From contig NZ_JAUSVK010000001.1 in assembly GCF_030814655.1 (NCBI RefSeq), forward strand, positions 2,127,501-2,191,500: a DNA stretch of 64,000 nt, given 5' to 3'. The DNA is from Labrys monachus. GTDB taxonomy: Bacteria > Pseudomonadota > Alphaproteobacteria > Rhizobiales > Labraceae. Shown here in pieces: positions 1-64,000 of the stretch. A program made the translations under genes and the position numbers. The notes below the pieces were generated by a model, which saw only the letters and a list, made by a program, of their open reading frames with translations, was not told the DNA's origin and did no database searches. Every line of letters starts with the position of its first letter. The first letter of the stretch is position 1.

Positions 1-671
1 GCCTGGCGCAGGGTTTCGACCGCCAGCCAGTTGCCCATGCTGTGCGCGATGATGTGGATGCGCTTGACGCCCGGGGTGCGGGCGAGATCATTGAGGAATT
101 CCTCGAAATAATCCCGCGAATAGGTACTGGCCTCGCGGTCGGCGACATAGCCCGTCAGCGTGCCGAGCGAAGGCCATGCGAACCCCACGACCGTGCCTGG
201 AAAGCCGCTGTCGCGGCTGAGTTCGGCGACCCGGTAGACGGCTTCCTGGTAATTGGTGTTGTAGCCGTGTACGAAGACGGCGACTTCGCCGCTTTTCCGG
301 CCGTTGAGCAGCGCCTTGCTGAAGCCCGCTTCGTCCAGCGCGCCGGAGTTGAGCACGACGAAATTGCGGGCGGGGTCGCCCGGCGCCTCGCTCGGCCATT
401 CGATCTGCCCCTCGACATGGGTGGGGGGTATGGAGATCGAATATTGCTCGTAGCTCAGCCCGAAATTGCGCTTGTCCGTGAAGTCCCGCCGGTCGACGGT
501 CGAGCGCTGGCGGGTCGTCGCCATCAGCACCCTGACCGGTGTGCCCACGCCCGCGGCGTCGGCGACGGGGTGCAGCAGCCGCGGGCCGGGCCGGTCGGCA
601 CAGGCCGCAAGGCAGGCGACGAGAGCCAGGGCGGCCGCTGCCAGCCGGAACATTCGGATGAAGGACGCCAT
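1..671 (-). CDS. alpha/beta-hydrolase lipoprotein, DUF900 family (partial)
   Basis: About 223 codons are visible; the gene runs off the left edge, so the C-terminus is missing. The N-terminus is a lipoprotein signal: a hydrophobic segment ending in LAAC, so the protein is probably anchored by a lipidated Cys. The body fits the DUF900 group of alpha/beta hydrolases: a VFVHGYNTNYQ oxyanion strand, VVGFAWPS, and a nucleophile elbow of the form AHSMGN near the visible end. The start at 671 is the ATG directly before the signal peptide. The substrate is unknown; DUF900 proteins are predicted serine esterases or lipases. Catalytic Asp and His would lie outside the window. Confidence 0.85.
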   Translation of the reverse strand, partial: MASFIRMFRLAAAALALVACLAACADRPGPRLLHPVADAAGVGTPVRVLMATTRQRSTVDRRDFTDKRNFGLSYEQYSISIPPTHVEGQIEWPSEAPGDPARNFVVLNSGALDEAGFSKALLNGRKSGEVAVFVHGYNTNYQEAVYRVAELSRDSGFPGTVVGFAWPSLGTLTGYVADREASTYSRDYFEEFLNDLARTPGVKRIHIIAHSMGNWLAVETLRQ

Positions 672-808
672 GCCTGCCTCTGACCGCAACCGCCGGACAG
701 TCTAGCTGTAGCTGCGGCAACAAGGAAGGGCGCCCCGGGATCGTCGATTGCCGCGGGTGTGCGCCGCAGGGGCCGTCCCGGGCCGCCGCGCCGGTGCGGG
801 AGAGGCCT

Positions 809-1270
809 CTACCCGCCGAGGGCTTCCTTGACGAGCGGGCCGGTCCTGGAAAAATCCATCTGGCCGGCGAAGCGCTCCTTCAGCGCGGCCATCACCTTGC
901 CCATGTCCTTCATGCCGGCGGCGCCCGTTTCGGCCACGACCGCGGCGATGGCGGCCCTGGTCTCGGCGGCATCCATCTGCTTGGGCAGGAAGGAGGAGAT
1001 GACCTCGATCTCGGCTTTCGCCTGCTCGGCGAGCTCGGCACGGCCGGCCTTGATCGCGGTCTCCTGCGATTCCTGGGCTTGCTTGATCATCTTCTGCAGC
1101 ATGGAGAGGATTTCGCCGTCGGGAATGCGGCCGTCATGCTCTCCGCCGCGAGCGGCGATGTCGCGATCCTTCAGAGCGGCCGTGATCAGGCGGACGACGG
1201 AAAGACGCGGCTTGTCGCCGGCCTTCATGGCTTCCTTGACGGCGTTGTTGAAGTCTTCGCGCAAAGGCAT
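809..1270 (-). CDS. GatB/YqeY domain protein
   Basis: This 153-residue protein matches the stand-alone GatB/YqeY family in length (about 150) and in sequence. It opens with MPLREDFNNAVKEAMKAGD and KPRLSVVRLITAALKDRDI, and ends with KERFAGQMDFSRTGPLVKEAL. The fold is the helical tail domain of the GatB amidotransferase subunit, which recognises tRNA, but the role of the stand-alone protein is not settled. It is divergent from carA across a 241-bp gap that must hold both promoters. In many alphaproteobacteria it sits next to carA and dnaG, which supports the assignment. Confidence 0.92.
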   Translation of the reverse strand: MPLREDFNNAVKEAMKAGDKPRLSVVRLITAALKDRDIAARGGEHDGRIPDGEILSMLQKMIKQAQESQETAIKAGRAELAEQAKAEIEVISSFLPKQMDAAETRAAIAAVVAETGAAGMKDMGKVMAALKERFAGQMDFSRTGPLVKEALGG

Positions 1271-1511
1271 TGTCGGGACCTTCCTGATCTAAGATTTGGT
1301 TCGTAGGGGGCACGACGCTGGGAACTATTTCACGACGCCATTGCAAGCTACTGTTTCTTCTTGCAATTCCGCTTCATGCAAAGGGTTGACGGCAAGCCGT
1401 CCCATCCCTAATTTCCGCCGCGACTGCCGGGCCGGCCGGTTTCTGCCGCCGCCATCGAACCGGCACTTAAGATGAAAATGACCGTCACACAAGCTAGGAC
1501 GCGCGATCACC

Positions 1512-2693
1512 ATGGAAAATGGCTGGATTGAACCCAAAGCCACGGCTCTCCTCGTGCTTGCCGACGGCACCGTGCTGGAAGGGATCGGCCTGGGCGCCGT
1601 CACCAAGGCCGCGGGCGAATTGTGCTTCAATACCGCGATGACGGGCTATGAGGAGATCCTGACCGATCCTTCCTATGCCGGCCAGATCATCACCTTCACC
1701 TTTCCCCATATCGGCAATGTCGGCGTCAACGATGAGGATATCGAGACGGTGAACATGGCCGCCTCCTCCGGCGTGCGCGGCATCGTGCTGCATGCGCCGA
1801 TCACCGAGCCTGCCAATTACCGCGCCAGCCGCCACCTCGACGCCTGGCTGAAGGCCCGCAACATCGCCGGTATCGCCGGCATCGACACGCGGGCCCTGAC
1901 GGCCCGCATCCGCGAGGGCGGCATGCCGAACGCGGTGCTGGCCTTCGATCCCGACGGGGATTTCGACGTCGAGGCCCTGAAGCGCGAGGCGGCGGGGCTG
2001 CCGGCCATGGACGGGCTCGATCTCGTGCCGCCGGTGACGACGGCGCAGCGCTTCGACTGGGACCAGACCGTTTGGGAATGGGCGACCGGCTATGGCCGTC
2101 TCGCCGAGCCGAAATTCCGCGTGGTCGCCATCGATTATGGCGTGAAGCGCAACATCCTTCGCCTCCTGGCGTCCGCGGGCTGCGCGGTGACCGTCGTACC
2201 CGCGACCACGACGGCGGAAGATATCCTCGCCTTGAAGCCGGATGGGGTATTCCTGTCGAACGGTCCGGGCGACCCGGCCGCCACCGGCGTCTATGCCGTG
2301 CCCGTCATCCGCACGCTGCTCGAACGGGACGTGCCGATCTTCGGCATCTGCCTCGGCCACCAGATGCTCGGGCTCGCCGTCGGCGCGCGCACAGTGAAGA
2401 TGAAGCAGGGCCATCACGGCGCCAACCATCCGGTCAAGGACTTCACCACCGGCAAGGTGGAGATCGTGTCGATGAACCACGGCTTCGCCATCGATCGCGA
2501 CAGCCTGCCCGAGGGCGTCGTGGAGACCCATGCCTCACTGTTCGACGGTTCCAATTGCGGGCTGGCGCTGGTGGGCAAGCGCGTCTTCTCGGTCCAGCAC
2601 CATCCCGAGGCCTCACCGGGCCCGCAGGACAGCCATTATCTCTTCAAGCGCTTCGTCGAGATGATGGAAGGCAGCCAGGCCGTCGCGGCCTGA
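1512..2693 (+). CDS. carA: carbamoyl-phosphate synthase small subunit
   Basis: The 393-residue protein is the glutamine amidotransferase subunit that hydrolyses glutamine and passes ammonia to CarB for carbamoyl phosphate, feeding arginine and pyrimidine synthesis in the cytoplasm. The N-terminal CPSase_sm_chain domain covers about residues 1-180 (LCFNTAMTGYEEILTDPSY). A class I GATase follows, with the nucleophile Cys in FGICLGHQML near residue 279 and the His/Glu pair in QHHPEASPGPQD near 366. Length is normal. The partner carB starts 243 bp downstream, beyond a terminator-like hairpin. Confidence 0.97.
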   Translation: MENGWIEPKATALLVLADGTVLEGIGLGAVTKAAGELCFNTAMTGYEEILTDPSYAGQIITFTFPHIGNVGVNDEDIETVNMAASSGVRGIVLHAPITEPANYRASRHLDAWLKARNIAGIAGIDTRALTARIREGGMPNAVLAFDPDGDFDVEALKREAAGLPAMDGLDLVPPVTTAQRFDWDQTVWEWATGYGRLAEPKFRVVAIDYGVKRNILRLLASAGCAVTVVPATTTAEDILALKPDGVFLSNGPGDPAATGVYAVPVIRTLLERDVPIFGICLGHQMLGLAVGARTVKMKQGHHGANHPVKDFTTGKVEIVSMNHGFAIDRDSLPEGVVETHASLFDGSNCGLALVGKRVFSVQHHPEASPGPQDSHYLFKRFVEMMEGSQAVAA

Positions 2694-2881
2694 TTTTCCG
2701 GGAGCGCGGACATCCGTCCGCACTTTGGAAACCACAGGATCTTGCGGAAGGGAGCGGACAGGATGGAGTGCGCTCCCAGGGCGCAAACACCACCTTTCAT
2801 CGCTTCGTCATGGCTGATGCGCGTCGGGCCTCTTTCCCCGACCGCCAAAATGGTTTAGTCGAACCGCTCGATCCGTCCGGC

Positions 2882-2907
2882 GCCGCGGTACCCCTCCGCG
2901 GCTTTTT
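2882..2907 (+). terminator. intrinsic terminator or attenuator between carA and carB
   Basis: A perfect 7-bp GC-rich stem (GCCGCGG at 2882-2888 with CCGCGGC at 2896-2902, 7-nt loop) is followed at once by five T residues at 2903-2907. This is the form of a Rho-independent terminator. It lies 29 bp upstream of the carB start, so it would end carA transcripts or attenuate carB. A smaller 6-bp hairpin at 2706-2721 follows the carA stop. Confidence 0.65.
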
Positions 2908-2936
2908 CATGCCGGCCCTCCAGTCTCGGACGAGCA

Positions 2937-6254
<3,318 letters not shown>

Positions 6255-6360
6255 TCCGCGAATGGACGGCCCCACAGCTTTACAGCGATGATGATGACCG
6301 CCGTGCCGGATTTTCCGTTCGGTGTAGGCGTTCTTTTTGCGTTTGGAAGAGAAGACGAAG

Positions 6361-6834
6361 ATGGACAAGATCCCCATGACGCCTGCGGGCCACGCCGCTC
6401 TCGAGGCAGAGTTGAAGGAGCGCCAGCAGGTCCAGAGACCCCGTATCATCGCGGCGATCTCCGAAGCGCGCTCCCATGGCGACCTTTCCGAAAATGCCGA
6501 GTACCACGCGGCCAAGGAAGCGCAGGGCCACAATGAGGGCCGGGTCGCCGAACTCGAGGACATGCTGTCGCGTGCCGAAGTGATCGACGTGACCAAATTG
6601 TCGGGCGATACCGTGAAGTTCGGCGCCCGCGTCACGCTGATCGACGAGGATACGGAAGAGCAGAAGACCTACCAGATCGTCGGCGAGAGCGAGGCCGATG
6701 TCCGCTCCGGCAAGATCTCGATCGGATCGCCGCTGGCGCGGGCCCTGGTGGGCAAGAAGAAGGGCGTCTCGGTGGAAGTGAACACGCCGAAAGGCCCGAA
6801 GGCCTACGAGATCGCCAACGTCGCCTGGAGCTGA
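6361..6834 (+). CDS. greA: transcription elongation factor GreA
   Basis: The 157-residue factor rescues backtracked RNA polymerase by stimulating transcript cleavage through the secondary channel. The N-terminal coiled coil has the tip [16 protein letters not shown] with the acidic catalytic residues. The C-terminal FKBP-like domain ends in [14 protein letters not shown]. The start at 6361 gives the standard N-terminus [11 protein letters not shown]; an upstream in-frame codon would add nine residues not found in the family. It lies 106 bp after carB on the same strand. Linkage of carB and greA is common in alphaproteobacteria. Confidence 0.96.
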
Positions 6835-7095
6835 GCGTCCCGACGATGGATGTCCTCGCGTCGCGTCTGCCCATACGGGGCGCGGCGCATGCGCGTCCCG
6901 ATCCCGGCCTTCTCACGGGAAATTGTCTCGCCGAAAATGCCGTGGCGGTGCAAGAGAGCGCGCGTCCGATCCTTCGAAGAGACAGGCTCCTTGAACCGGA
7001 TGCGGCTCGACATCGTAGGATGGTGAAACCGGCGGGGCGTGCGTCCTGATCGAGGCCTGTCCCATGCCGGTGTCGTTCGTACACGGGAGACATCC

Positions 7096-7584
7096 ATGAC
7101 ATCGCCCTTCATCGATCGCCGGGCCTTGCTGGCCTTGGGCGCGGGGCTTGCCCTCAGCGGCTGCGCGACCTCCCTGGCGGGCAATGCCGCCCTGCCGGTG
7201 ATCCGCAGCGTGCGCGTCACCGGTCACGCCAATTCCTATATCGAGCGGATCACGCCCTATGTGCAGCGCAACCTGGTGCAGCAACTCGGGTCCCGCTATC
7301 AGCCCGGCGCCGCCGGCGGCGCGACGCTCGTGGTGGAACTGACCGGCATCGAGCTTGAAACCGCCTCGGGCGATTCCTTCGGCCCGTTCAGTTCGGATGC
7401 CTCCGACGTGCTCGATTCGAGGATTACGCTGCTGTCGCCGTCCGGCGCGGCAGTGAAGAGCTTCCCGCTGCTGACGTCCACCTTCGCCGTCGATGCGTCG
7501 GATCAGATCCCCGATCCCACGCCGCGCCGGTTCAATTCGCTCGCCCGTACCTTCTCCTACTGGGTGGTGAGCAAGCTCGGCTGA
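7096..7584 (+). CDS. putative small lipoprotein
   Basis: A 162-residue protein of unknown function. The start at 7096 puts a lipoprotein signal at the N-terminus: charged DRR, a hydrophobic stretch, then the lipobox LSGC with Cys at residue 23. The mature part is small, with alternating hydrophobic residues and a TLVVELTGIEL segment that suggests a beta-rich envelope domain. I recognise no specific family. The upstream 261 bp after greA show no other gene. The convergent Lrp gene ends 48 bp downstream. Confidence 0.8.
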   Translation: MTSPFIDRRALLALGAGLALSGCATSLAGNAALPVIRSVRVTGHANSYIERITPYVQRNLVQQLGSRYQPGAAGGATLVVELTGIELETASGDSFGPFSSDASDVLDSRITLLSPSGAAVKSFPLLTSTFAVDASDQIPDPTPRRFNSLARTFSYWVVSKLG

Positions 7585-7632
7585 CGGCCGTCCCTCAGGG
7601 ACGCGCCCGTGGCCGGGGGCGTTCCCCGAGAC

Positions 7633-8118
7633 TCAGGCGTTCGCGGTGACGTCCACTTCGAGCGGGACGATCGGTGCGTCCTTGATCGAGCGCAGGGTCA
7701 GCGCCGTCTTGACATTGCGGACGGCGGGGGCGGCGGTCAGCTCGGAAACGAAGGCCTGGAAGGATCGCAGGTCCCGCGCCACGCATTTCAGCACGAAGTC
7801 GATATCGCCGGAAAGCATCCAGCATTCGCGCACGAGCGGCTGGCCCTTCACATAGTTTTCGAAGGTGTTGAGATCGGCGCCGGCCTGCGAGGTCAGGTTG
7901 ACCATCGCGAACACCGTGATTTCATAGCCCAGCGCCGATTCGTCGAGGAGCGTCCGATAGCCCTTGATCACGCCGTTGTCCTCGAGCGCCCGCACCCGCC
8001 GCAGGCAGGGCGGCGCGGAGATGCCGACGCGCTTGGCCAATTCCACGTTGGTCATGCGGCCGTCGGCCTGAAGCTCAGCGAGGATTTTCCAGTCGACGGT
8101 GTCAAGGCGTGCGTGCAC
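7633..8118 (-). CDS. Lrp/AsnC family transcriptional regulator
   Basis: A 161-residue regulator of the feast/famine family. The N-terminal winged helix-turn-helix (LDTVDWKILAELQADGRMTN, then ELAKRVGISAPPCLRRVRAL) is followed by the RAM/AsnC ligand-binding and oligomerisation domain (VRECWMLSGDIDFVLKCVA). Length is typical. Members respond to amino acids and usually control amino-acid metabolism or transport. The neighbours (a lipoprotein and a SIMPL protein) do not reveal its target, and autoregulation from the 149-bp upstream gap is likely but not shown. Confidence 0.93.
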   Translation of the reverse strand: MHARLDTVDWKILAELQADGRMTNVELAKRVGISAPPCLRRVRALEDNGVIKGYRTLLDESALGYEITVFAMVNLTSQAGADLNTFENYVKGQPLVRECWMLSGDIDFVLKCVARDLRSFQAFVSELTAAPAVRNVKTALTLRSIKDAPIVPLEVDVTANA

Positions 8119-8267
8119 GGGAGACCTTTCCGATTGCGAACGGGCAAGCGTTCCCTAAACCGGAGAGGAAAGGCAGGCAAGCATCTTTATTGCACAATCC
8201 GCCGGTGCGGGCGCAAGAAACTTGCGCAACGCACCGCGGCGTCCGACCGCGTTTCCGTTCGAAATCA

Positions 8268-8984
8268 TCACTCGTCGAGTTCGAATCGCGCCGAGACGGA
8301 GACGCCGAGCGTGCTCTCCCCGGATTCGACGGGGACCGCAGCCGCCGTCATCGCCTTGGCGCGATAGAGCCCGCCACCCCTCGGGCCGGTGCTCTCGCTC
8401 AGCTCGATCAGCCTGCCGAGCTTGAGGCCGGATGCGGCGGCGTAGGTCGCCGCCTTGCGCCGCGCGTCCTCGAACGCCGCCTTGCGGGCATCGTCGAGGA
8501 GAGCCGACTGGTTGGAAACGTCGAACTGGATGCCGTCGATCGAATTCGCTCCGGCCGTGACCGCCTTGTCGAGGATTTCCCCCAGCCGCGTCAGGTCGTG
8601 CAGCGTCACGTTTACCGAATTGGAGACGGTGTAGCCATTGATCGCCGGCGGCGTGCCGGCACTCGCGAGGGCGTTCTGCGAGCGGTCGATCTCGGGCCGC
8701 ACGGAAAAGCCCGTGGTCTGCAGATCCTTGCCGTCGACGCCGTCGGCCTTGAGGGCGGCGATGACGTCGCCCGTGGATTTGGAGTTCGCCGCCACGACGT
8801 CGCGCGCATCCTTGCCGGTGCTTTCGACCCCGATGGTGATGAAGGCGACGTCCGGCCTGGCGCTGGTGAGCGCTTCGCCGTTCACCGAGACCGACCGCCT
8901 GGCGTCGTCCGCATGGGCGAGACCGAGGGAGCCCGCCAACAGGAGCGCGGCGAGGGCGGGACGGCCGGCGGGAAAGCGGGACAT
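8268..8984 (-). CDS. SIMPL domain (DUF541) periplasmic protein
   Basis: The 238-residue protein has a Sec signal peptide (RPALAALLLAGSLGLAHA) and then the DUF541/SIMPL domain: SVNGEALTSARPDVAFITIGV, DLQTTGFSVRPE, NGYTVSNSVNVTLHDLTRLGEIL, ending AVPVESGESTLGVSVSARFEL. Such proteins are periplasmic or membrane-associated and oligomeric, with no settled function. The ATG at 8984 is chosen because it starts the signal peptide; the reading frame stays open 41 codons further upstream. It is transcribed away from the tRNA gene. Confidence 0.92.
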   Translation of the reverse strand: MSRFPAGRPALAALLLAGSLGLAHADDARRSVSVNGEALTSARPDVAFITIGVESTGKDARDVVAANSKSTGDVIAALKADGVDGKDLQTTGFSVRPEIDRSQNALASAGTPPAINGYTVSNSVNVTLHDLTRLGEILDKAVTAGANSIDGIQFDVSNQSALLDDARKAAFEDARRKAATYAAASGLKLGRLIELSESTGPRGGGLYRAKAMTAAAVPVESGESTLGVSVSARFELDE

Positions 8985-9111
8985 TGACGGCTCCGATGGG
9001 GCAGCGGTTGCGGGCCGGGAAGCTCGCAACCGATCGCGGCGGCATGATGACGGCGCGGCGGCATTGAATCGGCGCCGGACTCTGCCTATAGATGCACCGT
9101 CTGGCACAGCC

Positions 9112-9187
9112 GGGCCTGTAGCTCAATGGTTAGAGCCGGCCGCTCATAACGGTCTGGTTGGGGGTTCAAGTCCCTCCGGGCCCACCA
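9112..9187 (+). tRNA. tRNA with CAT anticodon (elongator Met or Ile2)
   Basis: A full cloverleaf folds: 7-bp acceptor stem GGGCCTG with CGGGCCC (one G-T pair), D stem GCTC/GAGC, anticodon stem GGCCG/CGGTC around loop CTCATAA, T stem GGGGG/CCCTC around TTCAAGT, discriminator A at 9184 and an encoded CCA at 9185-9187. The first acceptor pair is a true G-C match, so it is not initiator tRNA. CAT can be elongator Met, or Ile2 after lysidine modification; I cannot separate them by eye. Confidence 0.95.
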
Positions 9188-9416
9188 GATGCAAATGATA
9201 TCAATGGCTTACGGGGCGGTTAGCCCGATTTCTCGGCCAGTTTTTCTTGGCCGTGCGAATGCGGGAAACGAGGACAGCTATTGGGTTCTGTCATGCGCGA
9301 GCCGAACGTCGCATGTTCAACCTCTTCATGGCCGAGTATCTGCACCACCCTCGATTGCGGCCATCTCCAAAATGCGTCATCCTGCCGAGCATGTGCCTGC
9401 ACGTGCCGGGGGCAAG

Positions 9417-11243
9417 ATGACGCCGATGAATCGACTGCCGCCGCGCCCGAATCCAGAAGGGATCTCGCGAAGAGATTTCATGAATGGTCTTCTCATTGCC
9501 TCGGGGGGCCTCGTCGTCGGCGTGTCCTCGCCGATGCGCGCCTTCGCGGCGGAACCGGCGGCCGGCGCGTGCGACGACATCGCCGGCGTCGACCCCCGTC
9601 TTCTTCACGGCGGCAATCTGCCGGCGGCCTTCAATGTCGGGCACTGGATGCGGGATCAGCGGCTGAGCTTCGAGCCCGGTGCCGTGACCATCGCGCCGGG
9701 GTGCGATTCCCATGCCGGCAAGTTCGATATTCACGCCGAGCCCGGGGAATTCGACGTGATCGTCGTCGGCGCGGGCCTTGCCGGCCTGTCGTCCGCCTTC
9801 CATCTGCTGCAGAAACGGGCGGATCTGCGTATCCTCATCCTCGAGGCCAACGGCTACACCGGCGGCAATGCTGCGCGGGACGCCGAGGCGCCCTTGCCGG
9901 TACCGGCATCGACGGCCGGTGCCTTTTGCACCATCCCCGATGACGGCTTCATGCAGCAGCTCTACGCCGAGATCGGCATCAAGGGGGAAGCATTCAGGAT
10001 TCCTTCCCCACGCACCACCTATTTCTTCGACAAGAATGCGCCGGGTGTGAATCCGGGCTACGAGGGCTGGCAGACCGAGGAGATCTTCACGCCCGGCAAG
10101 ACCCGGGACCCGCCCTACAGCGAGAAGATCATGGATGATTTCGCAAGATCATTCAAAGTCTTCAAGGACTGGTACGACGTCGAGGGAGGCCCCGATGACC
10201 CGCCGGACGCCAGCGACCCCAAATATGACTATCTTTCGCGCATCACGCTGGCGGAGTACCTGACGAAGGAACTTCACTGCGACCCGATCGTCGTCGATTT
10301 CTATTCGAATTACACCACCGACTGCATGGGCGGCACCGCCCATAGCGTCGCCGCCCATACTGCGATCAGCTTTTTGAGTTCCGAATATGCCGGTACCTGC
10401 TTCGCCTATCCCGGCGGAACGTCGGAGATTGCGGCACGCCTCGCCCAATGGCTCGCCAGGCCCGGCCACTCTATCGACACGCGGAAAAACGCTGTTGCCC
10501 TGCGAGTCGATATTGACGGGTCGGGGTCGAAGCGGGCCGCCAGCGTCACGTATTTCAAGGACGACAAATTTTATCGGGCGACCGCGGAGGCCGCGATCGT
10601 TGCGACGCAGGCCTCCAGCGCAAAGCACCTGATCGACCATCTGTGCGACGAGGAAAGAAAGGCGGCGTGGGACGAATTCAACACGGCGCCGGCACTCGTC
10701 GCCAACGTCGCGCTCCGCAACATGGCGCCTTTCGTCAAGCTCGGACTCGGCTACGACAATTATCTATGGGGCAGCCGCTATTGGTCGAATTTCGAGATCG
10801 CGGATTGGACGACCGACGGGCGCGACAATCCCGATCGCGCTTCGGTGCTGACCTTCTTCAACGGCATCACCGTGCCGAGGGAGGAGTTCCCGCTCGAGCG
10901 CATGAAGCTGCTGCAGACGCCTTTCGAGGAGTATGAGAGAGCCTTGCGGGAAGACCTGGCGCGGATCACCCAGGGAACCGGTTTCGATTTCGACCGCGAT
11001 GTCAGCGCGATCTTCGTCTATCGCTGGGGGCACAGCATGATCCTGCCCACCACAAAATCATTGTTCGGCGATACGCTGGATTCGGACGGAAAGCTTGATC
11101 GCAGCAAGGCGCCGCGGCGTATCGCCTGCCGCCCGCTTGGTCCGATCTCGTTCGCCGGCCAGCATACCGAGGGGACGCCTTCGGTCGAGAGCGCGATCGG
11201 CTCGGGGTACCGCGCGGCCAGGGAAGTTCTTGCGCGGCTGTAG
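9417..11243 (+). CDS. Tat-exported FAD-dependent amine oxidase-like protein (spermidine dehydrogenase-like)
   Basis: The 608-residue protein begins with a twin-arginine signal (SRRDFMNGLLIASGG). A Rossmann FAD-binding motif lies near residue 115 (DVIVVGAGLAGLSSAFHLL, then ILEANGYTGGNAARD). The C-terminal FAD-closing motif is FAGQHTEGTPSVESAIGSGY. The layout fits the flavin amine oxidase clan, and the RRDF signal plus GGNAARD region resembles periplasmic spermidine dehydrogenase (SpdH), so oxidation of a polyamine in the periplasm is an inference. I chose 9417; an ATG at 9426 also keeps the Tat motif. The reading frame stays open back to the tRNA end, but that part has no protein-like character. 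Confidence 0.75.
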   Translation: MTPMNRLPPRPNPEGISRRDFMNGLLIASGGLVVGVSSPMRAFAAEPAAGACDDIAGVDPRLLHGGNLPAAFNVGHWMRDQRLSFEPGAVTIAPGCDSHAGKFDIHAEPGEFDVIVVGAGLAGLSSAFHLLQKRADLRILILEANGYTGGNAARDAEAPLPVPASTAGAFCTIPDDGFMQQLYAEIGIKGEAFRIPSPRTTYFFDKNAPGVNPGYEGWQTEEIFTPGKTRDPPYSEKIMDDFARSFKVFKDWYDVEGGPDDPPDASDPKYDYLSRITLAEYLTKELHCDPIVVDFYSNYTTDCMGGTAHSVAAHTAISFLSSEYAGTCFAYPGGTSEIAARLAQWLARPGHSIDTRKNAVALRVDIDGSGSKRAASVTYFKDDKFYRATAEAAIVATQASSAKHLIDHLCDEERKAAWDEFNTAPALVANVALRNMAPFVKLGLGYDNYLWGSRYWSNFEIADWTTDGRDNPDRASVLTFFNGITVPREEFPLERMKLLQTPFEEYERALREDLARITQGTGFDFDRDVSAIFVYRWGHSMILPTTKSLFGDTLDSDGKLDRSKAPRRIACRPLGPISFAGQHTEGTPSVESAIGSGYRAAREVLARL

Positions 11244-11446
11244 CGGGGCGAGGGTGGCTCGTCGTCCGGGCGGACGTGCTCGCTTCGGCGCCGGATGAAG
11301 GACGATCGTCTTTCGCCGATACTTGCTCCGCCCGCCAAAGCTGATATTGGCAACGGCAATCAGATGGACGACGGTCTGGCCGGGTTGTCGTCCCGCCTGC
11401 CTCGCCAAGAGAGCCGCCCGCCCGCGGGGCGGGAAACGAGACGATC

Positions 11447-12331
11447 ATGACTTCCATGCGCCCGGCCGCCCATGGCCTCGGCATCGTGCTGTTCCTGACG
11501 GGGATCTTCTTCTTCGCCCTGAACGATGCGCTCGGGAAATGGCTGGCGATGGACTATGCGGTGGGGCAGCTGTTGCTGCTGCGCTCCGTCGGCGCCTGCA
11601 TCGTGCTGCTTCCGATGATCTGGCGGTTGCGCATCAACCTGTTCGACTTCGGCCAATGGCATCTGCAGGCCTTGCGTATCCTGGCCATGGCCGGCGATAC
11701 CTTCTCCTTCTATTATGCCACGCGCACCATGCCGCTCGCCGACGTCATGACCTTCTATATGGCGGCGCCGCTGATCATCACCGCGCTGTCCGTCCCGCTG
11801 CTCGGCGAACGGGTCGAGCCGTTCCGGTGGGCGGCCGTTCTCGCCGGATTCGTGGGCGTGGTGATCGCGCTGCAGCCATCGGCCGCCATCTTCACCTCGT
11901 CGTCCCCGATCGCCCTGTTCGGGGCGGTGATGTTCGGCTTCTCCGTCGCCGTCACGCGGCGGCTGCGACGGACGCACTGGCTGCCGCTCGTGCTGTGGCA
12001 GTTCGTCGGTGCCGGCATCATCGGCGCGGCGACCATCCCCTTCGCCTGGGTCACCCCGAATCCGACCGACCTCGGACTGATGTTCCTGGTGGGCGTCGTC
12101 GCCATGCTCTGCTTCGTGTGCATCACGCGCGCGCTCGCCCTCGCGCCGGCTGCCGTGCTGGCCCCGTTCCAATATTCGGCCATGCTGTGGGCGACGATCA
12201 TGGGCTGGATGGTGTGGCGCGACGTACCGACACCGCCGATCATCATCGGCAATGCCATCATCATCGCGAGCGGTCTCTTCATTCTCTATCGCGACCGCTC
12301 CGCCGGCGCCGTGGCTGTCGCGGAAGCATAG
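11447..12331 (+). CDS. DMT family (EamA) transporter
   Basis: A 294-residue integral membrane protein with two EamA repeats, about ten transmembrane segments. Diagnostic stretches are FFFALNDALGKWLAMDYAVG and LLLRS in repeat one, PLADVMTFYMAAPLIITALS at the end of repeat one, and APFQYSAMLWATIMGWMVW near the end of repeat two. Such proteins export or take up small metabolites, and the substrate cannot be read from sequence. The start at 11447 immediately precedes the first hydrophobic region. It appears to be a single-gene unit: 203 bp separate it from the oxidoreductase and 238 bp from thuE. Confidence 0.92.
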   Translation: MTSMRPAAHGLGIVLFLTGIFFFALNDALGKWLAMDYAVGQLLLLRSVGACIVLLPMIWRLRINLFDFGQWHLQALRILAMAGDTFSFYYATRTMPLADVMTFYMAAPLIITALSVPLLGERVEPFRWAAVLAGFVGVVIALQPSAAIFTSSSPIALFGAVMFGFSVAVTRRLRRTHWLPLVLWQFVGAGIIGAATIPFAWVTPNPTDLGLMFLVGVVAMLCFVCITRALALAPAAVLAPFQYSAMLWATIMGWMVWRDVPTPPIIIGNAIIIASGLFILYRDRSAGAVAVAEA

Positions 12332-12569
12332 CGCCGGCGGATTCGGCGCTGTGAGGTATCGAATCTGCGGTGCACCCGCCCGCGGGCGAGCGGGCGGGAT
12401 CGCCGCGACCCGGCTTGACAGGCTCCGCCCTTTGCGGGAACATGACATCGACGCGCGAAGAGGCGTCGTCTGACCACCGGCAACAGGTGGCGGAACGGGG
12501 GGACGGTACCGGCTCGACCTGCTCGCTCATCCGCGGGCTTTCGGGCCGTGTCGACACAAGGAGGTCCTC

Positions 12570-13829
12570 ATGCTCGGCCGTATCACCCTCGCCGCAGCCT
12601 CGTTCATCCTGGCCGGCCACGCCGCCGGCGCCGCCGAGATCGCCATTTCGTGCGGCGCGGTCGGTCAGGAATTGGCCCTGTGCAGATCCGGCGCCGAGGC
12701 GTGGGCGAAGAAGACCGGCAATACCGTCAAGGTGGTGTCGACGCCGAACGACACCAACGACCGGCTGGCCCTCTATCAGCAGCTTCTCTCCGCGGGCGCT
12801 GCCGACGTCGACGTCTTCCAGATCGACGTGATCTGGCCGGGTACGCTCGGCCAATATTTCATCGACCTGGCGCCCTACACCAAGGGCGCCGAAAAGAGCC
12901 ATTTTCCGGCCATCGTCGCCAACGATACCATCGGCGGCAAGCTGGTGGCCATGCCCTGGTTCACCGATGCCGGCGTCCTCTATTACCGCACCGATCTCCT
13001 CGCCAAATACGGATTGAAGCCGCCTGCGACGTGGCAGGATATGACGCAGGACGCCGAGAGGATCCAGGAGGGCGAGCGCAAGGCCGGCAATGATAAGTTC
13101 TGGGGCTATGTTTTCCAGGGCAAGGCCTATGAAGGGCTGACCTGCAACGCGCTCGAATGGGTGGATTCGTTCGGCGGCGGCTCGATCGTCGACGGCGACG
13201 GCAAGATCACGATCGACAATCCCAAGGCGGCTGCGGCCCTGACGCTCGCCGCCTCCTGGATCGGCAAGATATCGCCGGAGGGCGTCCTCAATTACAGCGA
13301 GGAAGAGGCCCGCGGCGTGTTCCAGTCGGGGAATGCCGCCTTCATGCGCAACTGGCCCTATGCATGGTCGCTCGGCAACGGGGCGGACAGTCCCGTCAAG
13401 GGGAAGATCGGCGTCGTCGCCCTGCCGAAGGGCGGCCCCGACGGCAAGAGCACCGGCGCGCTCGGCGGCTACCAGCTCGCCGTCTCCAAATATTCGAAGA
13501 ATCCCACGATCGCGGCCGACCTCGTCGTCTACATGACCTCGCAGGCTGAACAGAAGCGTCGCGCCATCGAAGGAAGCTTCAACCCGACGATTCCCGTCCT
13601 CTATGACGATCCTGACGTCCTCAAGGCGGTGCCGTTCTTCGGCGATCTGAAGACCACCTTCGTCAATGCCGTCGCCCGGCCGTCCCGCGTCACCGGCCCG
13701 AATTACAACGAGGTTTCGAACGCCTTCTGGAACGCCGTCGCCGGCGTCCTGTCCGGCCGGCAGCAGGCCGAGGCGGCGCTGAAGGATCTCGACGGCGAAC
13801 TTGCCGACATCAAGGGGGCCGGCTGGTAG
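12570..13829 (+). CDS. thuE: sugar ABC transporter substrate-binding protein, ThuE-like
   Basis: A 419-residue periplasmic solute-binding protein of family 1. A Sec signal ends at HAAGA, then the mature protein starts AEIAISCGAVGQELALC. Typical features are VDVFQIDVIWPGTLGQY, a hinge PWFTDAGVLYYRTDLL, and ALGGYQLAVSKYSKNP. It is first in a run of two permeases, an ATPase, thuA and thuB in the order of the rhizobial trehalose/maltose/sucrose operon, which supports the name; the ligand is inferred from that context. A good TTGACA -35 element lies at 12415-12420. No thuR-type LacI regulator is present in the window. Confidence 0.82.
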   Translation: MLGRITLAAASFILAGHAAGAAEIAISCGAVGQELALCRSGAEAWAKKTGNTVKVVSTPNDTNDRLALYQQLLSAGAADVDVFQIDVIWPGTLGQYFIDLAPYTKGAEKSHFPAIVANDTIGGKLVAMPWFTDAGVLYYRTDLLAKYGLKPPATWQDMTQDAERIQEGERKAGNDKFWGYVFQGKAYEGLTCNALEWVDSFGGGSIVDGDGKITIDNPKAAAALTLAASWIGKISPEGVLNYSEEEARGVFQSGNAAFMRNWPYAWSLGNGADSPVKGKIGVVALPKGGPDGKSTGALGGYQLAVSKYSKNPTIAADLVVYMTSQAEQKRRAIEGSFNPTIPVLYDDPDVLKAVPFFGDLKTTFVNAVARPSRVTGPNYNEVSNAFWNAVAGVLSGRQQAEAALKDLDGELADIKGAGW

Positions 13830-13937
13830 AATCCTCCCCGCCTGCGTCGCGGATCCGGTTCCTGCCGGGTTCGCGGCGCTTTTTTCCGCCCTCCACCGGG
13901 TTCGGCAGCCGATCCGGGATTCCTGCGCGAGAGCGAG

Positions 13938-14861
13938 ATGGCCGATCGATCCGAACTGACCCGCACCCGCCTGCGATCCGCCTGGCTCTTCATGGCACCG
14001 ATGCTGATCGCCCTGGCCCTGGTCGCGGGATGGCCGCTGCTGCGCACCATCTGGTTCGGCTTCACCGATGCGAGGCTGAGCCGGCCCGACGCCTACCGCT
14101 TCGTCGGCCTCTCCAACTATCTCGCCGATGTCGACGGGCGCTGGATCGGGCTGCTCGCCAACAGGGTGTGGTGGCAGGCGGCCTGGAACACGGCCTGGTT
14201 CGCGCTGGTCTCGGTCGCCATCGAGACGGTCCTCGGCATCGTGGTGGCGCTGGTCCTGGACGCGAAATTCCCCGGACGGGCCATCGTCCGCGCGGCCGTC
14301 CTCGTCCCCTGGGCGATTCCAACCGTTGTCTCCGCCAAGATATGGCTCTGGATGCTCAATGATCAATTCGGCATCATCAATCATATCCTGATGACGCTTC
14401 ACCTCATCGTGGTGCCCGTCGCCTGGACGACCGGCACCACCGCGATGTGGTCGGTCATCATGGTCGATGTCTGGAAGACCACGCCGTTCATGGCCCTCCT
14501 GGTCCTCGCCGCACTCCAGATGCTCCCCACCGACTGCTACGAGGCGGCCAGGGTCGACGGGGTTCATCCGGCCAAGGTCTTCTTCAAGGTGACGCTGCCC
14601 CTGATAAGGCCGGCGCTCGCCGTCGCCGTGATCTTCCGCGCCCTCGACGCCCTGCGCATCTTCGATCTCGTCTATATCCTGACCTCGGGCAGCCGCGACA
14701 CCATCTCGATGTCCGGCTTCGCCCGCCTGCAACTCGTCGATTTCGCCAAGACGGGCTATGGCTCGGCGGCGTCGACCCTGTTGTTTCTCGTCATCGCCGT
14801 CGTCACCGTGCTGGTGATGACGGCAGGCAGGGTGCGCCTTTCCGGGGACGCGGCCCGATGA
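13938..14861 (+). CDS. thuF: sugar ABC transporter permease, ThuF-like
   Basis: A 307-residue MalF-type inner-membrane permease with about six transmembrane segments. It opens with LRSAWLFMAPMLIALALVAG, and the EAA loop contacting the ATPase is YEAARVDGVHPAKVFFKVTL near residue 200. It follows thuE by 108 bp and overlaps thuG by 4 bp (ATGA at 14858-14861), so the two permeases are translationally coupled. The likely role is translocation of trehalose or a related disaccharide, inferred from the operon. Confidence 0.85.
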   Translation: MADRSELTRTRLRSAWLFMAPMLIALALVAGWPLLRTIWFGFTDARLSRPDAYRFVGLSNYLADVDGRWIGLLANRVWWQAAWNTAWFALVSVAIETVLGIVVALVLDAKFPGRAIVRAAVLVPWAIPTVVSAKIWLWMLNDQFGIINHILMTLHLIVVPVAWTTGTTAMWSVIMVDVWKTTPFMALLVLAALQMLPTDCYEAARVDGVHPAKVFFKVTLPLIRPALAVAVIFRALDALRIFDLVYILTSGSRDTISMSGFARLQLVDFAKTGYGSAASTLLFLVIAVVTVLVMTAGRVRLSGDAAR

Positions 14862-15679
14862 GCAAGGTCCTCGCATCCGCCGGTTTCTGGCTGCTGGTCG
14901 CCGCCATCGTGCTCTATTCGGTCTTTCCGTTCTATTACGCGATCCTGTCGTCGATGCGGTCCGGCCAGGGCCTGTTCGACACCTCGCTGCTGCCTGACCG
15001 CCTCGACTTCTCCAATTATGCGGCCGTCTTCCGCCAGCAATCCTTCGCCTGGAACATCCTCAACTCGATCATCGTCGCGGTGAGCGTCGTCGCCATTTCG
15101 CTTTTCCTCGGCGTGACCGCCGCCTACGCTCTGGGGCGGATCCCTTTCGCCGGACGCGGCCTGCTGCTGATGACCATCCTCGCCATCTCGATGTTCCCGC
15201 AGGTCGCGGTGCTCTCGGGCATGTACGAGCTGATCCGCCTCCTCGGCCTCTACGACACCATGCCGGCGCTGATCCTCTCGAACCTCATCCTCACGCTGCC
15301 CTTCACCGTCTGGGTGCTGACGGCCTTCATGCGGGAGATGCCGCAGGAGCTCGAGGAAGCGGCCTTCGTGGACGGCGCCGGTCCCTGGATCATCGTGCGG
15401 CGGATCTTCCTTCCGCTGATGTGGCCCGCTCTGGTGACGACGGGTCTGCTCGCCTTCATCGCCGCCTGGAACGAATTCCTGTTCGCTCTCACCTTCTCGC
15501 CGGACAACCGGACCGTGCCGGTGGCGATCGCTTCCATGACCGGGGCCAGCCAGCAGGAACTGCCCTGGGGCGACATCATGGCGGCATCGGTGGTGGTGAC
15601 GCTGCCGCTCGTCGCCCTCGTCCTCGTCTTCCAGCGCAAGATCGTCGCCGGCCTCACCGCCGGCGCGGTCAAGGGATAG
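14858..15679 (+). CDS. thuG: sugar ABC transporter permease, ThuG-like
   Basis: A 273-residue MalG-type permease. The start at 14858 overlaps the thuF stop and gives the expected N-terminus [20 protein letters not shown]; the frame is open far upstream, but that part is antisense or out-of-frame to thuF. The EAA loop is [20 protein letters not shown], and the family signature [20 protein letters not shown] follows. It pairs with ThuF to form the channel. thuK begins 4 bp after its stop. Confidence 0.87.
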
Positions 15680-15683
15680 CAGC

Positions 15684-16811
<1,128 letters not shown>

Positions 16812-17029
16812 TTTCGACATAAAAACAATAGTTTGTCGCGCATAATGGGGTGCCGGAACCATCGGCCGGGTGGGGCATTGACGTTTTTCGAGGTTGGAAT
16901 GCGCGATGATGTCGAAACCATCACGGCGCGAGCGGATGTCGGCATGCGACACCTTCTTCCGTCCGACTTCAGAGACGCTCCCGATGTCCAGCCATTTCGA
17001 ATATCGACGCATTTGCGAGGGAATCCATC

Positions 17030-17815
17030 ATGCCGATCCGCGCTTTGATCTGGAATGAAAACCGCCACGAGCAGAGCAACGCCCTGGTCCGCCAGATCTA
17101 TCCGCAGGGCATCCATGGCGAGATCGCCGCGGCGCTGGGCGAAGCCGGCGGCATCGTCACGCAGACCGCGACGCTGGACGAGCCCGAGCACGGGCTCACC
17201 GAGGAACGGCTCGAAAATACCGATGTTCTCGTCTGGTGGGGGCATACGGCACATGGCGAGGTGAAGGACGAGATCGTCAGGCGGGTGCAGGAGCGGGTCT
17301 GGCAAGGCATGGGCCTCATCGCCCTGCATTCGAGCCATTTTTCGAAGATCTTCCGATCGCTGATGGGCACGCCCTGCGCCCTGTCGTGGCGCGAGGCGGG
17401 GGAGGTCGAGCGAATCTGGGTTCTCAACGGCAATCATCCGATCGCGGCGGGCCTGCCCGAGCATTTCGAGATCGAGCACGAGGAGATGTATGGCGAGCCC
17501 TTCTCGGTGCCGGAACCGCTCGAGACCTTGTTCATCTCCTGGTTCGAGGGCGGCGAGGTCTTCCGCTCGGGCCTGACCTATCAGCGCGGGGCGGGCCGGA
17601 TCTTCTATTTCCGCCCGGGCCATGAAGCCTATCCGACCTACCACGACCCCATCGTCCGCCGGGTTCTCGGCAACGCCGTCAAATGGGCCTGCAACCCGGC
17701 GTCGGCCTGGAAGCGCGTGAACGAAGCCCCCAATGTACCGCACGACAAGGCTCCTGTCCCGCTCGAGGTCAAGGGGCCCCGCCTGCATGCGGACGGCGAG
17801 GAGGGCTACCGGTGA
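17030..17815 (+). CDS. thuA: ThuA family trehalose utilisation protein
   Basis: The 261-residue protein is a clear ThuA-domain protein with a class I glutamine-amidotransferase-like fold: [13 protein letters not shown] at the start, [33 protein letters not shown] and [14 protein letters not shown]. In rhizobia ThuA acts with ThuB in an oxidative, keto-sugar route for imported trehalose and related disaccharides; its exact reaction here is inferred. Length agrees with the family. It is followed by thuB, which starts 31 bp after its stop. Confidence 0.9.
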
Positions 17816-17846
17816 ACGCGTCGGCCGAACGTGCGGAGAAGACACC

Positions 17847-18896
17847 GTGAGCACAGTGCGCATCATGCTGCTCGGCACCGGCAATATGGCCGCCAACCAC
17901 GCCCATCTCATCCGCATGACGCCCGATGCCGAGGTCGTGGCGGGCGTCGACGTCGATGCCCGGCGGGCGCGCAACTTCTCCGACGAGCACGGCATCCCCT
18001 ATGCCTTCGGCGACCTCGACGAGGCGATCGCCTGGGGGAAGTTCGACGCCGTCGCGAACGTGACGCCCGACCAGGCGCATCATCCCACGACCATGAAGCT
18101 GCTCGCGGCGGGCAAGCATGTCTTGTGCGAAAAGCCCCTGGCCGAGACCTTCCCTCTTGCCGACGAAATGGCGCGGGCGGCCGAGAAGGCCGGGCTCGTC
18201 AACATGGTCAATCTCTCCTATCGGGATGTGCCGGCGCTGCAGACGGCGCAGATCATGATCGCCCGCGGCGAGATCGGCGAAGTCCGCCATATCGAGGCGT
18301 CCTATCGGCAGAGCTGGCTGGTGGGCAACCATTGGGGCGATTGGCGTACCGAGCCGCGCTGGCTGTGGCGCCTGTCAGAGAAGCACGGATCCAAGGGGGT
18401 GCTCGGCGATATCGGCATCCATATCCTCGACTTCGCCAGCTATGCCGTCGGCATGACGCCGGTCGCGGTGCAGGCCCAGCTCGCAACCTTCAGCAAGGCG
18501 CCGGGCAACCAGATCGGCGAATATTCGATCGACGCCAACGACAGCGCCGTCATGTCCGTGCGCTTCGAGAACGGCGCGCTCGGCGTGATCCATGCGAGCC
18601 GCTTCATGACCGGCTACGCCAACACCCTGAAGCTCGCCGTCTTCGGGACCACGGGCGCCATCGAGCTGAGCCATGGCCAGTACACCAGCCTGCGCATCTG
18701 CTCGGGCGACGGCGTGCACAACCAGGCGTGGCGGGACCTCGCAACCGAGCCGGTGAAGACCAATTACCAGCGCTTCGTGGCGGCGATAGAAAGCGGGAAA
18801 ACGGCCGAGCCGAGCTTCCGGCACGCCGCCAATCTGCAGCGCGTGATCGATCGCTGCTACGACATGGATGCGGCCGCCGCCCCGCAGATCGCGTGA
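17847..18896 (+). CDS. thuB: Gfo/Idh/MocA oxidoreductase, ThuB-like
   Basis: A 349-residue NAD(P)-dependent sugar dehydrogenase. The N-terminal Rossmann fold shows IMLLGTGNMAANHAHLI, and the family's EKPLA motif (HVLCEKPLAETFPLADEMA) lies near residue 95. The C-terminal GFO_IDH_MocA beta-sheet domain includes GVLGDIGIHILDFASY. The GTG at 17847 is preferred because it starts just before the nucleotide-binding strand; the upstream in-frame extension overlaps thuA and is not protein-like. In rhizobia ThuB is linked to oxidation of trehalose to its 3-keto form; that role is inferred from the adjacent thuA. Confidence 0.86.
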   Translation: MSTVRIMLLGTGNMAANHAHLIRMTPDAEVVAGVDVDARRARNFSDEHGIPYAFGDLDEAIAWGKFDAVANVTPDQAHHPTTMKLLAAGKHVLCEKPLAETFPLADEMARAAEKAGLVNMVNLSYRDVPALQTAQIMIARGEIGEVRHIEASYRQSWLVGNHWGDWRTEPRWLWRLSEKHGSKGVLGDIGIHILDFASYAVGMTPVAVQAQLATFSKAPGNQIGEYSIDANDSAVMSVRFENGALGVIHASRFMTGYANTLKLAVFGTTGAIELSHGQYTSLRICSGDGVHNQAWRDLATEPVKTNYQRFVAAIESGKTAEPSFRHAANLQRVIDRCYDMDAAAAPQIA

Positions 18897-19025
18897 AGCC
18901 ATCTTCGGGAGGGCTTCGGCGGGAAAGATCGACCGCCGCCATGCGTGCCGGATGCGCAGCAGCGCGAGCGGGGCGGGCGTCAACGCAGATTTGATCGGCC
19001 CGCCCGCGGATCGGCGAAAGCGCTC

Positions 19026-19091
19026 TTGACAGGGCTTCGCAAGAAATGGAATGATAATTCCAATTAATAACAAAAAAGGTTGAATCATTCC
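19026..19091 (+). promoter_or_regulatory. putative promoter with IolR-type operators
   Basis: A consensus -35 (TTGACA, 19026-19031) is followed by a perfect inverted repeat TGGAATGATAATTCCA at 19047-19062, which contains GGAA-N6-TTCC at 19048-19061. A second, imperfect copy (GGTTGAATCATTCC, 19078-19091) shares the GGAATGAT core in inverse orientation. The centres are exactly 30 bp apart, about three helical turns. GGAA-N6-TTCC is the motif reported for the RpiR-type repressor IolR of Sinorhizobium inositol catabolism, and the genes downstream are inositol-like. Confidence 0.7.
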
Positions 19092-19159
19092 ATTTAATGG
19101 ATGAGGTGATCTGCGGTCGAGCGTTCGGAACGCTTGGTTGGACGGGAAGGAAGCTGCCG

Positions 19160-19987
19160 ATGGACAGGGGAGCCGTGCATTTCGCGCTCAATCACATCAT
19201 TGCGCCAGGATTGCCGCTGCCTGCTTTCTTCGCCGGTGCCAGGGAGCTGGAAATCGCCTGCGTGGAGATCCGCAACGACCTGCCGGGCAATGCCATCCTC
19301 GACGGCACACCGGCTGCCGAGATCCGCGCCGAGGCTGAACGCGCCGGCGTCGCGATCCTCTCGGTCAATGCCCTGCAGCGCTTCAACGACTGGTCGCCCG
19401 CCCGGGAAAGCGAGGCGGCCGAGCTTGCCGATTATGCCGTGCAATGCGGGGCGCAGGCCCTGGTCCTGGTTCCCGGCAACGATGGCGGCGGGCGGGGCGA
19501 TCATGAGCGGCTGACCAATCTGACCACGGCCTTGCGGGCCCTCAAGCCCCTGTTGCGGGCCCGGGGCCTGATCGGCCTCGTCGAGCCGCTGGGGTTCGAG
19601 ACCTCGTCCTTGCGGCGCAAGTCGGAGGCGGTGGCGGGAATCGACGCCGTGGACGGAGCCGATGTCTTCCGGCTCGTTCACGACACGTTTCACCATCACC
19701 TGGCCGGCGAGGATGCCTTGTTTCCGGAGCGGACGGGCCTCGTCCATATTTCCGGCGTCGAGGACGACATCGCCCCCGGCGACATGCGCGACAGCCATCG
19801 CGTGCTGGTGGGCGAAGGCGATCGGCTCGGCAACGTCGCTCAGATTCGGGCTTTGCTCGCCGGCGGTTACGAAGGCACGCTGTCTTTCGAGCCTTTCGCG
19901 GACAGCGTGCACCGCCTCTCAGAGTCGGAACTCCGCGACGGTGTCGAGAAGAGTATGAAGCTGGTCGTCAGCGGCGTACGTGCTTAG
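19160..19987 (+). CDS. iolI: 2-keto-myo-inositol isomerase-like TIM-barrel protein
   Basis: A 275-residue xylose-isomerase-like TIM barrel resembling IolI in length and motifs: CVEIRNDLPG early, ILSVNALQRFNDW, the metal-site Glu in GLVEPLGFETSS, HDTFHHHLAGED, HISGVED and SFEPFADSVH. The expected reaction is isomerisation of 2-keto-myo-inositol in inositol catabolism. The start at 19160 is chosen because GGAAGGAAG lies 7 nt upstream; an earlier ATG at 19097 lies just beyond the second operator copy. It is the first gene of the operon with the inositol-type ABC transporter. Other sugar isomerase or epimerase roles remain possible. Confidence 0.7.
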   Translation: MDRGAVHFALNHIIAPGLPLPAFFAGARELEIACVEIRNDLPGNAILDGTPAAEIRAEAERAGVAILSVNALQRFNDWSPARESEAAELADYAVQCGAQALVLVPGNDGGGRGDHERLTNLTTALRALKPLLRARGLIGLVEPLGFETSSLRRKSEAVAGIDAVDGADVFRLVHDTFHHHLAGEDALFPERTGLVHISGVEDDIAPGDMRDSHRVLVGEGDRLGNVAQIRALLAGGYEGTLSFEPFADSVHRLSESELRDGVEKSMKLVVSGVRA

Positions 19988-20090
19988 GGCACGAGACGCG
20001 GCGCGGCCGGAGGAACGCCCCAATTCCCGCCGAACGGGGATTTCCGGAAAATGACGGGTGCCGCCGGACGCCCGACCAGGAGGAACAGCG

Positions 20091-21020
20091 ATGAAACATA
20101 CCCTTATGGCGCTGGCCGTGACCGCTCTCATGGGCGGGACTGCCTATGCGGAGAATATCGGCGTCAGCATGGACAGGTTCGACGACAACTTCCTGACCGT
20201 GCTGCGCAACGGCATGAGCGATTATGCCAAGACGAAGCCGGGCCTCAACCTCCAGATCGAGGATGCCCAGAACGACATCGGCAAGCAGCTGAGCCAGATC
20301 CAGAACTTCATCGCTCAGAAGGTCGACGCCATCATCGTCAATCCCGTCGATACCGACGCCACGCCCCAGATGACCAAGCTCGCCTCCGAGGCCGGCGTTC
20401 CCCTCGTCTTCGTCAACCGCATGCCGTCCGATGCCAAGCTGCCCGACAAGGTCGCCTTCGTCGGCTCGAACGAGGTGGATTCGGGCACGCTGGAGATGAA
20501 GGAAGTCTGCAAGCTCCTCGGCGGCAAGGGGGACATCGTCGTCATCATGGGCGAATTGTCCAACCAGTCGGCCCGCCAGCGTACGCAGGACGTCGACGAC
20601 GTCATTGCCAAGGCGCCCTGCACCGGCATCAAGATCCTGCAGAAGCAGACGGCCAACTGGGACCGTACGCAGGGCATCGACCTGATGACGAACTGGATCA
20701 CCGCCGGCATCAAGCCCGCCGCCGTCGTCTCCAACAACGACGAAATGGCGATCGGCGCGATCCAGGCCCTCAAGCAGGTCGGCCTCGCCGGCGGCAAGAC
20801 CATCGTCGCCGGGGTGGACGCGACGCAGGACGGTCTCGCCGCGATGAAGGACGGCGACCTTCAGGTCACCGTGTTCCAGAACGCCAAGGGCCAGGGCGAG
20901 GGGGCCATCGATACGGCTCTCAAGCTCGCCAAGGGCGAGAAGATCGCCGATCCCATGGTGTGGGTGCCGTTCGAACTGGTCACGCCCGCCAACATGGACA
21001 ATTATCTGAAGAAGAACTGA
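20091..21020 (+). CDS. ibpA: inositol/rhizopine-type ABC transporter substrate-binding protein
   Basis: A 309-residue periplasmic-binding protein of the ribose/RbsB fold (Peripla_BP_4). The signal peptide [20 protein letters not shown] precedes [18 protein letters not shown]. Ligand-cleft features include [35 protein letters not shown] and [17 protein letters not shown]. The start at 20091 has an AGGAGGAACAG ribosome site; the open frame extends 11 codons upstream without one. The match to inositol or rhizopine binders, the IolR-like operator and the iolI-like gene point to myo-inositol, but ribose or another sugar is not excluded. Confidence 0.75.
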
Positions 21021-21138
21021 GCAGGGCCGAATGCCGCCCCGCCGGCGCCGCCGGCGGGGTGGAAGATCGGGTGCCTCGTGCGTCCGGCGCCGTCCGCGTT
21101 GCGCGCGCAGGGCAGGGGATCCTGGCAAGGGGATTGTG

Positions 21139-22671
21139 ATGGCCGGTTCGCAGGCAAGCGTCGAGACCGCCGGCTCCGGCGGGCGCCTGGGCTACCTCAT
21201 CGAGGCCGAAGGCATCCGCAAGGGCTTCCCCGGCGTCCTTGCCCTCGACGACGTCTCGTTCCGGCTGCGGCCGGGAACCGTCCATGCCCTGATGGGCGAG
21301 AACGGCGCGGGCAAGTCGACGCTCATGAAGATCATCGCGGGCGTCTATCAGCCGGATGGCGGCGTGATGCGCCTGCGCGGCGAGGAGGTGCATTTCGCCG
21401 GGCCGCTCGATGCGCTGCGGCATGGCGTTGCCATGATCCACCAGGAATTGAACCTGATGCCGTTCATGACGGTGGCGGAAAATGTCTGGATCCGCCGCGA
21501 ACCGCTGACCCGGCTCGGTTTCGTGGACCATGCCGAGCTCAACCGGCGCACCGCCCGGCTCTTCGGCCAGCTGAACATCGGCATCGATCCAGCCGTGCAG
21601 GTCGGTTCGCTCAGCGTGGCCAACCGGCAGATGGTGGAGATCGCCAAGGCGGTCTCCTACGATTCCGACGTGCTGATCATGGATGAGCCGACCTCGGCGC
21701 TCACGGAGACCGAGGTCCTGCATCTCTTCGGCATCATTCGCGACCTCAAGGCGGCGGGCAAGGGGATCGTCTACATCACCCACAAGATGAGCGAGTTGTT
21801 CGAGATCGCGGACGAGGTTTCGATATTCCGGGACGGCAAATATGTCGGCACCGATCTCGCCGGCAATCTGACGCGTGACGAGATCATCCGCCGGATGGTG
21901 GGGCGGGAAATCACCCAGATGTTCCCGAAGGAGGCGGTGCCGATCGGCGACATCGTCCTGTCGGTGCACAACCTCACTTTGGACGGCGTCTTCGCGGATG
22001 TCTCCTTCGACCTGCACGAAGGCGAGATCCTTGGTTTCGCCGGGCTGGTCGGTGCAGGCCGCTCCAATGTCGCCGAGACGCTGTTCGGGGTGACGCCGGC
22101 GAGCAGCGGACGGATCGAGATCAGGGGCGAGCCCGTCGCCATGACCTCGCCGGGCGTCGCCATGCGGCACGGCGTGGCGTTCCTGACCGAGGACCGCAAG
22201 GATACCGGCTGCTTCCTCGTCCTGAACGTGCTCGAGAACATGCAGATGGCGGTGCTGACGCAGCGCTATGTCAGGGCCGGATTCGTCACCGCCGGCGATT
22301 TGGGCGCCGCCTGCGAGCAGATGAGCGCCGCCCTGCGGGTGAAGACGCCCGACATGCACGAGCGTATCGAGAATCTCTCCGGCGGCAACCAGCAGAAGGT
22401 GCTGATCGGGCGATGGCTGCTGACGAAGCCCCGCATCCTCATCCTCGACGAGCCGACCCGCGGCATCGACGTCGGCGCCAAGGCCGAGATCCATCGCCTC
22501 ATCTCCAGGCTGGCGGGCGACGGCGTGGCGGTGATCATGATCTCATCCGAGCTGCCCGAAGTCCTCGGCATGAGCGATCGCATCCTGGTTATGCATGCCG
22601 GGCGCGTCACGGGCATTCTCGACCGCGCCGAGGCCGACCAGGTTCGCATCATGGAATTGGCGGCCCGCTGA
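21139..22671 (+). CDS. iatA: inositol-type sugar ABC transporter ATP-binding protein
   Basis: A 510-residue double ATPase of the RbsA/MglA type. The first domain has Walker [10 protein letters not shown] near residue 55, the variant signature [15 protein letters not shown] and Walker [14 protein letters not shown]. The second has a degenerate P-loop [19 protein letters not shown] and an intact [33 protein letters not shown]. This asymmetry is normal in the family. The ATG at 21139 is used because the upstream open frame is arginine-rich and uninformative. It energises the permease encoded 77 bp downstream. Confidence 0.85.
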
Positions 22672-22748
22672 CGTCCAGGCCGCCGCCGGCGGACCCGGCA
22701 GCGTTCGTCGGGCCGGCTGCGCCACAACAGGAAAGAGCGGAGGAAGCG

Positions 22749-23804
22749 ATGTCAGCCAACGAAGCCGCAGGCCGGTCCCCGGCCGCCCCGGGGAGGCTCG
22801 CGCGGCGGCGCATTCCTCAGGAGATCAGCATCCTCGTCGTGCTCATCGGTATTTCGCTGGTATTCGAGCTGATGGGATGGCCGCTGAAGGGGCAGAGCTT
22901 TCTGCTCAACCTCGACCGCTTGAGCATCATCTTCCTGCAGACGTCGGTCGTCGGCATCATCGCCGTCGGCGTGGCGCAGACCATCATCACCGGCGGCGTC
23001 GACCTCTCGTCGGGATCCGTGGTCGGCGCGACCGCGATGATCGCGGCGAGCTTTGCCCAGGTCGCGACGGCGCGCTCCCTGGTCTATCACGGTCTGGGGG
23101 ATCTGCCCTTTTTCGTTCCGGTGGCGGCTGGCCTGCTCGCCGGGCTCTTCGCCGGCGTCGTCAACGGCGTGCTGATCGCCTATGCGAGCGTGCCGCCCTT
23201 CATCGCCACGCTGGGCATGATGGTCTCCGCGCGCGGGTTCGCCATCTGGTATACCAACGGCTCCCCGGTCAGCACGTTCACGCCGGCGTTCCGCGTCATC
23301 GGTTCTTCGACCAGGCTGTTCGGCGATCTTTCGATCAACTGGCCGATTGCGATCTTCCTCGCCGTCGCCCTCATTTTCCACATCGCGATGTGCTACACGC
23401 GCTACGGCAAGTTCACCTATGCCATCGGCTCGAACATGCAGGCGGCGCGGGTTTCCGGCATCGATGTGCGGCGCCATCTCGTCAAGGTCTACGGAATCGC
23501 CGGGCTCCTGTCGGGGCTTGCCGCCGTCGTCATGATCGCACGCGGCGATTCCGCCCAGTCCGGCATGGGGCTGGGATATGAGCTGCAGGCGATCGCCGCC
23601 GTCGTCATCGGGGGGACGTCCCTGTCCGGCGGCGTCGGGCGGATCACCAGTACCGTGATCGGCCTCCTGATCCTGAGCGTGGTGCAGTCCGGCTTCACCT
23701 TTCTCGGCGTGCAGGCCTCGCTTCAGCAGATCGTCCTCGGCGCCATCATCGTCACTGCGGTCGTCATCGACCAGTATCGCCGCAACCGGCGCCGCAAACC
23801 CTGA
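22749..23804 (+). CDS. iatP: inositol-type sugar ABC transporter permease
   Basis: A 351-residue RbsC-type permease (BPD_transp_2) with eight to ten hydrophobic segments. Landmarks are GGVDLSSGSVVGATAMIAAS, PPFIATLGMMVSARGFAIWY, YAIGSNMQAARVSGIDVRRH and GYELQAIAAVVIGGTSLSGG. The start at 22749 has GGAGGAAGCG 1 nt before it and skips a long low-quality upstream extension that overlaps iatA. Last gene of the iolI-ibpA-iatA-iatP run. Substrate assignment rests on the operon. Confidence 0.85.
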   Translation: MSANEAAGRSPAAPGRLARRRIPQEISILVVLIGISLVFELMGWPLKGQSFLLNLDRLSIIFLQTSVVGIIAVGVAQTIITGGVDLSSGSVVGATAMIAASFAQVATARSLVYHGLGDLPFFVPVAAGLLAGLFAGVVNGVLIAYASVPPFIATLGMMVSARGFAIWYTNGSPVSTFTPAFRVIGSSTRLFGDLSINWPIAIFLAVALIFHIAMCYTRYGKFTYAIGSNMQAARVSGIDVRRHLVKVYGIAGLLSGLAAVVMIARGDSAQSGMGLGYELQAIAAVVIGGTSLSGGVGRITSTVIGLLILSVVQSGFTFLGVQASLQQIVLGAIIVTAVVIDQYRRNRRRKP

Positions 23805-23887
23805 TCCACGCCCGCCCGCACGGGGTGGGATCGCCGTTTCCCGTTCGAACGGCTTGCATGCCCCGCGCGGCCAAAATAAAAGGCGGC

Positions 23888-24685
23888 ATGAACCTTGCCT
23901 CGCCCCGGAACGTGCAGGCGCTGCCCTTCGACGGGCCGCTCTTTTCGATTTGCTCGCTCGTCAACAACGACAGCCAGTATGACCGCATGCTGGCGAGCTT
24001 CGCGCGGTACGGATTCTCTGAAGAAGATACCGAGTTCATCTTCGTCGACAATCGGGGGGGCAACACGTTCGAGGCCTATGGCGGCCTCAACGCGATGCTG
24101 GCCAAGGCCCGGGGGCGCTACATCATCTGCTGCCATCAGGACGTGGAACTGATCGGCGACGGCGCCCATGAACTTGAGGCCAGGCTCGATGAGCTGACGG
24201 CGAAGGATCCTTTCTGGGCGATCGTCGGCAATGCCGGCGCCGGGCCGGCGGGGCGGGCCGTCCGCATCTCCGATCCCTATGGTGACGACCAGCATGTCGG
24301 GACGCTGCCGGCGGTCGTTCACAGCCTGGACGAGAACTTCCTGCTTCTGTGCCGAGAAAGGCTGATCGGCTTTTCGGCCGACCTCGCCGGCTTTCACCTC
24401 TATGGCACCGATGCCTGCCTGCAGGCGGAGCTGCGCGGATTCACGGCCTATGTGATCGATTTTCACTTGCGCCATCACAGCCGCGGCAATGCGGATGCAA
24501 GCTATTTCGAGTGCATGCGCCGCCTGGAGGACAAGTATGGCCGAGCCTTCCGGTCGCGTCGCATTCTCACCACTTTCAAGCCCCTCTACATCACCGCCAA
24601 TGCATGGCGTGCGCGTTTCTGGCGGTTCAGGAAATGGCAGAGAATGCGCCAGCTGCGGCTTCGCCGGAAGCAGGGAAAGGCGTGA
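23888..24685 (+). CDS. glycosyltransferase-like protein (GT-A/GT2-like)
   Basis: A 265-residue cytoplasmic protein with a GT-A-like layout: FSICSLVNNDSQYDRMLASF, EFIFVDNRGGNTFEAYGGLN, ARGRYIICCHQDVELIGDGA (a CHQD acidic site where family members carry DxD), and LYGTDACLQAELRGFTAYVI. The basic C-terminus (FWRFRKWQRMRQLRLRRKQ) could bind the membrane. The ATG at 23888 has AAAGGCGG upstream. It lies 6 bp ahead of rfbC, so it probably adds a sugar, perhaps rhamnose, to a surface polysaccharide. The acceptor is unknown. Confidence 0.72.
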   Translation: MNLASPRNVQALPFDGPLFSICSLVNNDSQYDRMLASFARYGFSEEDTEFIFVDNRGGNTFEAYGGLNAMLAKARGRYIICCHQDVELIGDGAHELEARLDELTAKDPFWAIVGNAGAGPAGRAVRISDPYGDDQHVGTLPAVVHSLDENFLLLCRERLIGFSADLAGFHLYGTDACLQAELRGFTAYVIDFHLRHHSRGNADASYFECMRRLEDKYGRAFRSRRILTTFKPLYITANAWRARFWRFRKWQRMRQLRLRRKQGKA

Positions 24686-24691
24686 GGCTTC

Positions 24692-25249
24692 ATGGAAGTT
24701 GAAAGATTAGCGCTCGCGGGCCTCGTGCGCCTCGTGCCTCCGCGCCTCGGCGACGAGCGGGGATTTTTTTCCGAGACCTTCAACGCCGCCAGGTTCCGGC
24801 AGGCCGCTGGCACGGACACCGTCTTCGTCCAGGACAATCAATCCCTGTCGCGGCAGGCCGGGGTCCTGCGCGGCCTGCACGGGCAGCGGGCGCCCTTCGC
24901 CCAGGCCAAGCTGGTGCGCGTCACCCGCGGCCGCATCTTTGACGTGGCCGTCGATGTCCGGCGCGCCTCGCCCACCTACGGGCGCTGGGCCGCGACGGAG
25001 CTGAGCGCGGAGAACTGGGCCCAATTGTTCATCCCGGCCGGTTTCCTGCACGGTTTCTATACTCTCGAGCCCGAAACCGAAGTGCAGTACAAGGTCGATG
25101 CGCATTATGCGGCGGATCACGAGATCGGCGTGGTCTGGAACGATCCGGAACTCGGCATCGCCTGGCCGCTCGAAGGCGGCAGTCCGCTCCTGTCCGACAA
25201 GGATCGCGGGCTGCCGACATTTGCCGATTTCAACGCCTCGTTTGCTTGA
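24692..25249 (+). CDS. rfbC: dTDP-4-dehydrorhamnose 3,5-epimerase
   Basis: A 185-residue cupin enzyme (RmlC) for the third step of dTDP-L-rhamnose synthesis. Family motifs are [35 protein letters not shown] with the catalytic His, [40 protein letters not shown] with the catalytic-region Tyr, and a terminal [16 protein letters not shown]. Length is normal. The four rhamnose genes run in order C, B, D, A with short or overlapping junctions. Confidence 0.95.
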
Positions 25250-25271
25250 AGCGAGGGGAGGGCGGGCCGCC

Positions 25272-26345
25272 ATGAAAATCCTAATCACCGGCGGCGCGGG
25301 CTTCATCGGTTCGGCGCTGATCCGCTTCCTCATCGCCCATACCGATGCGCAGGTCGTCAACGTCGATGCCCTGACCTATTCGGCGACGCCCGAGGCATTG
25401 GAAAAGGGCGCCGACTCGGACCGCTACGCCTTCGTCAAGGCGAACATCCGCGATCTCGCCTCGTTGCAGGCCATCTTCACGGAGCACAGGCCGAGCCACG
25501 TGATGCATCTGGCCGCCGAGAGCCACGTCGACCGGTCGATCGACGGCCCCGATGCCTTCATCCAGACCAATCTCGTCGGTACCTTCAATCTCCTGCAGGC
25601 AGCCAGGGACTATTGGTCAGGCCTGCCGGCGGCGTCGCAAGAGGCCTTCCGTTTCCACCATATCACCACCGACGAGGTCTATGGCGCGCTCGGGCCGGGC
25701 GATCCGCCCTTCACGGAAGCCACGCCCTACCATCCGAATTCTCCCTATTCCGCGAGCAAGGCCGGATCCGACCATCTCGTCCGGGCCTGGCACGAGACCT
25801 ATGCCCTTCCGATCCTGGTCTCGTCATGCTCCAACAATTACGGGCTGTGGCAGTTTCCCGAAAAGCTCATCCCGCTGGTGATCGTCGCCGCCCTCGACGG
25901 AAAGCCGCTGCCGGTCTACGGCAAGGGCGAGAACGTGCGCGACTGGCTGCATGTCGAGGACCATGCCAGGGCGCTTTGGACGGTGCTCACGAAGGGAAGA
26001 GTCGGCGAGACCTACAATATCGGGGGTGGCGCCGAGCGGAAGAACATCGACGTCGTTCGGGCGATCTGTGCGGTGCTGGACAGGCTCAGGCCGGCAAACG
26101 CGCAGCATGACCATCTCATAACCCATGTCGCCGACCGGCCGGGACATGATTTCCGCTACGCCATCGACGCCTCGAAGATCCGACGGGAACTGGGCTGGGA
26201 GCCGCTGGAGACCTTCGACAGCGGACTGGAGCGCACAGTAAGGTGGTATATCGAGTACGAGGCATGGTGGCGCGGCGTGCAGCGAAACAAGTATGATGGA
26301 CGGCGTATCGGCGAGGGGCAGGGCCAGTCGTGCGCATTGCAGTGA
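25272..26345 (+). CDS. rfbB: dTDP-glucose 4,6-dehydratase
   Basis: A 357-residue extended short-chain dehydrogenase (RmlB), step two of dTDP-L-rhamnose synthesis. The NAD-binding motif [14 protein letters not shown] is at the N-terminus, the active-site TTDEVYG near residue 134, and the catalytic [19 protein letters not shown] near 160. [20 protein letters not shown] is also diagnostic. The start at 25272 begins the Rossmann strand directly. The 3' end overlaps rfbD by 16 bp. Confidence 0.95.
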
Positions 26346-27202
26346 TCGGCGAGCACGGGCAGCTGGCCTCATGCCTGCGCGAACGGGCCGGGCAGGGCTG
26401 GCGCTTCCTCGGCCGCGATATCATCGATCTGGCATGTGCGGCCGATTTCGATCGGATCCTCGACCGGGAAGCGCCTGATGTGCTGGTCAATGCCGCAGCC
26501 TATACGGCCGTCGACAAGGCGGAGACCGAACCGGAACGGGCGTTCGCCGTGAACGAGGCCGCACCGGGCGCCCTGGCCCGCTGGTGCGCGAGGAACCGCG
26601 TCGCCTTTCTTCATGTCTCGACCGACTATGTCTTCGACGGTGCCGGCGACGGGCCGTGGCGGGAAGACGACGAAGCGCGCCCGCTCAACGTCTACGGTGC
26701 CAGTAAACTGGCGGGAGAGCGTGCCGTGCTGGAAAGCGGGGCGAGGGCGCTCATCTTGCGGACCGCCTGGGTCCACAGCTCCTATGGCAGGAATTTCGTC
26801 AAGACCGTGCTACGCCTGGCCCTGGAGCGTGACCGGATCGACATCGTCGCCGACCAGTCGGGCGGCCCGACATCGGCGCAGGATCTGGCCGATGGCTGCG
26901 CCGCTCTCCTGCCCTTGCTGCATGAAGGCCGGATCGAGGGCCTGCATCATTGCGGGGGCGCCGGTGCGACGACCTGGGCCGACTTCGCGCAGGCGATCTT
27001 CGAAGAAGCGCTGCAGCGTGGATTCATCCCGCGCGTGCCGGCGATCATGCGGGTGCGCTCCGCCGATTACCCGACGCCGGCCCGCCGCCCGCTGAATTCC
27101 CGCCTCTCATGCGACAGGCTGCTGGGGAAGAGCGGCGTCGCGATGCCGGGATGGCGGCTCGGCCTGCGGCGCACGCTGGATGCAATGGAGAAGACATCGT
27201 GA
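26330..27202 (+). CDS. rfbD: dTDP-4-dehydrorhamnose reductase
   Basis: A 290-residue NAD(P)H-dependent reductase (RmlD), the final step of dTDP-L-rhamnose synthesis. It shows [47 protein letters not shown] and the catalytic [16 protein letters not shown] start at 26330 inside the rfbB end gives the correct N-terminus. The stop overlaps the GTG of rfbA in GTGA (27199-27202), implying coupled translation. Confidence 0.94.
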
Positions 27203-28065
27203 AGGGCATCATTCTCGCCGGTGGTTCCGGGACGAGGCTCTACCCCCTGACGCTGGCGGTCTCCAAGCAGATGCTGCCCGTCTACAACAAGCCGATGATC
27301 TATTACCCGCTTTCCGTGCTGATGCTGGCGGGGATTCGCGACATTCTGGTGATCTCGACGCCGCGGGATCTGCCGCAGTTCGAGGCTCTGCTGGGCGATG
27401 GCGGCCAATGGGGCCTGTCGTTGCAATATGCCGCGCAGCCCAGTCCCGACGGATTGGCGCAGGCCTTCGTCATCGGGCGCCGGTTTGTGGGAGCCGATAC
27501 CGTGGCTCTCGTTCTCGGCGACAACATCTTCTACGGCCATGGGCTGTCGGACATGGTCGCGAAGGCGGCCGGCCGGACGAGGGGAGCGACGGTCTTCGGT
27601 TATCAGGTGGCCGATCCCGAACGGTATGGCGTCGTCGCGTTCGATGACGCGGGACGAGCCATCGACATCGAGGAGAAGCCGGCCCGGCCGAAATCCAGCT
27701 TCGCCGTGACGGGGCTCTATTTCTACGACAATGACGTGCTTGATATCGCGGCGCAGCTGCTGCCCTCGCCGCGCGGGGAACTCGAGATTACCGACGTCAA
27801 CAGGGCCTACCTCCGGCGGGGCGACCTGCAGGTGGAACGGATGGGCCGGGGCTTTGCCTGGCTCGACACCGGCACGCATGAATCGTTGATCCAGGCCGGA
27901 CATTTCGTCCAGACGCTGGAGACGCGCCAGGGCATCCAGCTCGCCTGCCTCGAAGAGATCGCTCTCTCGCTCGGATATATCGGCCCGGAGGACGTGCGGG
28001 CGGCCGTCCGCCGTTTGGGGCGAGGCAGCTACAGCGAGTATCTCCGGCGGATGGTCGGGGATTGA
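27199..28065 (+). CDS. rfbA: glucose-1-phosphate thymidylyltransferase
   Basis: A 288-residue nucleotidyltransferase (RmlA) that makes dTDP-glucose, the entry step of the pathway, and is usually feedback-inhibited by dTDP-rhamnose. Motifs: [67 protein letters not shown]-like [12 protein letters not shown] and [11 protein letters not shown]. The GTG at 27199 gives the conserved MKGIILAGG start. It ends only 5 bp from the end of the convergent minus-strand gene, leaving no room for a terminator between the operons. Confidence 0.95.
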
Positions 28066-28070
28066 TGCCT

Positions 28071-28898
28071 TCAGGGTACGGGCCGGCCATGGCGCCATTG
28101 CCAGTCGAGGACCTTGCGGCTCAGCCAGGATCTCCTGGCGATGTTCGCGCGCTTATCGCCCCAGGCGGCCTTGGACAGGCGCCAGCGGCTTCGCGCGCGG
28201 GCGACTTGATAGCCATGGCTGCGATTGTCCGCCACCAACAGCTCCTCCTGGTCGCCTGAATAATATATGCGCGACTCCGGCCATGATTCGGGGGGGACGA
28301 CCTGCCCCGATCGTCCGACCATCGCGATGCGTCCGCCGCCCCTCAATATGCTCCTCGACAGGCTCTGCGGGCCGGATTCAAAGCGAATGCAGGCGTCCTT
28401 GGTATCCAGCGGATTATCGAACGACAGATAGAGCTCTCTTCGCAGGAAGATGGCATTGGTGCGCAGATGCGGGCTGGGAAAGGACAATTCGGGGTCAATC
28501 GACGTCCAGCTGCCGGTGGCTCCGATCACGGCATCGTCGCCGAGCCGGGCCGAAGCGTCGGCATAGACTTCCAGCCACCTCGGTGCGAGGAGACGCGCAT
28601 ATGAATTGAAGAAGAGGCAATGGGAAGCTTCGATCCGCGCGGCTGCGGTGCGATAGGCGGTGAGGTCGTATCCCTCGTCGGAGACGTGCAGCACGGTGGC
28701 GCGCTGTCCCCGCTCCGTGACCCATGACGAGGCGAGAGGTTCGATCTCGGCCTCGGCAAACCCCTTCTGGATCAGGAACGGCATGTAGTCGATCGCAGTT
28801 GCGTGCTTCCTGAGGCTGGCGAGAAAGCCGCCGAACAGACAGGGATCGTTGCCCCTGCGCAGGAGATAGAAGACCGCGATGCTCTTCGCTTCACCCAT
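28071..28898 (-). CDS. putative glycosyltransferase-like protein
   Basis: A 275-residue protein in the polysaccharide region. It has IAVFYLLRRGNDPCLFGGFL, a central VSDEGYDLTAYRTAAARIEA and HCLFFNSYARLLAPRWLEVY, then GATGSWTSIDPE and TNAIFLRRELYL. The order suggests a GT-A fold with residues around SDEGYD as the nucleotide-sugar region, but I do not find a classic DxD motif, so the activity is inferred. The C-terminus is basic. It is third in a minus-strand operon, 3 bp after the epimerase gene. Confidence 0.6.
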   Translation of the reverse strand: MGEAKSIAVFYLLRRGNDPCLFGGFLASLRKHATAIDYMPFLIQKGFAEAEIEPLASSWVTERGQRATVLHVSDEGYDLTAYRTAAARIEASHCLFFNSYARLLAPRWLEVYADASARLGDDAVIGATGSWTSIDPELSFPSPHLRTNAIFLRRELYLSFDNPLDTKDACIRFESGPQSLSRSILRGGGRIAMVGRSGQVVPPESWPESRIYYSGDQEELLVADNRSHGYQVARARSRWRLSKAAWGDKRANIARRSWLSRKVLDWQWRHGRPVP

Positions 28899-28901
28899 GG
28901 C

Positions 28902-29819
28902 TCATTGCGCCGCTGCGTTCTGGTCCAGATGTTCCCGCCACCAGTGATAGGTTTCCGTCAGGCGCTCTTCCGTCGAAGCGCCGGGCGTATAGCCGACCTC
29001 GTCGCGCAGCCGGGAGATATCGGCAACGATGCGCGGCGGCTCATTCGGGCGGTCGGGCAGCGCGCCTATCAGGAGCCGTGCGTCTTGGCCTGCGGCGCGC
29101 TGCAGCATTCCCGCAATGTCCGCAATCGCCAGGCCGCGACCGCTCGCGATGTTGACGGCGCCCTGCACGGGCGAAAGGGCCAGGGCGGCGAGGGCATCCC
29201 CCGCGTCGCGTATATCGATGAAATCGCGCACGGCGCTGCCCGAGGAGAGGGGGGCCGGTTCCCGTCGGGCGAGCCGGATCGCCACCGATGCCGCCAGGCG
29301 GTCCGGATGCTCCCAGGGGCCGAAGAGATAGAACAGCCGGCCCCACGCAAACTCGAAGGCCTGCAGCGCCGCATATTCAGCGAGGATCCGCCGGGTCGCG
29401 TCCTTCGTCACCGCGTAGAGCGTGGTCGGGCGGATCGGCGTTCTCCCCTCGATGCAATCGCCCTCTTCGGGCCAGTCATATTCGAAACAGGTACCGATGC
29501 CGACGAAACGCCGGACGCCGTGGCGTCCGGCCGCGCGGGCAAGACGCAAGGTTGCCGCCGCCCAGTCGAGATTGGCGGGAGTCTGCCAGAATTGGCCGTG
29601 TTCGACGCACCATGCCGCGTGCAGGATGATGTCGGGCTTCGCGCGCGAGACGACCTCGTCTGCCGCATCGGGGTCCAGAAGATCGGCAAGGATGACGCCG
29701 GGCGACGCCTCGCCGGATGCGCCTCGGGTGCACAGGACGACTTCCGCTCCGTATCGACGCAAGGCCTGGACGACCCAGCGACCGACGAACCCCGTGCCAC
29801 CCGTCATCAATATCCGCAC
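28902..29819 (-). CDS. NAD-dependent epimerase/dehydratase family protein
   Basis: A 305-residue extended SDR. The dinucleotide site is MRILMTGGTGFVGRWVVQAL, the catalytic motif is YAVTK near residue 136, and AWGRLFYLFGPWEHPDRLAA and FIDIRDAGDALAAL follow the family pattern. It most likely modifies a nucleotide sugar used by the flanking glycosyltransferases; the substrate is not determinable. It lies in the middle of a three-gene minus-strand operon and is followed closely by the 275-residue gene. Confidence 0.87.
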   Translation of the reverse strand: MRILMTGGTGFVGRWVVQALRRYGAEVVLCTRGASGEASPGVILADLLDPDAADEVVSRAKPDIILHAAWCVEHGQFWQTPANLDWAAATLRLARAAGRHGVRRFVGIGTCFEYDWPEEGDCIEGRTPIRPTTLYAVTKDATRRILAEYAALQAFEFAWGRLFYLFGPWEHPDRLAASVAIRLARREPAPLSSGSAVRDFIDIRDAGDALAALALSPVQGAVNIASGRGLAIADIAGMLQRAAGQDARLLIGALPDRPNEPPRIVADISRLRDEVGYTPGASTEERLTETYHWWREHLDQNAAAQ

Positions 29820-29860
29820 TGGTGTCCTCGCGATGGAGAAACGCGTCTTGAAAGGCGACC

Positions 29861-30739
29861 CTAGAACTCGCTCCCGAGTCCGGCGGGCGATTTGTCCCGC
29901 AGGACGGTGCGCTTGATGATCTTGCTCAGGCGGTAGACTCGCTTGTCGACGTAGAATGGCAGTGCCGCCCGGATGGTCAACCGCTCGACCGTCGAAAAGG
30001 GCCTTTCATCGATGTAACGTCGGCACTGTGCGGCAAACTGACGCCGCAACGCCAGCATTTCCGAGACCGGCGGCTTGGTGCCCTTCTTCGGCGTGTAGCT
30101 CTTGGTGACGAGCCGCTGGATGAAGACGGCCTCGGGGACGATGGCCACACTGCGGTCCAGCAGGAACGGAAACAGGATGAGATGGTCCAGCGCCCAGGCG
30201 TGCGGGAAGGCGGTCCAGGCCCTCTCGAACTCCCTGAGCAGGGCATCGCGGTTCCAAAGGCCGTAGAACCATCCAGCATGGGAGTTGAACAGGAGCTGCA
30301 GAATGTCCCTGGTCGCCGATTTGTGCTCGAGCGGCCTGGGGCGTGAATATCGGGAGCGCCCGTTGGAGCTCAGGGTGTTCGTGGTCGGTACCGCCAAGCG
30401 CGCCGCCGGATCGGCGATCAGCGCATTATTCAGTCTTTCGATATAGTCGGGCGAGCAGAGGTCGTCATGTGCCCGCCACATCATATGCGGCGTCGTGCAA
30501 TCGAGGATGATGCGATGGAAGTTCGGCATCGCCCGGATGTTTTCGGGATGCCGGATGTGACGCACCCGTGAATCCCGCGCTTCGAAAGCTCGCGCGATGT
30601 CCGGTGTCGCATCGGCCGAAGCATTGTCGTAGATGCGGATCTCGATGTCGCGCAACGTCTGAGCCAGCAGGCATTCGATACATTCGCGCAATTGATCCGC
30701 GCCATTGTAGACCGGAACGCCGACGGTGACTGTCGTCAT
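29861..30739 (-). CDS. family 2 glycosyltransferase
   Basis: A 292-residue GT2 enzyme. The nucleotide-sugar domain begins VTVGVPVYNGADQLRECIEC, followed by RIYDNASADATPDIAR and the acidic site in MMWRAHDDLCSPDYIERL, the likely DxD equivalent. The C-terminal part (FYVDKRVYRLSKIIKRTVL) is basic. It heads the minus-strand operon; its promoter must lie in 30740-30924, which otherwise shows nothing recognisable. It probably transfers a sugar during surface-polysaccharide assembly. Confidence 0.85.
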   Translation of the reverse strand: MTTVTVGVPVYNGADQLRECIECLLAQTLRDIEIRIYDNASADATPDIARAFEARDSRVRHIRHPENIRAMPNFHRIILDCTTPHMMWRAHDDLCSPDYIERLNNALIADPAARLAVPTTNTLSSNGRSRYSRPRPLEHKSATRDILQLLFNSHAGWFYGLWNRDALLREFERAWTAFPHAWALDHLILFPFLLDRSVAIVPEAVFIQRLVTKSYTPKKGTKPPVSEMLALRRQFAAQCRRYIDERPFSTVERLTIRAALPFYVDKRVYRLSKIIKRTVLRDKSPAGLGSEF

Positions 30740-30924
30740 GAATGCCTTCTCGCAGCGAACCTGGTCCGGCGGATCGAGACCCGGCGCCTGTCGGGACGGT
30801 TCTAACCCACGGCCCGCCGGCGATGCAAGGCGGGAGCCTTCGCAGGACCGAGATCGTCTAAGCAGAATTTTCGGGTCCTTCCAACGGATGGATCCGAAGA
30901 TTGCCGCGTCCTTTCAAGAGTCCT

Positions 30925-30962
30925 GCAGAGATTCACGGGCATTCTCACCCGTGAATCTCTGC
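30925..30962 (-). terminator. perfect 15-bp hairpin at the left end of the prophage
   Basis: GCAGAGATTCACGGG (30925-30939) and its exact complement (30948-30962) flank an 8-nt loop. It starts at the base next to the stop codon of the last phage gene and lies between the prophage and the polysaccharide operon, both on the minus strand. It has no U-tract, so termination may need Rho or the stem may have another role, such as a phage-end or recombination site. Confidence 0.55.
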
Positions 30963-31211
30963 TTAGGAACCGGCCTTGTCAAAGGCCCGGTCGAGGCGAT
31001 CGCCCAGGCGCTCGATCGCCGCTGCGAGACGCATCTCGATGTCGCGCGCGGAGCGGGCGGAGACATAGTCGCGGGCGACCTCGAGACGCATGCCGGCGAT
31101 CTCGTCGCGAACGGCCTGCACCATCGACCATGCGCGCCAGAAGGCGCCACCGACGATGGCGACGACGCCGATGAGCGGCGCCAGTTGCTCCCACTCGATC
31201 GGCGCACTCAC
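30963..31211 (-). CDS. small phage membrane protein
   Basis: An 82-residue protein with one strong hydrophobic segment (LAPLIGVVAIVGGAFWRAW, about residues 10-28), followed by an amphipathic, charged helix (RDEIAGMRLEVARDYVSARS). One N-terminal membrane anchor with a coiled-coil-like tail at the distal end of a phage late operon is seen in holin-like or spanin-accessory genes, but I cannot assign a function. It overlaps the preceding mini-ORF by 4 bp. Confidence 0.6.
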   Translation of the reverse strand: MSAPIEWEQLAPLIGVVAIVGGAFWRAWSMVQAVRDEIAGMRLEVARDYVSARSARDIEMRLAAAIERLGDRLDRAFDKAGS

Positions 31212-31264
31212 GATGTCCGTCCGGGGCTTGCGCCGGCGGCGAGGCGATGGACGCGGAACGGCAT
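31208..31264 (-). CDS. possible 18-codon ORF upstream of the membrane protein
   Basis: ATG at 31264 opens an 18-residue frame (MPFRVHRLAAGASPGRTS) ending in a TGA that overlaps the next start as ATGA. A good ribosome site (AGGAGACCACC) precedes it, and a weak 5-bp hairpin at 31284-31299 sits 20 nt upstream, the spacing seen at other phage starts. It could be a leader for translational coupling. Confidence 0.35.
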   Translation of the reverse strand: MPFRVHRLAAGASPGRTS

Positions 31265-31344
31265 GGTGGTCTCCTTCTCTGCGCTTCGTCTTGGCGAAGG
31301 TCCGCAGCGTTGCTGGCGTGTGACATGGGTGAAAGCGCGTAGCA

Positions 31345-33816
31345 TCAGGGTTCCGTTTCCAGCGACAATGTCAGCGACAACAGCGTCGCGGGGCGGGGAC
31401 CGGCTGCGATCAGCTCGATCTGGCCTTTGTCGTTCCAGCTCGACGCGAAGCGGCAATCGTGAAAGCCGGTTACCAAGGGGGGCGCGGCGACCAGCGGGTC
31501 GGTCGTGGCGCGGAAGGCGATTTCCTCGACACCGGCCTCGTCTCGTCCCACCATCATCGAGCCGGTTTCGAACAGGTCGAGCTTTGCGCTCACCACCTTC
31601 TTGCGTCGCCCGAGGCCGGAGCCGTCGCCGATGGACAAGGGCGAGGGAAGCGTCCGCGCCCTCGACGTCATCGGCAGCCCCACGGTGATCGTGGCCGCGG
31701 CCCGGCCGGAGGCGAGCGGCACGCTGCCGCCGGTCACCACCTGGTCGGTCTCGCGGGCGCCATCGGCGAGGATCGATACCGTCTCACCTTCGAGATGCGA
31801 CAGGCCGCTGACAGAGGTCACCGGCGCCCCGGAATATTGCAGCCCGCAATCGACATACCAGGCCTGCGCCGGGTCCATCGTCGCCGCTTCGAAGGGCGCC
31901 GCCATGCGCTCGATATAGCGCCGGGTCTGGCCGTTGACGGTGCGCCGAACGATCATCCAGAGTTCGTTGCGGTCGGTGCCGGGAATGGTGCAGCTGCACT
32001 CGACAAAGCCGTCGCCGCCGAGCTGGTGGTGATGCATGCCGGCCATCGACTGGTCCTTCTCATAGGTGAGGCCGACCAGCTCGCCGTTGCCGACCGGGAG
32101 CCAGACGATGCTGTCCGGCTCCTGCGCGTAGCAGAGCTCGACGATGCCGGACTGCACCAGGTGCTCGGACAGGATGGAGATGTCCGGCGTCTGATAGTCG
32201 ATGCCGTTGTCGGACCGCACGAATTCGCGCATCGCCTTGCCGAAGGTCGAGACGAACAGCGTGGACGCACCGACCTTGACCGGCCGCACCGCTTCAGAGG
32301 CATAGTTGGATGCGAGTTCCTGGCGGAAATTCGAGGCCGAGAAGGGCAGGTTGGCGCTGTCGCGGCCGAGCGTGCGCGCCGCGCCGGCCGTGCCCATCAG
32401 GAGTTCCTGCGACTCGGCGATCCACTGGATCTCGTTGACGTCGGTGAGCGTGAAGGTGATGGCATCGTCGTCGGCCGTCGGCACCGTCGTGGAAAAATCG
32501 AGCGTGGTGCCGTAGCCCCCGCTCTTGGTCATCCACACGCCGTTGGGCTGGGCATCGGTGCGGGCATAGGCCTTGCGCCCTTCGAAGGTGGCGACATGGG
32601 CGGGCCAGCCCGTCGTCGCGCTCCAGGCGCCGAGCTTCCATTGCTGGGTGCCCTTCGTCGTCGGCAGCGCCGAGCCGGTGGCCTTGGCCGTCGCCACCGT
32701 GGTCGAGGCCACCGATGCGATCTTGAACGGGTGGAACCGCGCGTCCGAGCCGAGCAGCGACACATAGCGCCCGACATCGCTCGCCGCGAAGCCGGTGTTG
32801 TTGTTGATGCCCGTCGTCGAGGAGGCCGTCAAAGTGATCGCCGCGGCGGCGGACGGATCCTCCAGATAGGCCATCTTGCTCAGTTCGCGATAGGTGCCGC
32901 CATTGTTGTTGATGAGGGAGAGGCGGTAATAGGCGTAGGCCGTCGTGTTCGTGAAGAGGTAGGACCGCGTCTCCCCGAAGCTCCATGAGGTCTGCCCGAA
33001 TTGCGAATCGAGCGTGACCCATGTGGTGCCGTCGTTCGAGCCCTCGAACGTCCAGGATTTCGGCGCGTTGAGCGAGCCGAGGTCGTTCGGGTCGTTGACG
33101 GTGATCGAGAAGCCGGACTTGATGGAATAGCCAACGATCACCCGCGCCGCGGCGAACTGGTAACCGATCCATGCAGACGCATCAGAGCTGATCCAAACCG
33201 AATTGGGATCCCCATCGAAAACATGCCACGCCGCGCCCGCATAGGTGCCGGAGGCCGTGACCGTCCCGCTCGGCGCGGTGTTGCTGGTCATGATCGGCAC
33301 CGCATTGCCGGTGTCGCTCGGCGTGATGATCGTTCCCGTGGCGTTCAGCGGCAGATAGGGGCCGTCCGTGGTCGCCACCGGGTTGAGGGCCCATGAGGTG
33401 TTGCCGAGGCGGGAGATGCGCTGCGGCTGATAGGCCCTGTGGGTGATGTCGAGCACGTCGTTGGTCTGGTCGTAATCGAGATCAGGCAGGTCGGCGTCGG
33501 CATAGGAATGGGCGACTTCCACCGTGCCGACCCGGCCGCCCAGGGCGTAGACCCGGAACACACCGGCATTGAGCACCAGCACATAGGCCTGGCTGGCATT
33601 GTAGATGAAGGGGATGAGCCGCGCCGGCCTGCTGCTGTCCTTCACTTCGGCGATGAACTGCGTGCCGGGTCGGCGCTTCAGGCCGCCCTGGCGCATCACC
33701 ATCCAGTTCCGGCAGATGGAGAGGCCCATCTTGAAATGGTCGAGATCGGCCCGGCTGTGCAGCTTGGGCGTCAGCTCGCCGCGGCCGAAGGTGGCCTGGA
33801 TCGAATAGATCGTCAT
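31345..33816 (-). CDS. phage tail tubular protein B (nozzle) with inserted discoidin domain
   Basis: An 823-residue late protein similar to the T7 gp12-type tail nozzle: IQATFGRGELTPKLHSRADL, a repeat-rich beta structure, then WIAESQELLMGTAGAARTL and FVSTFGKAMREFVRSDNGI. About residues 188-315 (32872-33255) form an F5/8 type C (discoidin) domain: AWHVFDGDPNSVWISSDASA, WIGYQFAAARVIVGYSIKS, SWTFEGSNDGTTWVTLDSQF and YAYYRLSLINNNGG. That family binds sugars or cell surfaces, so the insertion may act in host recognition. It overlaps the tail tubular A gene by 4 bp. No separate tail-fibre gene is seen. Confidence 0.85.
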   Translation of the reverse strand: MTIYSIQATFGRGELTPKLHSRADLDHFKMGLSICRNWMVMRQGGLKRRPGTQFIAEVKDSSRPARLIPFIYNASQAYVLVLNAGVFRVYALGGRVGTVEVAHSYADADLPDLDYDQTNDVLDITHRAYQPQRISRLGNTSWALNPVATTDGPYLPLNATGTIITPSDTGNAVPIMTSNTAPSGTVTASGTYAGAAWHVFDGDPNSVWISSDASAWIGYQFAAARVIVGYSIKSGFSITVNDPNDLGSLNAPKSWTFEGSNDGTTWVTLDSQFGQTSWSFGETRSYLFTNTTAYAYYRLSLINNNGGTYRELSKMAYLEDPSAAAAITLTASSTTGINNNTGFAASDVGRYVSLLGSDARFHPFKIASVASTTVATAKATGSALPTTKGTQQWKLGAWSATTGWPAHVATFEGRKAYARTDAQPNGVWMTKSGGYGTTLDFSTTVPTADDDAITFTLTDVNEIQWIAESQELLMGTAGAARTLGRDSANLPFSASNFRQELASNYASEAVRPVKVGASTLFVSTFGKAMREFVRSDNGIDYQTPDISILSEHLVQSGIVELCYAQEPDSIVWLPVGNGELVGLTYEKDQSMAGMHHHQLGGDGFVECSCTIPGTDRNELWMIVRRTVNGQTRRYIERMAAPFEAATMDPAQAWYVDCGLQYSGAPVTSVSGLSHLEGETVSILADGARETDQVVTGGSVPLASGRAAATITVGLPMTSRARTLPSPLSIGDGSGLGRRKKVVSAKLDLFETGSMMVGRDEAGVEEIAFRATTDPLVAAPPLVTGFHDCRFASSWNDKGQIELIAAGPRPATLLSLTLSLETEP

Positions 33817-34403
33817 GCGCGCCTCGCATCGAGCCAGAAATCGTCGATCGGATCGTCGGGCGTACCCTCGAGCGCATCGATGCTCTGTGCGTCGTTGATC
33901 AGGCTGGCGAAGATCTGTCCGACGGCCTGGCTGTAGGATTGCTTGCCGGTGATGAAATGGGCCGCCTTCTGGGCCAGCGCGGCGGCGAGCGCGTCGCAGA
34001 ACTGGCCGTCGAATAGGCCGGGATTGTCGATGCGGCGGATGTAACGCAGCTTGAGCGGCGCCTCCTGCCGGGTGAGGATCTGCGCCCCCTCTACCTTGAA
34101 CGGCACGGGGCGCCCGTTCTCGGTGCCGTCTGTCGTCAGAGGCAGCACGCGCAGGCAGTCGCTCGGCAGGTCATAGGCGTTGGGCCAGCCGAACAGAGGC
34201 GGCACGGCGGAGGCCGCGAGGCTCGCGCGGGCCAGGGCGAAGTTCCAGGGATGCTTGCGCATCAGGCTCCACGCCATCGGCCAGAAATTGCGCTGGAACC
34301 AGCGGCCGACCGCGCCGGTGTCGTCGATGGAGGTCAGAGGCGCCTCGTCGAGATAGTCGAGCGCGAGGTTGCAGATGGCGGTGACGTCGAGTTGCGAGGG
34401 CAT
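33813..34403 (-). CDS. phage tail tubular protein A
   Basis: A 196-residue protein of the T7 gp11 type, the adaptor ring between portal and nozzle in short-tailed phages. Family-like features are ICNLALDYLDEAPLTSIDDT, a basic/aromatic block FWPMAWSLMRKHPWNFALAR, FGWPNAYDLPSDCLRVLPL and a C-terminal ALAAALAQKAAHFITGKQSY. It lies directly before the nozzle gene (4-bp overlap) and after a hairpin at 34423-34447. The start at 34403 has a GAAGG ribosome site. Confidence 0.85.
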   Translation of the reverse strand: MPSQLDVTAICNLALDYLDEAPLTSIDDTGAVGRWFQRNFWPMAWSLMRKHPWNFALARASLAASAVPPLFGWPNAYDLPSDCLRVLPLTTDGTENGRPVPFKVEGAQILTRQEAPLKLRYIRRIDNPGLFDGQFCDALAAALAQKAAHFITGKQSYSQAVGQIFASLINDAQSIDALEGTPDDPIDDFWLDARRA

Positions 34404-34422
34404 GGGCGACCTTCGGGAAAGG

Positions 34423-34447
34423 AAGGCCGGACGCGAAGTCCGGCCTT
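34423..34447 (-). terminator. hairpin 20 nt upstream of the tail tubular A gene
   Basis: A perfect 10-bp stem, AAGGCCGGAC at 34423-34432 with GTCCGGCCTT at 34438-34447, around a 5-nt loop. On the minus strand a pyrimidine-rich stretch and then the ribosome site of the gene starting at 34403 follow. Part of a repeated hairpin-then-start arrangement. Confidence 0.6.
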
Positions 34448-34452
34448 GTTGC

Positions 34453-34704
34453 TCAGTTGGTCCGGCGGTTCTTGGCCTCGGCGATCAGGGCCGAGAGCCT
34501 GGCAGGGTCTTGGCCCTTGTCGATCGCGAGGCCGAGCGCTTGGGCCTCGGCCTGCAGCATGGCCAGCGTTTCGGCCCGCGCCGCCTGCGCATCGCCGATC
34601 AGCTCGAGATTGGCGCCGGCGATGCCGTTGAATTCGACCTCGTCGCCCGGCTCGACGATGCGCTCGTTGAAATAGGACAGCTCCAGGACACGATAGCGCG
34701 CCAT
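34453..34704 (-). CDS. small conserved phage protein
   Basis: An 83-residue protein between the cement protein and tail tubular A. It starts MARYRVLELSYFNERIVEPG and has a short beta-rich N-terminal half, VEPGDEVEFNGIAGANLELI, then a charged helical tail (AETLAMLQAEAQALGLAIDK). Small genes of this form often lie next to capsid genes in podoviruses; the function is unknown. The ATG at 34704 follows the cement protein stop by 1 bp. Confidence 0.7.
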   Translation of the reverse strand: MARYRVLELSYFNERIVEPGDEVEFNGIAGANLELIGDAQAARAETLAMLQAEAQALGLAIDKGQDPARLSALIAEAKNRRTN

Positions 34705-34705
34705 T

Positions 34706-35146
34706 TCAGAAGCCTCCGGAATTCAGGCCGGAGGGGTAATAGGCAGTGCCTTCGCGGTCGAGCGCGAGGCCGGCCGTCACGGTGCCGCCGGTGAAAGTGC
34801 CGACCACAGTGTAGCTGACGCCGATATAGCGCTGCATCGCCGCCGCCTGCGAGAGCGCCGGAACCTGCACCCGCAGCCATTCGCTGCCGGCGACGAGGCT
34901 CGCCGTCGGGATGGCCGGCGTCTGCACGATCACCGTCGCCGAGGAGAGATCGGCATTGGCGGAGGTGATGAAGGCGAACTGCACCGAGGTGCCGCCGGCA
35001 AAGGCGGCGATGACCTTGATGAACAGTTCGAGATTGTCGCCGATGCCGATATCGCGGGCGATGGCGAGGTCGATCGTATTGGTCGACACCGCGGTCGCGG
35101 TGATCGGCTGGGCATTCGACAGCAGGAGCTGGCGGTCCAGGATCAT
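34706..35146 (-). CDS. Bbp16-like capsid cement protein
   Basis: A 146-residue protein resembling the cement (decoration) protein Bbp16 of Bordetella phage BPP-1: MILDRQLLLSNAQPITATAV, STNTIDLAIARDIGIGDNLE, then VQTPAIPTASLVAGSEWLRV and QRYIGVSYTVVGTFTGGTVT. Such proteins stabilise the expanded capsid by bridging major capsid subunits. Its position just after the Bbp17-like capsid gene fits. The start at 35146 is the only ATG before the conserved N-terminus; the frame extends much further, but that part is the antisense of the capsid gene. Confidence 0.85.
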   Translation of the reverse strand: MILDRQLLLSNAQPITATAVSTNTIDLAIARDIGIGDNLELFIKVIAAFAGGTSVQFAFITSANADLSSATVIVQTPAIPTASLVAGSEWLRVQVPALSQAAAMQRYIGVSYTVVGTFTGGTVTAGLALDREGTAYYPSGLNSGGF

Positions 35147-35191
35147 GAGGGATCTCCGAGGAAGGGGGGTGGGCGGTGATGTTTGAAATTC

Positions 35192-35249
35192 CGCGGTCAT
35201 CCCGTGTGCACGGCACCCTGCAGGGGTGCGGTGCAGACACGGGACCGCG
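35192..35249 (-). terminator. long imperfect hairpin after the major capsid gene
   Basis: CGCGGT (35192-35197) pairs with ACCGCG (35244-35249). A 3-nt bulge is followed by CCCGTGT pairing with ACACGGG (35237-35243), and GC-rich inner arms pair partly around CCTGCAGG. It fills the gap downstream of the capsid gene, where phages commonly carry a strong terminator. No long U-tract is visible. Confidence 0.55.
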
Positions 35250-35337
35250 TGCAGAAGGAGCTTCTTCCTGCGAACGGCGCCGGATCTGCGACGCATCACT
35301 GGCGTGCTGCATCGCGTCCGGGATGACGGGAGCGGAA

Positions 35338-36339
35338 TCAGACCACGCGGGCTTCGGTGTTGAGCAGCTGGTCGGTCAGGCGCACGGGGATGCCGCGGAA
35401 TGTCAGGAAGGGCTGGCCCTGGGCGTCCTGTACCGTCTGGAAGGCGAGCGTGGTCTTTTCCATCGCCTGGATGTCGCCCCAGGTCTTCACCGCGCGGTTC
35501 ACGTAGAAGGCGGCACGGCCCATCTTCATCGATGGGATCTTGTTCATCGCCCGGACCATGAAGCGATAGAGATTGGGCGGCGTCGTCGACTGCAGGCCGC
35601 CGGCATTGCTGGTGGTGTCGATGTTGGCGATGCGCACGGCATAGCGCCAGTCGCGCACCGTCAGGCCGCATTTCCACTGGTACTTGGTCTGGTAGGCCTG
35701 GTAGAGCCCGCCATTGCCGTCGCCTATCGGCGCTGCCGTGGTCACGTCCTGATGGGTGAGGCCGGCAGCGGTGCCCTTCGGATAGATGCCGTGGATGGTG
35801 TTCGGGCCCCAGACCACCAGCCAGATCGAGGTGTTGCTGGAGCCGGTGCCGCCGGCGTCGATGATGTTGGTACCGTTGCCGGCGCTCAGCGAGGAATAGC
35901 GCGGCGAGAGGCCGGTGATGCGTTCGGGATTGGCGGCTGTCGAGGCGTAGAACAGGGCCTGGGTGAACTGCTGGTTCATGCCCTCGATGAAGGCGGTATC
36001 CTCGGTGAGGCGGAAGGCGGCGGTGTTGCCGTTGAGGTCGGCGAGGTCCTTGTCGATCACCGAATAGGTTTCGAGCATGCCGCAGACATCGGTGATCTGC
36101 GCCGTCGTGCTCTTGGCGGGGATGACGCCGTAGTTGAGCTGGCGCCAGGTCGCGGCCGGAATGCCGGTGCGGATCGTCGTCTTGTGGCCGGTGGGCAGGT
36201 TGCCCTCGATCCAGGGAATGTCGGCCAGCGGTTCGTTGAGCTGCGACAGGAGCTCGGCCACCACGGCGGGCTTGCCGTCGGGATCGAGCCGCTTGGTGAC
36301 ATCGACCAGGGTCGGATAGTTGTTGCCGATAGTTGCCAT
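35338..36339 (-). CDS. Bbp17-like major capsid protein
   Basis: A 333-residue HK97-fold major capsid protein of the BPP-1 (Bbp17) type, starting MATIGNNYPTLVDVTKRLDP and including IPWIEGNLPTGHKTTIRTGI, PAATWRQLNYGVIPAKSTTA, and a C-terminal FLTFRGIPVRLTDQLLNTEA. The ATG at 36339 is preferred to a TTG five codons upstream because a GAAAGG ribosome site sits in front of it. Cement protein downstream and scaffold upstream complete the head module. There is no protease gene, consistent with a scaffold-dependent capsid. Confidence 0.9.
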   Translation of the reverse strand: MATIGNNYPTLVDVTKRLDPDGKPAVVAELLSQLNEPLADIPWIEGNLPTGHKTTIRTGIPAATWRQLNYGVIPAKSTTAQITDVCGMLETYSVIDKDLADLNGNTAAFRLTEDTAFIEGMNQQFTQALFYASTAANPERITGLSPRYSSLSAGNGTNIIDAGGTGSSNTSIWLVVWGPNTIHGIYPKGTAAGLTHQDVTTAAPIGDGNGGLYQAYQTKYQWKCGLTVRDWRYAVRIANIDTTSNAGGLQSTTPPNLYRFMVRAMNKIPSMKMGRAAFYVNRAVKTWGDIQAMEKTTLAFQTVQDAQGQPFLTFRGIPVRLTDQLLNTEARVV

Positions 36340-36361
36340 GAAAGGCCCTTTCAAAGGAGAA

Positions 36362-36382
36362 GGCGGGGCGATCGGCTCCGCC
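36362..36382 (-). terminator. hairpin 22 nt upstream of the capsid gene
   Basis: GGCGGGGC at 36362-36369 pairs with GCTCCGCC at 36375-36382 (8 pairs, one G-T). On the minus strand it is followed by TTCTCCTTTG and then the capsid ribosome site. Another member of the repeated hairpin-then-start pattern. Confidence 0.5.
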
Positions 36383-36384
36383 GG

Positions 36385-37197
36385 TTACCTTCGCGAGGCG
36401 AAGGGATCGTTGGGATAGAGGGTGCGGGCCGGGTCCGCCGCGCGCGACGCCGCGTTGCCCGTTGCGAACTGGTCTTCGGCATAGAGCGTGCGCCCGGCGC
36501 GGGCGAAGGCCTTGGCAAGGCCCGGCGAGAGCACGGCGCCTTCCGTCGAGAGCAGGCCGCTTTCCTTCAACTCGCGCAGCAGCGCGTCGCCGCCATTGCG
36601 CTCGATGAAGCGGTTGGCGAAGCCGACATTCTGGGCGTAGGCCGCCGACTTCGTATCGCCCCAGGCCCGGATAAGCTCGCCATGCGCGCGCTCTCCGCGC
36701 CGGACGAGAGTGGCGGCGTGGTCGGCATAGCGCTGCGCCTGGTCGCGCACGAAGGCGTCGTGCAGCGTCTGGGCCTGGCGCGGCGAGAGGCCCGCCTCGT
36801 GGGACCATTGCTTGTAGCGGGCCGCGCTTTCGCCGTCATAGGGCATCGTCTCGGGCAGGCCGTCGGGCAGCTTGAACTCGTACCCATCGGCCTGCTGCGG
36901 GCGGCCGATCCGCGCGTAGAAGGCGTCCCACTGCTCGCGGGGTGCATCCTCGGGCGGCGGCGCCACGGCCCGGCTGGAAACTTCGGTCAGTCTTTTTTCG
37001 AGTTCGGTATAGGACTTGATGGCGGTATCGGCGTCCTTCCAGCCCTTTGCTTCGGCCACCCGGCGGTTGCCTTCTTCGCGAAGACCGCTGAGGAGGCCGC
37101 CCGCGTTCTCCGCTCCGGACCCGGAGGAGGAAGGCGCGGGGGAGCCCGCAGGGTTGCCCGACAAATCGGACCCGGTGCCGGCGAAATCTGTCATCAC
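36385..37197 (-). CDS. phage head scaffolding protein
   Basis: A 270-residue protein directly upstream of the capsid gene. It has a disordered Gly/Ser/Pro N-terminus, a charged helical middle (DADTAIKSYTELEKRLTEVS; EQWDAFYARIGRPQQADGYE; MPYDGESAARYKQWSHEAGL), and a C-terminal tail ending in two similar motifs, RTLYAEDQFATGN and RTLYPNDPFASRR. The tail repeats may be the capsid-binding element. The composition and position are those of a podovirus scaffold. The start overlaps the upstream gene stop (37194-37197). Confidence 0.82.
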   Translation of the reverse strand: MMTDFAGTGSDLSGNPAGSPAPSSSGSGAENAGGLLSGLREEGNRRVAEAKGWKDADTAIKSYTELEKRLTEVSSRAVAPPPEDAPREQWDAFYARIGRPQQADGYEFKLPDGLPETMPYDGESAARYKQWSHEAGLSPRQAQTLHDAFVRDQAQRYADHAATLVRRGERAHGELIRAWGDTKSAAYAQNVGFANRFIERNGGDALLRELKESGLLSTEGAVLSPGLAKAFARAGRTLYAEDQFATGNAASRAADPARTLYPNDPFASRR

Positions 37198-37535
37198 AGA
37201 AGACCCTGTGTTGCGCTGACGAGCGTCTCGCTGCGCGCGGCTTCCACCAGCGCGGCCTTTTCCTCGTCAGTCAGGTTGAGAAAACGAAAGAGCCGCCCGA
37301 AGGCGGCCCGCATGCCGTCCGAAAACGCCCGGTCGTCGGGCGGGATGCCCGCGCCGTTGACCCGGTAGAAACCGGTGAAGTCGGCGAGGTCGGACAGCAC
37401 GATCTGCACGTCCGCATTCTGCGGATTGAAGACGTTGCGATAGGCGAGGGCCAGCCGCAATTCGGCCTCGGCCGAACGGGCGGGGTGCCCGGCGAGATGC
37501 CGGGCAAGCGGAAACCAGCGCAGGGCCGCCTCCAT
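37194..37535 (-). CDS. Bbp19-like phage head protein
   Basis: A 113-residue protein resembling the Bbp19 family of BPP-1-like phages: HPARSAEAELRLALAYRNVF near the start, VQIVLSDLADFTGFYRVNGA in the middle and a helical, acidic C-terminus (FRFLNLTDEEKAALVEAAR). The function is not established; its fixed place beside the scaffold suggests a head-assembly role. No gene is seen in the 37536-37713 gap to the divergent plus-strand cargo gene, which must hold both promoters. Confidence 0.75.
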   Translation of the reverse strand: MEAALRWFPLARHLAGHPARSAEAELRLALAYRNVFNPQNADVQIVLSDLADFTGFYRVNGAGIPPDDRAFSDGMRAAFGRLFRFLNLTDEEKAALVEAARSETLVSATQGLL

Positions 37536-37713
37536 GAGGAATTTCGGGAAGGAAATTGAAGGGAATCAGGCCAAAACTGCCATTCGCGCGGCGCATCCCA
37601 TGATTCTTTCCTTATAGCACATGATGCGACCAAAGGCAAGGTTTGTTCTTGATTTGTTCAAGGGTAGTGATAAAGGTTTCCGTGGCCCGAGAGCGGCCCC
37701 GACGGGGAGTAAA

Positions 37714-38166
37714 ATGTTCAGAAACGTGGCATTGCTCGCGGGCGCCGTGGCGCTCTCTCTTCTGCCCTCGCTGGCAATTGCGAAATGTCCGGAGGGCCGG
37801 CAATATATGCGCAATACGGGAGATCGGCGCCTTGAATTGAAATTCGGCAACAAGACATTCAAGGGAAAGTCCCTGGACGGCGGGTGGGGAGCGACGCTGT
37901 ATGTCAGTGGCAAGGAACATTCGTGGTTCGACTACGGATTCTCTTCTACAGATTTGAAATATGCTTGGCTTGATATGACTGGCTGGGTGTTGGGGAGAGA
38001 CCCCAAATTCGCCGACGATCTCGCGGACAGCGTCTTCGAGGATGGGGATCTGGCGGTCATCGACGCGGACACCGATGCGAAATGGAAATCCAACGATCTG
38101 GCGAAAGCCCTTCGCCAAAAGTATCCTCGTGTTTCACCAGTATGGCTCCCGTCCTGCCACAAGTGA
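37714..38166 (+). CDS. secreted prophage cargo protein (unknown function)
   Basis: A 150-residue plus-strand gene set against the minus-strand structural array, the hallmark of a phage moron. The N-terminus is a clear Sec signal (MFRNVALLAGAVALSLLPSL, cleavage after AIA). The mature protein starts KCPEGRQYM and ends PSCHK, so two Cys near its ends could form a disulfide. The middle is acidic and aromatic (HSWFDYGFSSTDLKYAWLDM). I recognise no family. The ATG at 37714 starts the signal peptide. A 3' remnant of a paralogue lies at 39398-39535. Confidence 0.72.
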   Translation: MFRNVALLAGAVALSLLPSLAIAKCPEGRQYMRNTGDRRLELKFGNKTFKGKSLDGGWGATLYVSGKEHSWFDYGFSSTDLKYAWLDMTGWVLGRDPKFADDLADSVFEDGDLAVIDADTDAKWKSNDLAKALRQKYPRVSPVWLPSCHK

Positions 38167-38280
38167 GGAAGGACGATGAGGATCGTGGATTGCGGTAGAA
38201 GATGCGCAGGTCAGGTCAATGAACATGGAGATGCCGTTCGTCTCTGATCGGGCGTCGGAAACGCGGTCGGGGGGGACGGG

Positions 38281-39375
38281 TCAGTCTCCATTGCCGGTGT
38301 CGCGCGATGTCGGCAGGTTCTGGAAAATGCCGAAGGGCCTCTGCATGCCCATACTGTCGGGCAGGACGGGCGGCGTGAAGGGAGGTGCCTCTCGAGGTTG
38401 AGGTGCTCCCGTGTTCTCCGGGACGATGTTCGTGTCTGGAGGCTGCTCCTGCGAGCCGGCATCCGGGAGAGGCTGGGGCGAAGTGTTTGTCGCTGGTTCC
38501 TCAAAATTGAGGGATGCCGGCGGGTGTGACGAAAGACCCCAAGCGTCGATCCGGTCTGACAGGTCTTGAGCATCCGAATGGAAGCTGCGTCCGTTGACGT
38601 AGGATGGAAATGCGAAGGACGGCGGTGGATTTGCAGCATTGATCGCGCCCGAAATTTTCCTGGGATCTGCCCAATCCTCCGGATCGTTTGGGAGCCCTAC
38701 TGCTTTACTATTATACTTCCGTATTCTGGCATCACTGAGCGGGAGGTCCATGACGCCATATTGCCGGCCGATGCGCTGCACGGCTTCTTCTTCGCTCAAG
38801 CCGGGAGACTGCAATTGCTCCTGGATGATCTGTCCCCTCAGGAAGGCGAGCGCGTCCGTCATGGACATCCTGCCCATACCCGTCGCCGCGATGGCCCACG
38901 CCGTGGAAAGTTTCGCGTCGACGGGCGCCGCCTGGGGCGAACCTTCATCGGGCGCCTGTTCGGAAAGCGTTTCGGCCTGGTCGATCAGGCGAGCCTTGTT
39001 CTCGGCAGGGTCGCCCGGCAGGGCCGCCGCTTTCGCCTCGATTTCGGGAGAAGAGGCGAGGCTGGCGCGCTGAAGATCTCTCAGGCGGTCGATCTGATCG
39101 GCGCTCTGCGAGCCGGCGAGAAGCGTCTGGAAGTTTGCCGGGGGCCGATTGACGAGAGATTCCGGCTTTTGATTGAAAAGATGTTTCCCGATCTGCAAAG
39201 TCTTTCCAGTGGCAAGCACACCCTGAATTCTGGCCTTGGTCCCTTTGCTGGCATCGGAGTTATTTTGCGATCCGATCGCCCAATAGTCTGTTGCTCCTCC
39301 CGTCGGGTCCGGTATCAATCCTGACAGGACTCCTTCCGCAATGGCTAAAGCCCGCTGATACTCCGGACTTTGTTT
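38281..39375 (-). pseudogene. 5'-truncated cell-wall hydrolase-like phage protein
   Basis: About 365 codons are open on the minus strand. The first recognisable part, SPEYQRALAIAEGVLSGLIP with DPTGGATDYW, matches the C-terminal end of SleB-type cell-wall hydrolase domains, but the N-terminal part with the catalytic Glu is absent. The rest is an Ala/Pro/Gln-rich internal-virion-like region. To the right the frame runs into antisense of a cargo-gene remnant, so the 5' part was probably lost by deletion near 39375 (position approximate). A shortened product could still be made, but no good start is seen. Confidence 0.6.
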
Positions 39376-39397
39376 CGCTGGCGAGATCGAAGAAATG

Positions 39398-39535
39398 GAA
39401 AGCGCTGTTGATCGCACGGAGGCTGGCATCGAGAAGGATACGGATACGGAATTGAAATCCAGCGATCTGGCGGAAGCCCTTCGGAGAGAGTTTCCCCGCA
39501 TTTCGCCAGTATGGATCCTGTCCTGTCACAAATGA
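39398..39535 (+). pseudogene. 3' remnant of a paralogue of the secreted cargo gene
   Basis: The last 46 codons (ESAVD to WILSCHK and TGA) align with the end of the cargo gene at 37714-38166, both in protein (KSSDLAEALRREFPRISPVW against KSNDLAKALRQKYPRVSPVW) and in DNA. The frame is closed by a TGA upstream at about 39357, and no signal peptide remains. It abuts the truncated hydrolase-like gene, so one deletion probably removed the 5' ends of two divergent genes. Confidence 0.75.
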
Positions 39536-39557
39536 ACACCGGCCGGAGCAACCGTTG

Positions 39558-41312
39558 CTACGGCAATACGATGTCGCCCGGCAGGATCGGCCGGTTGCCG
39601 AAGAGATCCGACCGAGTCTGTACAACGGCGGCGTCGAGGTCGCCGCCGTTGCGGGCGAGGCCGTGCTGGATTAGGCGGGTGAACAGCAGGCCGGTGCGGC
39701 GAGCCCGGTCGAGGCCGTCGCCGATCTGGACGGGACCGGCGAGGAGGTCGGGATGGGGCGGCTGATCGGAAGAGCCACCGGCGCTACCTGGAGGGTCTAC
39801 GAGCACCGCCTCGGCAAGGCGGCCAGCGACCCCTCTATCCCCTTGCGCGAGCGCGACCGCCATGGGCTGCAGCAGCGGCGGAAGACCGGCCTTGACGCAC
39901 TGGGAGAAGATGGCTCGTTGCAGATCCGGTTTCTTGACGGCGGCGAACACCGCTTCGAGCGGCGCCATTCGTTCAGCGAGTGTCCTGTCGGAATTGTGGA
40001 TGCTGCTCGCGAGATTGTTTACCAGCGCGGTAGAAAGATAGCGCTGCTGGCTCACCGGCACGCCGGCGGCGTCCATCAATGCGGCGGTCTGGCCGACGAG
40101 ACCGGGCAGCGCTTGCCGGAGCGTGGTGGGATCGGCGTTGTCGAGGGCGGCCCAGCCCTGGGCGAGGCCGGGATAGAGCTTGCCAAGCGTGCCGACCGGA
40201 TCGTTGGCGCGCTCCGCCCTGTAACGGGCGACGGCGGCCGTGGCGTTGTTGAGGAAGCGCTGCCCGTCAGGATCGGTGGTGGCGTCGTATTGGCGAAGCG
40301 CGGCGTCCTAGGCGCCGTCCGGCTGGTGCAGCAGGGCGGTGATCGCCGGCGCGTCCTTCAGGAAGGCGCCGGCCTCGTCGAAGCGCCGGGCGCCCTCGTC
40401 CGGGCCATAGGCGGTGACGAAGGTCTGCCGGTCCGGCGGCGGGCCGTCGAGCATGCCGGTCAGCATCATGTCGTCGAGGCGCTGCTGCAGGCCGGCGAGA
40501 TCGGCCCTGGCGGCGGCCTGCTTCTGCGTCTGGTTCGTCTGCCATTGCAGCGCGAGTTGCTGGCGCTGTGCCGGGGGGAGGGCGTCGACGCTGGGATCGA
40601 CCGGGCCTTCGTCCATCAGCAGCGGCAGGACAGTCTGGTCCTCGGGCGAGAGCTTGACGCCGAGCGCGGCGAGGCCCTGGCCGGAGGGGTCGTCGCCATA
40701 GCGGCCGTGCCAGCCGGCGGTCTGCAGGGCCTGCTTCGTCGCCGTCCACTGCGCCTCGCGCGCGGCCGGCAGCACGCTCGACTGGCTGGCCTGCTGCGCC
40801 TTCAGCGCGTTGAGCGCGGAAGACAAGCAGGTTGGGACTGGCGCGCACCTGGTCGGCCATGTCCGAGGCCGACTGGCCGAAGGCGGCCTGCTCATAGGTG
40901 CCCCGCCTCGCGAACTCCATGCGGGCGGCGGCGAAGGAGGTGCGGGGTCGCGGTCGAGGGCGAGCAGACCGGCATAGCGGTCGCGGTTGGCGGGCGAGAC
41001 GGTCTGGAGGAAACCGCCGTCCGCCTGGGCGCGGCCGCCCATGATGGCGTCATGGAAGCCGGTCGCCTGCGGCGCCATGCCGGCCTGGGCCTGCTGCAGG
41101 GCCTGGTCCTGGCCGAGAGTGTAGCGCTGATAGGCGATCTGATCGTCGAAGTCGGTCTGCTGTCGCTGGCGCTCGGCGAGGCGCTGGCCGGCCTCCTGCA
41201 GGGTATTGCCGAGGCTGGTGAGGGATTTGCCGACAGCGGTGTTGGCCTGGATCTGCGGCGCGGAGGGCACGGCAAGGCCCTCCTGCGCCACATAGTCGGG
41301 AAAACGGGGCAA
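39558..41312 (-). pseudogene. decayed internal virion protein, paralogue of 44554-47157
   Basis: Starting at a TTG (41312), the frame reads PRFPDYVAQEGLAVPSAPQI and aligns along its length with the intact 867-residue protein. After YAGLLALDRD the reading shifts, returning at ALNALKAQQ; the correct peptide (FARRGTYEQAAFGQSASDMA) is found in another frame between about 40830 and 40945, so two compensating indels are present. A TAG at 40308-40310 replaces the Gln of QPDDAQDAAL. The C-terminus ends at 39558 without the lysozyme-like domain of the paralogue. Unless the stop is suppressed, no full protein is made. Confidence 0.85.
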
Positions 41313-41330
41313 GGCTTGCTCCAAACAAAA

Positions 41331-41352
41331 AGCCCGCCGGTGAGGGCGGGCT
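41331..41352 (-). terminator. intrinsic terminator after portal, 19 nt before the decayed gene
   Basis: AGCCCGCC (41331-41338) pairs perfectly with GGCGGGCT (41345-41352). On the minus strand it is followed by TTTTTGTTT and then GGAG and the TTG start at 41312. It is nearly the same element as the one before the intact paralogue. Confidence 0.75.
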
Positions 41353-41407
41353 GGGACGGTGAGAGGTGAGGAGACGGCTCGGTAGAGATTGCCGGCGTCG
41401 CCGGGAC

Positions 41408-43210
41408 TTAAGTCGGTGCCTTGCCGGGCTTTCCGCCCGTCGCCGGCCCGCCGCTTCCGGGGGCGCCATTCGTCGGGCTGCCGCCCTGCGCCATCGTTGC
41501 CGCCTGTCCCAGCGCCGGCACGAGGTTCTTCGCCGCTTCGCCGCCCGTCTTCGCCATGGCGAGGCCCTGCTGCAGGGCCGTCATCTGCTGGCGCTGCTGG
41601 CGGGCGGCGTCGCGTTCGTCGATGCGCTTGAGGATGCGGTGCGGTGCGCCTTCGATCTCGCAGGTGAGGCGGGCGATCTCGTCGAGGTCGAAATTGTCGA
41701 TCACGCTCGGGTCGGCCTCCATCAGCGGCATGATGGTCTGCAGGGTGCGCTGGATGCCGAGCCCCTCGGCGCTGCGCCGGAGGCGGTCGAGCGGCGAGGT
41801 GAAGCGCGCCCCGAAATCTCGGCCCGCGAGGCTGGCGGGCGGCGCGAGCGGGGAGCCCTCTCGCATCGCGCCCTTGCGCTCGAGAATGCCCGCCAGCCGT
41901 TCGACCTCGCGCGCCATCGCCTGCTGGATCTTGCCGCCGGCGGGGCCGAGCAGTTCCCCCTTCTCGTTGGCGCGGATCATCGCCTCGGTCGCGGTCATGT
42001 TGGGGTTGCGCAAGAGGATCTGGAACAAAGTGACGTAGAGGCTGTCATTGACGCCCTGCCGTTCGGCGTCGATCATCTGCTGGGCGAAGTCCGGCCGCTG
42101 CTGGGTGAGGATCGGCTGGATCTTCATGCGGCCGTTGGAATCGATGGCGTTGTAGTTGATGGCACGCGGGTTGAGGTTCGGCCGGTTCATCACCCCGTCA
42201 TGGGCGATCGCCATCGGCGGATCGAGATATTGCTGCAGGCCGCGCAGCGTGGTCTTGCGGATGGCATTGAGCCCCTTGATGTCGGCGAGCGCCATCATCA
42301 CGGGCGATTGCGCATAGGGCATGGTCTCCACCGGCGCCCAGTAATAGACGACGAAGGGGAATTCGTAGAAGCCGCCTTCCCCCAGCATCCGGTTGTTGTC
42401 GCGGTCGACATAGAAGGAGGCGAAGGGTGCCTTCCGCGCGGCGCCGCCTGCCTCGCAGTCGACGTCCTTTCGCGGCTGCACGGCGTGGATCACGGTGAAG
42501 AGCCGATCCTTCTCCGTCGCGCTCTCCGAGGCGCGCAGCACATTGTCGGCCAGCGCCTCCTCGCCGAAGCGCTGGCGCATCTGCCGGGCCGACATGGTGA
42601 ACTTGCGGTAGAGCGTGTCGGGCTCGCCCTGCGCATCGACGGCGAGGTAGCATTCGCTCAGCGGCAGGTAGCGGTAGAGCGCCGGCACGGCATGGGCTTC
42701 CCTGCCGAGCGATTCCTCGACGAAAACGACGCCGGTGCCCAGAGCGATCGCCGAGCGCAGCGCCTTCTGGTGGGCACCGATGAAGCCCGAACGGGAATTG
42801 TAGCGCACCGCGAACATGTAGTCGCGATAGGTCTCGAAATATTCGGCTTCCTCGTCGGTGGGTTCGGGCGCGAGCGGATCGGTGACGGCGAGGCCGTGCC
42901 ATTTTTCCGACTGCGGGGTGACGAGGCTTTCCATGCCGGAAGCGAGCCGGTCGACAGCCCGGAGGGCGGTGTCGTCGAAGCGGACCCGGCCGCGATCGAC
43001 CGAGGCCGGCCCCTGGGCCATGAGATCGTAGCGCGTCGCCGCGCTCGACGAGGCGCCGGGGACGAAGCGCGCGTGGTCGGGCAGGCAGTAGTCGGCGATA
43101 TCGGCCCACACCTTCTCCCACTGCACGCGATCATTGGCGAGTGCCTCCATGCGGGCGACGACGTCGCCGCACAGCGCCGTTGAGTCGAGGATGGAGCGTT
43201 CCTCGTTCAT
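41408..43210 (-). CDS. phage portal (head-tail connector) protein
   Basis: A 600-residue portal of the T7 gp8/podovirus type: VQWEKVWADIADYCLPDHAR, FDDTALRAVDRLASGMESLV, TPQSEKWHGL, a crown/stem region GLNAIRKTTLRGLQQYLDPP, and NMTATEAMIRANEKGELLGP typical of these connectors. The C-terminus is a low-complexity Gly/Pro/Ala tail. The dodecameric ring forms the DNA-entry vertex and joins tail tubular protein A. The ATG at 43210 overlaps the upstream small gene by 4 bp. Confidence 0.9.
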   Translation of the reverse strand: MNEERSILDSTALCGDVVARMEALANDRVQWEKVWADIADYCLPDHARFVPGASSSAATRYDLMAQGPASVDRGRVRFDDTALRAVDRLASGMESLVTPQSEKWHGLAVTDPLAPEPTDEEAEYFETYRDYMFAVRYNSRSGFIGAHQKALRSAIALGTGVVFVEESLGREAHAVPALYRYLPLSECYLAVDAQGEPDTLYRKFTMSARQMRQRFGEEALADNVLRASESATEKDRLFTVIHAVQPRKDVDCEAGGAARKAPFASFYVDRDNNRMLGEGGFYEFPFVVYYWAPVETMPYAQSPVMMALADIKGLNAIRKTTLRGLQQYLDPPMAIAHDGVMNRPNLNPRAINYNAIDSNGRMKIQPILTQQRPDFAQQMIDAERQGVNDSLYVTLFQILLRNPNMTATEAMIRANEKGELLGPAGGKIQQAMAREVERLAGILERKGAMREGSPLAPPASLAGRDFGARFTSPLDRLRRSAEGLGIQRTLQTIMPLMEADPSVIDNFDLDEIARLTCEIEGAPHRILKRIDERDAARQQRQQMTALQQGLAMAKTGGEAAKNLVPALGQAATMAQGGSPTNGAPGSGGPATGGKPGKAPT

Positions 43211-43422
43211 GAGCCGGCCTGTCCGAGCAGCGTGACGCGGTTGACGTTCTGGCCGAAGCCGGAATCGCCGAGGCCCCCGGTGAGCTGGGTCTGCATATTG
43301 CCGTTCTGGCTGCGCACCCGCCGGAGCGTGTTGTTGACCGCGGCCTGGTTGGCGTCATCGGCGCGGTTGGCCGGCAGGGGCAGCGGCGGAAGGGGCGGCG
43401 GCTTGGGCGTGGAAAAGCACAT
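43207..43422 (-). CDS. small phage protein upstream of portal
   Basis: A 71-residue protein starting MCFSTPKPPPLPPLPLPANR and ending GFGQNVNRVTLLGQAGS. The ATG at 43422 has GGAG upstream. Its leader (hairpin, T-rich stretch, TGGAGTTTCCC, then ATGTG) closely copies that of the gene at 47274-47798, so the two may share ancestry at their 5' ends. The function is unknown; similar small Pro-rich genes precede portal genes in related phages. It overlaps portal by 4 bp. Confidence 0.7.
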   Translation of the reverse strand: MCFSTPKPPPLPPLPLPANRADDANQAAVNNTLRRVRSQNGNMQTQLTGGLGDSGFGQNVNRVTLLGQAGS

Positions 43423-43449
43423 GGGAAACTCCAGGGCTGTAAAAGCAAA

Positions 43450-43470
43450 AGCCCTCCGAAAGGGAGGGCT
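43450..43470 (-). terminator. intrinsic terminator 28 nt before the small phage gene
   Basis: AGCCCTCC (43450-43457) pairs perfectly with GGAGGGCT (43463-43470). On the minus strand TTTTGCTTTT follows. Nearly identical to the element at 47820-47840. Confidence 0.75.
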
Positions 43471-43627
43471 GGACAGGGGGGCGGTGGGAAGCGGGATCGA
43501 GCCGGAGGCGTCGAGATCCATGATTTTGAGGTTAGCATGACGAAGATCCGGTGTCAAATTTTGTTTTTGTTTTGTTCTTTTCTGTGTCATTCTAGATTGG
43601 ATGCGTGGAATTAGCTGGAGTGGGAGA

Positions 43628-44506
43628 GTGAAGCGGTTTGTTGTGGGTTTTATCGCGGTGATTTGCGCGACGGCGACGGCATCGGCATCGAATGATTTTC
43701 CTACTTCGGATGAGTCTGCGTTGATCAGGCTGATCTGCAAGCCACAAGATACGAAGGGAGCCACTTGCCTCGAAGCCATCAATTTTCCCCGCGATGTCCA
43801 GGCCGATTTTCCCGAGGAGGGCACGAGATGCTTTGTTTCCATTGAGCGGAGTTATCCGATAATGGCGGAGAACAAACACTATATTGTAGCGCCGTATCGG
43901 ACCGACTGCGCCGGTCATCCTGATCTCGGCGGGGGATCCCTGCTGGCGAGGCGCGACAAGGGCGGATCGCTGCATTTCCTCGGCTATTGGCCTGGCAAAA
44001 GAGCCAGTGACGACGACGGTGAAGCGCTCGCAAAGCATTGCGCTGTGTTAAAGCGCAGCGCGAAAGACGAGCGACTTTATTGCCTTTCCTATTATCGAAG
44101 CACCGGCAGTGCCGTGAGTTGGCTGGTCTCCTTTGGGGTGCGCGACGGACGGCTGCTTAGCGAAACATCCGATCTCCGGCTGGATAAGAGGGCTCTCGTC
44201 GCTGGCTCGGTGGATATGGGCGCTTACACCTTCACCTGCGACGATGCCAGGGGAAAGTCCGTCTATTTCAGGCTTTCTCACCTTGTTCGGAGACACTCTT
44301 CCCCCGCACTCGAATTCACCATGATCTATGCGGACGTGACGACCGTCCGCCGCGCCTGCCGCCCGCAGCAGGCGTGGCCACTAGACGTAAAAGGGAGGCC
44401 GATAGTCGGTGCCGCGAACGTACCTGCGACGGAACTGCACTCAGGACGTTTTGGCTTCAAGCCGCCTATCGTATTCCAGCTATCGGACGACGGTTATCAT
44501 CAATAA
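43628..44506 (+). CDS. secreted prophage cargo protein (unknown function)
   Basis: A 292-residue plus-strand gene between the minus-strand portal module and the intact internal virion protein gene. A Sec signal is present (KRFVVGFIAVICATATASA). The mature protein has several Cys (LICKPQDTKGATCLEAI, GTRCFVSIE, RTDCAGHP, TFTCDDARG), consistent with disulfides in the periplasm or outside. The GTG at 43628 is preferred for its GGAGTGGGAGA site; an ATG at 43601 adds nine residues. GC content is below that of the structural genes. I recognise no family; it is probably a moron altering the lysogen's envelope. Confidence 0.7.
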   Translation: MKRFVVGFIAVICATATASASNDFPTSDESALIRLICKPQDTKGATCLEAINFPRDVQADFPEEGTRCFVSIERSYPIMAENKHYIVAPYRTDCAGHPDLGGGSLLARRDKGGSLHFLGYWPGKRASDDDGEALAKHCAVLKRSAKDERLYCLSYYRSTGSAVSWLVSFGVRDGRLLSETSDLRLDKRALVAGSVDMGAYTFTCDDARGKSVYFRLSHLVRRHSSPALEFTMIYADVTTVRRACRPQQAWPLDVKGRPIVGAANVPATELHSGRFGFKPPIVFQLSDDGYHQ

Positions 44507-44553
44507 ATTCTCTGTTCGGCGGTTCGGCGATATCGTTCGGAATTGATTGGGTC

Positions 44554-47157
44554 CTAGTTTTCATCCGGTGGTGTGAACGGAGGATAGAGTGGGGGAATCG
44601 TATGTGGCTTGTTCAGTAGAGCTTGCGCTTTTTTGGCGTGATCAGCCATGCCCGCCACTTTATCTGCAACCGTCCCCGCGGCGCCACCGTTGCCGGCATC
44701 AGTTCGATTGTAAAGACCCACGTGACCGGCATTGATTGCTGAGTAAATGTCAAGCAGACCCATGCCCGGCATAACACCTCGGTCCTGTAGAAATCTTCCC
44801 ACTGCTCGGACCTGATCATAGGGCAGCATATCCTTGGTGATGCCGTATTTGTTTCGCTCAGCGTCTCCCCATTGAATCAGGCCAATGTGCCTCCCGCCAG
44901 GATTAGTTGTTGGGCCTTTTTTCCAAGGATTAAGGGTTCCGGCCGTTTCAAAATACATTGCTGTCAAGAGGTCAAGCGGTGCAACTCCTATTTCGTTAGC
45001 TGTGTCGATTGCGCCGCGACGTATCTCATTAAGTACGGCCGCCTTACTCAACTGAAACTTATCAAAGCCCGTCGGCTCTGGACTCATCATTTTTGCGAGA
45101 TCGCCCGCATCTGGCATAACAAATGCGCCGGGCAAATTTCGTGATTCAAAGGCGAGTGTCGTCGGATCAAGGGTATTAGGTTTAGATATTTTCTGAAGAC
45201 CTAATATATACGGAAGATTTTTTTCTATGTATATTCTCATATATTCTTCTAGAGAAGGGTTTTTTGCGCGTATTTTCGTATTTTTATCCGAGGGCATAGG
45301 CCGATCGAGCGAATTTTTCTGTACCGTGTCGTTGAAAATGGTGGAAGAATTTTTAGTTTTTCCATCTGCGATCACATTCGTTGAAGCCGCTGGCCTATAC
45401 CCACCGATGTCGGATAATGCCAATGCTTCCGCGTTGTCTAGATCTCCGCCATTTCGGGCTAGACTGTTCTGCACAAGACGCCTGTAGAGAAGCGCGTTCC
45501 GATTATTCTCAACCTGATCTCGGCTAACGGAGGAGATTTCATTTGAATAGCTTGGATCGCTGGCATTCCCAAGCAACAGTGAAACTGAAATGGTATTTCC
45601 AGGGCTTATATCGCCGTTGGGGTTTAAGAGCACTGCCTCGGCGATTCTTTTCGTCGCGTTGTCATCTCCACGAACGAGCGCCGGGACTACCGATTTCATC
45701 ATTGGAGGCAGGCCGGTTGAGACCAGTTGATCGAAGACCGCGTGCTGCTGGGTTGGAAGCCGAGTGGCTAGCAGGGTATTACTCACATCGTTGAGACGAT
45801 CCGAAATCGACCTTGTCGGATCATTGAAGCTACTGACGATGGTCGAGGCCATGCCGTTCGGCAGATAGCGCCGCTCGCCCGGCGGCACGCCGGCGGCGTC
45901 CATCAGGGCGGCGGTCTGGTCGACGAGGCCGGGCAGGCTTTGGCGCAGCGTGGCGGGGTCGGCCCCCTGCAGGGCGGCCCATTGCCGGCCGAAATCGGGA
46001 TAGAGCTTGCCGAGCGTGCCGACCGGATCGGCGGCACGCTCGCTCCGGTAGCGGGCAATCGCGGCGAGGGCGTTGCCGTGGAATCGGCGGCTTTCCGCAT
46101 CGGTGGCGTCGGCGGTCCGGATAAGCGCCGCATCCTGGGCATCGTCCGGCTGGCGCAGCAGCGCCGAAATCCGGGGCCCATCCCGCAGGAGGCCGTCGAA
46201 GGCCTGGTACCGTTGCGCGCCCTCGTCGGGGCCATAGGCGGCGACGAACCGTGCCCGGCCGGGCGGCTCGCCCGGCCAGACGCCTTCATAGGGCAATACG
46301 GCCGAACCGTCCTGCAGCGCCTGCGCGAGAGTTGCCCGCGCCGAAACCTGTGCCTGCCGCTGCCGGGCGAGGGCGCGGTTGGCGAGTTGCAGGCGTGTCC
46401 CTTCGTCGAGGACCCGAAAGGCGGGATCGACGGGGCCGTCGGCCTTCAGCGGCGTCAAGGAAGCACGGTCGGCTCCGCCCGAGGAGGACACGCCGACCGC
46501 CGCGAGAGCCTCGCGCAGCCGCGTGTCGGAGGGATCGTCGCCGCCATAGCGCCCCTCCCAATCGGCGAGCGCGATCTGGCGGCGGCTGTCGTCCCACAGC
46601 GCCTGGCGCTGCGGCGTCAGCAGGCTGGAGAGATTGCCGGTCTGTTCGTGCAGCACCCGCAGGGCTTCTCCCGCCCGGGACGGATCCCGCCGGACTTCGT
46701 CGGCGAGCAGCGCGGCGGATCGGCCATATTGATCGGCTTCATAGGCGCCGCGGCCGCGATATTCGGCCTCGGCGGCGGCGATCGAAGCCTTATCGCGATC
46801 GAGGCTCAGCAGGCCTGCATAGCGCGCGCGGTTGCCGGGGTTGACGGTCTGCAGGAAAGCCTTGTCGGCCTGGTCGCGGGCGGCCATGAAGCTGTCGTGG
46901 AAGCTGCTCATCGATTGGGGTGCTGCCGCCAGGGCTTCCGCCATCGCCTGTCGCTGGGCGAGGCCGTAGCGCTGATAGCTGATCTCATCGTCGAAATCGG
47001 CCTGTTCCTTCTGGCGCGCCAGCCAGCGGTCGGCGACATCGCCGACGTCCTGGCCGAGCTTGCGCAGGGCTTGCGCGGCCTCGTCATGGGCCTGGATCTG
47101 CGGCGCCCGGCCGATGTCGAGACCGTTCTGCGCCACGTAGTCGGGAAAACGGGGCAA
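44554..47157 (-). CDS. internal virion protein with C-terminal lysozyme-like domain
   Basis: An 867-residue ejection protein. A TTG start at 47157 with GGAG upstream gives PRFPDYVAQNGLDIGRAPQI, matching the decayed paralogue. The long helical body (FDDEISYQRYGLAQRQAMAE) resembles podovirus core proteins released with the DNA. The last 160 residues form a transglycosylase/lysozyme-like domain: GVAPLDLLTAMYFETAGTLN with a likely catalytic Glu, GLIQWGDAERNKYGIT, GLLDIYSAINAGHVGLY. That domain would open the peptidoglycan during DNA entry. The 3' half (44554 to about 45840) is visibly AT-richer than the 5' half, a sign of mosaic exchange. Confidence 0.85.
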   Translation of the reverse strand: MPRFPDYVAQNGLDIGRAPQIQAHDEAAQALRKLGQDVGDVADRWLARQKEQADFDDEISYQRYGLAQRQAMAEALAAAPQSMSSFHDSFMAARDQADKAFLQTVNPGNRARYAGLLSLDRDKASIAAAEAEYRGRGAYEADQYGRSAALLADEVRRDPSRAGEALRVLHEQTGNLSSLLTPQRQALWDDSRRQIALADWEGRYGGDDPSDTRLREALAAVGVSSSGGADRASLTPLKADGPVDPAFRVLDEGTRLQLANRALARQRQAQVSARATLAQALQDGSAVLPYEGVWPGEPPGRARFVAAYGPDEGAQRYQAFDGLLRDGPRISALLRQPDDAQDAALIRTADATDAESRRFHGNALAAIARYRSERAADPVGTLGKLYPDFGRQWAALQGADPATLRQSLPGLVDQTAALMDAAGVPPGERRYLPNGMASTIVSSFNDPTRSISDRLNDVSNTLLATRLPTQQHAVFDQLVSTGLPPMMKSVVPALVRGDDNATKRIAEAVLLNPNGDISPGNTISVSLLLGNASDPSYSNEISSVSRDQVENNRNALLYRRLVQNSLARNGGDLDNAEALALSDIGGYRPAASTNVIADGKTKNSSTIFNDTVQKNSLDRPMPSDKNTKIRAKNPSLEEYMRIYIEKNLPYILGLQKISKPNTLDPTTLAFESRNLPGAFVMPDAGDLAKMMSPEPTGFDKFQLSKAAVLNEIRRGAIDTANEIGVAPLDLLTAMYFETAGTLNPWKKGPTTNPGGRHIGLIQWGDAERNKYGITKDMLPYDQVRAVGRFLQDRGVMPGMGLLDIYSAINAGHVGLYNRTDAGNGGAAGTVADKVAGMADHAKKAQALLNKPHTIPPLYPPFTPPDEN

Positions 47158-47176
47158 GGTTTCGCTCCAAACAAAA

Positions 47177-47195
47177 GCCCGCCGGAAGGGCGGGC
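47177..47195 (-). terminator. intrinsic terminator 20 nt before the internal virion protein gene
   Basis: GCCCGCC (47177-47183) pairs perfectly with GGCGGGC (47189-47195). On the minus strand TTTTGTTT follows, then GGAGCG and the TTG start. The downstream flank matches that of the element at 41331-41352. Confidence 0.72.
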
Positions 47196-47273
47196 CGGGG
47201 TGGAAGACAGAGGGGGGCGTCTGCAGGAAATCAGGACGGTGCGGCCGAGGCTCTCATCGCCGCGGTCCGGCTG

Positions 47274-47798
47274 TCATTGCAGTTTCCATGCCTTCTGGAA
47301 GGCATCCTGCCCGTTGAGGCCGAAGGCGCTGCCGAGGAGGGTGAAGCCGCCATTGTCGCCAAACTTGCCGAGGCCGCCGAGGAGGCCGCCGGCCGCTCCG
47401 ATCGCGCCGGCCTGCTCGGCGACCTGTCCTCCCTGCCGCGCGAGCTTGCCCTGATAGATGAGATTGTCGGCCTGGACCCTGGCGCCGTAGCGCATGGCGC
47501 TGGTGTCGAGGGCACCCTCGCTCGCGGTTGAGGCGATCACGTCGGAAGGCGAGCCGCTGAGGTCGAGGCCGGAAGCCGCGGTCGAGGCGATTTGGCTGCC
47601 GATCGTCCGGTTGATCTCGTCCTGCTTGCGGTCGGCTTGGTATTCGCCTTGCTGCAGGGCCATGCTTGCCTGCCGGTTGTCGGCGGCGGCCTGCGCGTCA
47701 GCTGCAGCCTTCTGTGCGTTGCCGGCAGCGATCGAGCCATAGGCGGACAAGGCTGTGCCCGCCAGGGATGTGGCGGCGATCAGGATGGGAGGACACAT
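47274..47798 (-). CDS. internal virion protein, T7 gp14-like
   Basis: A 174-residue protein: a short hydrophobic N-terminus (ILIAATSLAGTALSAYGSIA), a charged Ala/Gln helix (NAQKAAADAQAAADNRQASM; GEYQADRKQDEINRTIGSQI), then a Gly-rich C-terminus (GAIGAAGGLLGGLGKFGDNG). This is the form of the small core protein that enters the cell envelope first in T7-like phages. The ATG at 47798 has GGAG upstream and a terminator-like hairpin 22 nt before it. The frame upstream of 47798 only reads through the hairpin. The large ejection protein gene follows. Confidence 0.75.
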   Translation of the reverse strand: MCPPILIAATSLAGTALSAYGSIAAGNAQKAAADAQAAADNRQASMALQQGEYQADRKQDEINRTIGSQIASTAASGLDLSGSPSDVIASTASEGALDTSAMRYGARVQADNLIYQGKLARQGGQVAEQAGAIGAAGGLLGGLGKFGDNGGFTLLGSAFGLNGQDAFQKAWKLQ

Positions 47799-47819
47799 GA
47801 GAAACTCCAAATGAAAAAA

Positions 47820-47840
47820 AGCCCTCCGCAAGGGAGGGCT
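47820..47840 (-). terminator. intrinsic terminator 22 nt before the gp14-like gene
   Basis: AGCCCTCC (47820-47827) pairs with GGAGGGCT (47833-47840), followed on the minus strand by seven T residues, CATTTGGAG and the start codon. The best terminator of the set, at the end of the cargo pair. Confidence 0.8.
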
Positions 47841-47929
47841 GGAGAAACAGCCAGGACATGACATGCGCTGACTTAGACAGCGGGCATCGAACGATGTTTA
47901 AATATAGGTGCCATAATTTAAAGTAAAAA

Positions 47930-48991
47930 TCACCGATTTTTGTTTCCTACTCCGTTGCCACTTGGAAGAGATTGGGTTCCGATATCGACGGGAGCCACGA
48001 GCAAGGAATGAAAGTTTAGACCGTTGACATAGTTTATGTCCGGAAAATTTCCCTGAATATCGTCATCGGTTCTAAAGCCGTCCAATTTGAGTTCTGAAAA
48101 TCCCGAGATGCTTTGCGGAAAATAACTAGGATTCGGAGAGTGGTTCATGCCGCCGGGCGAGGGCAAACGGCCTGAGCCGTTTGTTGGATCGCCGGAAGCG
48201 GAGAAGTATCGATCTGCACCGTCTCCAGATGCCGGCGATTGTCTCGTGACAAACTCCGAAGGGAGCGCGACGATATCTGATGGCGATCCGGTAGAGCGAC
48301 TGTTTTGGCGGCCCCACCAACCCGTGAACGTCACGGGAGATTCTGTCCCTGCTTGTTCTTCATTGCGGCGCGACTTCGCTCTGTCTATCTCCAAGTTCGG
48401 ACGGGGAGGTGGGTGCGGTATCGCACCTGAGAGGACAGGTTCCGCGGAGGAGTTGCCATGGCTCTCCTGTTGCCCTGCTGCAACCGTCCCGCCGATGCCG
48501 GCATGGAAACCGGCGATCTCTTCGGGACTGAGCAACAGCATACCGCGCCCCACCTGTCCAGCGGCCGTATCGTAGAGGGGCGTGGGCGCACGAAGTCCCA
48601 ACACCGAAAACATGGTTGCAATATAGGAGTTGCTGTTGGTCGGTGCATTGAAGCCGGAATCGATCAAAGGCAGCTGATAGGGAATATTCTTTAGGTTGAT
48701 TGCAACGGTAGCATCCTCCATTGCAATCATCGCACTCACGATAGCTGGTTTTGAACCCACATAGACTATCTTTGGTTGTGATTCTGCATTTGCGGATCGG
48801 CCAGGATAAAAATGACCTTGAATGGTGTCGCCGAGTTTTTGTGATCCAATCGGTTTGACATGGCCGTTCGCATCGGTAGCCAATCCTTCAAATGATTCGA
48901 CTACTTGGTCATATTCGTCCAAGATCGAAATCACGCCGTGTACAGCCACGCCCAGCGGACGCTCTGAATATACGATTTTCCAATCGCTCAT
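47930..48991 (-). CDS. prophage cargo protein, possible permuted papain-like fold
   Basis: A 353-residue protein not matching any phage structural family. The N-terminal half has a His-containing strand (GVAVHGVISILDEYDQVVES), GLATDANGHVKPIG, and later NAPTNSNSYIATMFSVLGLR. The order His first, then an N-[C/S]-x-x-F/Y helix start, recalls circularly permuted papain-like folds (PPPDE/LRAT-like), with Ser in place of Cys; this is inference. The C-terminal half is Ser/Pro/Gly-rich and probably disordered. It is AT-richer than its neighbours and follows the small membrane-anchored gene by 41 bp, so the pair looks acquired together. Confidence 0.6.
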   Translation of the reverse strand: MSDWKIVYSERPLGVAVHGVISILDEYDQVVESFEGLATDANGHVKPIGSQKLGDTIQGHFYPGRSANAESQPKIVYVGSKPAIVSAMIAMEDATVAINLKNIPYQLPLIDSGFNAPTNSNSYIATMFSVLGLRAPTPLYDTAAGQVGRGMLLLSPEEIAGFHAGIGGTVAAGQQESHGNSSAEPVLSGAIPHPPPRPNLEIDRAKSRRNEEQAGTESPVTFTGWWGRQNSRSTGSPSDIVALPSEFVTRQSPASGDGADRYFSASGDPTNGSGRLPSPGGMNHSPNPSYFPQSISGFSELKLDGFRTDDDIQGNFPDINYVNGLNFHSLLVAPVDIGTQSLPSGNGVGNKNR

Positions 48992-49032
48992 TCTGCTCTC
49001 CAGGAAAGTAAGGCCTCGATAAATTTTATATT

Positions 49033-49404
49033 TTAGTGAATAGTTCTATTTACAAAGACGATTCCTATTTTGATTGGAGCTGATTCTTTGCAATTTACCA
49101 CCAGATCGTGCGGGTCTCCGCTCGGAGTTGAGCGTATTTCTATACTTCCGAAAGATGGTAATTCTTCGATATTTATAATTTTGGAGACAATTATATTGTC
49201 TGAGAGTTTGAAGTGACATTCGAGCTGTATATTGCGGTACGACATGCTGGATCGATTTGTTATTAATGTATAAGCGCCCCTATTTCCGTTTGGAGGGATG
49301 GGAATGCCCTCAAGGTCGAATAATTTAACAGTGAGGATCCCGCATGAACTAAAATTCAAAGCTATAAATAGAAGGAAAAGACCAATAAGCGCAGCGCTTT
49401 TCAT
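49033..49404 (-). CDS. small membrane-anchored or lipoprotein-like cargo protein
   Basis: A 123-residue protein with an N-terminal hydrophobic segment MKSAALIGLFLLFIALNFSS followed by CGILTV. The Cys position suggests a lipoprotein, but FSSC is not a perfect lipobox. The remainder is beta-rich (YTLITNRSSMSYRNIQLECH; IEELPSFGSIEIRSTPSGDP). It is strongly AT-rich compared with the structural genes, implying foreign origin. The ATG at 49404 begins the hydrophobic segment. It is probably cotranscribed with the 353-residue gene. No function can be named; an effector/immunity or exclusion role would be speculative. Confidence 0.6.
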   Translation of the reverse strand: MKSAALIGLFLLFIALNFSSCGILTVKLFDLEGIPIPPNGNRGAYTLITNRSSMSYRNIQLECHFKLSDNIIVSKIINIEELPSFGSIEIRSTPSGDPHDLVVNCKESAPIKIGIVFVNRTIH

Positions 49405-49643
49405 GGTAAAGACAATCCTATTATAGAGGTAGAGTAAAATAGAGACAAGCGCGGCGCTATGCAAATAGAATCGATCCCCCCGTGACGATCGACAAAGGGA
49501 AGTCTCCATATATTGACGCTCCCGGAAGACGAGCCACGACAACGGCAATCGAAGGAAACGGCGAGAAGGAAATACGCAGCAAAGGAGACAACGTATGCAC
49601 TGCCGTGCTTCGAAGAGCAGGGATCATGTCGGCGATTTGGAAT

Positions 49644-50144
49644 TCAGATGCAGACATCCTCATGCCGTCTGCGGCGTCGTTCTCGTGTCGCCGCATAGGT
49701 CATGAAATCCAGCCCGTCGGCGCCATAGTCGCGGGCGATGCCCTCCTGCCGGAAGCCGAGGCATTCGAGCCAGCGGTGGGAGAGGTCGTGGCCGATGGCG
49801 CTGCGCACCTCGATGCGGCGAAAGCCGTCGCGCCGCAGGCGGGGGGCGACGTCGCGCAGGCAGAAGCGCGTCACCGGCTTCATCGCGGCGGCCATCGCCC
49901 GCGTACCATAGGCCCAGCCGCTGCCGAGGCCGGGGAAAAGCCGCGATATGCCGAAGGCGCACACCGGCGAGCCGCCGGTCCAGGCCGTCCAGGCGAGGCC
50001 GGGCGAGGCCTCGAACAAAGCGATGCCGATCGCCGTGTCGGTGCCGGGAAAGACGGCGCGGATCTCCCGGCGGTCGGCCTCGCGCATGTTGACGGCAACA
50101 TAGGTCATGTCCCGCAGCGTGGCGGGAAGGATGGTGACGGGCAT
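49644..50144 (-). CDS. T7 gp13-like / GNAT-like phage protein
   Basis: A 166-residue protein starting PVTILPATLRDMTYVAVNMR. Acetyltransferase-like segments follow: TAIGIALFEASPGLAWTAWT, GGSPVCAFGISRLFPGLGSG, and a C-terminal DLSHRWLECLGFRQEGIARD. This resembles the DUF2833/gp13-type proteins encoded beside internal virion genes in podoviruses, which have a GNAT fold. The role here is uncertain: assembly factor or modifying enzyme. The ATG at 50144 is chosen for the conserved N-terminus and a CAGGAA site. It lies between terminase and the cargo pair. Confidence 0.75.
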   Translation of the reverse strand: MPVTILPATLRDMTYVAVNMREADRREIRAVFPGTDTAIGIALFEASPGLAWTAWTGGSPVCAFGISRLFPGLGSGWAYGTRAMAAAMKPVTRFCLRDVAPRLRRDGFRRIEVRSAIGHDLSHRWLECLGFRQEGIARDYGADGLDFMTYAATRERRRRRHEDVCI

Positions 50145-50242
50145 GGGAATTTCCTGGGAGCGTGGATGTGTCGTCCGCAAGCGCAGGCATGAGCGGGTCA
50201 GCTGCCTTCTTCCCACGGGGAGAAGCGACATCGCTCCCGTGC

Positions 50243-51613
50243 TCAATAATCCAGCGGGTCGTAATCCTGGGCCGGGCCCTCGGAGGCGATGCGGCGCAGT
50301 TCCGGCGAGGCGACGGGTTCGGCGAAGGTGAGGGCGAGGGCGTCGCCGAGATCGGGGGAGGGCAGGCCGCGCGCCTTCATGTCGTCCTTAGCTTCGAGCA
50401 GCAGGCGTCCCCCGGCATCATATTTGTATTGCGGGGCGACGAGGTCGTCGGCGAGCTCGTCGCGATGGTCGATCCCGGTGGGCAGGGCGCCGCGATCGCG
50501 CAGCCAGTCGCGCATCACCCCCCACATTTCGGCGCGCTTGTTGGCGTAGCGCTCGCCGGCATTGGCCTTGCCGCCCGCCTGCACGTCGAAGACGACATGG
50601 CCCATCATCCGCAGCCGGTCGACCACGCCACCGCCGACGCCGGCACCGTCGACGAAGATCGCCTGCGGCCGCCAGATCTCGGCTTCTTCCGCCACCAGCG
50701 CCGCCGTCTGCATGGTGTCGATGCCGCGCAGCACGCGCATATGCTCGAGCGTGTCGTTGCGGACGAGGATGACGCTGCGGTCGTCGCCGAAACGGGCGAC
50801 GTCGACGCCCATCACCCGGGCGCCGCCGCGGGAGGCGGGGCGCTCGCCGGCTGCCGTCACCAGCGCCGGGGGAATGAACTGCATGCGGTCCGGCGCCTCG
50901 AAGGAGCATTCCATTTCCTGCGCGACCAGGGCCGGCGCCATGTCCTGCGTCAGCGCCGCGATTTCGGCCGGCCTGAGGATGCCGGAGCGCGAGGCCGGCA
51001 GCGTCAGCGTGTACCAGGCCTCGTCCTTTTCGGCGCGGCGGTAGAGGTCGTAGAGCCAGTTGCGGCCCTTGGGCGTGCCGATGAAGACGGCGAAGCCTCC
51101 GCGGTCGGCAAGGGCCGGCCGCAGCACCTCCTGCCACAGCGCCGGCTTCATCTGCGCCGGCTCGTCGACGACGACGCCGTCGAGATAGAGCCCGCGCAGG
51201 GTGTCGGGATTGTCGGCGCCGTAGAGGCGGATTCGTCGCTCGCCCGGCAGGTCGACGCGCAACTCGCTTTCGTTGACGACGCGGCCGGGAATCGGCGCCG
51301 TGTAGCGCTTCAGATAGTCCCAGGCGATGTCCTTGGCCTGGCGGAACAGCGGCGCGATATAGGCGTAACGCGGCGCCGGGCGGCTGCATTCGACGGCACG
51401 GCGGATGAGGTCGTTCACCGTCGCCACCGTCTTGCCGGCGCGCCGGTGGCAGACGAGCACCGCGAAACGCTGCCCGCGGGCGTGGAAGGGCTGGAAGGCC
51501 GGGCGCGGTGCATAGGGCAGGGTGACGAGGCCTTCCGATGCCGTGGCCTTGATGGGCGGGGATAGGGCGGCAAGGAGCGAGGGAGCGGACGCGTCGGGAC
51601 CGGGCATGCTCAT
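50243..51613 (-). CDS. phage terminase large subunit
   Basis: A 456-residue packaging motor. The ATPase has Walker A in LVCHRRAGKTVATVNDLIRR, Walker B in YLDGVVVDEPAQMKPALWQE and a coupling motif FAVFIGTPKGRNWLYDLYRR. The C-terminal RNase H-like nuclease includes VMGVDVARFGDDRSVILVRN with the acidic metal site, AIFVDGAGVGGGVVDRLR and SPDLGDALALTFAEP with the final Asp. The start at 51613 overlaps the small subunit stop (ATGA). The upstream open frame is the antisense or alternate frame of the small subunit. It cuts and pumps concatemeric DNA into the head through the portal. Confidence 0.93.
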   Translation of the reverse strand: MSMPGPDASAPSLLAALSPPIKATASEGLVTLPYAPRPAFQPFHARGQRFAVLVCHRRAGKTVATVNDLIRRAVECSRPAPRYAYIAPLFRQAKDIAWDYLKRYTAPIPGRVVNESELRVDLPGERRIRLYGADNPDTLRGLYLDGVVVDEPAQMKPALWQEVLRPALADRGGFAVFIGTPKGRNWLYDLYRRAEKDEAWYTLTLPASRSGILRPAEIAALTQDMAPALVAQEMECSFEAPDRMQFIPPALVTAAGERPASRGGARVMGVDVARFGDDRSVILVRNDTLEHMRVLRGIDTMQTAALVAEEAEIWRPQAIFVDGAGVGGGVVDRLRMMGHVVFDVQAGGKANAGERYANKRAEMWGVMRDWLRDRGALPTGIDHRDELADDLVAPQYKYDAGGRLLLEAKDDMKARGLPSPDLGDALALTFAEPVASPELRRIASEGPAQDYDPLDY

Positions 51614-51945
51614 TCGCCGCCGGCCTCGCCGGCATCCGCGATGGCCCAGCGCAGGACGATGCCGCCGCCCTCCGCCTTGCCGTCGATGCGTCCCGGCAGG
51701 ATCCGTGTCAGCAAGGCGCAGAAGGTCTTGGGATCGTCGCGCGCGATGGTGAGGAGATAGTCCGCGCCGCCGGCCGCCGTCAGCGCAGCGAGGACGTTGT
51801 CGGCGAGGACCGAAAGCCCAGCCGCCTTGCTCGCCCCGCTTGCCTTGCGCGGTCGGGGTTTGGCGGCGGGGCGGGACGATGCCGTCCCGGTGTCGGCGGC
51901 GTCGGGCGGCGGCTCTTCCGCGGCGGCGGGCTTCCGCTTGCTCAT
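51610..51945 (-). CDS. putative terminase small subunit
   Basis: A 111-residue protein placed directly before the large terminase with a 4-bp overlap. The N-terminus MSKRKPAAAEEPPPDAADTG is basic and disordered. The C-terminal half (ALTAAGGADYLLTIARDDPK, then TFCALLTRILPGRIDGKAEG) resembles the oligomerisation part of small packaging proteins. Position is the main evidence; no DNA-binding helix-turn-helix is obvious. The ATG at 51945 has AAGGGGAC upstream, itself preceded by a terminator-like hairpin. Confidence 0.65.
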   Translation of the reverse strand: MSKRKPAAAEEPPPDAADTGTASSRPAAKPRPRKASGASKAAGLSVLADNVLAALTAAGGADYLLTIARDDPKTFCALLTRILPGRIDGKAEGGGIVLRWAIADAGEAGGE

Positions 51946-51967
51946 GGTGTCCCCTTGAAAACAAAAA

Positions 51968-51993
51968 CGCCCGGAAGCTTGGAGCTCCGGGCG
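51968..51993 (-). terminator. intrinsic terminator 23 nt before the small terminase gene
   Basis: CGCCCGGA (51968-51975) pairs perfectly with TCCGGGCG (51986-51993), with a partly paired AGC-rich inner part. On the minus strand TTTTTGTTTT follows, then AAGGGGAC and the start codon. Confidence 0.75.
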
Positions 51994-52110
51994 CAAGGTA
52001 ATGACGATCATCCTCTTATCGCATGGTTCCGGTTCGAAGTCAAGAATGTTGCCATTTTGTTCTCGGCATGGATTGCCGCAGGTCGAACCTGAAGCAATCC
52101 GGCAGTCCCG

Positions 52111-53007
52111 CTACATGACCAGGAGGACGGGAACACCCTTCTGCTTGGCCTTCTCCTCCGGCTCGACATGGATGGTGACCATGGCGCCGGCGATGCGCGC
52201 CTTCAGCGCTTGCTCGATGCGGTCGCAGATCGCATGCGACTCCTTTACCGACATGCTGCCGGGCACGACGAGATGGAAATCGATGAACACGACGCTGCCC
52301 ACCTGCCGGGTCCGCACGTCATGGGCTTCATGCGCGCCCTCGCTCTGCGTGGCGATGATCTGCTTGATTTCGGCGAGCGTTTCGGGCCGCGCCGAGGCGT
52401 CCATCAGGCTGCTGACCGAATCGCGGATCATCGCCCAGCCCGACCACAGCACGTTGAGCGCGACCAGCGCGGCGATCAGCGGATCCAGCACCAGCCATCC
52501 CGTGGCGATGACCAGAGCGACGCCGACGAGGATCCCGGCCGAGGTCCACACGTCGGCGAGGACATGCTGGCCATCGGCCTTCAGGGCCGGCGAGCGCCAC
52601 TGGCGGCCCCAGCGCAGCAGCGCCCAGGCCCAGCCGGCGTTGACGACGGTCGCGAGGGCGTTGACGACGAGGCCGAGCAACGGGGCTTCCAGCGGCGCTT
52701 GGTTGAAGAAGCCGAAATAGGCCTCGCGCAGGATCAGGATCGCCGCTCCGACGACCAGGACGCCCTCGATCACCGCCGAAAAATATTCCGCCTTGTGATG
52801 GCCATAGGGATGGTCGCCGTCAGCAGGCTTCGCAGCGACGCGCAGCGCGATGAAGGCCGCGGCCGCCGCGGCGACGTTGATGATGCTCTCCAGCGCATCG
52901 GAATAGAGCGCAAGGCTTCCCGTCAGCCAATAGGCGCCGAATTTGAGCGCCAGCACGACGAGGCCAATGCCGGCGCTCGCAAGAGCGGCTTTCTGGGTGC
53001 GGTCCAT
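52111..53007 (-). CDS. cation diffusion facilitator family transporter
   Basis: A 298-residue inner-membrane metal exporter of the CDF family. Six transmembrane segments are expected; metal-site signatures are YSDALESIINVAAAAAAFIA in TM2, ADGDHPYGHHKAEYFSAVIE in the loop, and ALKADGQHVLADVWTSAGIL with the HxxxD site in TM5. A cytoplasmic domain follows (VRTRQVGSVVFIDFHLVVPG). Substrates of the family are Zn, Fe, Mn or Co. The gene looks chromosomal in codon use yet lies between terminase and the early phage genes, so it is either prophage cargo or a sign that the prophage is scrambled. Confidence 0.92.
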   Translation of the reverse strand: MDRTQKAALASAGIGLVVLALKFGAYWLTGSLALYSDALESIINVAAAAAAFIALRVAAKPADGDHPYGHHKAEYFSAVIEGVLVVGAAILILREAYFGFFNQAPLEAPLLGLVVNALATVVNAGWAWALLRWGRQWRSPALKADGQHVLADVWTSAGILVGVALVIATGWLVLDPLIAALVALNVLWSGWAMIRDSVSSLMDASARPETLAEIKQIIATQSEGAHEAHDVRTRQVGSVVFIDFHLVVPGSMSVKESHAICDRIEQALKARIAGAMVTIHVEPEEKAKQKGVPVLLVM

Positions 53008-53164
53008 TTCGATCCTTCATCGAGGCGTCGCCATGCCCGGAAGTGGCCTGCGCGATGGGCGGACCACTAGCGCGGAGGGAATGTGGAAGGCCAGAGCATA
53101 TTTTATAGCTCCGGCTATGCAGCGGACGCCGCCGGGAAGGCCTGCCGTGATCCCGGAAGCCGGC

Positions 53165-53698
53165 CTATAGCGCCGCAAGCTTCAGGACGGTGCTCCAGTT
53201 GCGTCCGGTGACGGGGGTGCCGAGATGGCGTTCGATCAGCTTCACGGTCAATTTCGATGTGCCGATGCCGTCCGGATACCAGGCGTAGACGCAGCGTTCG
53301 CCAGCCCGCACCTGCTCGGGGCCCTTGATCGCCGTTCGCAGCGCGGCGACCGCTTCGGGGCCGACCGTTTCCTTGGCGACCAGAAGGACGAGATGGGAGG
53401 GGTCGGCATCGGCCTCCGCCGCGAACGGGTTGGCCGCGATGAGGGCCTGCCATTCTCCGGCGCTGCGGATCATGAAGACGGTCTTCACGCCGAGGCGCTC
53501 GTCGAGGGCCGCTTCCCATCGGCGTTCGAGCGCGGCGTGGCTTTTGGCCGCTCCGTCGAACGCGATATTGCCGCTCTGCAGCAATGTCCGCACATGCGTG
53601 AAGCCGAGTTCCTCGCCGAGCGCACGCAACGCGGCCATTTTCACGGTGCCGGTGCCGCCGACATTGACCCCGCGCAGGAGAGCGATCGAATGGGACAA
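53165..53698 (-). CDS. DUF1697 domain protein
   Basis: A 177-residue protein matching DUF1697 in length and motifs: HSIALLRGVNVGGTGTVKMA, ALGEELGFTHVRTLLQSGNI, and TSKLTVKLIERHLGTPVTGR with NWSTVLKL at the C-terminus. The start is a TTG at 53698 with AGGAG 6 nt upstream, giving the standard N-terminus; longer upstream starts add residues foreign to the family. The function is unknown. Like the CDF gene it is host-type and sits inside phage territory. Confidence 0.9.
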   Translation of the reverse strand: MSHSIALLRGVNVGGTGTVKMAALRALGEELGFTHVRTLLQSGNIAFDGAAKSHAALERRWEAALDERLGVKTVFMIRSAGEWQALIAANPFAAEADADPSHLVLLVAKETVGPEAVAALRTAIKGPEQVRAGERCVYAWYPDGIGTSKLTVKLIERHLGTPVTGRNWSTVLKLAAL

Positions 53699-53792
53699 GG
53701 GGAACTCCTGAAAACGGTCGCGAAGCACGCATATTTCCGGTTTCACCCCCGGCTGTAAACGGAACACGTGCCGCCGGACGGTCCAATCGCCT

Positions 53793-54410
53793 TCACCGGA
53801 TCATGCCCCAATGGTCCGCGAGCGTCGTCAGGCCTGCGCGCAGCACCTCCATCACGATGGCGGTGGCGGTCGCCGCGTCCGCATGGCGCGTCGTGTCGCC
53901 GCCGACATCGAGCGGCGCCCGCTCGTCGATGACGACCGCATCGACCCAGCGCGCGAGATAGGGACCGAGCCGTTCGCGGGCGCGCCGATACTCGCCGCGA
54001 TGACGCGCCGCCGCCTCTGAGGGCGGCACCGCCCAGGCGTGTTCGCCCGAGCCGCCGCCGCGGACGCGGCCGAGGTCGCGGCCGCTGAAGCCGGCAAGTG
54101 CGGCGCCGTGCCAATGGCGCTGGTAGCGGCGCCCGGCGTCGAAAAGGACGGCGTTGCGGCGCGGATCGGGATCGAGTGCTCCCCCGGCATGCAGCACCTC
54201 CAGGGGGCCGGCGATCACGCGCTGCACGCCGTCGTCCTGCCCGATCATGTGGAACGCCGCCTTGGCGAGCCGTTCGGGCGTGGCGCGCTCGGGCAGCGGC
54301 GCCTCGACGGCCCGCATCTTTTCCGTATCGACCGTGACGCATTCCTTCTCGGCATCCCAGCGATGGAAACGCGGCGGGGAGGGCGGGTTCCGGCGGATGG
54401 ATCTCGGCAT
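53793..54410 (-). CDS. phage-associated protein, DUF6456-like
   Basis: A 205-residue protein with a basic N-terminus, a middle VLFDAGRRYQRHWHGAALAG, and a C-terminal helical region (RARERLGPYLARWVDAVVID; ATATAIVMEVLRAGLTTLAD). The order AGRRYQRHW, then a Gly-rich stretch and a long helix bundle, resembles DUF6456-type proteins of alphaproteobacteria and their phages, but the match is by eye. The ATG at 54410 is preferred, and upstream sequence is low-complexity. It is probably part of the early/regulatory phage operon reading away from the repressor. Confidence 0.55.
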   Translation of the reverse strand: MPRSIRRNPPSPPRFHRWDAEKECVTVDTEKMRAVEAPLPERATPERLAKAAFHMIGQDDGVQRVIAGPLEVLHAGGALDPDPRRNAVLFDAGRRYQRHWHGAALAGFSGRDLGRVRGGGSGEHAWAVPPSEAAARHRGEYRRARERLGPYLARWVDAVVIDERAPLDVGGDTTRHADAATATAIVMEVLRAGLTTLADHWGMIR

Positions 54411-54498
54411 GAAAGTCCTGGAAAACGGGTTGCGGGAAGAAGCGTCAGGCCGGCCCGCGCGGGGCCGGCCGTTGCGGCGCCGGAGGCCGGCCGCGCGT

Positions 54499-55005
54499 TC
54501 AGTGGCTGCCGGCCAGCGCCGGCGGCCGCTCGACCCAGCCCGCAATGGTGAAGTGCGGGCGGTTGTCCGCATCCCTTCCCATCAGCACGACCACCGGCAG
54601 CTTACCGGGATTGGCGGAACGCCCGGCGAGGAACTCGTCATGGAGGGCGTCGAAGGCCTCCAGAAAGCTGCCGGCGGTCGAGGAGAGTTCGCGGACCTCA
54701 CCACCATGGGCATCGGAGAGCTGCAGCACGACGCGCAGGCCGCGCTTGTGCTGCACGCTCGGCGCCTCGGGCCAGACGCCGCCGAGCGGAAAGAGCCGCA
54801 TGTCGGGCCGGACGCCGTGGCCGAACCGCATCCAGCCGACCTCGATGGCGTCCATGTCGACGACGGCGGCGAAATCATCGGTGATGTCGTGGATGGTCGT
54901 TCCCACCGGCGTGCGGTCGATGCGCAGGAAGCGGCCGTCGGGGATGTGATATTTCAGAATGGGAAGAAAGGCGGTGGGCGCGGTGGCGGAAAAGCCGAGA
55001 GCCAT
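54499..55005 (-). CDS. conserved early phage protein
   Basis: A 168-residue protein: MALGFSATAPTAFLPILKYH, DAIEVGWMRFGHGVRPDMRL, RGLRVVLQLSDAHGGEVREL, and NPGKLPVVVLMGRDADNRPH with FTIAGWVERP. I recall similar proteins in several temperate phages, sometimes beside replication genes, but no function is established. The ATG at 55005 has GAGG about 9 nt upstream. It is followed by the 205-residue gene and faces the repressor across the control region. Confidence 0.7.
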   Translation of the reverse strand: MALGFSATAPTAFLPILKYHIPDGRFLRIDRTPVGTTIHDITDDFAAVVDMDAIEVGWMRFGHGVRPDMRLFPLGGVWPEAPSVQHKRGLRVVLQLSDAHGGEVRELSSTAGSFLEAFDALHDEFLAGRSANPGKLPVVVLMGRDADNRPHFTIAGWVERPPALAGSH

Positions 55006-55056
55006 GACGATACCTCGTTGAAAAGAGTTGCGTGGCGGATTAGTTCTTGTTTTGTT

Positions 55057-55308
55057 CTAGTCGGAAGCGGCGATCCGGCGGACGGCATCGCCATTGGCGG
55101 CGCACATCGCTCCAGGGCTGCCGGCGCAGGAATGGAGCGGCTGGATGGTGAGGACATGCGGCGTACCGGCGGGAAGGACGAGACTGGCCCAATGCCTGCC
55201 GATCCCATGCTCGCGACGGATGTCGCGGAGATGGTCCTTGGTTTCCTGCCGCATGCGCTGACGCATGATTTCGGCCGCATGATCGCCGTCCTCATCCTTG
55301 TGGGTCAA
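55057..55308 (-). CDS. small early phage protein
   Basis: An 83-residue frame nearest the divergent repressor. The N-terminal half is highly charged (HAAEIMRQRMRQETKDHLRD), and the C-terminal half has several Cys and Pro. The listed start is a TTG at 55308 with AAAGGA upstream; an ATG at 55266 is the alternative. Its position suggests the first gene of the operon controlled by the repressor. No family is recognised. Confidence 0.5.
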   Translation of the reverse strand: MTHKDEDGDHAAEIMRQRMRQETKDHLRDIRREHGIGRHWASLVLPAGTPHVLTIQPLHSCAGSPGAMCAANGDAVRRIAASD

Positions 55309-55401
55309 GGGAGGTTTCCTTTCTCTGATGAAGGATTTGCTTGATATTTATAAAGTTTAATTTCGTGGTCGTTGCCGGCGCCTCACCGCGCATTAAGGAT
55401 T

Positions 55402-55461
55402 TATGCATTCACGCATATCCAGAGTCAAGAAAATGCGTGCAAATTTATGCGTTGGCGCATA
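55402..55461. promoter_or_regulatory. repressor operators
   Basis: Two 16-bp inverted repeats, TATGCATTCACGCATA (55402-55417) and TATGCGTTGGCGCATA (55446-55461), share TATGC/GCATA arms; the second is a perfect palindrome around TTGG. Their centres are 44 bp apart. A half-site ATGCGT lies between them at 55433-55438. The second ends 10 bp before the repressor ATG at 55472, so it can block both the repressor and the divergent early operon. Confidence 0.75.
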
Positions 55462-55471
55462 TCATTTGAAT

Positions 55472-56122
55472 ATGGTCACGGAACAGGACATCAGGGCGCT
55501 CCTGCAGGCTCGCGGATGGCGACAGGCCGAACTCGCGGCCGCCATCGGGGTGTCGCAGCCGACGGTCTCGCGCTGGCTCGGCGGGCAGTTGCCCGACCCG
55601 CTCGCCCAGGAGCGCCTGCGCGAATTGATCGGCGGCGCCTATGCCAACATGCCGGCCCTGCGTCCCGGTCTGCAGGATTCCGGGCCGGGGCGTCCCTCGC
55701 CGGCCCGCGATCTGCTGGGCGAGAGGGATCTTGCCGTCTTCGCCGCCGTCGAGGGCGGTCCAGGCGATCTCGTCGTGTCGACCGATCCCATCGATATCGT
55801 GCCCCGCCCCTGGTTCATGGGGGCGGTGAGGGATGGTTTCGCGGTGCTGGTGGTCGGTGAATCGATGGTGCCGGCCTTCCGGCCCGGCGACATGGCCATC
55901 GTCAATCCGCGCCTGGCGCCCATGCGCGGCAAGGAGCACATCTTCATGCAAGAGAGCGTCGACGGCGGTTTCATTGCCACCATCAAGCATCTGCGCGGCT
56001 GGACGGAACAGGAGTGGCTGCTGCGGCAGTTCAATCCGCCGCCGGGGGGGCAGGAGGAATTCTCGCTGCCGCGCGCGCTGTGGCGCCGGGCGCTGAGGGT
56101 GGTGGGAAAATTCGACGGCTGA
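55472..56122 (+). CDS. phage repressor, HTH plus S24 peptidase-like domain
   Basis: A 216-residue CI/LexA-type repressor. The N-terminal Cro/CI helix-turn-helix is ALLQARGWRQAELAAAIGVS with QPTVSRWLGG. The C-terminal S24 domain has the Ser in VVGESMVPAFRPGDMAIVNP and the Lys in FIATIKHLRGW, so both catalytic residues are kept; a clear Ala-Gly or Cys-Gly cleavage site is not obvious. The ATG at 55472 begins the HTH domain; the frame is open 23 codons upstream, but that part is the operator region. No strong ribosome site is seen. The only plus-strand phage control gene. Confidence 0.88.
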   Translation: MVTEQDIRALLQARGWRQAELAAAIGVSQPTVSRWLGGQLPDPLAQERLRELIGGAYANMPALRPGLQDSGPGRPSPARDLLGERDLAVFAAVEGGPGDLVVSTDPIDIVPRPWFMGAVRDGFAVLVVGESMVPAFRPGDMAIVNPRLAPMRGKEHIFMQESVDGGFIATIKHLRGWTEQEWLLRQFNPPPGGQEEFSLPRALWRRALRVVGKFDG

Positions 56123-56380
56123 GGCCGGCAGCCGACGCCCGGCGGCCTTATACTCCCATCCGCGGACCCGGCGTGGAAGCCGCGATGTCCCTAAGCTGCG
56201 GGCGGACAAGTAGTGGCCGGCGGTTATAAGTCAAATCCCCGTTTGACGCTGGCTATCTTCTGTGAAAGCAATAACGAACCGGCAACGCCGGAAAGAGGCC
56301 GGTCCGCGGCCCCGGGAGGAAGCATCTGATCCGGCACTTCGTGCGGAGCCTGCGCGACATGGCCGGCTGGAGGGAAGTTC

Positions 56381-58162
56381 ATGTCAATTAGCACGCCAAC
56401 GAGCGCCGCCACTCGACCTTCGTCGTCCGGGCGGATGTCTTCGGCCGACCGGCGGATCATTTTCGCCTCCTCGCTCGGGACGGCTTTCGAATGGTACGAT
56501 TTCTATCTTTACGGGTCGCTTTCGGCGATCATCGCCGCCCAATTCTTTGCCGGCCTCAACGAGACGGCGTCGTTCCTCGCGGCACTCCTCGCCTTTGCCG
56601 CCGGTTTCATCGTGCGCCCGCTGGGGGCGCTGGTGTTCGGGCGCATCGGTGACCTCGTCGGACGGAAATACACCTTCCTCGTGACCATCACGCTGATGGG
56701 CGCTTCGACCTTCCTGGTCGGCGTGCTGCCGAGCTACGGCTCGATCGGCCTGGCGGCGCCGATCGGCCTCGTCCTCCTGCGCATCATCCAGGGCCTGGCG
56801 CTCGGCGGCGAATATGGCGGCGCGGCCACCTATGTCGCCGAGCACGCGCCACCCAACCGGCGGGGCTTCTATACCGGCTGGATCCAGACCACCGCGACCG
56901 GCGGGCTGCTGCTCTCGCTGCTGGTGATCCTCGTGGTGCGCCTCGGCGTCGGCGAGGCCGCGTTCGCGGCGTGGGGCTGGCGCATCCCCTTTCTCATCTC
57001 GGTGGTGCTGCTGGGGATTTCGATCTGGATCCGCCTCCAGCTCTCGGAAAGCCCCGCCTTCGTGCGCATGAAGGATGAAGGGCGGCGCTCGAAGGCGCCG
57101 ATTTCCGAAGCCTTCGGCAAATGGAGCAATCTCAAGCTCGCTTTGATCGCCCTGTTCGGCCTCGTCGCCGGCGAGGCCGTGGTGTGGTATTCCGGCCAGT
57201 TCTACGCCTTGCTCTACCTCACCAAGACGCTGCGAATCGACGGCACCACGGCCAATGTGCTCATGGCGATCGCCCTTCTCATCGGGACGCCGTTCTATGT
57301 GATCTTCGGCGGGCTGTCGGACAGGATAGGGCGCAAGCCGATCATGCTCGTCGGCTTCCTCCTCGCCGCCGTGCTCTATATGCCGATTTTCAAGGCGATC
57401 ACCCATTACGGCAATCCGGCCCTGGAAGCGGCGCTCGCCGCGTCCCAGGTCACCGTCACCGCCGATCCCGCGGACTGCTCGGTCCAGTTCGATCCGGTGG
57501 GCAAGGCCAAGTTCACGTCGTCCTGCGACGTCGCCAAGAACTTCCTCGCCAGCGGCTCGGTGGCGTATGTCAACGTCGCCGCGCCTCCCGGCACGCTGGC
57601 CACGGTGAAGGTCGGCGATACGCTGGTCACCTCCTTCTCGTCGAGCGGCCTCGACGCCGCCGCCGCGAAGGCCAAGGCGGCCGAGTTCTCGGGGACCCTC
57701 TACAAGGCGCTCAAGGAGCACAATTATCCGGTCGCGGAAAAGGCCGTGCCGGTGAAGAACCCGGACGGCAGCATCGCCAAGAACGATGACGGCACCGACA
57801 AGACCGCCACGGTCTATGCCATGGCGCCCGCCGACACCGCGGCGATGAACAAGCCGATGCTGGTGGTGGTCCTCACCGTCCTCGTCCTGCTGGTGACGCT
57901 GGTCTATGGCCCGATGGCGGCGGCGCTGGTGGAACTCTTTCCGACCCGGATCCGCTACACGGGCATGTCCCTGCCGTACCATATCGGCAATGGCTGGTTC
58001 GGCGGTCTCGTTCCCTTCGTCGTCTTTGCCATGGTCGCGGCAAGCGGCGACTTCTATTACGGCCTGTGGTATCCGATCGTCGTCGCGGCCGCCACCTTCG
58101 TCATAGGGCTGATCTTCGTGCCCGAGACGAGGCATCGCGACCTGGACGACATCCCGTCCTGA
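56381..58162 (+). CDS. MFS transporter, MHS family
   Basis: A 593-residue metabolite:H+ symporter. The N-terminal half shows ASSLGTAFEWYDFYLYGSLS, FGRIGDLVGRKYTFLVTITL, ALGGEYGGAATYVAEHAPPN and AWGWRIPFLISVVLLGISIW, all typical of the MHS group (shikimate, alpha-ketoglutarate, proline/betaine carriers). It is longer than the usual 430-550 because of a 130-residue extracytoplasmic insert (about residues 345-490, ALAASQVTVTADPADCSVQF to DGSIAKNDDGTDKTATVYA) between transmembrane segments. The substrate is unknown. The start at 56381 has GGAGGG upstream. Confidence 0.9.
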   Translation: MSISTPTSAATRPSSSGRMSSADRRIIFASSLGTAFEWYDFYLYGSLSAIIAAQFFAGLNETASFLAALLAFAAGFIVRPLGALVFGRIGDLVGRKYTFLVTITLMGASTFLVGVLPSYGSIGLAAPIGLVLLRIIQGLALGGEYGGAATYVAEHAPPNRRGFYTGWIQTTATGGLLLSLLVILVVRLGVGEAAFAAWGWRIPFLISVVLLGISIWIRLQLSESPAFVRMKDEGRRSKAPISEAFGKWSNLKLALIALFGLVAGEAVVWYSGQFYALLYLTKTLRIDGTTANVLMAIALLIGTPFYVIFGGLSDRIGRKPIMLVGFLLAAVLYMPIFKAITHYGNPALEAALAASQVTVTADPADCSVQFDPVGKAKFTSSCDVAKNFLASGSVAYVNVAAPPGTLATVKVGDTLVTSFSSSGLDAAAAKAKAAEFSGTLYKALKEHNYPVAEKAVPVKNPDGSIAKNDDGTDKTATVYAMAPADTAAMNKPMLVVVLTVLVLLVTLVYGPMAAALVELFPTRIRYTGMSLPYHIGNGWFGGLVPFVVFAMVAASGDFYYGLWYPIVVAAATFVIGLIFVPETRHRDLDDIPS

Positions 58163-58381
58163 GGCGGGTCCGGCACGGGTTTGACTGGGGTAGCAAATTA
58201 CCCTATCCCGCATGTGGCCGAAGGATGTTGATCGGGGCGACGGCGCAAATCCGGACGGCGGGCGGTCCGCCGGATCTGCGCTGCCGAAGAGGAGCCCCTT
58301 TTCGTCGCTTTCCAAGCCTCATTGTGCTGGAAAATCCGTCTTTCGCCAGTATACGGTTTCGTGGCGAGGGAATCCGAATCA

Positions 58382-61300
58382 ATGGCGGAAAATTTGGTGC
58401 GCAGTCGTTTGTCGGATCAGCGCCGGGCATTGCTCGATCTCGGCCTCCGCAACCGGTTGATCAACGTCCCTTTGCGCATCGATGGTTTGCGTACACTTGA
58501 AATCGTCGATGAAAAATCGCCCGAGATCTACCGATCCCTGACGGCGGGCAAAGGATTGACGTTCCTGCCCGGCCGCGTTCCCAGCAGCACGGAACAGGGG
58601 CCCGACGAGCACGATCGCGGCGGCTGGGCCATCCCTCAGCCCCCGGAACGGGAAATGGAAGAAGGCGGCGGCGTCTTCCGCCGCCATGCCGATACCCGCC
58701 TCCAGACCCGCCTCACATCCGAGGGGTTGCAGAAGCGGCTTTTCGACATCTGGTACGACGCGGCAGCGCTGGAGGAAGAGCAGGGCGTCAACGGGCTCTT
58801 CCTGGCCATCGGCCTCCTGCGCTGGTTCGAGGACGACCGCTCCGACGTGGCGCGCCACGCGCCTTTGATCCTCCTGCCGGTACGCCTCCAGCGTTCCGGC
58901 GCCAGCGACCGTTTCACCTTGCGCAGGCGGGATGAGCCTGCTTCGCTCAATCTGTCGATCCAGGCCAAGCTCAGGGACGAGTTCGGCTTGGCGGTCGAGG
59001 GGTTCACGGACGAGGACGACATCGACGTCGCGGCCTATCTCGGGAAGGTCGCCGCGGTCGTCGCCGGCAAGGCGCGCTGGAAGGTGCTGCCGGACGCCAT
59101 GATGCTCGGCCTGTTCTCCTTTTCCCGATATCTCATGTATCGCGATCTCGATCCGGCGGCCTGGCCGGCCGGCAACCCGCTGCACGAGCATCCCCTCCTG
59201 GCGGCGCTGCTGGGCGAGGGCTTCGATCGCCAGGCTCCGATCATCGGCGACCGCGGGCCGATCGACGCCATCATCCCGCCCGCCGCGCTCAATCACGTCG
59301 TGGATGCCGACGCCTCGCAAGCCGTTGCGATCGAGGAGGTGTTGCGGGGACGCCACCTGGTGATCAAGGGGCCACCCGGCACCGGCAAGAGCCAGACGAT
59401 AACCAACATCATCGCCGGGGCCGTCCTCCAGGGCAAGAAAGTCCTCTTCGTCGCCGAGAAGGCAGCGGCCCTCGAAGCCGTGCAGCGCCGCCTGCGCCAT
59501 GCCGGGCTCGGGCGCCTGACGCTCGAGCTCCATTCCGCGAAGGCCGGCAAGCGGGCTGTCCTCGAGGACCTGCGCCGCACGCGCGATATCGCCGGCCGCC
59601 CGACCCCGCAGGACCTCAGCCTCATCGAGGCGCTGGGCGACGCCCAGGCGGGCCTCAACAGCCATGCCGCGATGCTGCACGAGGCCTTGCAGCCCACCGG
59701 GCTGACGGCCTACCAGCTGCTCGGCCATCTCCTGCGCGTGCAGGATGGTGGCGGCCTTCCCGGTTACGATCTCCCGGGAGCGGAGCGATGGACCGGCCGT
59801 GAAAGCCGCGTCCGCTTCGATCTCGCCGCCGATCTCGCTCGCCTGGTGGAGAAGATCGGAGATCCCGACTCCCATATGTGGCGCGGCGTCGGCCGGGAGG
59901 CGCTCGACCCGGGCGAGCGCGACCGGCTCGTGAGCCTGCTGCAGAATGTCGAGGCCGACCTCGAGACCGTCGGCAGGTCGGCAGCCGCGGTCAGCCGGGA
60001 TTATAGCGTCGACGTCGTCAGGATCGGGGATTTCGAGACGCTCGCCCGCTCCGTGAAGGCGACGTTCGCGCTCCCGCCGCAGGCGGACCGCACCGCCCTT
60101 GCCGGTGCGGTCTGGCGCACCAACGCGCCGGCCATCGCCGAACTGATCGTGCTCGGCCGAAGCTATCGCAAATTCTCGGATGCGATGGCGCTGGTCTACC
60201 GGCCCCAGGCCTGGCGCTTCAACATGCGGATGCTGCGCAACGAGATCGCTGCGCACAATGCGTCCTGGACGCGTTTTCTCAAGGGTCCCTACCGCGAAGC
60301 CATGGAGCAGTTTCGCTCGCTGCTGGCCATCGACATGCCGGCCGATCGCGCGAAGCAGATTTCGTTGCTCGACGGCATGATCTCGGCGCAGGAGGCTCGC
60401 CGGCGCTTCGAGGCGCAGCGCCATCTCGGGGCCGAGGCCTTCGGCACGCTCTGGCAGGAAGAGCGGTCGGACTGGGACAGCCTTCAGGCGATCGTCGATT
60501 GGTGGCGGGAGAATCGCCAGGTAGCCTCGTCCGACAATTTGGCGGTCCGCCTCGCCGTGCGTCCCGCCGTCAAGGAGCGAGGCACTCCGGCCGGATCCCT
60601 TGCCCAAAGCGTGCCCCGGCTCCACGCGGATCTCGGCCAGCTGCAGCAATTTCTGGGCCTCGATATCAAGCGGGCGTTCGGCGTCGAGCAATGGGCCGAT
60701 CTGGAGGTGGCACAGCTGACGTCGCGCTTGCGGCTGTGGCTGGCCGGCGTTGAAGCGCTGGCGCAGTGGGTCGCCTTCGGTGCACGCTGCAAGGCGGCGC
60801 AGGAGGCGGGACTCGCCGGGCTCGTCGAAGCCCTTCGCGACGGCAGGATCGCCGGACATCTGTTCGTGCCGACGTTCGAGCGTACCTATTACGAGGTCTT
60901 GCGCGGCGACTTCTTCGAGCGCCTGCCGGAGCTCAAGCGCTTCGACGGCGAACTGCAGGACCTCATGGTCGAGAGCTTCCGCGTTCTCGATCACGGCCGC
61001 ATTGCCCTGGCAGGCGAGATGGTTGCCACACGCCATCTTCAGGCGCGGCCCCCGAGTGGCGGCGGCGCCGGCGCGCTCGGCGTCCTCGACGGTGAACTCG
61101 CCAAGAAGAGCGGTCACCTGCCGATCCGGCAGCTGCTGGACAAGGCCGGCTCCACCATCCAGCAACTGAAGCCGGTGCTGATGATGAGCCCGCTCTCGGT
61201 GAGCCATTTCCTGAAGCCGGGCGCGCTTGCCTTCGACCTCCTCGTGATCGACGAAGCATCGCAGATCGAGGCGGTCTCCGTCCTCGGTGCCATCGCCCGT

Positions 61301-63934
61301 GCCGGACAGCTGGTCGTGGTCGGCGATGAGCGGCAATTGCCGCCGACGCGCTTCTTCGCCAGGCTTACCGGGGATTGGGAGGAGCACGACGAGGAGGAGG
61401 GATCGGCGTTCCAGGGTCGGGATGCGGAGAGCATACTCGATCTGTGTCTCGCCAAGGGCATGGCGTTCCATACGCTCGACTGGCACTACCGCAGCCGGCA
61501 CGAGTCGCTCGTCGTGGTGCCGAACCGGGAATTCTACGGCGGCCGGCTGATGGCGATGCCCAACCCGACGCGGGAGAGCCCGGATCTGGGGTTCGTCTTC
61601 CATCATCTACCGCAGGCGCGCTATGACCGCGGCAACACCCGCACCAATCCGCAGGAAGCCAGGGCCGTGGCCGAAGCGGTCATCGCCCATGCCAGGAACC
61701 ATAGCGAACGTCGCGCTGCGCAATCGCTCGGCGTCGTCACCTTCTCGGTCGCGCAGCGGCAGGCGATTCTCAGGGAACTGGAACTGCTGCGCCGGGCCCA
61801 CCCCGACACCGAAGCTTTCTTCAACAGCGAAAGCATCGATCCGTTCTTCGTCAAGAATCTCGAAAATGCGCAGGGTGACGAACGTGATGTGATTTTCATC
61901 TCCATCGGCTATGGCCGCACGGCGGAAGGCTATCTTGCGATGAGCTTCGGCGCCCTCAATCTCGAAGGGGGGGAGAGGCGGCTCAACGTCTTGATCTCGC
62001 GTGCGAGATATCGGTGCGAGGTCTTTTCGTCGATCACTGCCGAAGACGTCGACGCGGATCGCACCAGTGCACGCGGCGTCGCGGCGCTGAAGACCTTTCT
62101 CGACTTCGCACAGAACGGCCGTCTCGCTCCTGCAGGCGGCGCAGGTCGGGAGCCGCCCCTCCTGTTCGAGGAGCAGGTCGCGGCGCAGCTTCGCGCACGC
62201 GGCCACGCCGTCGCCACGCGGGTCGGTGGCGCCGGCTTCCATGTCGACCTTGCCGTGGTCGATCCGGACCAGCCCGGACGCTATATCCTCGGGATCGAGT
62301 GCGACGGCGCGCAATACAATGCCGCACGTTCGACGAGGGATCGAGACCGTCTGCATCAGCAGGTTCTGGAGGAACTGGGCTGGATCGTGCATCGCATCTG
62401 GTCGGTCGACTGGTATCAGCGCCCGCAGGAGGAACTCGCCAAAGTCGAAGCCTCGATCATCAAGGCCAGGCTTGCCTGGCAGCAGCGGGACGACGATCGG
62501 GCTTCACCCTCGGTGACGCTGGAGCCGATTTCCGCCGTCGCCCCCCGGCCGTCGGACGACGTGGTCCGGCAGGAAGCATTCGTTCCTGCCGTTCCGGATC
62601 CCTTCGCCCCGAATCTGCCGGCCCCGGATCCGTTCGGCCCGGATCCTTTGGCCCCTGCAGTCGCGGGGCCCGCGACGGATGAGCCGTCGCCCGCCGAACC
62701 GGAAAGAGCCGAAACCGGCCCTGCCTCGCCGGCCGCCGGTATCGGTCCCGGGGAGGACGTTGGGCCGACCGGCAAGGGACCCGCCGAGAAGGTTGCGGAT
62801 CCGACTCCCCCCTGGTTCAAGCTTCACACGTTTGGACCCCTGGCGTCCGCGGCGAACAGGACCGATGGGGCAGCGGTAGCACCGTTTCCGGTGTTCCAGC
62901 CGATCGAACCCAAGCGCATCGAACCGGTACCGCCTGTGGTCAGGCCGTCCGTATCGAGGCCGCCCCAGGCCCCTCCGTCTCAGACTCTTCCGCCCCAGCC
63001 CCCTTCAGTCCAGCCCCCTTCAGTCCAGGCGCCCCCGGTCCAGCCCCCTTCAGTCCAGGCTCCCCCGGTCCAAGCCCCTCCAGTCCAAGCCCCTCCGGTC
63101 CAGGCCTTTCCGGCCTCCCCCCTTCCGCGCCAACCGTTACCTGCCGGACCGGTGCCGGCCGAAGCGGCCCCGGCGGAACGCGGGCCGGCCGAAGTCGAGG
63201 ATTGGGAATTCACCGCCGGTGTGGTGCCGGCCCGGTCTTCGGCGGACGATGCCGAAGACATCGACGCGGGAGCGGCCGATGCCGGCAGCCTCGACATCGA
63301 GGAGACGGACGAGCTTCAACCTGTCAACGGCGATTTCTCCGTGCCCGAACAAAGGCACGGCGCCGCCCGACCGGCCGAGATGCGGTCGTCGCTGTCGCAC
63401 CCCTATGTCGAGGCGGTGCTGAGAGTGTCGGGGCGCCACGAACTCCAGGAATTGTCCGCGGCCCGCATGGCGGTCTATGTCGCCGAGGTCGTCCAGGTGG
63501 AAGGGCCCGTGCACGAGCAGGAAATCATAGCCCGCATCCGCGGCGCCTTCGGACTTGGCCGGGCGGGCGTTCGCGTTCGCGAGGCGGTGCTCGACGGCAT
63601 CGATGCCGCCCGCATCATGGGCCGGATATCGGGCGGTCCTTTCTACACGCTGCCCGGCCAGGCGATCACGGCGCGGGACCGCTCCCAGACCACGTCGCCC
63701 GGGCTGCGCAAGCTCGACATGCTTCCTCCTCAGGAGATCGAAGCGGCCTTCGTGACGGTGATCAAGTCCAATCGCGGTGCGCCGCGGGACGCCCTGCTCG
63801 TGGCGGTGTCCCGGCTGCTCGGCTTCGCCGCCACCAGCGCACCGCTGCGCGAACGTCTCGAAGAGGTGCTGGATGCCATGCTGGCGCGCAAGGAACTCGC
63901 GCAGCGCAACAATCTCGTCGTGGCGGTTCAATGA
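58382..63934 (+). CDS. DUF4011-SF1 helicase-nuclease-DUF3320 protein, candidate single-gene phage defence (Hhe-type)
   Basis: An 1850-residue multidomain protein. DUF4011 covers about residues 8-260 (RRALLDLGLRNRLINVPLRI). A UPF1-like SF1 helicase follows: Walker A GPPGTGKSQT near 330, Walker B LLVIDEASQ near 955, GDERQLPPTRFFARL, WHYRSRHESLV, AQGDERDVIFISIGYGR near 1165, LNVLISRARYR near 1203. A Vsr/MTES_1575-type nuclease lies at about 1259-1345 (FHVDLAVVDP, GIECDGAQYN). A Pro-rich linker with VQ-x-PP repeats follows, and then DUF3320 at about 1671-1745 (SHPYVEAVLRVSGRHELQEL). This order matches a known defence type; activity here is inferred. The ATG at 58382 has GAGGGA upstream. Confidence 0.88.
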   Translation: MAENLVRSRLSDQRRALLDLGLRNRLINVPLRIDGLRTLEIVDEKSPEIYRSLTAGKGLTFLPGRVPSSTEQGPDEHDRGGWAIPQPPEREMEEGGGVFRRHADTRLQTRLTSEGLQKRLFDIWYDAAALEEEQGVNGLFLAIGLLRWFEDDRSDVARHAPLILLPVRLQRSGASDRFTLRRRDEPASLNLSIQAKLRDEFGLAVEGFTDEDDIDVAAYLGKVAAVVAGKARWKVLPDAMMLGLFSFSRYLMYRDLDPAAWPAGNPLHEHPLLAALLGEGFDRQAPIIGDRGPIDAIIPPAALNHVVDADASQAVAIEEVLRGRHLVIKGPPGTGKSQTITNIIAGAVLQGKKVLFVAEKAAALEAVQRRLRHAGLGRLTLELHSAKAGKRAVLEDLRRTRDIAGRPTPQDLSLIEALGDAQAGLNSHAAMLHEALQPTGLTAYQLLGHLLRVQDGGGLPGYDLPGAERWTGRESRVRFDLAADLARLVEKIGDPDSHMWRGVGREALDPGERDRLVSLLQNVEADLETVGRSAAAVSRDYSVDVVRIGDFETLARSVKATFALPPQADRTALAGAVWRTNAPAIAELIVLGRSYRKFSDAMALVYRPQAWRFNMRMLRNEIAAHNASWTRFLKGPYREAMEQFRSLLAIDMPADRAKQISLLDGMISAQEARRRFEAQRHLGAEAFGTLWQEERSDWDSLQAIVDWWRENRQVASSDNLAVRLAVRPAVKERGTPAGSLAQSVPRLHADLGQLQQFLGLDIKRAFGVEQWADLEVAQLTSRLRLWLAGVEALAQWVAFGARCKAAQEAGLAGLVEALRDGRIAGHLFVPTFERTYYEVLRGDFFERLPELKRFDGELQDLMVESFRVLDHGRIALAGEMVATRHLQARPPSGGGAGALGVLDGELAKKSGHLPIRQLLDKAGSTIQQLKPVLMMSPLSVSHFLKPGALAFDLLVIDEASQIEAVSVLGAIARAGQLVVVGDERQLPPTRFFARLTGDWEEHDEEEGSAFQGRDAESILDLCLAKGMAFHTLDWHYRSRHESLVVVPNREFYGGRLMAMPNPTRESPDLGFVFHHLPQARYDRGNTRTNPQEARAVAEAVIAHARNHSERRAAQSLGVVTFSVAQRQAILRELELLRRAHPDTEAFFNSESIDPFFVKNLENAQGDERDVIFISIGYGRTAEGYLAMSFGALNLEGGERRLNVLISRARYRCEVFSSITAEDVDADRTSARGVAALKTFLDFAQNGRLAPAGGAGREPPLLFEEQVAAQLRARGHAVATRVGGAGFHVDLAVVDPDQPGRYILGIECDGAQYNAARSTRDRDRLHQQVLEELGWIVHRIWSVDWYQRPQEELAKVEASIIKARLAWQQRDDDRASPSVTLEPISAVAPRPSDDVVRQEAFVPAVPDPFAPNLPAPDPFGPDPLAPAVAGPATDEPSPAEPERAETGPASPAAGIGPGEDVGPTGKGPAEKVADPTPPWFKLHTFGPLASAANRTDGAAVAPFPVFQPIEPKRIEPVPPVVRPSVSRPPQAPPSQTLPPQPPSVQPPSVQAPPVQPPSVQAPPVQAPPVQAPPVQAFPASPLPRQPLPAGPVPAEAAPAERGPAEVEDWEFTAGVVPARSSADDAEDIDAGAADAGSLDIEETDELQPVNGDFSVPEQRHGAARPAEMRSSLSHPYVEAVLRVSGRHELQELSAARMAVYVAEVVQVEGPVHEQEIIARIRGAFGLGRAGVRVREAVLDGIDAARIMGRISGGPFYTLPGQAITARDRSQTTSPGLRKLDMLPPQEIEAAFVTVIKSNRGAPRDALLVAVSRLLGFAATSAPLRERLEEVLDAMLARKELAQRNNLVVAVQ
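62998..63108 (+). repeat. 15-bp tandem repeats encoding VQ-x-PP units
   Basis: Six to seven degenerate 15-bp units of the form CCCCCTTCAGTCCAG or CCCCCGGTCCAGGCG encode successive VQPPS, VQAPP and related pentapeptides (about residues 1539-1576 of the giant protein). The unit length is a multiple of three, so changes in copy number keep the frame and only alter the length of the linker between nuclease and DUF3320. Confidence 0.85.
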
Positions 63935-64000
63935 CGGCGACAAGCGGGCTTCGCGGCGGAGGGGTCCAAAAAGGGCACCAGGGGCCTGCGAGCCGGGAGG

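Follow-up and report, generated by a model that had tools for sequence, protein, structure and literature searches.

A promoter in a 64,000-nucleotide stretch of Labrys monachus DNA, hereafter the window, carries a palindrome over its likely -10 element and stands directly before four genes of a sugar transport type. Which regulator reads this palindrome, and from where in the genome does it act? Our analysis of the window, of the genome that holds it and of the corresponding loci in relatives points with high confidence to the promoter and operator of an operon for the uptake of inositol, a sugar alcohol of plants. The operon would be repressed by a distant IolR, acting through the palindrome and probably also through a weak second copy of it.

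A palindrome overlaps the likely promoter of a putative inositol uptake operon

The only promoter-like match on the forward strand between positions 18890 and 23900 consists of the -35 element TTGACA (19026–19031), an 18-nt spacer and the likely -10 element AATGAT (19050–19055), which is a consensus match only and has TG just before it. Operator 1 (TGGAATGATAATTCCA, 19047–19062, no strand being assigned to it or to its copy) is a perfect IolR-type GGAA-N6-TTCC palindrome with the core letters GGAATGATAATTCC at 19048–19061 and the six centre bases TGATAA. Because the sole promoter-like match has its AATGAT at 19050–19055, the palindrome covers the likely -10 element; the letters and the promoter match thus agree with the preliminary description of this DNA, which had placed a perfect palindrome over the expected -10 region after TTGACA. 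The same description had reported an imperfect copy 30 bp further on. Operator 2 (AGGTTGAATCATTCCA, 19077–19092; core letters GGTTGAATCATTCC at 19078–19091) does lie at exactly that spacing, but the copy is weak: it has one good half, ATTCCA, matches six of the eight GGAA/TTCC bases and differs from the TGGAA/TTCCA form at three of ten positions.

Four genes on the forward strand follow. They encode a TIM-barrel protein (AP_endonuc_2; 19160–19987), a sugar-binding protein of the CUT2 type (20091–21020), an ABC ATP-binding protein (21139–22671) and an ABC permease (22749–23804), and are orthologous to SMb20711 (putative inosose isomerase), SMb20712 (IbpA), SMb20713 (IatA) and SMb20714 (IatP) of Sinorhizobium meliloti, respectively. 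Gene by gene, identity to the S. meliloti pSymB operon is 60, 64, 73 and 61%, and the order is identical, as judged from the annotated strain Ak57. The best solved relative of the window binding protein is 4yo7, which we take to be a complex with myo-inositol; among the literature matches listed for its ligand, no paper names 4yo7. We equated the pSymB locus with SMb20711-14 by gene order and by PMC3454389, the strain 1021 record being without a gene table. In the part of PMC3454389 on which we draw, SMb20712-14 are described as an ABC operon with the putative inosose isomerase gene SMb20711 ahead of it, and SMb20712 binds myo-inositol with a Kd of 0.47 micromolar; a Tn5 insertion in SMb20712 (ibpA) abolishes growth of S. 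meliloti on myo-inositol, according to the portion of PMC2597717 used here. The window operon is a putative inositol uptake operon orthologous to SMb20711-20714, and the inositol role first given to the four genes agrees with this orthology to a myo-inositol uptake operon.

In the 80 loci that we compared (the best 80 of at least 538 relatives), 46 have the four-gene order; downstream of the permease, 18 carry an idhA-like gene and 4 carry iolC too. Close relatives of the TIM-barrel gene are found outside Alphaproteobacteria as well, in Thiolinea (L141), together with the LacI gene described below, and in a Paraburkholderia bin (L201), together with the transporter; horizontal spread is possible. 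Further along the window, at 24692–28065, four genes resemble, by eye, those of dTDP-rhamnose synthesis, presumably RmlC, B, D and A.

Extended matrices single out the palindrome where its core does not

The palindrome core had been offered in support of the inositol assignment, and by itself it does not suffice. Bare GGAA-N6-TTCC occurs twice in the window against a mean of 0.99 over 100 shuffles, 27 of which held two or more, a frequency within chance, and it is found at 152 places genome-wide. With no excess in the window and so many places in the genome, we dropped the exact core as stand-alone evidence.

We scored sites with two extended matrices. The main one, symmetric and 22 bp long, was built from 20 distinct sites from other families: sites with at most one mismatch at a distance of 35–120 bp upstream of the matched first gene in the 80 loci, together with six S. 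meliloti and Aureimonas sites. One Rhizobium training site (L149) is doubtful, and its omission changes little. We take the training genomes to be from other families, since each belongs to a large genus and the family of the window comprises no more than five genomes. The scored DNA comprised 365,219 positions, about 5% of the window genome; the background stretches were partly picked by motif search, which disfavours the first site, and a few of them overlap.

With the main matrix operator 1 reached 32.4 bits and ranked first of the 365,219 positions, a score that was unequalled in 3 Mb of random sequence and that none of 200,000 sequences drawn with the base composition of this promoter attained. 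The sites at the idhA/iolC promoter of the same genome, described below, ranked second and fourth (28.2 and 23.9 bits), and the third-ranked match (C1:3619749, 24.7 bits) falls within a reading frame of an ABC gene cluster of the branched-chain type that has no link to inositol. Operator 2 scored 12.0 bits and ranked eleventh of 365,219, a level that random sequence matches 5.3 times per Mb.

The second matrix, made from only five sites, located at iol promoters of S. meliloti and at iolC of Aureimonas, placed the idhA/iolC pair first and second, operator 1 fourth among distinct sites, and dropped operator 2 to rank 79 of 365,219. Third, above operator 1, came the unexplained position G000:C1:1741416 (L092 7417; present in two of the stretches), which matches this iol-gene matrix strongly and sits in AT-rich DNA where clear genes are few. 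Support for operator 2 comes mainly from its exact spacing, from a probability of about 0.0004 at one given position when the base composition is that of this AT-rich promoter, and from the higher scores (20.1, 17.9 and 17.9 bits) of the place that matches it in congeners.

Across the whole genome the degenerate form TRGAA-N6-TTYCA gives 41 strand matches and its reversed control 23, an excess of only about twofold. It occurs at 26 places, all of which we inspected: 21 fall within automatically called ORFs rich in GC3, and no more than two adjoin inositol genes, these being the window's operator 1 and idhA/iolC.

A distant iolR lies in a cluster that carries a twin site

The regulator had been said to lie outside the window, and we located iolR (G000:C1:5438536-5439363), which encodes RpiR HTH and SIS domains, 3.3 Mb away. 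A search for an RpiR-family iolR near iolCDEB/idhA, as suggested beforehand, found it in one cluster with idhA, iolC, iolD, iolE and iolB, so that the genome has both the regulator and the inositol catabolic genes. Its product shares 43% identity with the RpiR protein whose gene immediately precedes iolCDEB in S. meliloti. Identity is 46% to the RpiR protein of Aureimonas AU20, in which iolR-iolC-iolE-iolB and the orthologous transport operon are arranged divergently and the promoter between operon and iolR holds a match of 15.5 bits only. No site with three or fewer mismatches is present in the 337 bp upstream of the Labrys iolR.

The divergent idhA/iolC promoter of the window genome carries TGGCATTTTTGTTCTA and TAGAATATATGTTTCA around TTGACA, each two mismatches away from TGGAA-N6-TTCCA. 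The two copies lie 30 bp apart, the spacing of the window pair, and one genome thus holds the same kind of motif at the window operator and at the idhA/iolC promoter. Pair and spacing are kept in all five genomes of the family, the copies in the congener G004 reading TGGCATTTTAATTCCA and TAGAATATATGTTTCG, and at the iolC promoter of S. meliloti the copies are TAGAATGGAAATTCCA and CGGAATTTATGTTTCA, likewise 30 bp apart.

Including iolR, the window genome has eleven RpiR-family genes. Among the stretches of 10–12 kb around them, a motif of at least 20 bits occurs only in that of iolR, at idhA/iolC. Elsewhere in the genome a second iolB lies beside apparent sugar ABC transporter genes (L015, G000:C1:4998000-5014000), and a second idhA-like gene scores above the NCBIfam cut-off (L102, G000:C1:4086373-4087359); TRGAA-N6-TTYCA is absent from the 16 kb of the former cluster and from 13 kb around the latter gene, and neither locus is represented among the 20 best listed matrix matches.

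The predicted operator is conserved in three of four congeners, and their local LacI gene is absent from the window

Three of the four congeners (G001-G003) conserve operator 1 and the good half of operator 2. They keep the promoter, TAGAATATTAATTCCA and, at +30, AATCATTCYATTT, the ATTCYA half, and in these genomes GGAA is replaced by AGAA; their TTGACA stands one base closer to the operator than in the window. In the fourth congener (G004) the operon is present and no IolR-type site precedes it. The motif also precedes the first gene of the orthologous S. meliloti operon, both in our own scan and in the part of PMC2597717 that we used.

A second candidate regulator is common beside the operon in relatives. 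A LacI-family gene immediately precedes the operon in 51 of the 80 loci (again the best 80 of at least 538 relatives) and in all four congeners (L031 6020-7042, L032 6150-7172, L033 6264-7286 and L034 5803-6822); the relatives' proteins belong to the LacI family by their domains and are 51–56% identical to the congener protein. The palindrome TGATRGAATTCYATCA, in which the GGAA and TTCC halves meet without a gap and which shares the GAAT half with operator 1, is common in these loci. It was read by eye from the relatives' loci and then counted on those very loci, with at most three mismatches and within 360 bp upstream of the first gene, and so counted it occurs in 35 of the 51 loci with an adjacent LacI gene, in 2 of the 5 with a LacI gene further off and in 13 of the 24 without one, against 5 of 1600 shuffled regions. 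For the same three classes, an IolR-type site of at least 20 bits is present in 3 of 51, 5 of 5 and 14 of 24 loci, and one of at least 10 bits in 12 of 51, 5 of 5 and 14 of 24; close kinship among the 80 loci weights every class, and the Fisher value of 1.6e-8 therefore does not count as a valid test. An IolR-type site and TGATRGAATTCYATCA occur together in every one of the 10 Sinorhizobium and 8 Ensifer loci, and because both kinds of site are present, joint control by LacI and IolR is likely in these two genera.

At the window operon the LacI gene is absent, the sole match in the genome at E 1e-30 or better being 36% identical and located elsewhere, and the window promoter (18897–19160) is at least seven mismatches away from TGATRGAATTCYATCA. 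In G001-G003 the LacI-type palindrome lies at the promoter of the LacI gene itself, with one or two mismatches, whereas the operon promoter is six mismatches from it and holds the IolR-type site. The ThuA-like and Gfo/Idh/MocA genes that precede the window promoter (17030–18896) are 82–87% identical in G001-G003, but the distance from the preceding gene to the operon promoter is about 130 bp in the window versus about 5 kb in these congeners, where the interval includes the LacI gene and others. The window genome appears to have lost the local LacI repressor and kept IolR control, which suggests that local control was exchanged for global control at this operon.

Which regulator reads the palindrome

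Could the palindrome instead be read by the operon's own LacI-family repressor? The prevalence of such a gene directly upstream in relatives and in every congener, together with the GAAT half that the two palindromes share, would favour this reading, and both proteins may act where Sinorhizobium and Ensifer carry both sites. However, the gapless LacI-type palindrome differs in geometry from operator 1, with its six bases between the halves, and the window promoter holds nothing close to it; the IolR-type site is present in a genome where the LacI gene is absent; in three congeners the two palindromes are parted between two promoters; and the IolR-type motif recurs at idhA/iolC. On operator geometry and the absence of the gene we rejected LacI as the reader of operator 1, and consider this reading improbable.

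Slightly less probable still is an RpiR-family paralogue other than IolR. The number of such genes in the genome makes one available, and members of this family can have similar operators, but the strong motif was confined to the stretch in which iolR itself lies. That the palindrome arose by chance in an AT-rich promoter is scarcely credible: GGAA-N6-TTCC is indeed expected about once per 64 kb, but the extended score was never reached in composition-matched draws, the site is conserved in three of four congeners, and idhA/iolC repeats the pair at the same spacing. We regard the predicted operator 1 as very probably read by IolR.

Discussion

In this study we have traced a predicted operator in the window to a regulator millions of bases away. 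From the sequence we infer IolR binding, repression, the inducer and the co-operation of two sites at the window operon, and the switch would work as follows. IolR would bind the palindrome over the -10 element and probably also the weak copy, which faces the same side of the helix some three turns further downstream; the bound repressor would thereby block RNA polymerase when inositol is absent. Inositol breakdown would then yield a phosphorylated intermediate that releases IolR (2-deoxy-5-keto-gluconate-6-phosphate in S. meliloti, according to the part of PMC8877191 used here, which also cites the study by Kohler et al. of IolR in that species), and the uptake and breakdown genes would be switched on together. 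The uptake operon would in this way be tied to the inositol regulon despite its distance from the regulator, and the window promoter and the idhA/iolC promoter make a testable pair.

Reading the window site as an operator of the IolR type, conserved and accompanied by a weak second copy, is well supported by the comparisons above, and the switch so predicted is of a known and ordinary kind; its only unusual feature is the absence of the second, local repressor gene that is common beside the operon in relatives. We lean, with some reserve, towards a broader picture for Hyphomicrobiales, in which the inositol uptake operon would alternate between a co-located LacI acting through TGATRGAATTCYATCA, a distant IolR acting through GGAA-N6-TTCC, or both. 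The window genome would represent a derived, IolR-only state in which LacI gene and LacI operator are gone, while its kin keep LacI with (G001-G003) or without (G004) an IolR-type site. We found no published account of such an exchange at an inositol uptake operon in the open literature; seven LacI-family groups for inositol are listed in general terms in PMC4052901, and the exchange is absent from the part of its inositol LacI-family account on which we draw. A family of five genomes with one operon in what appear to be three control states would be a small natural experiment on the loss of a local repressor and its replacement by a global one.

Two known systems allow comparison. The preliminary description had equated the motif with that of Sinorhizobium IolR, and this holds in part: S. 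meliloti is included, but in the part of PMC2597717 that we used the IolR-dependent motif was described in Caulobacter crescentus, at the ibpA, idhA, iolC and iolA promoters, and a motif search then extended it to alphaproteobacteria including S. meliloti. C. crescentus resembles the window genome in having GGAA-N6-TTCC before its inositol transporter and iol genes, doubled at iolC, and an RpiR-family IolR encoded by the iol genes; it differs in its printed consensus, GGAANATNCGTTCCA, as against TGATAA at the centre of operator 1, and in its iolC copies, which lie 59 bp apart by the printed positions as against 30 bp in the window. S. meliloti differs in having one motif copy before the transport operon, where the window has a weak second one, and in an upstream LacI-type palindrome (one mismatch) of the kind that the window lacks. 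It is alike in its four genes and their order, in the motif before the first gene and in an iolC pair spaced at 30 bp.
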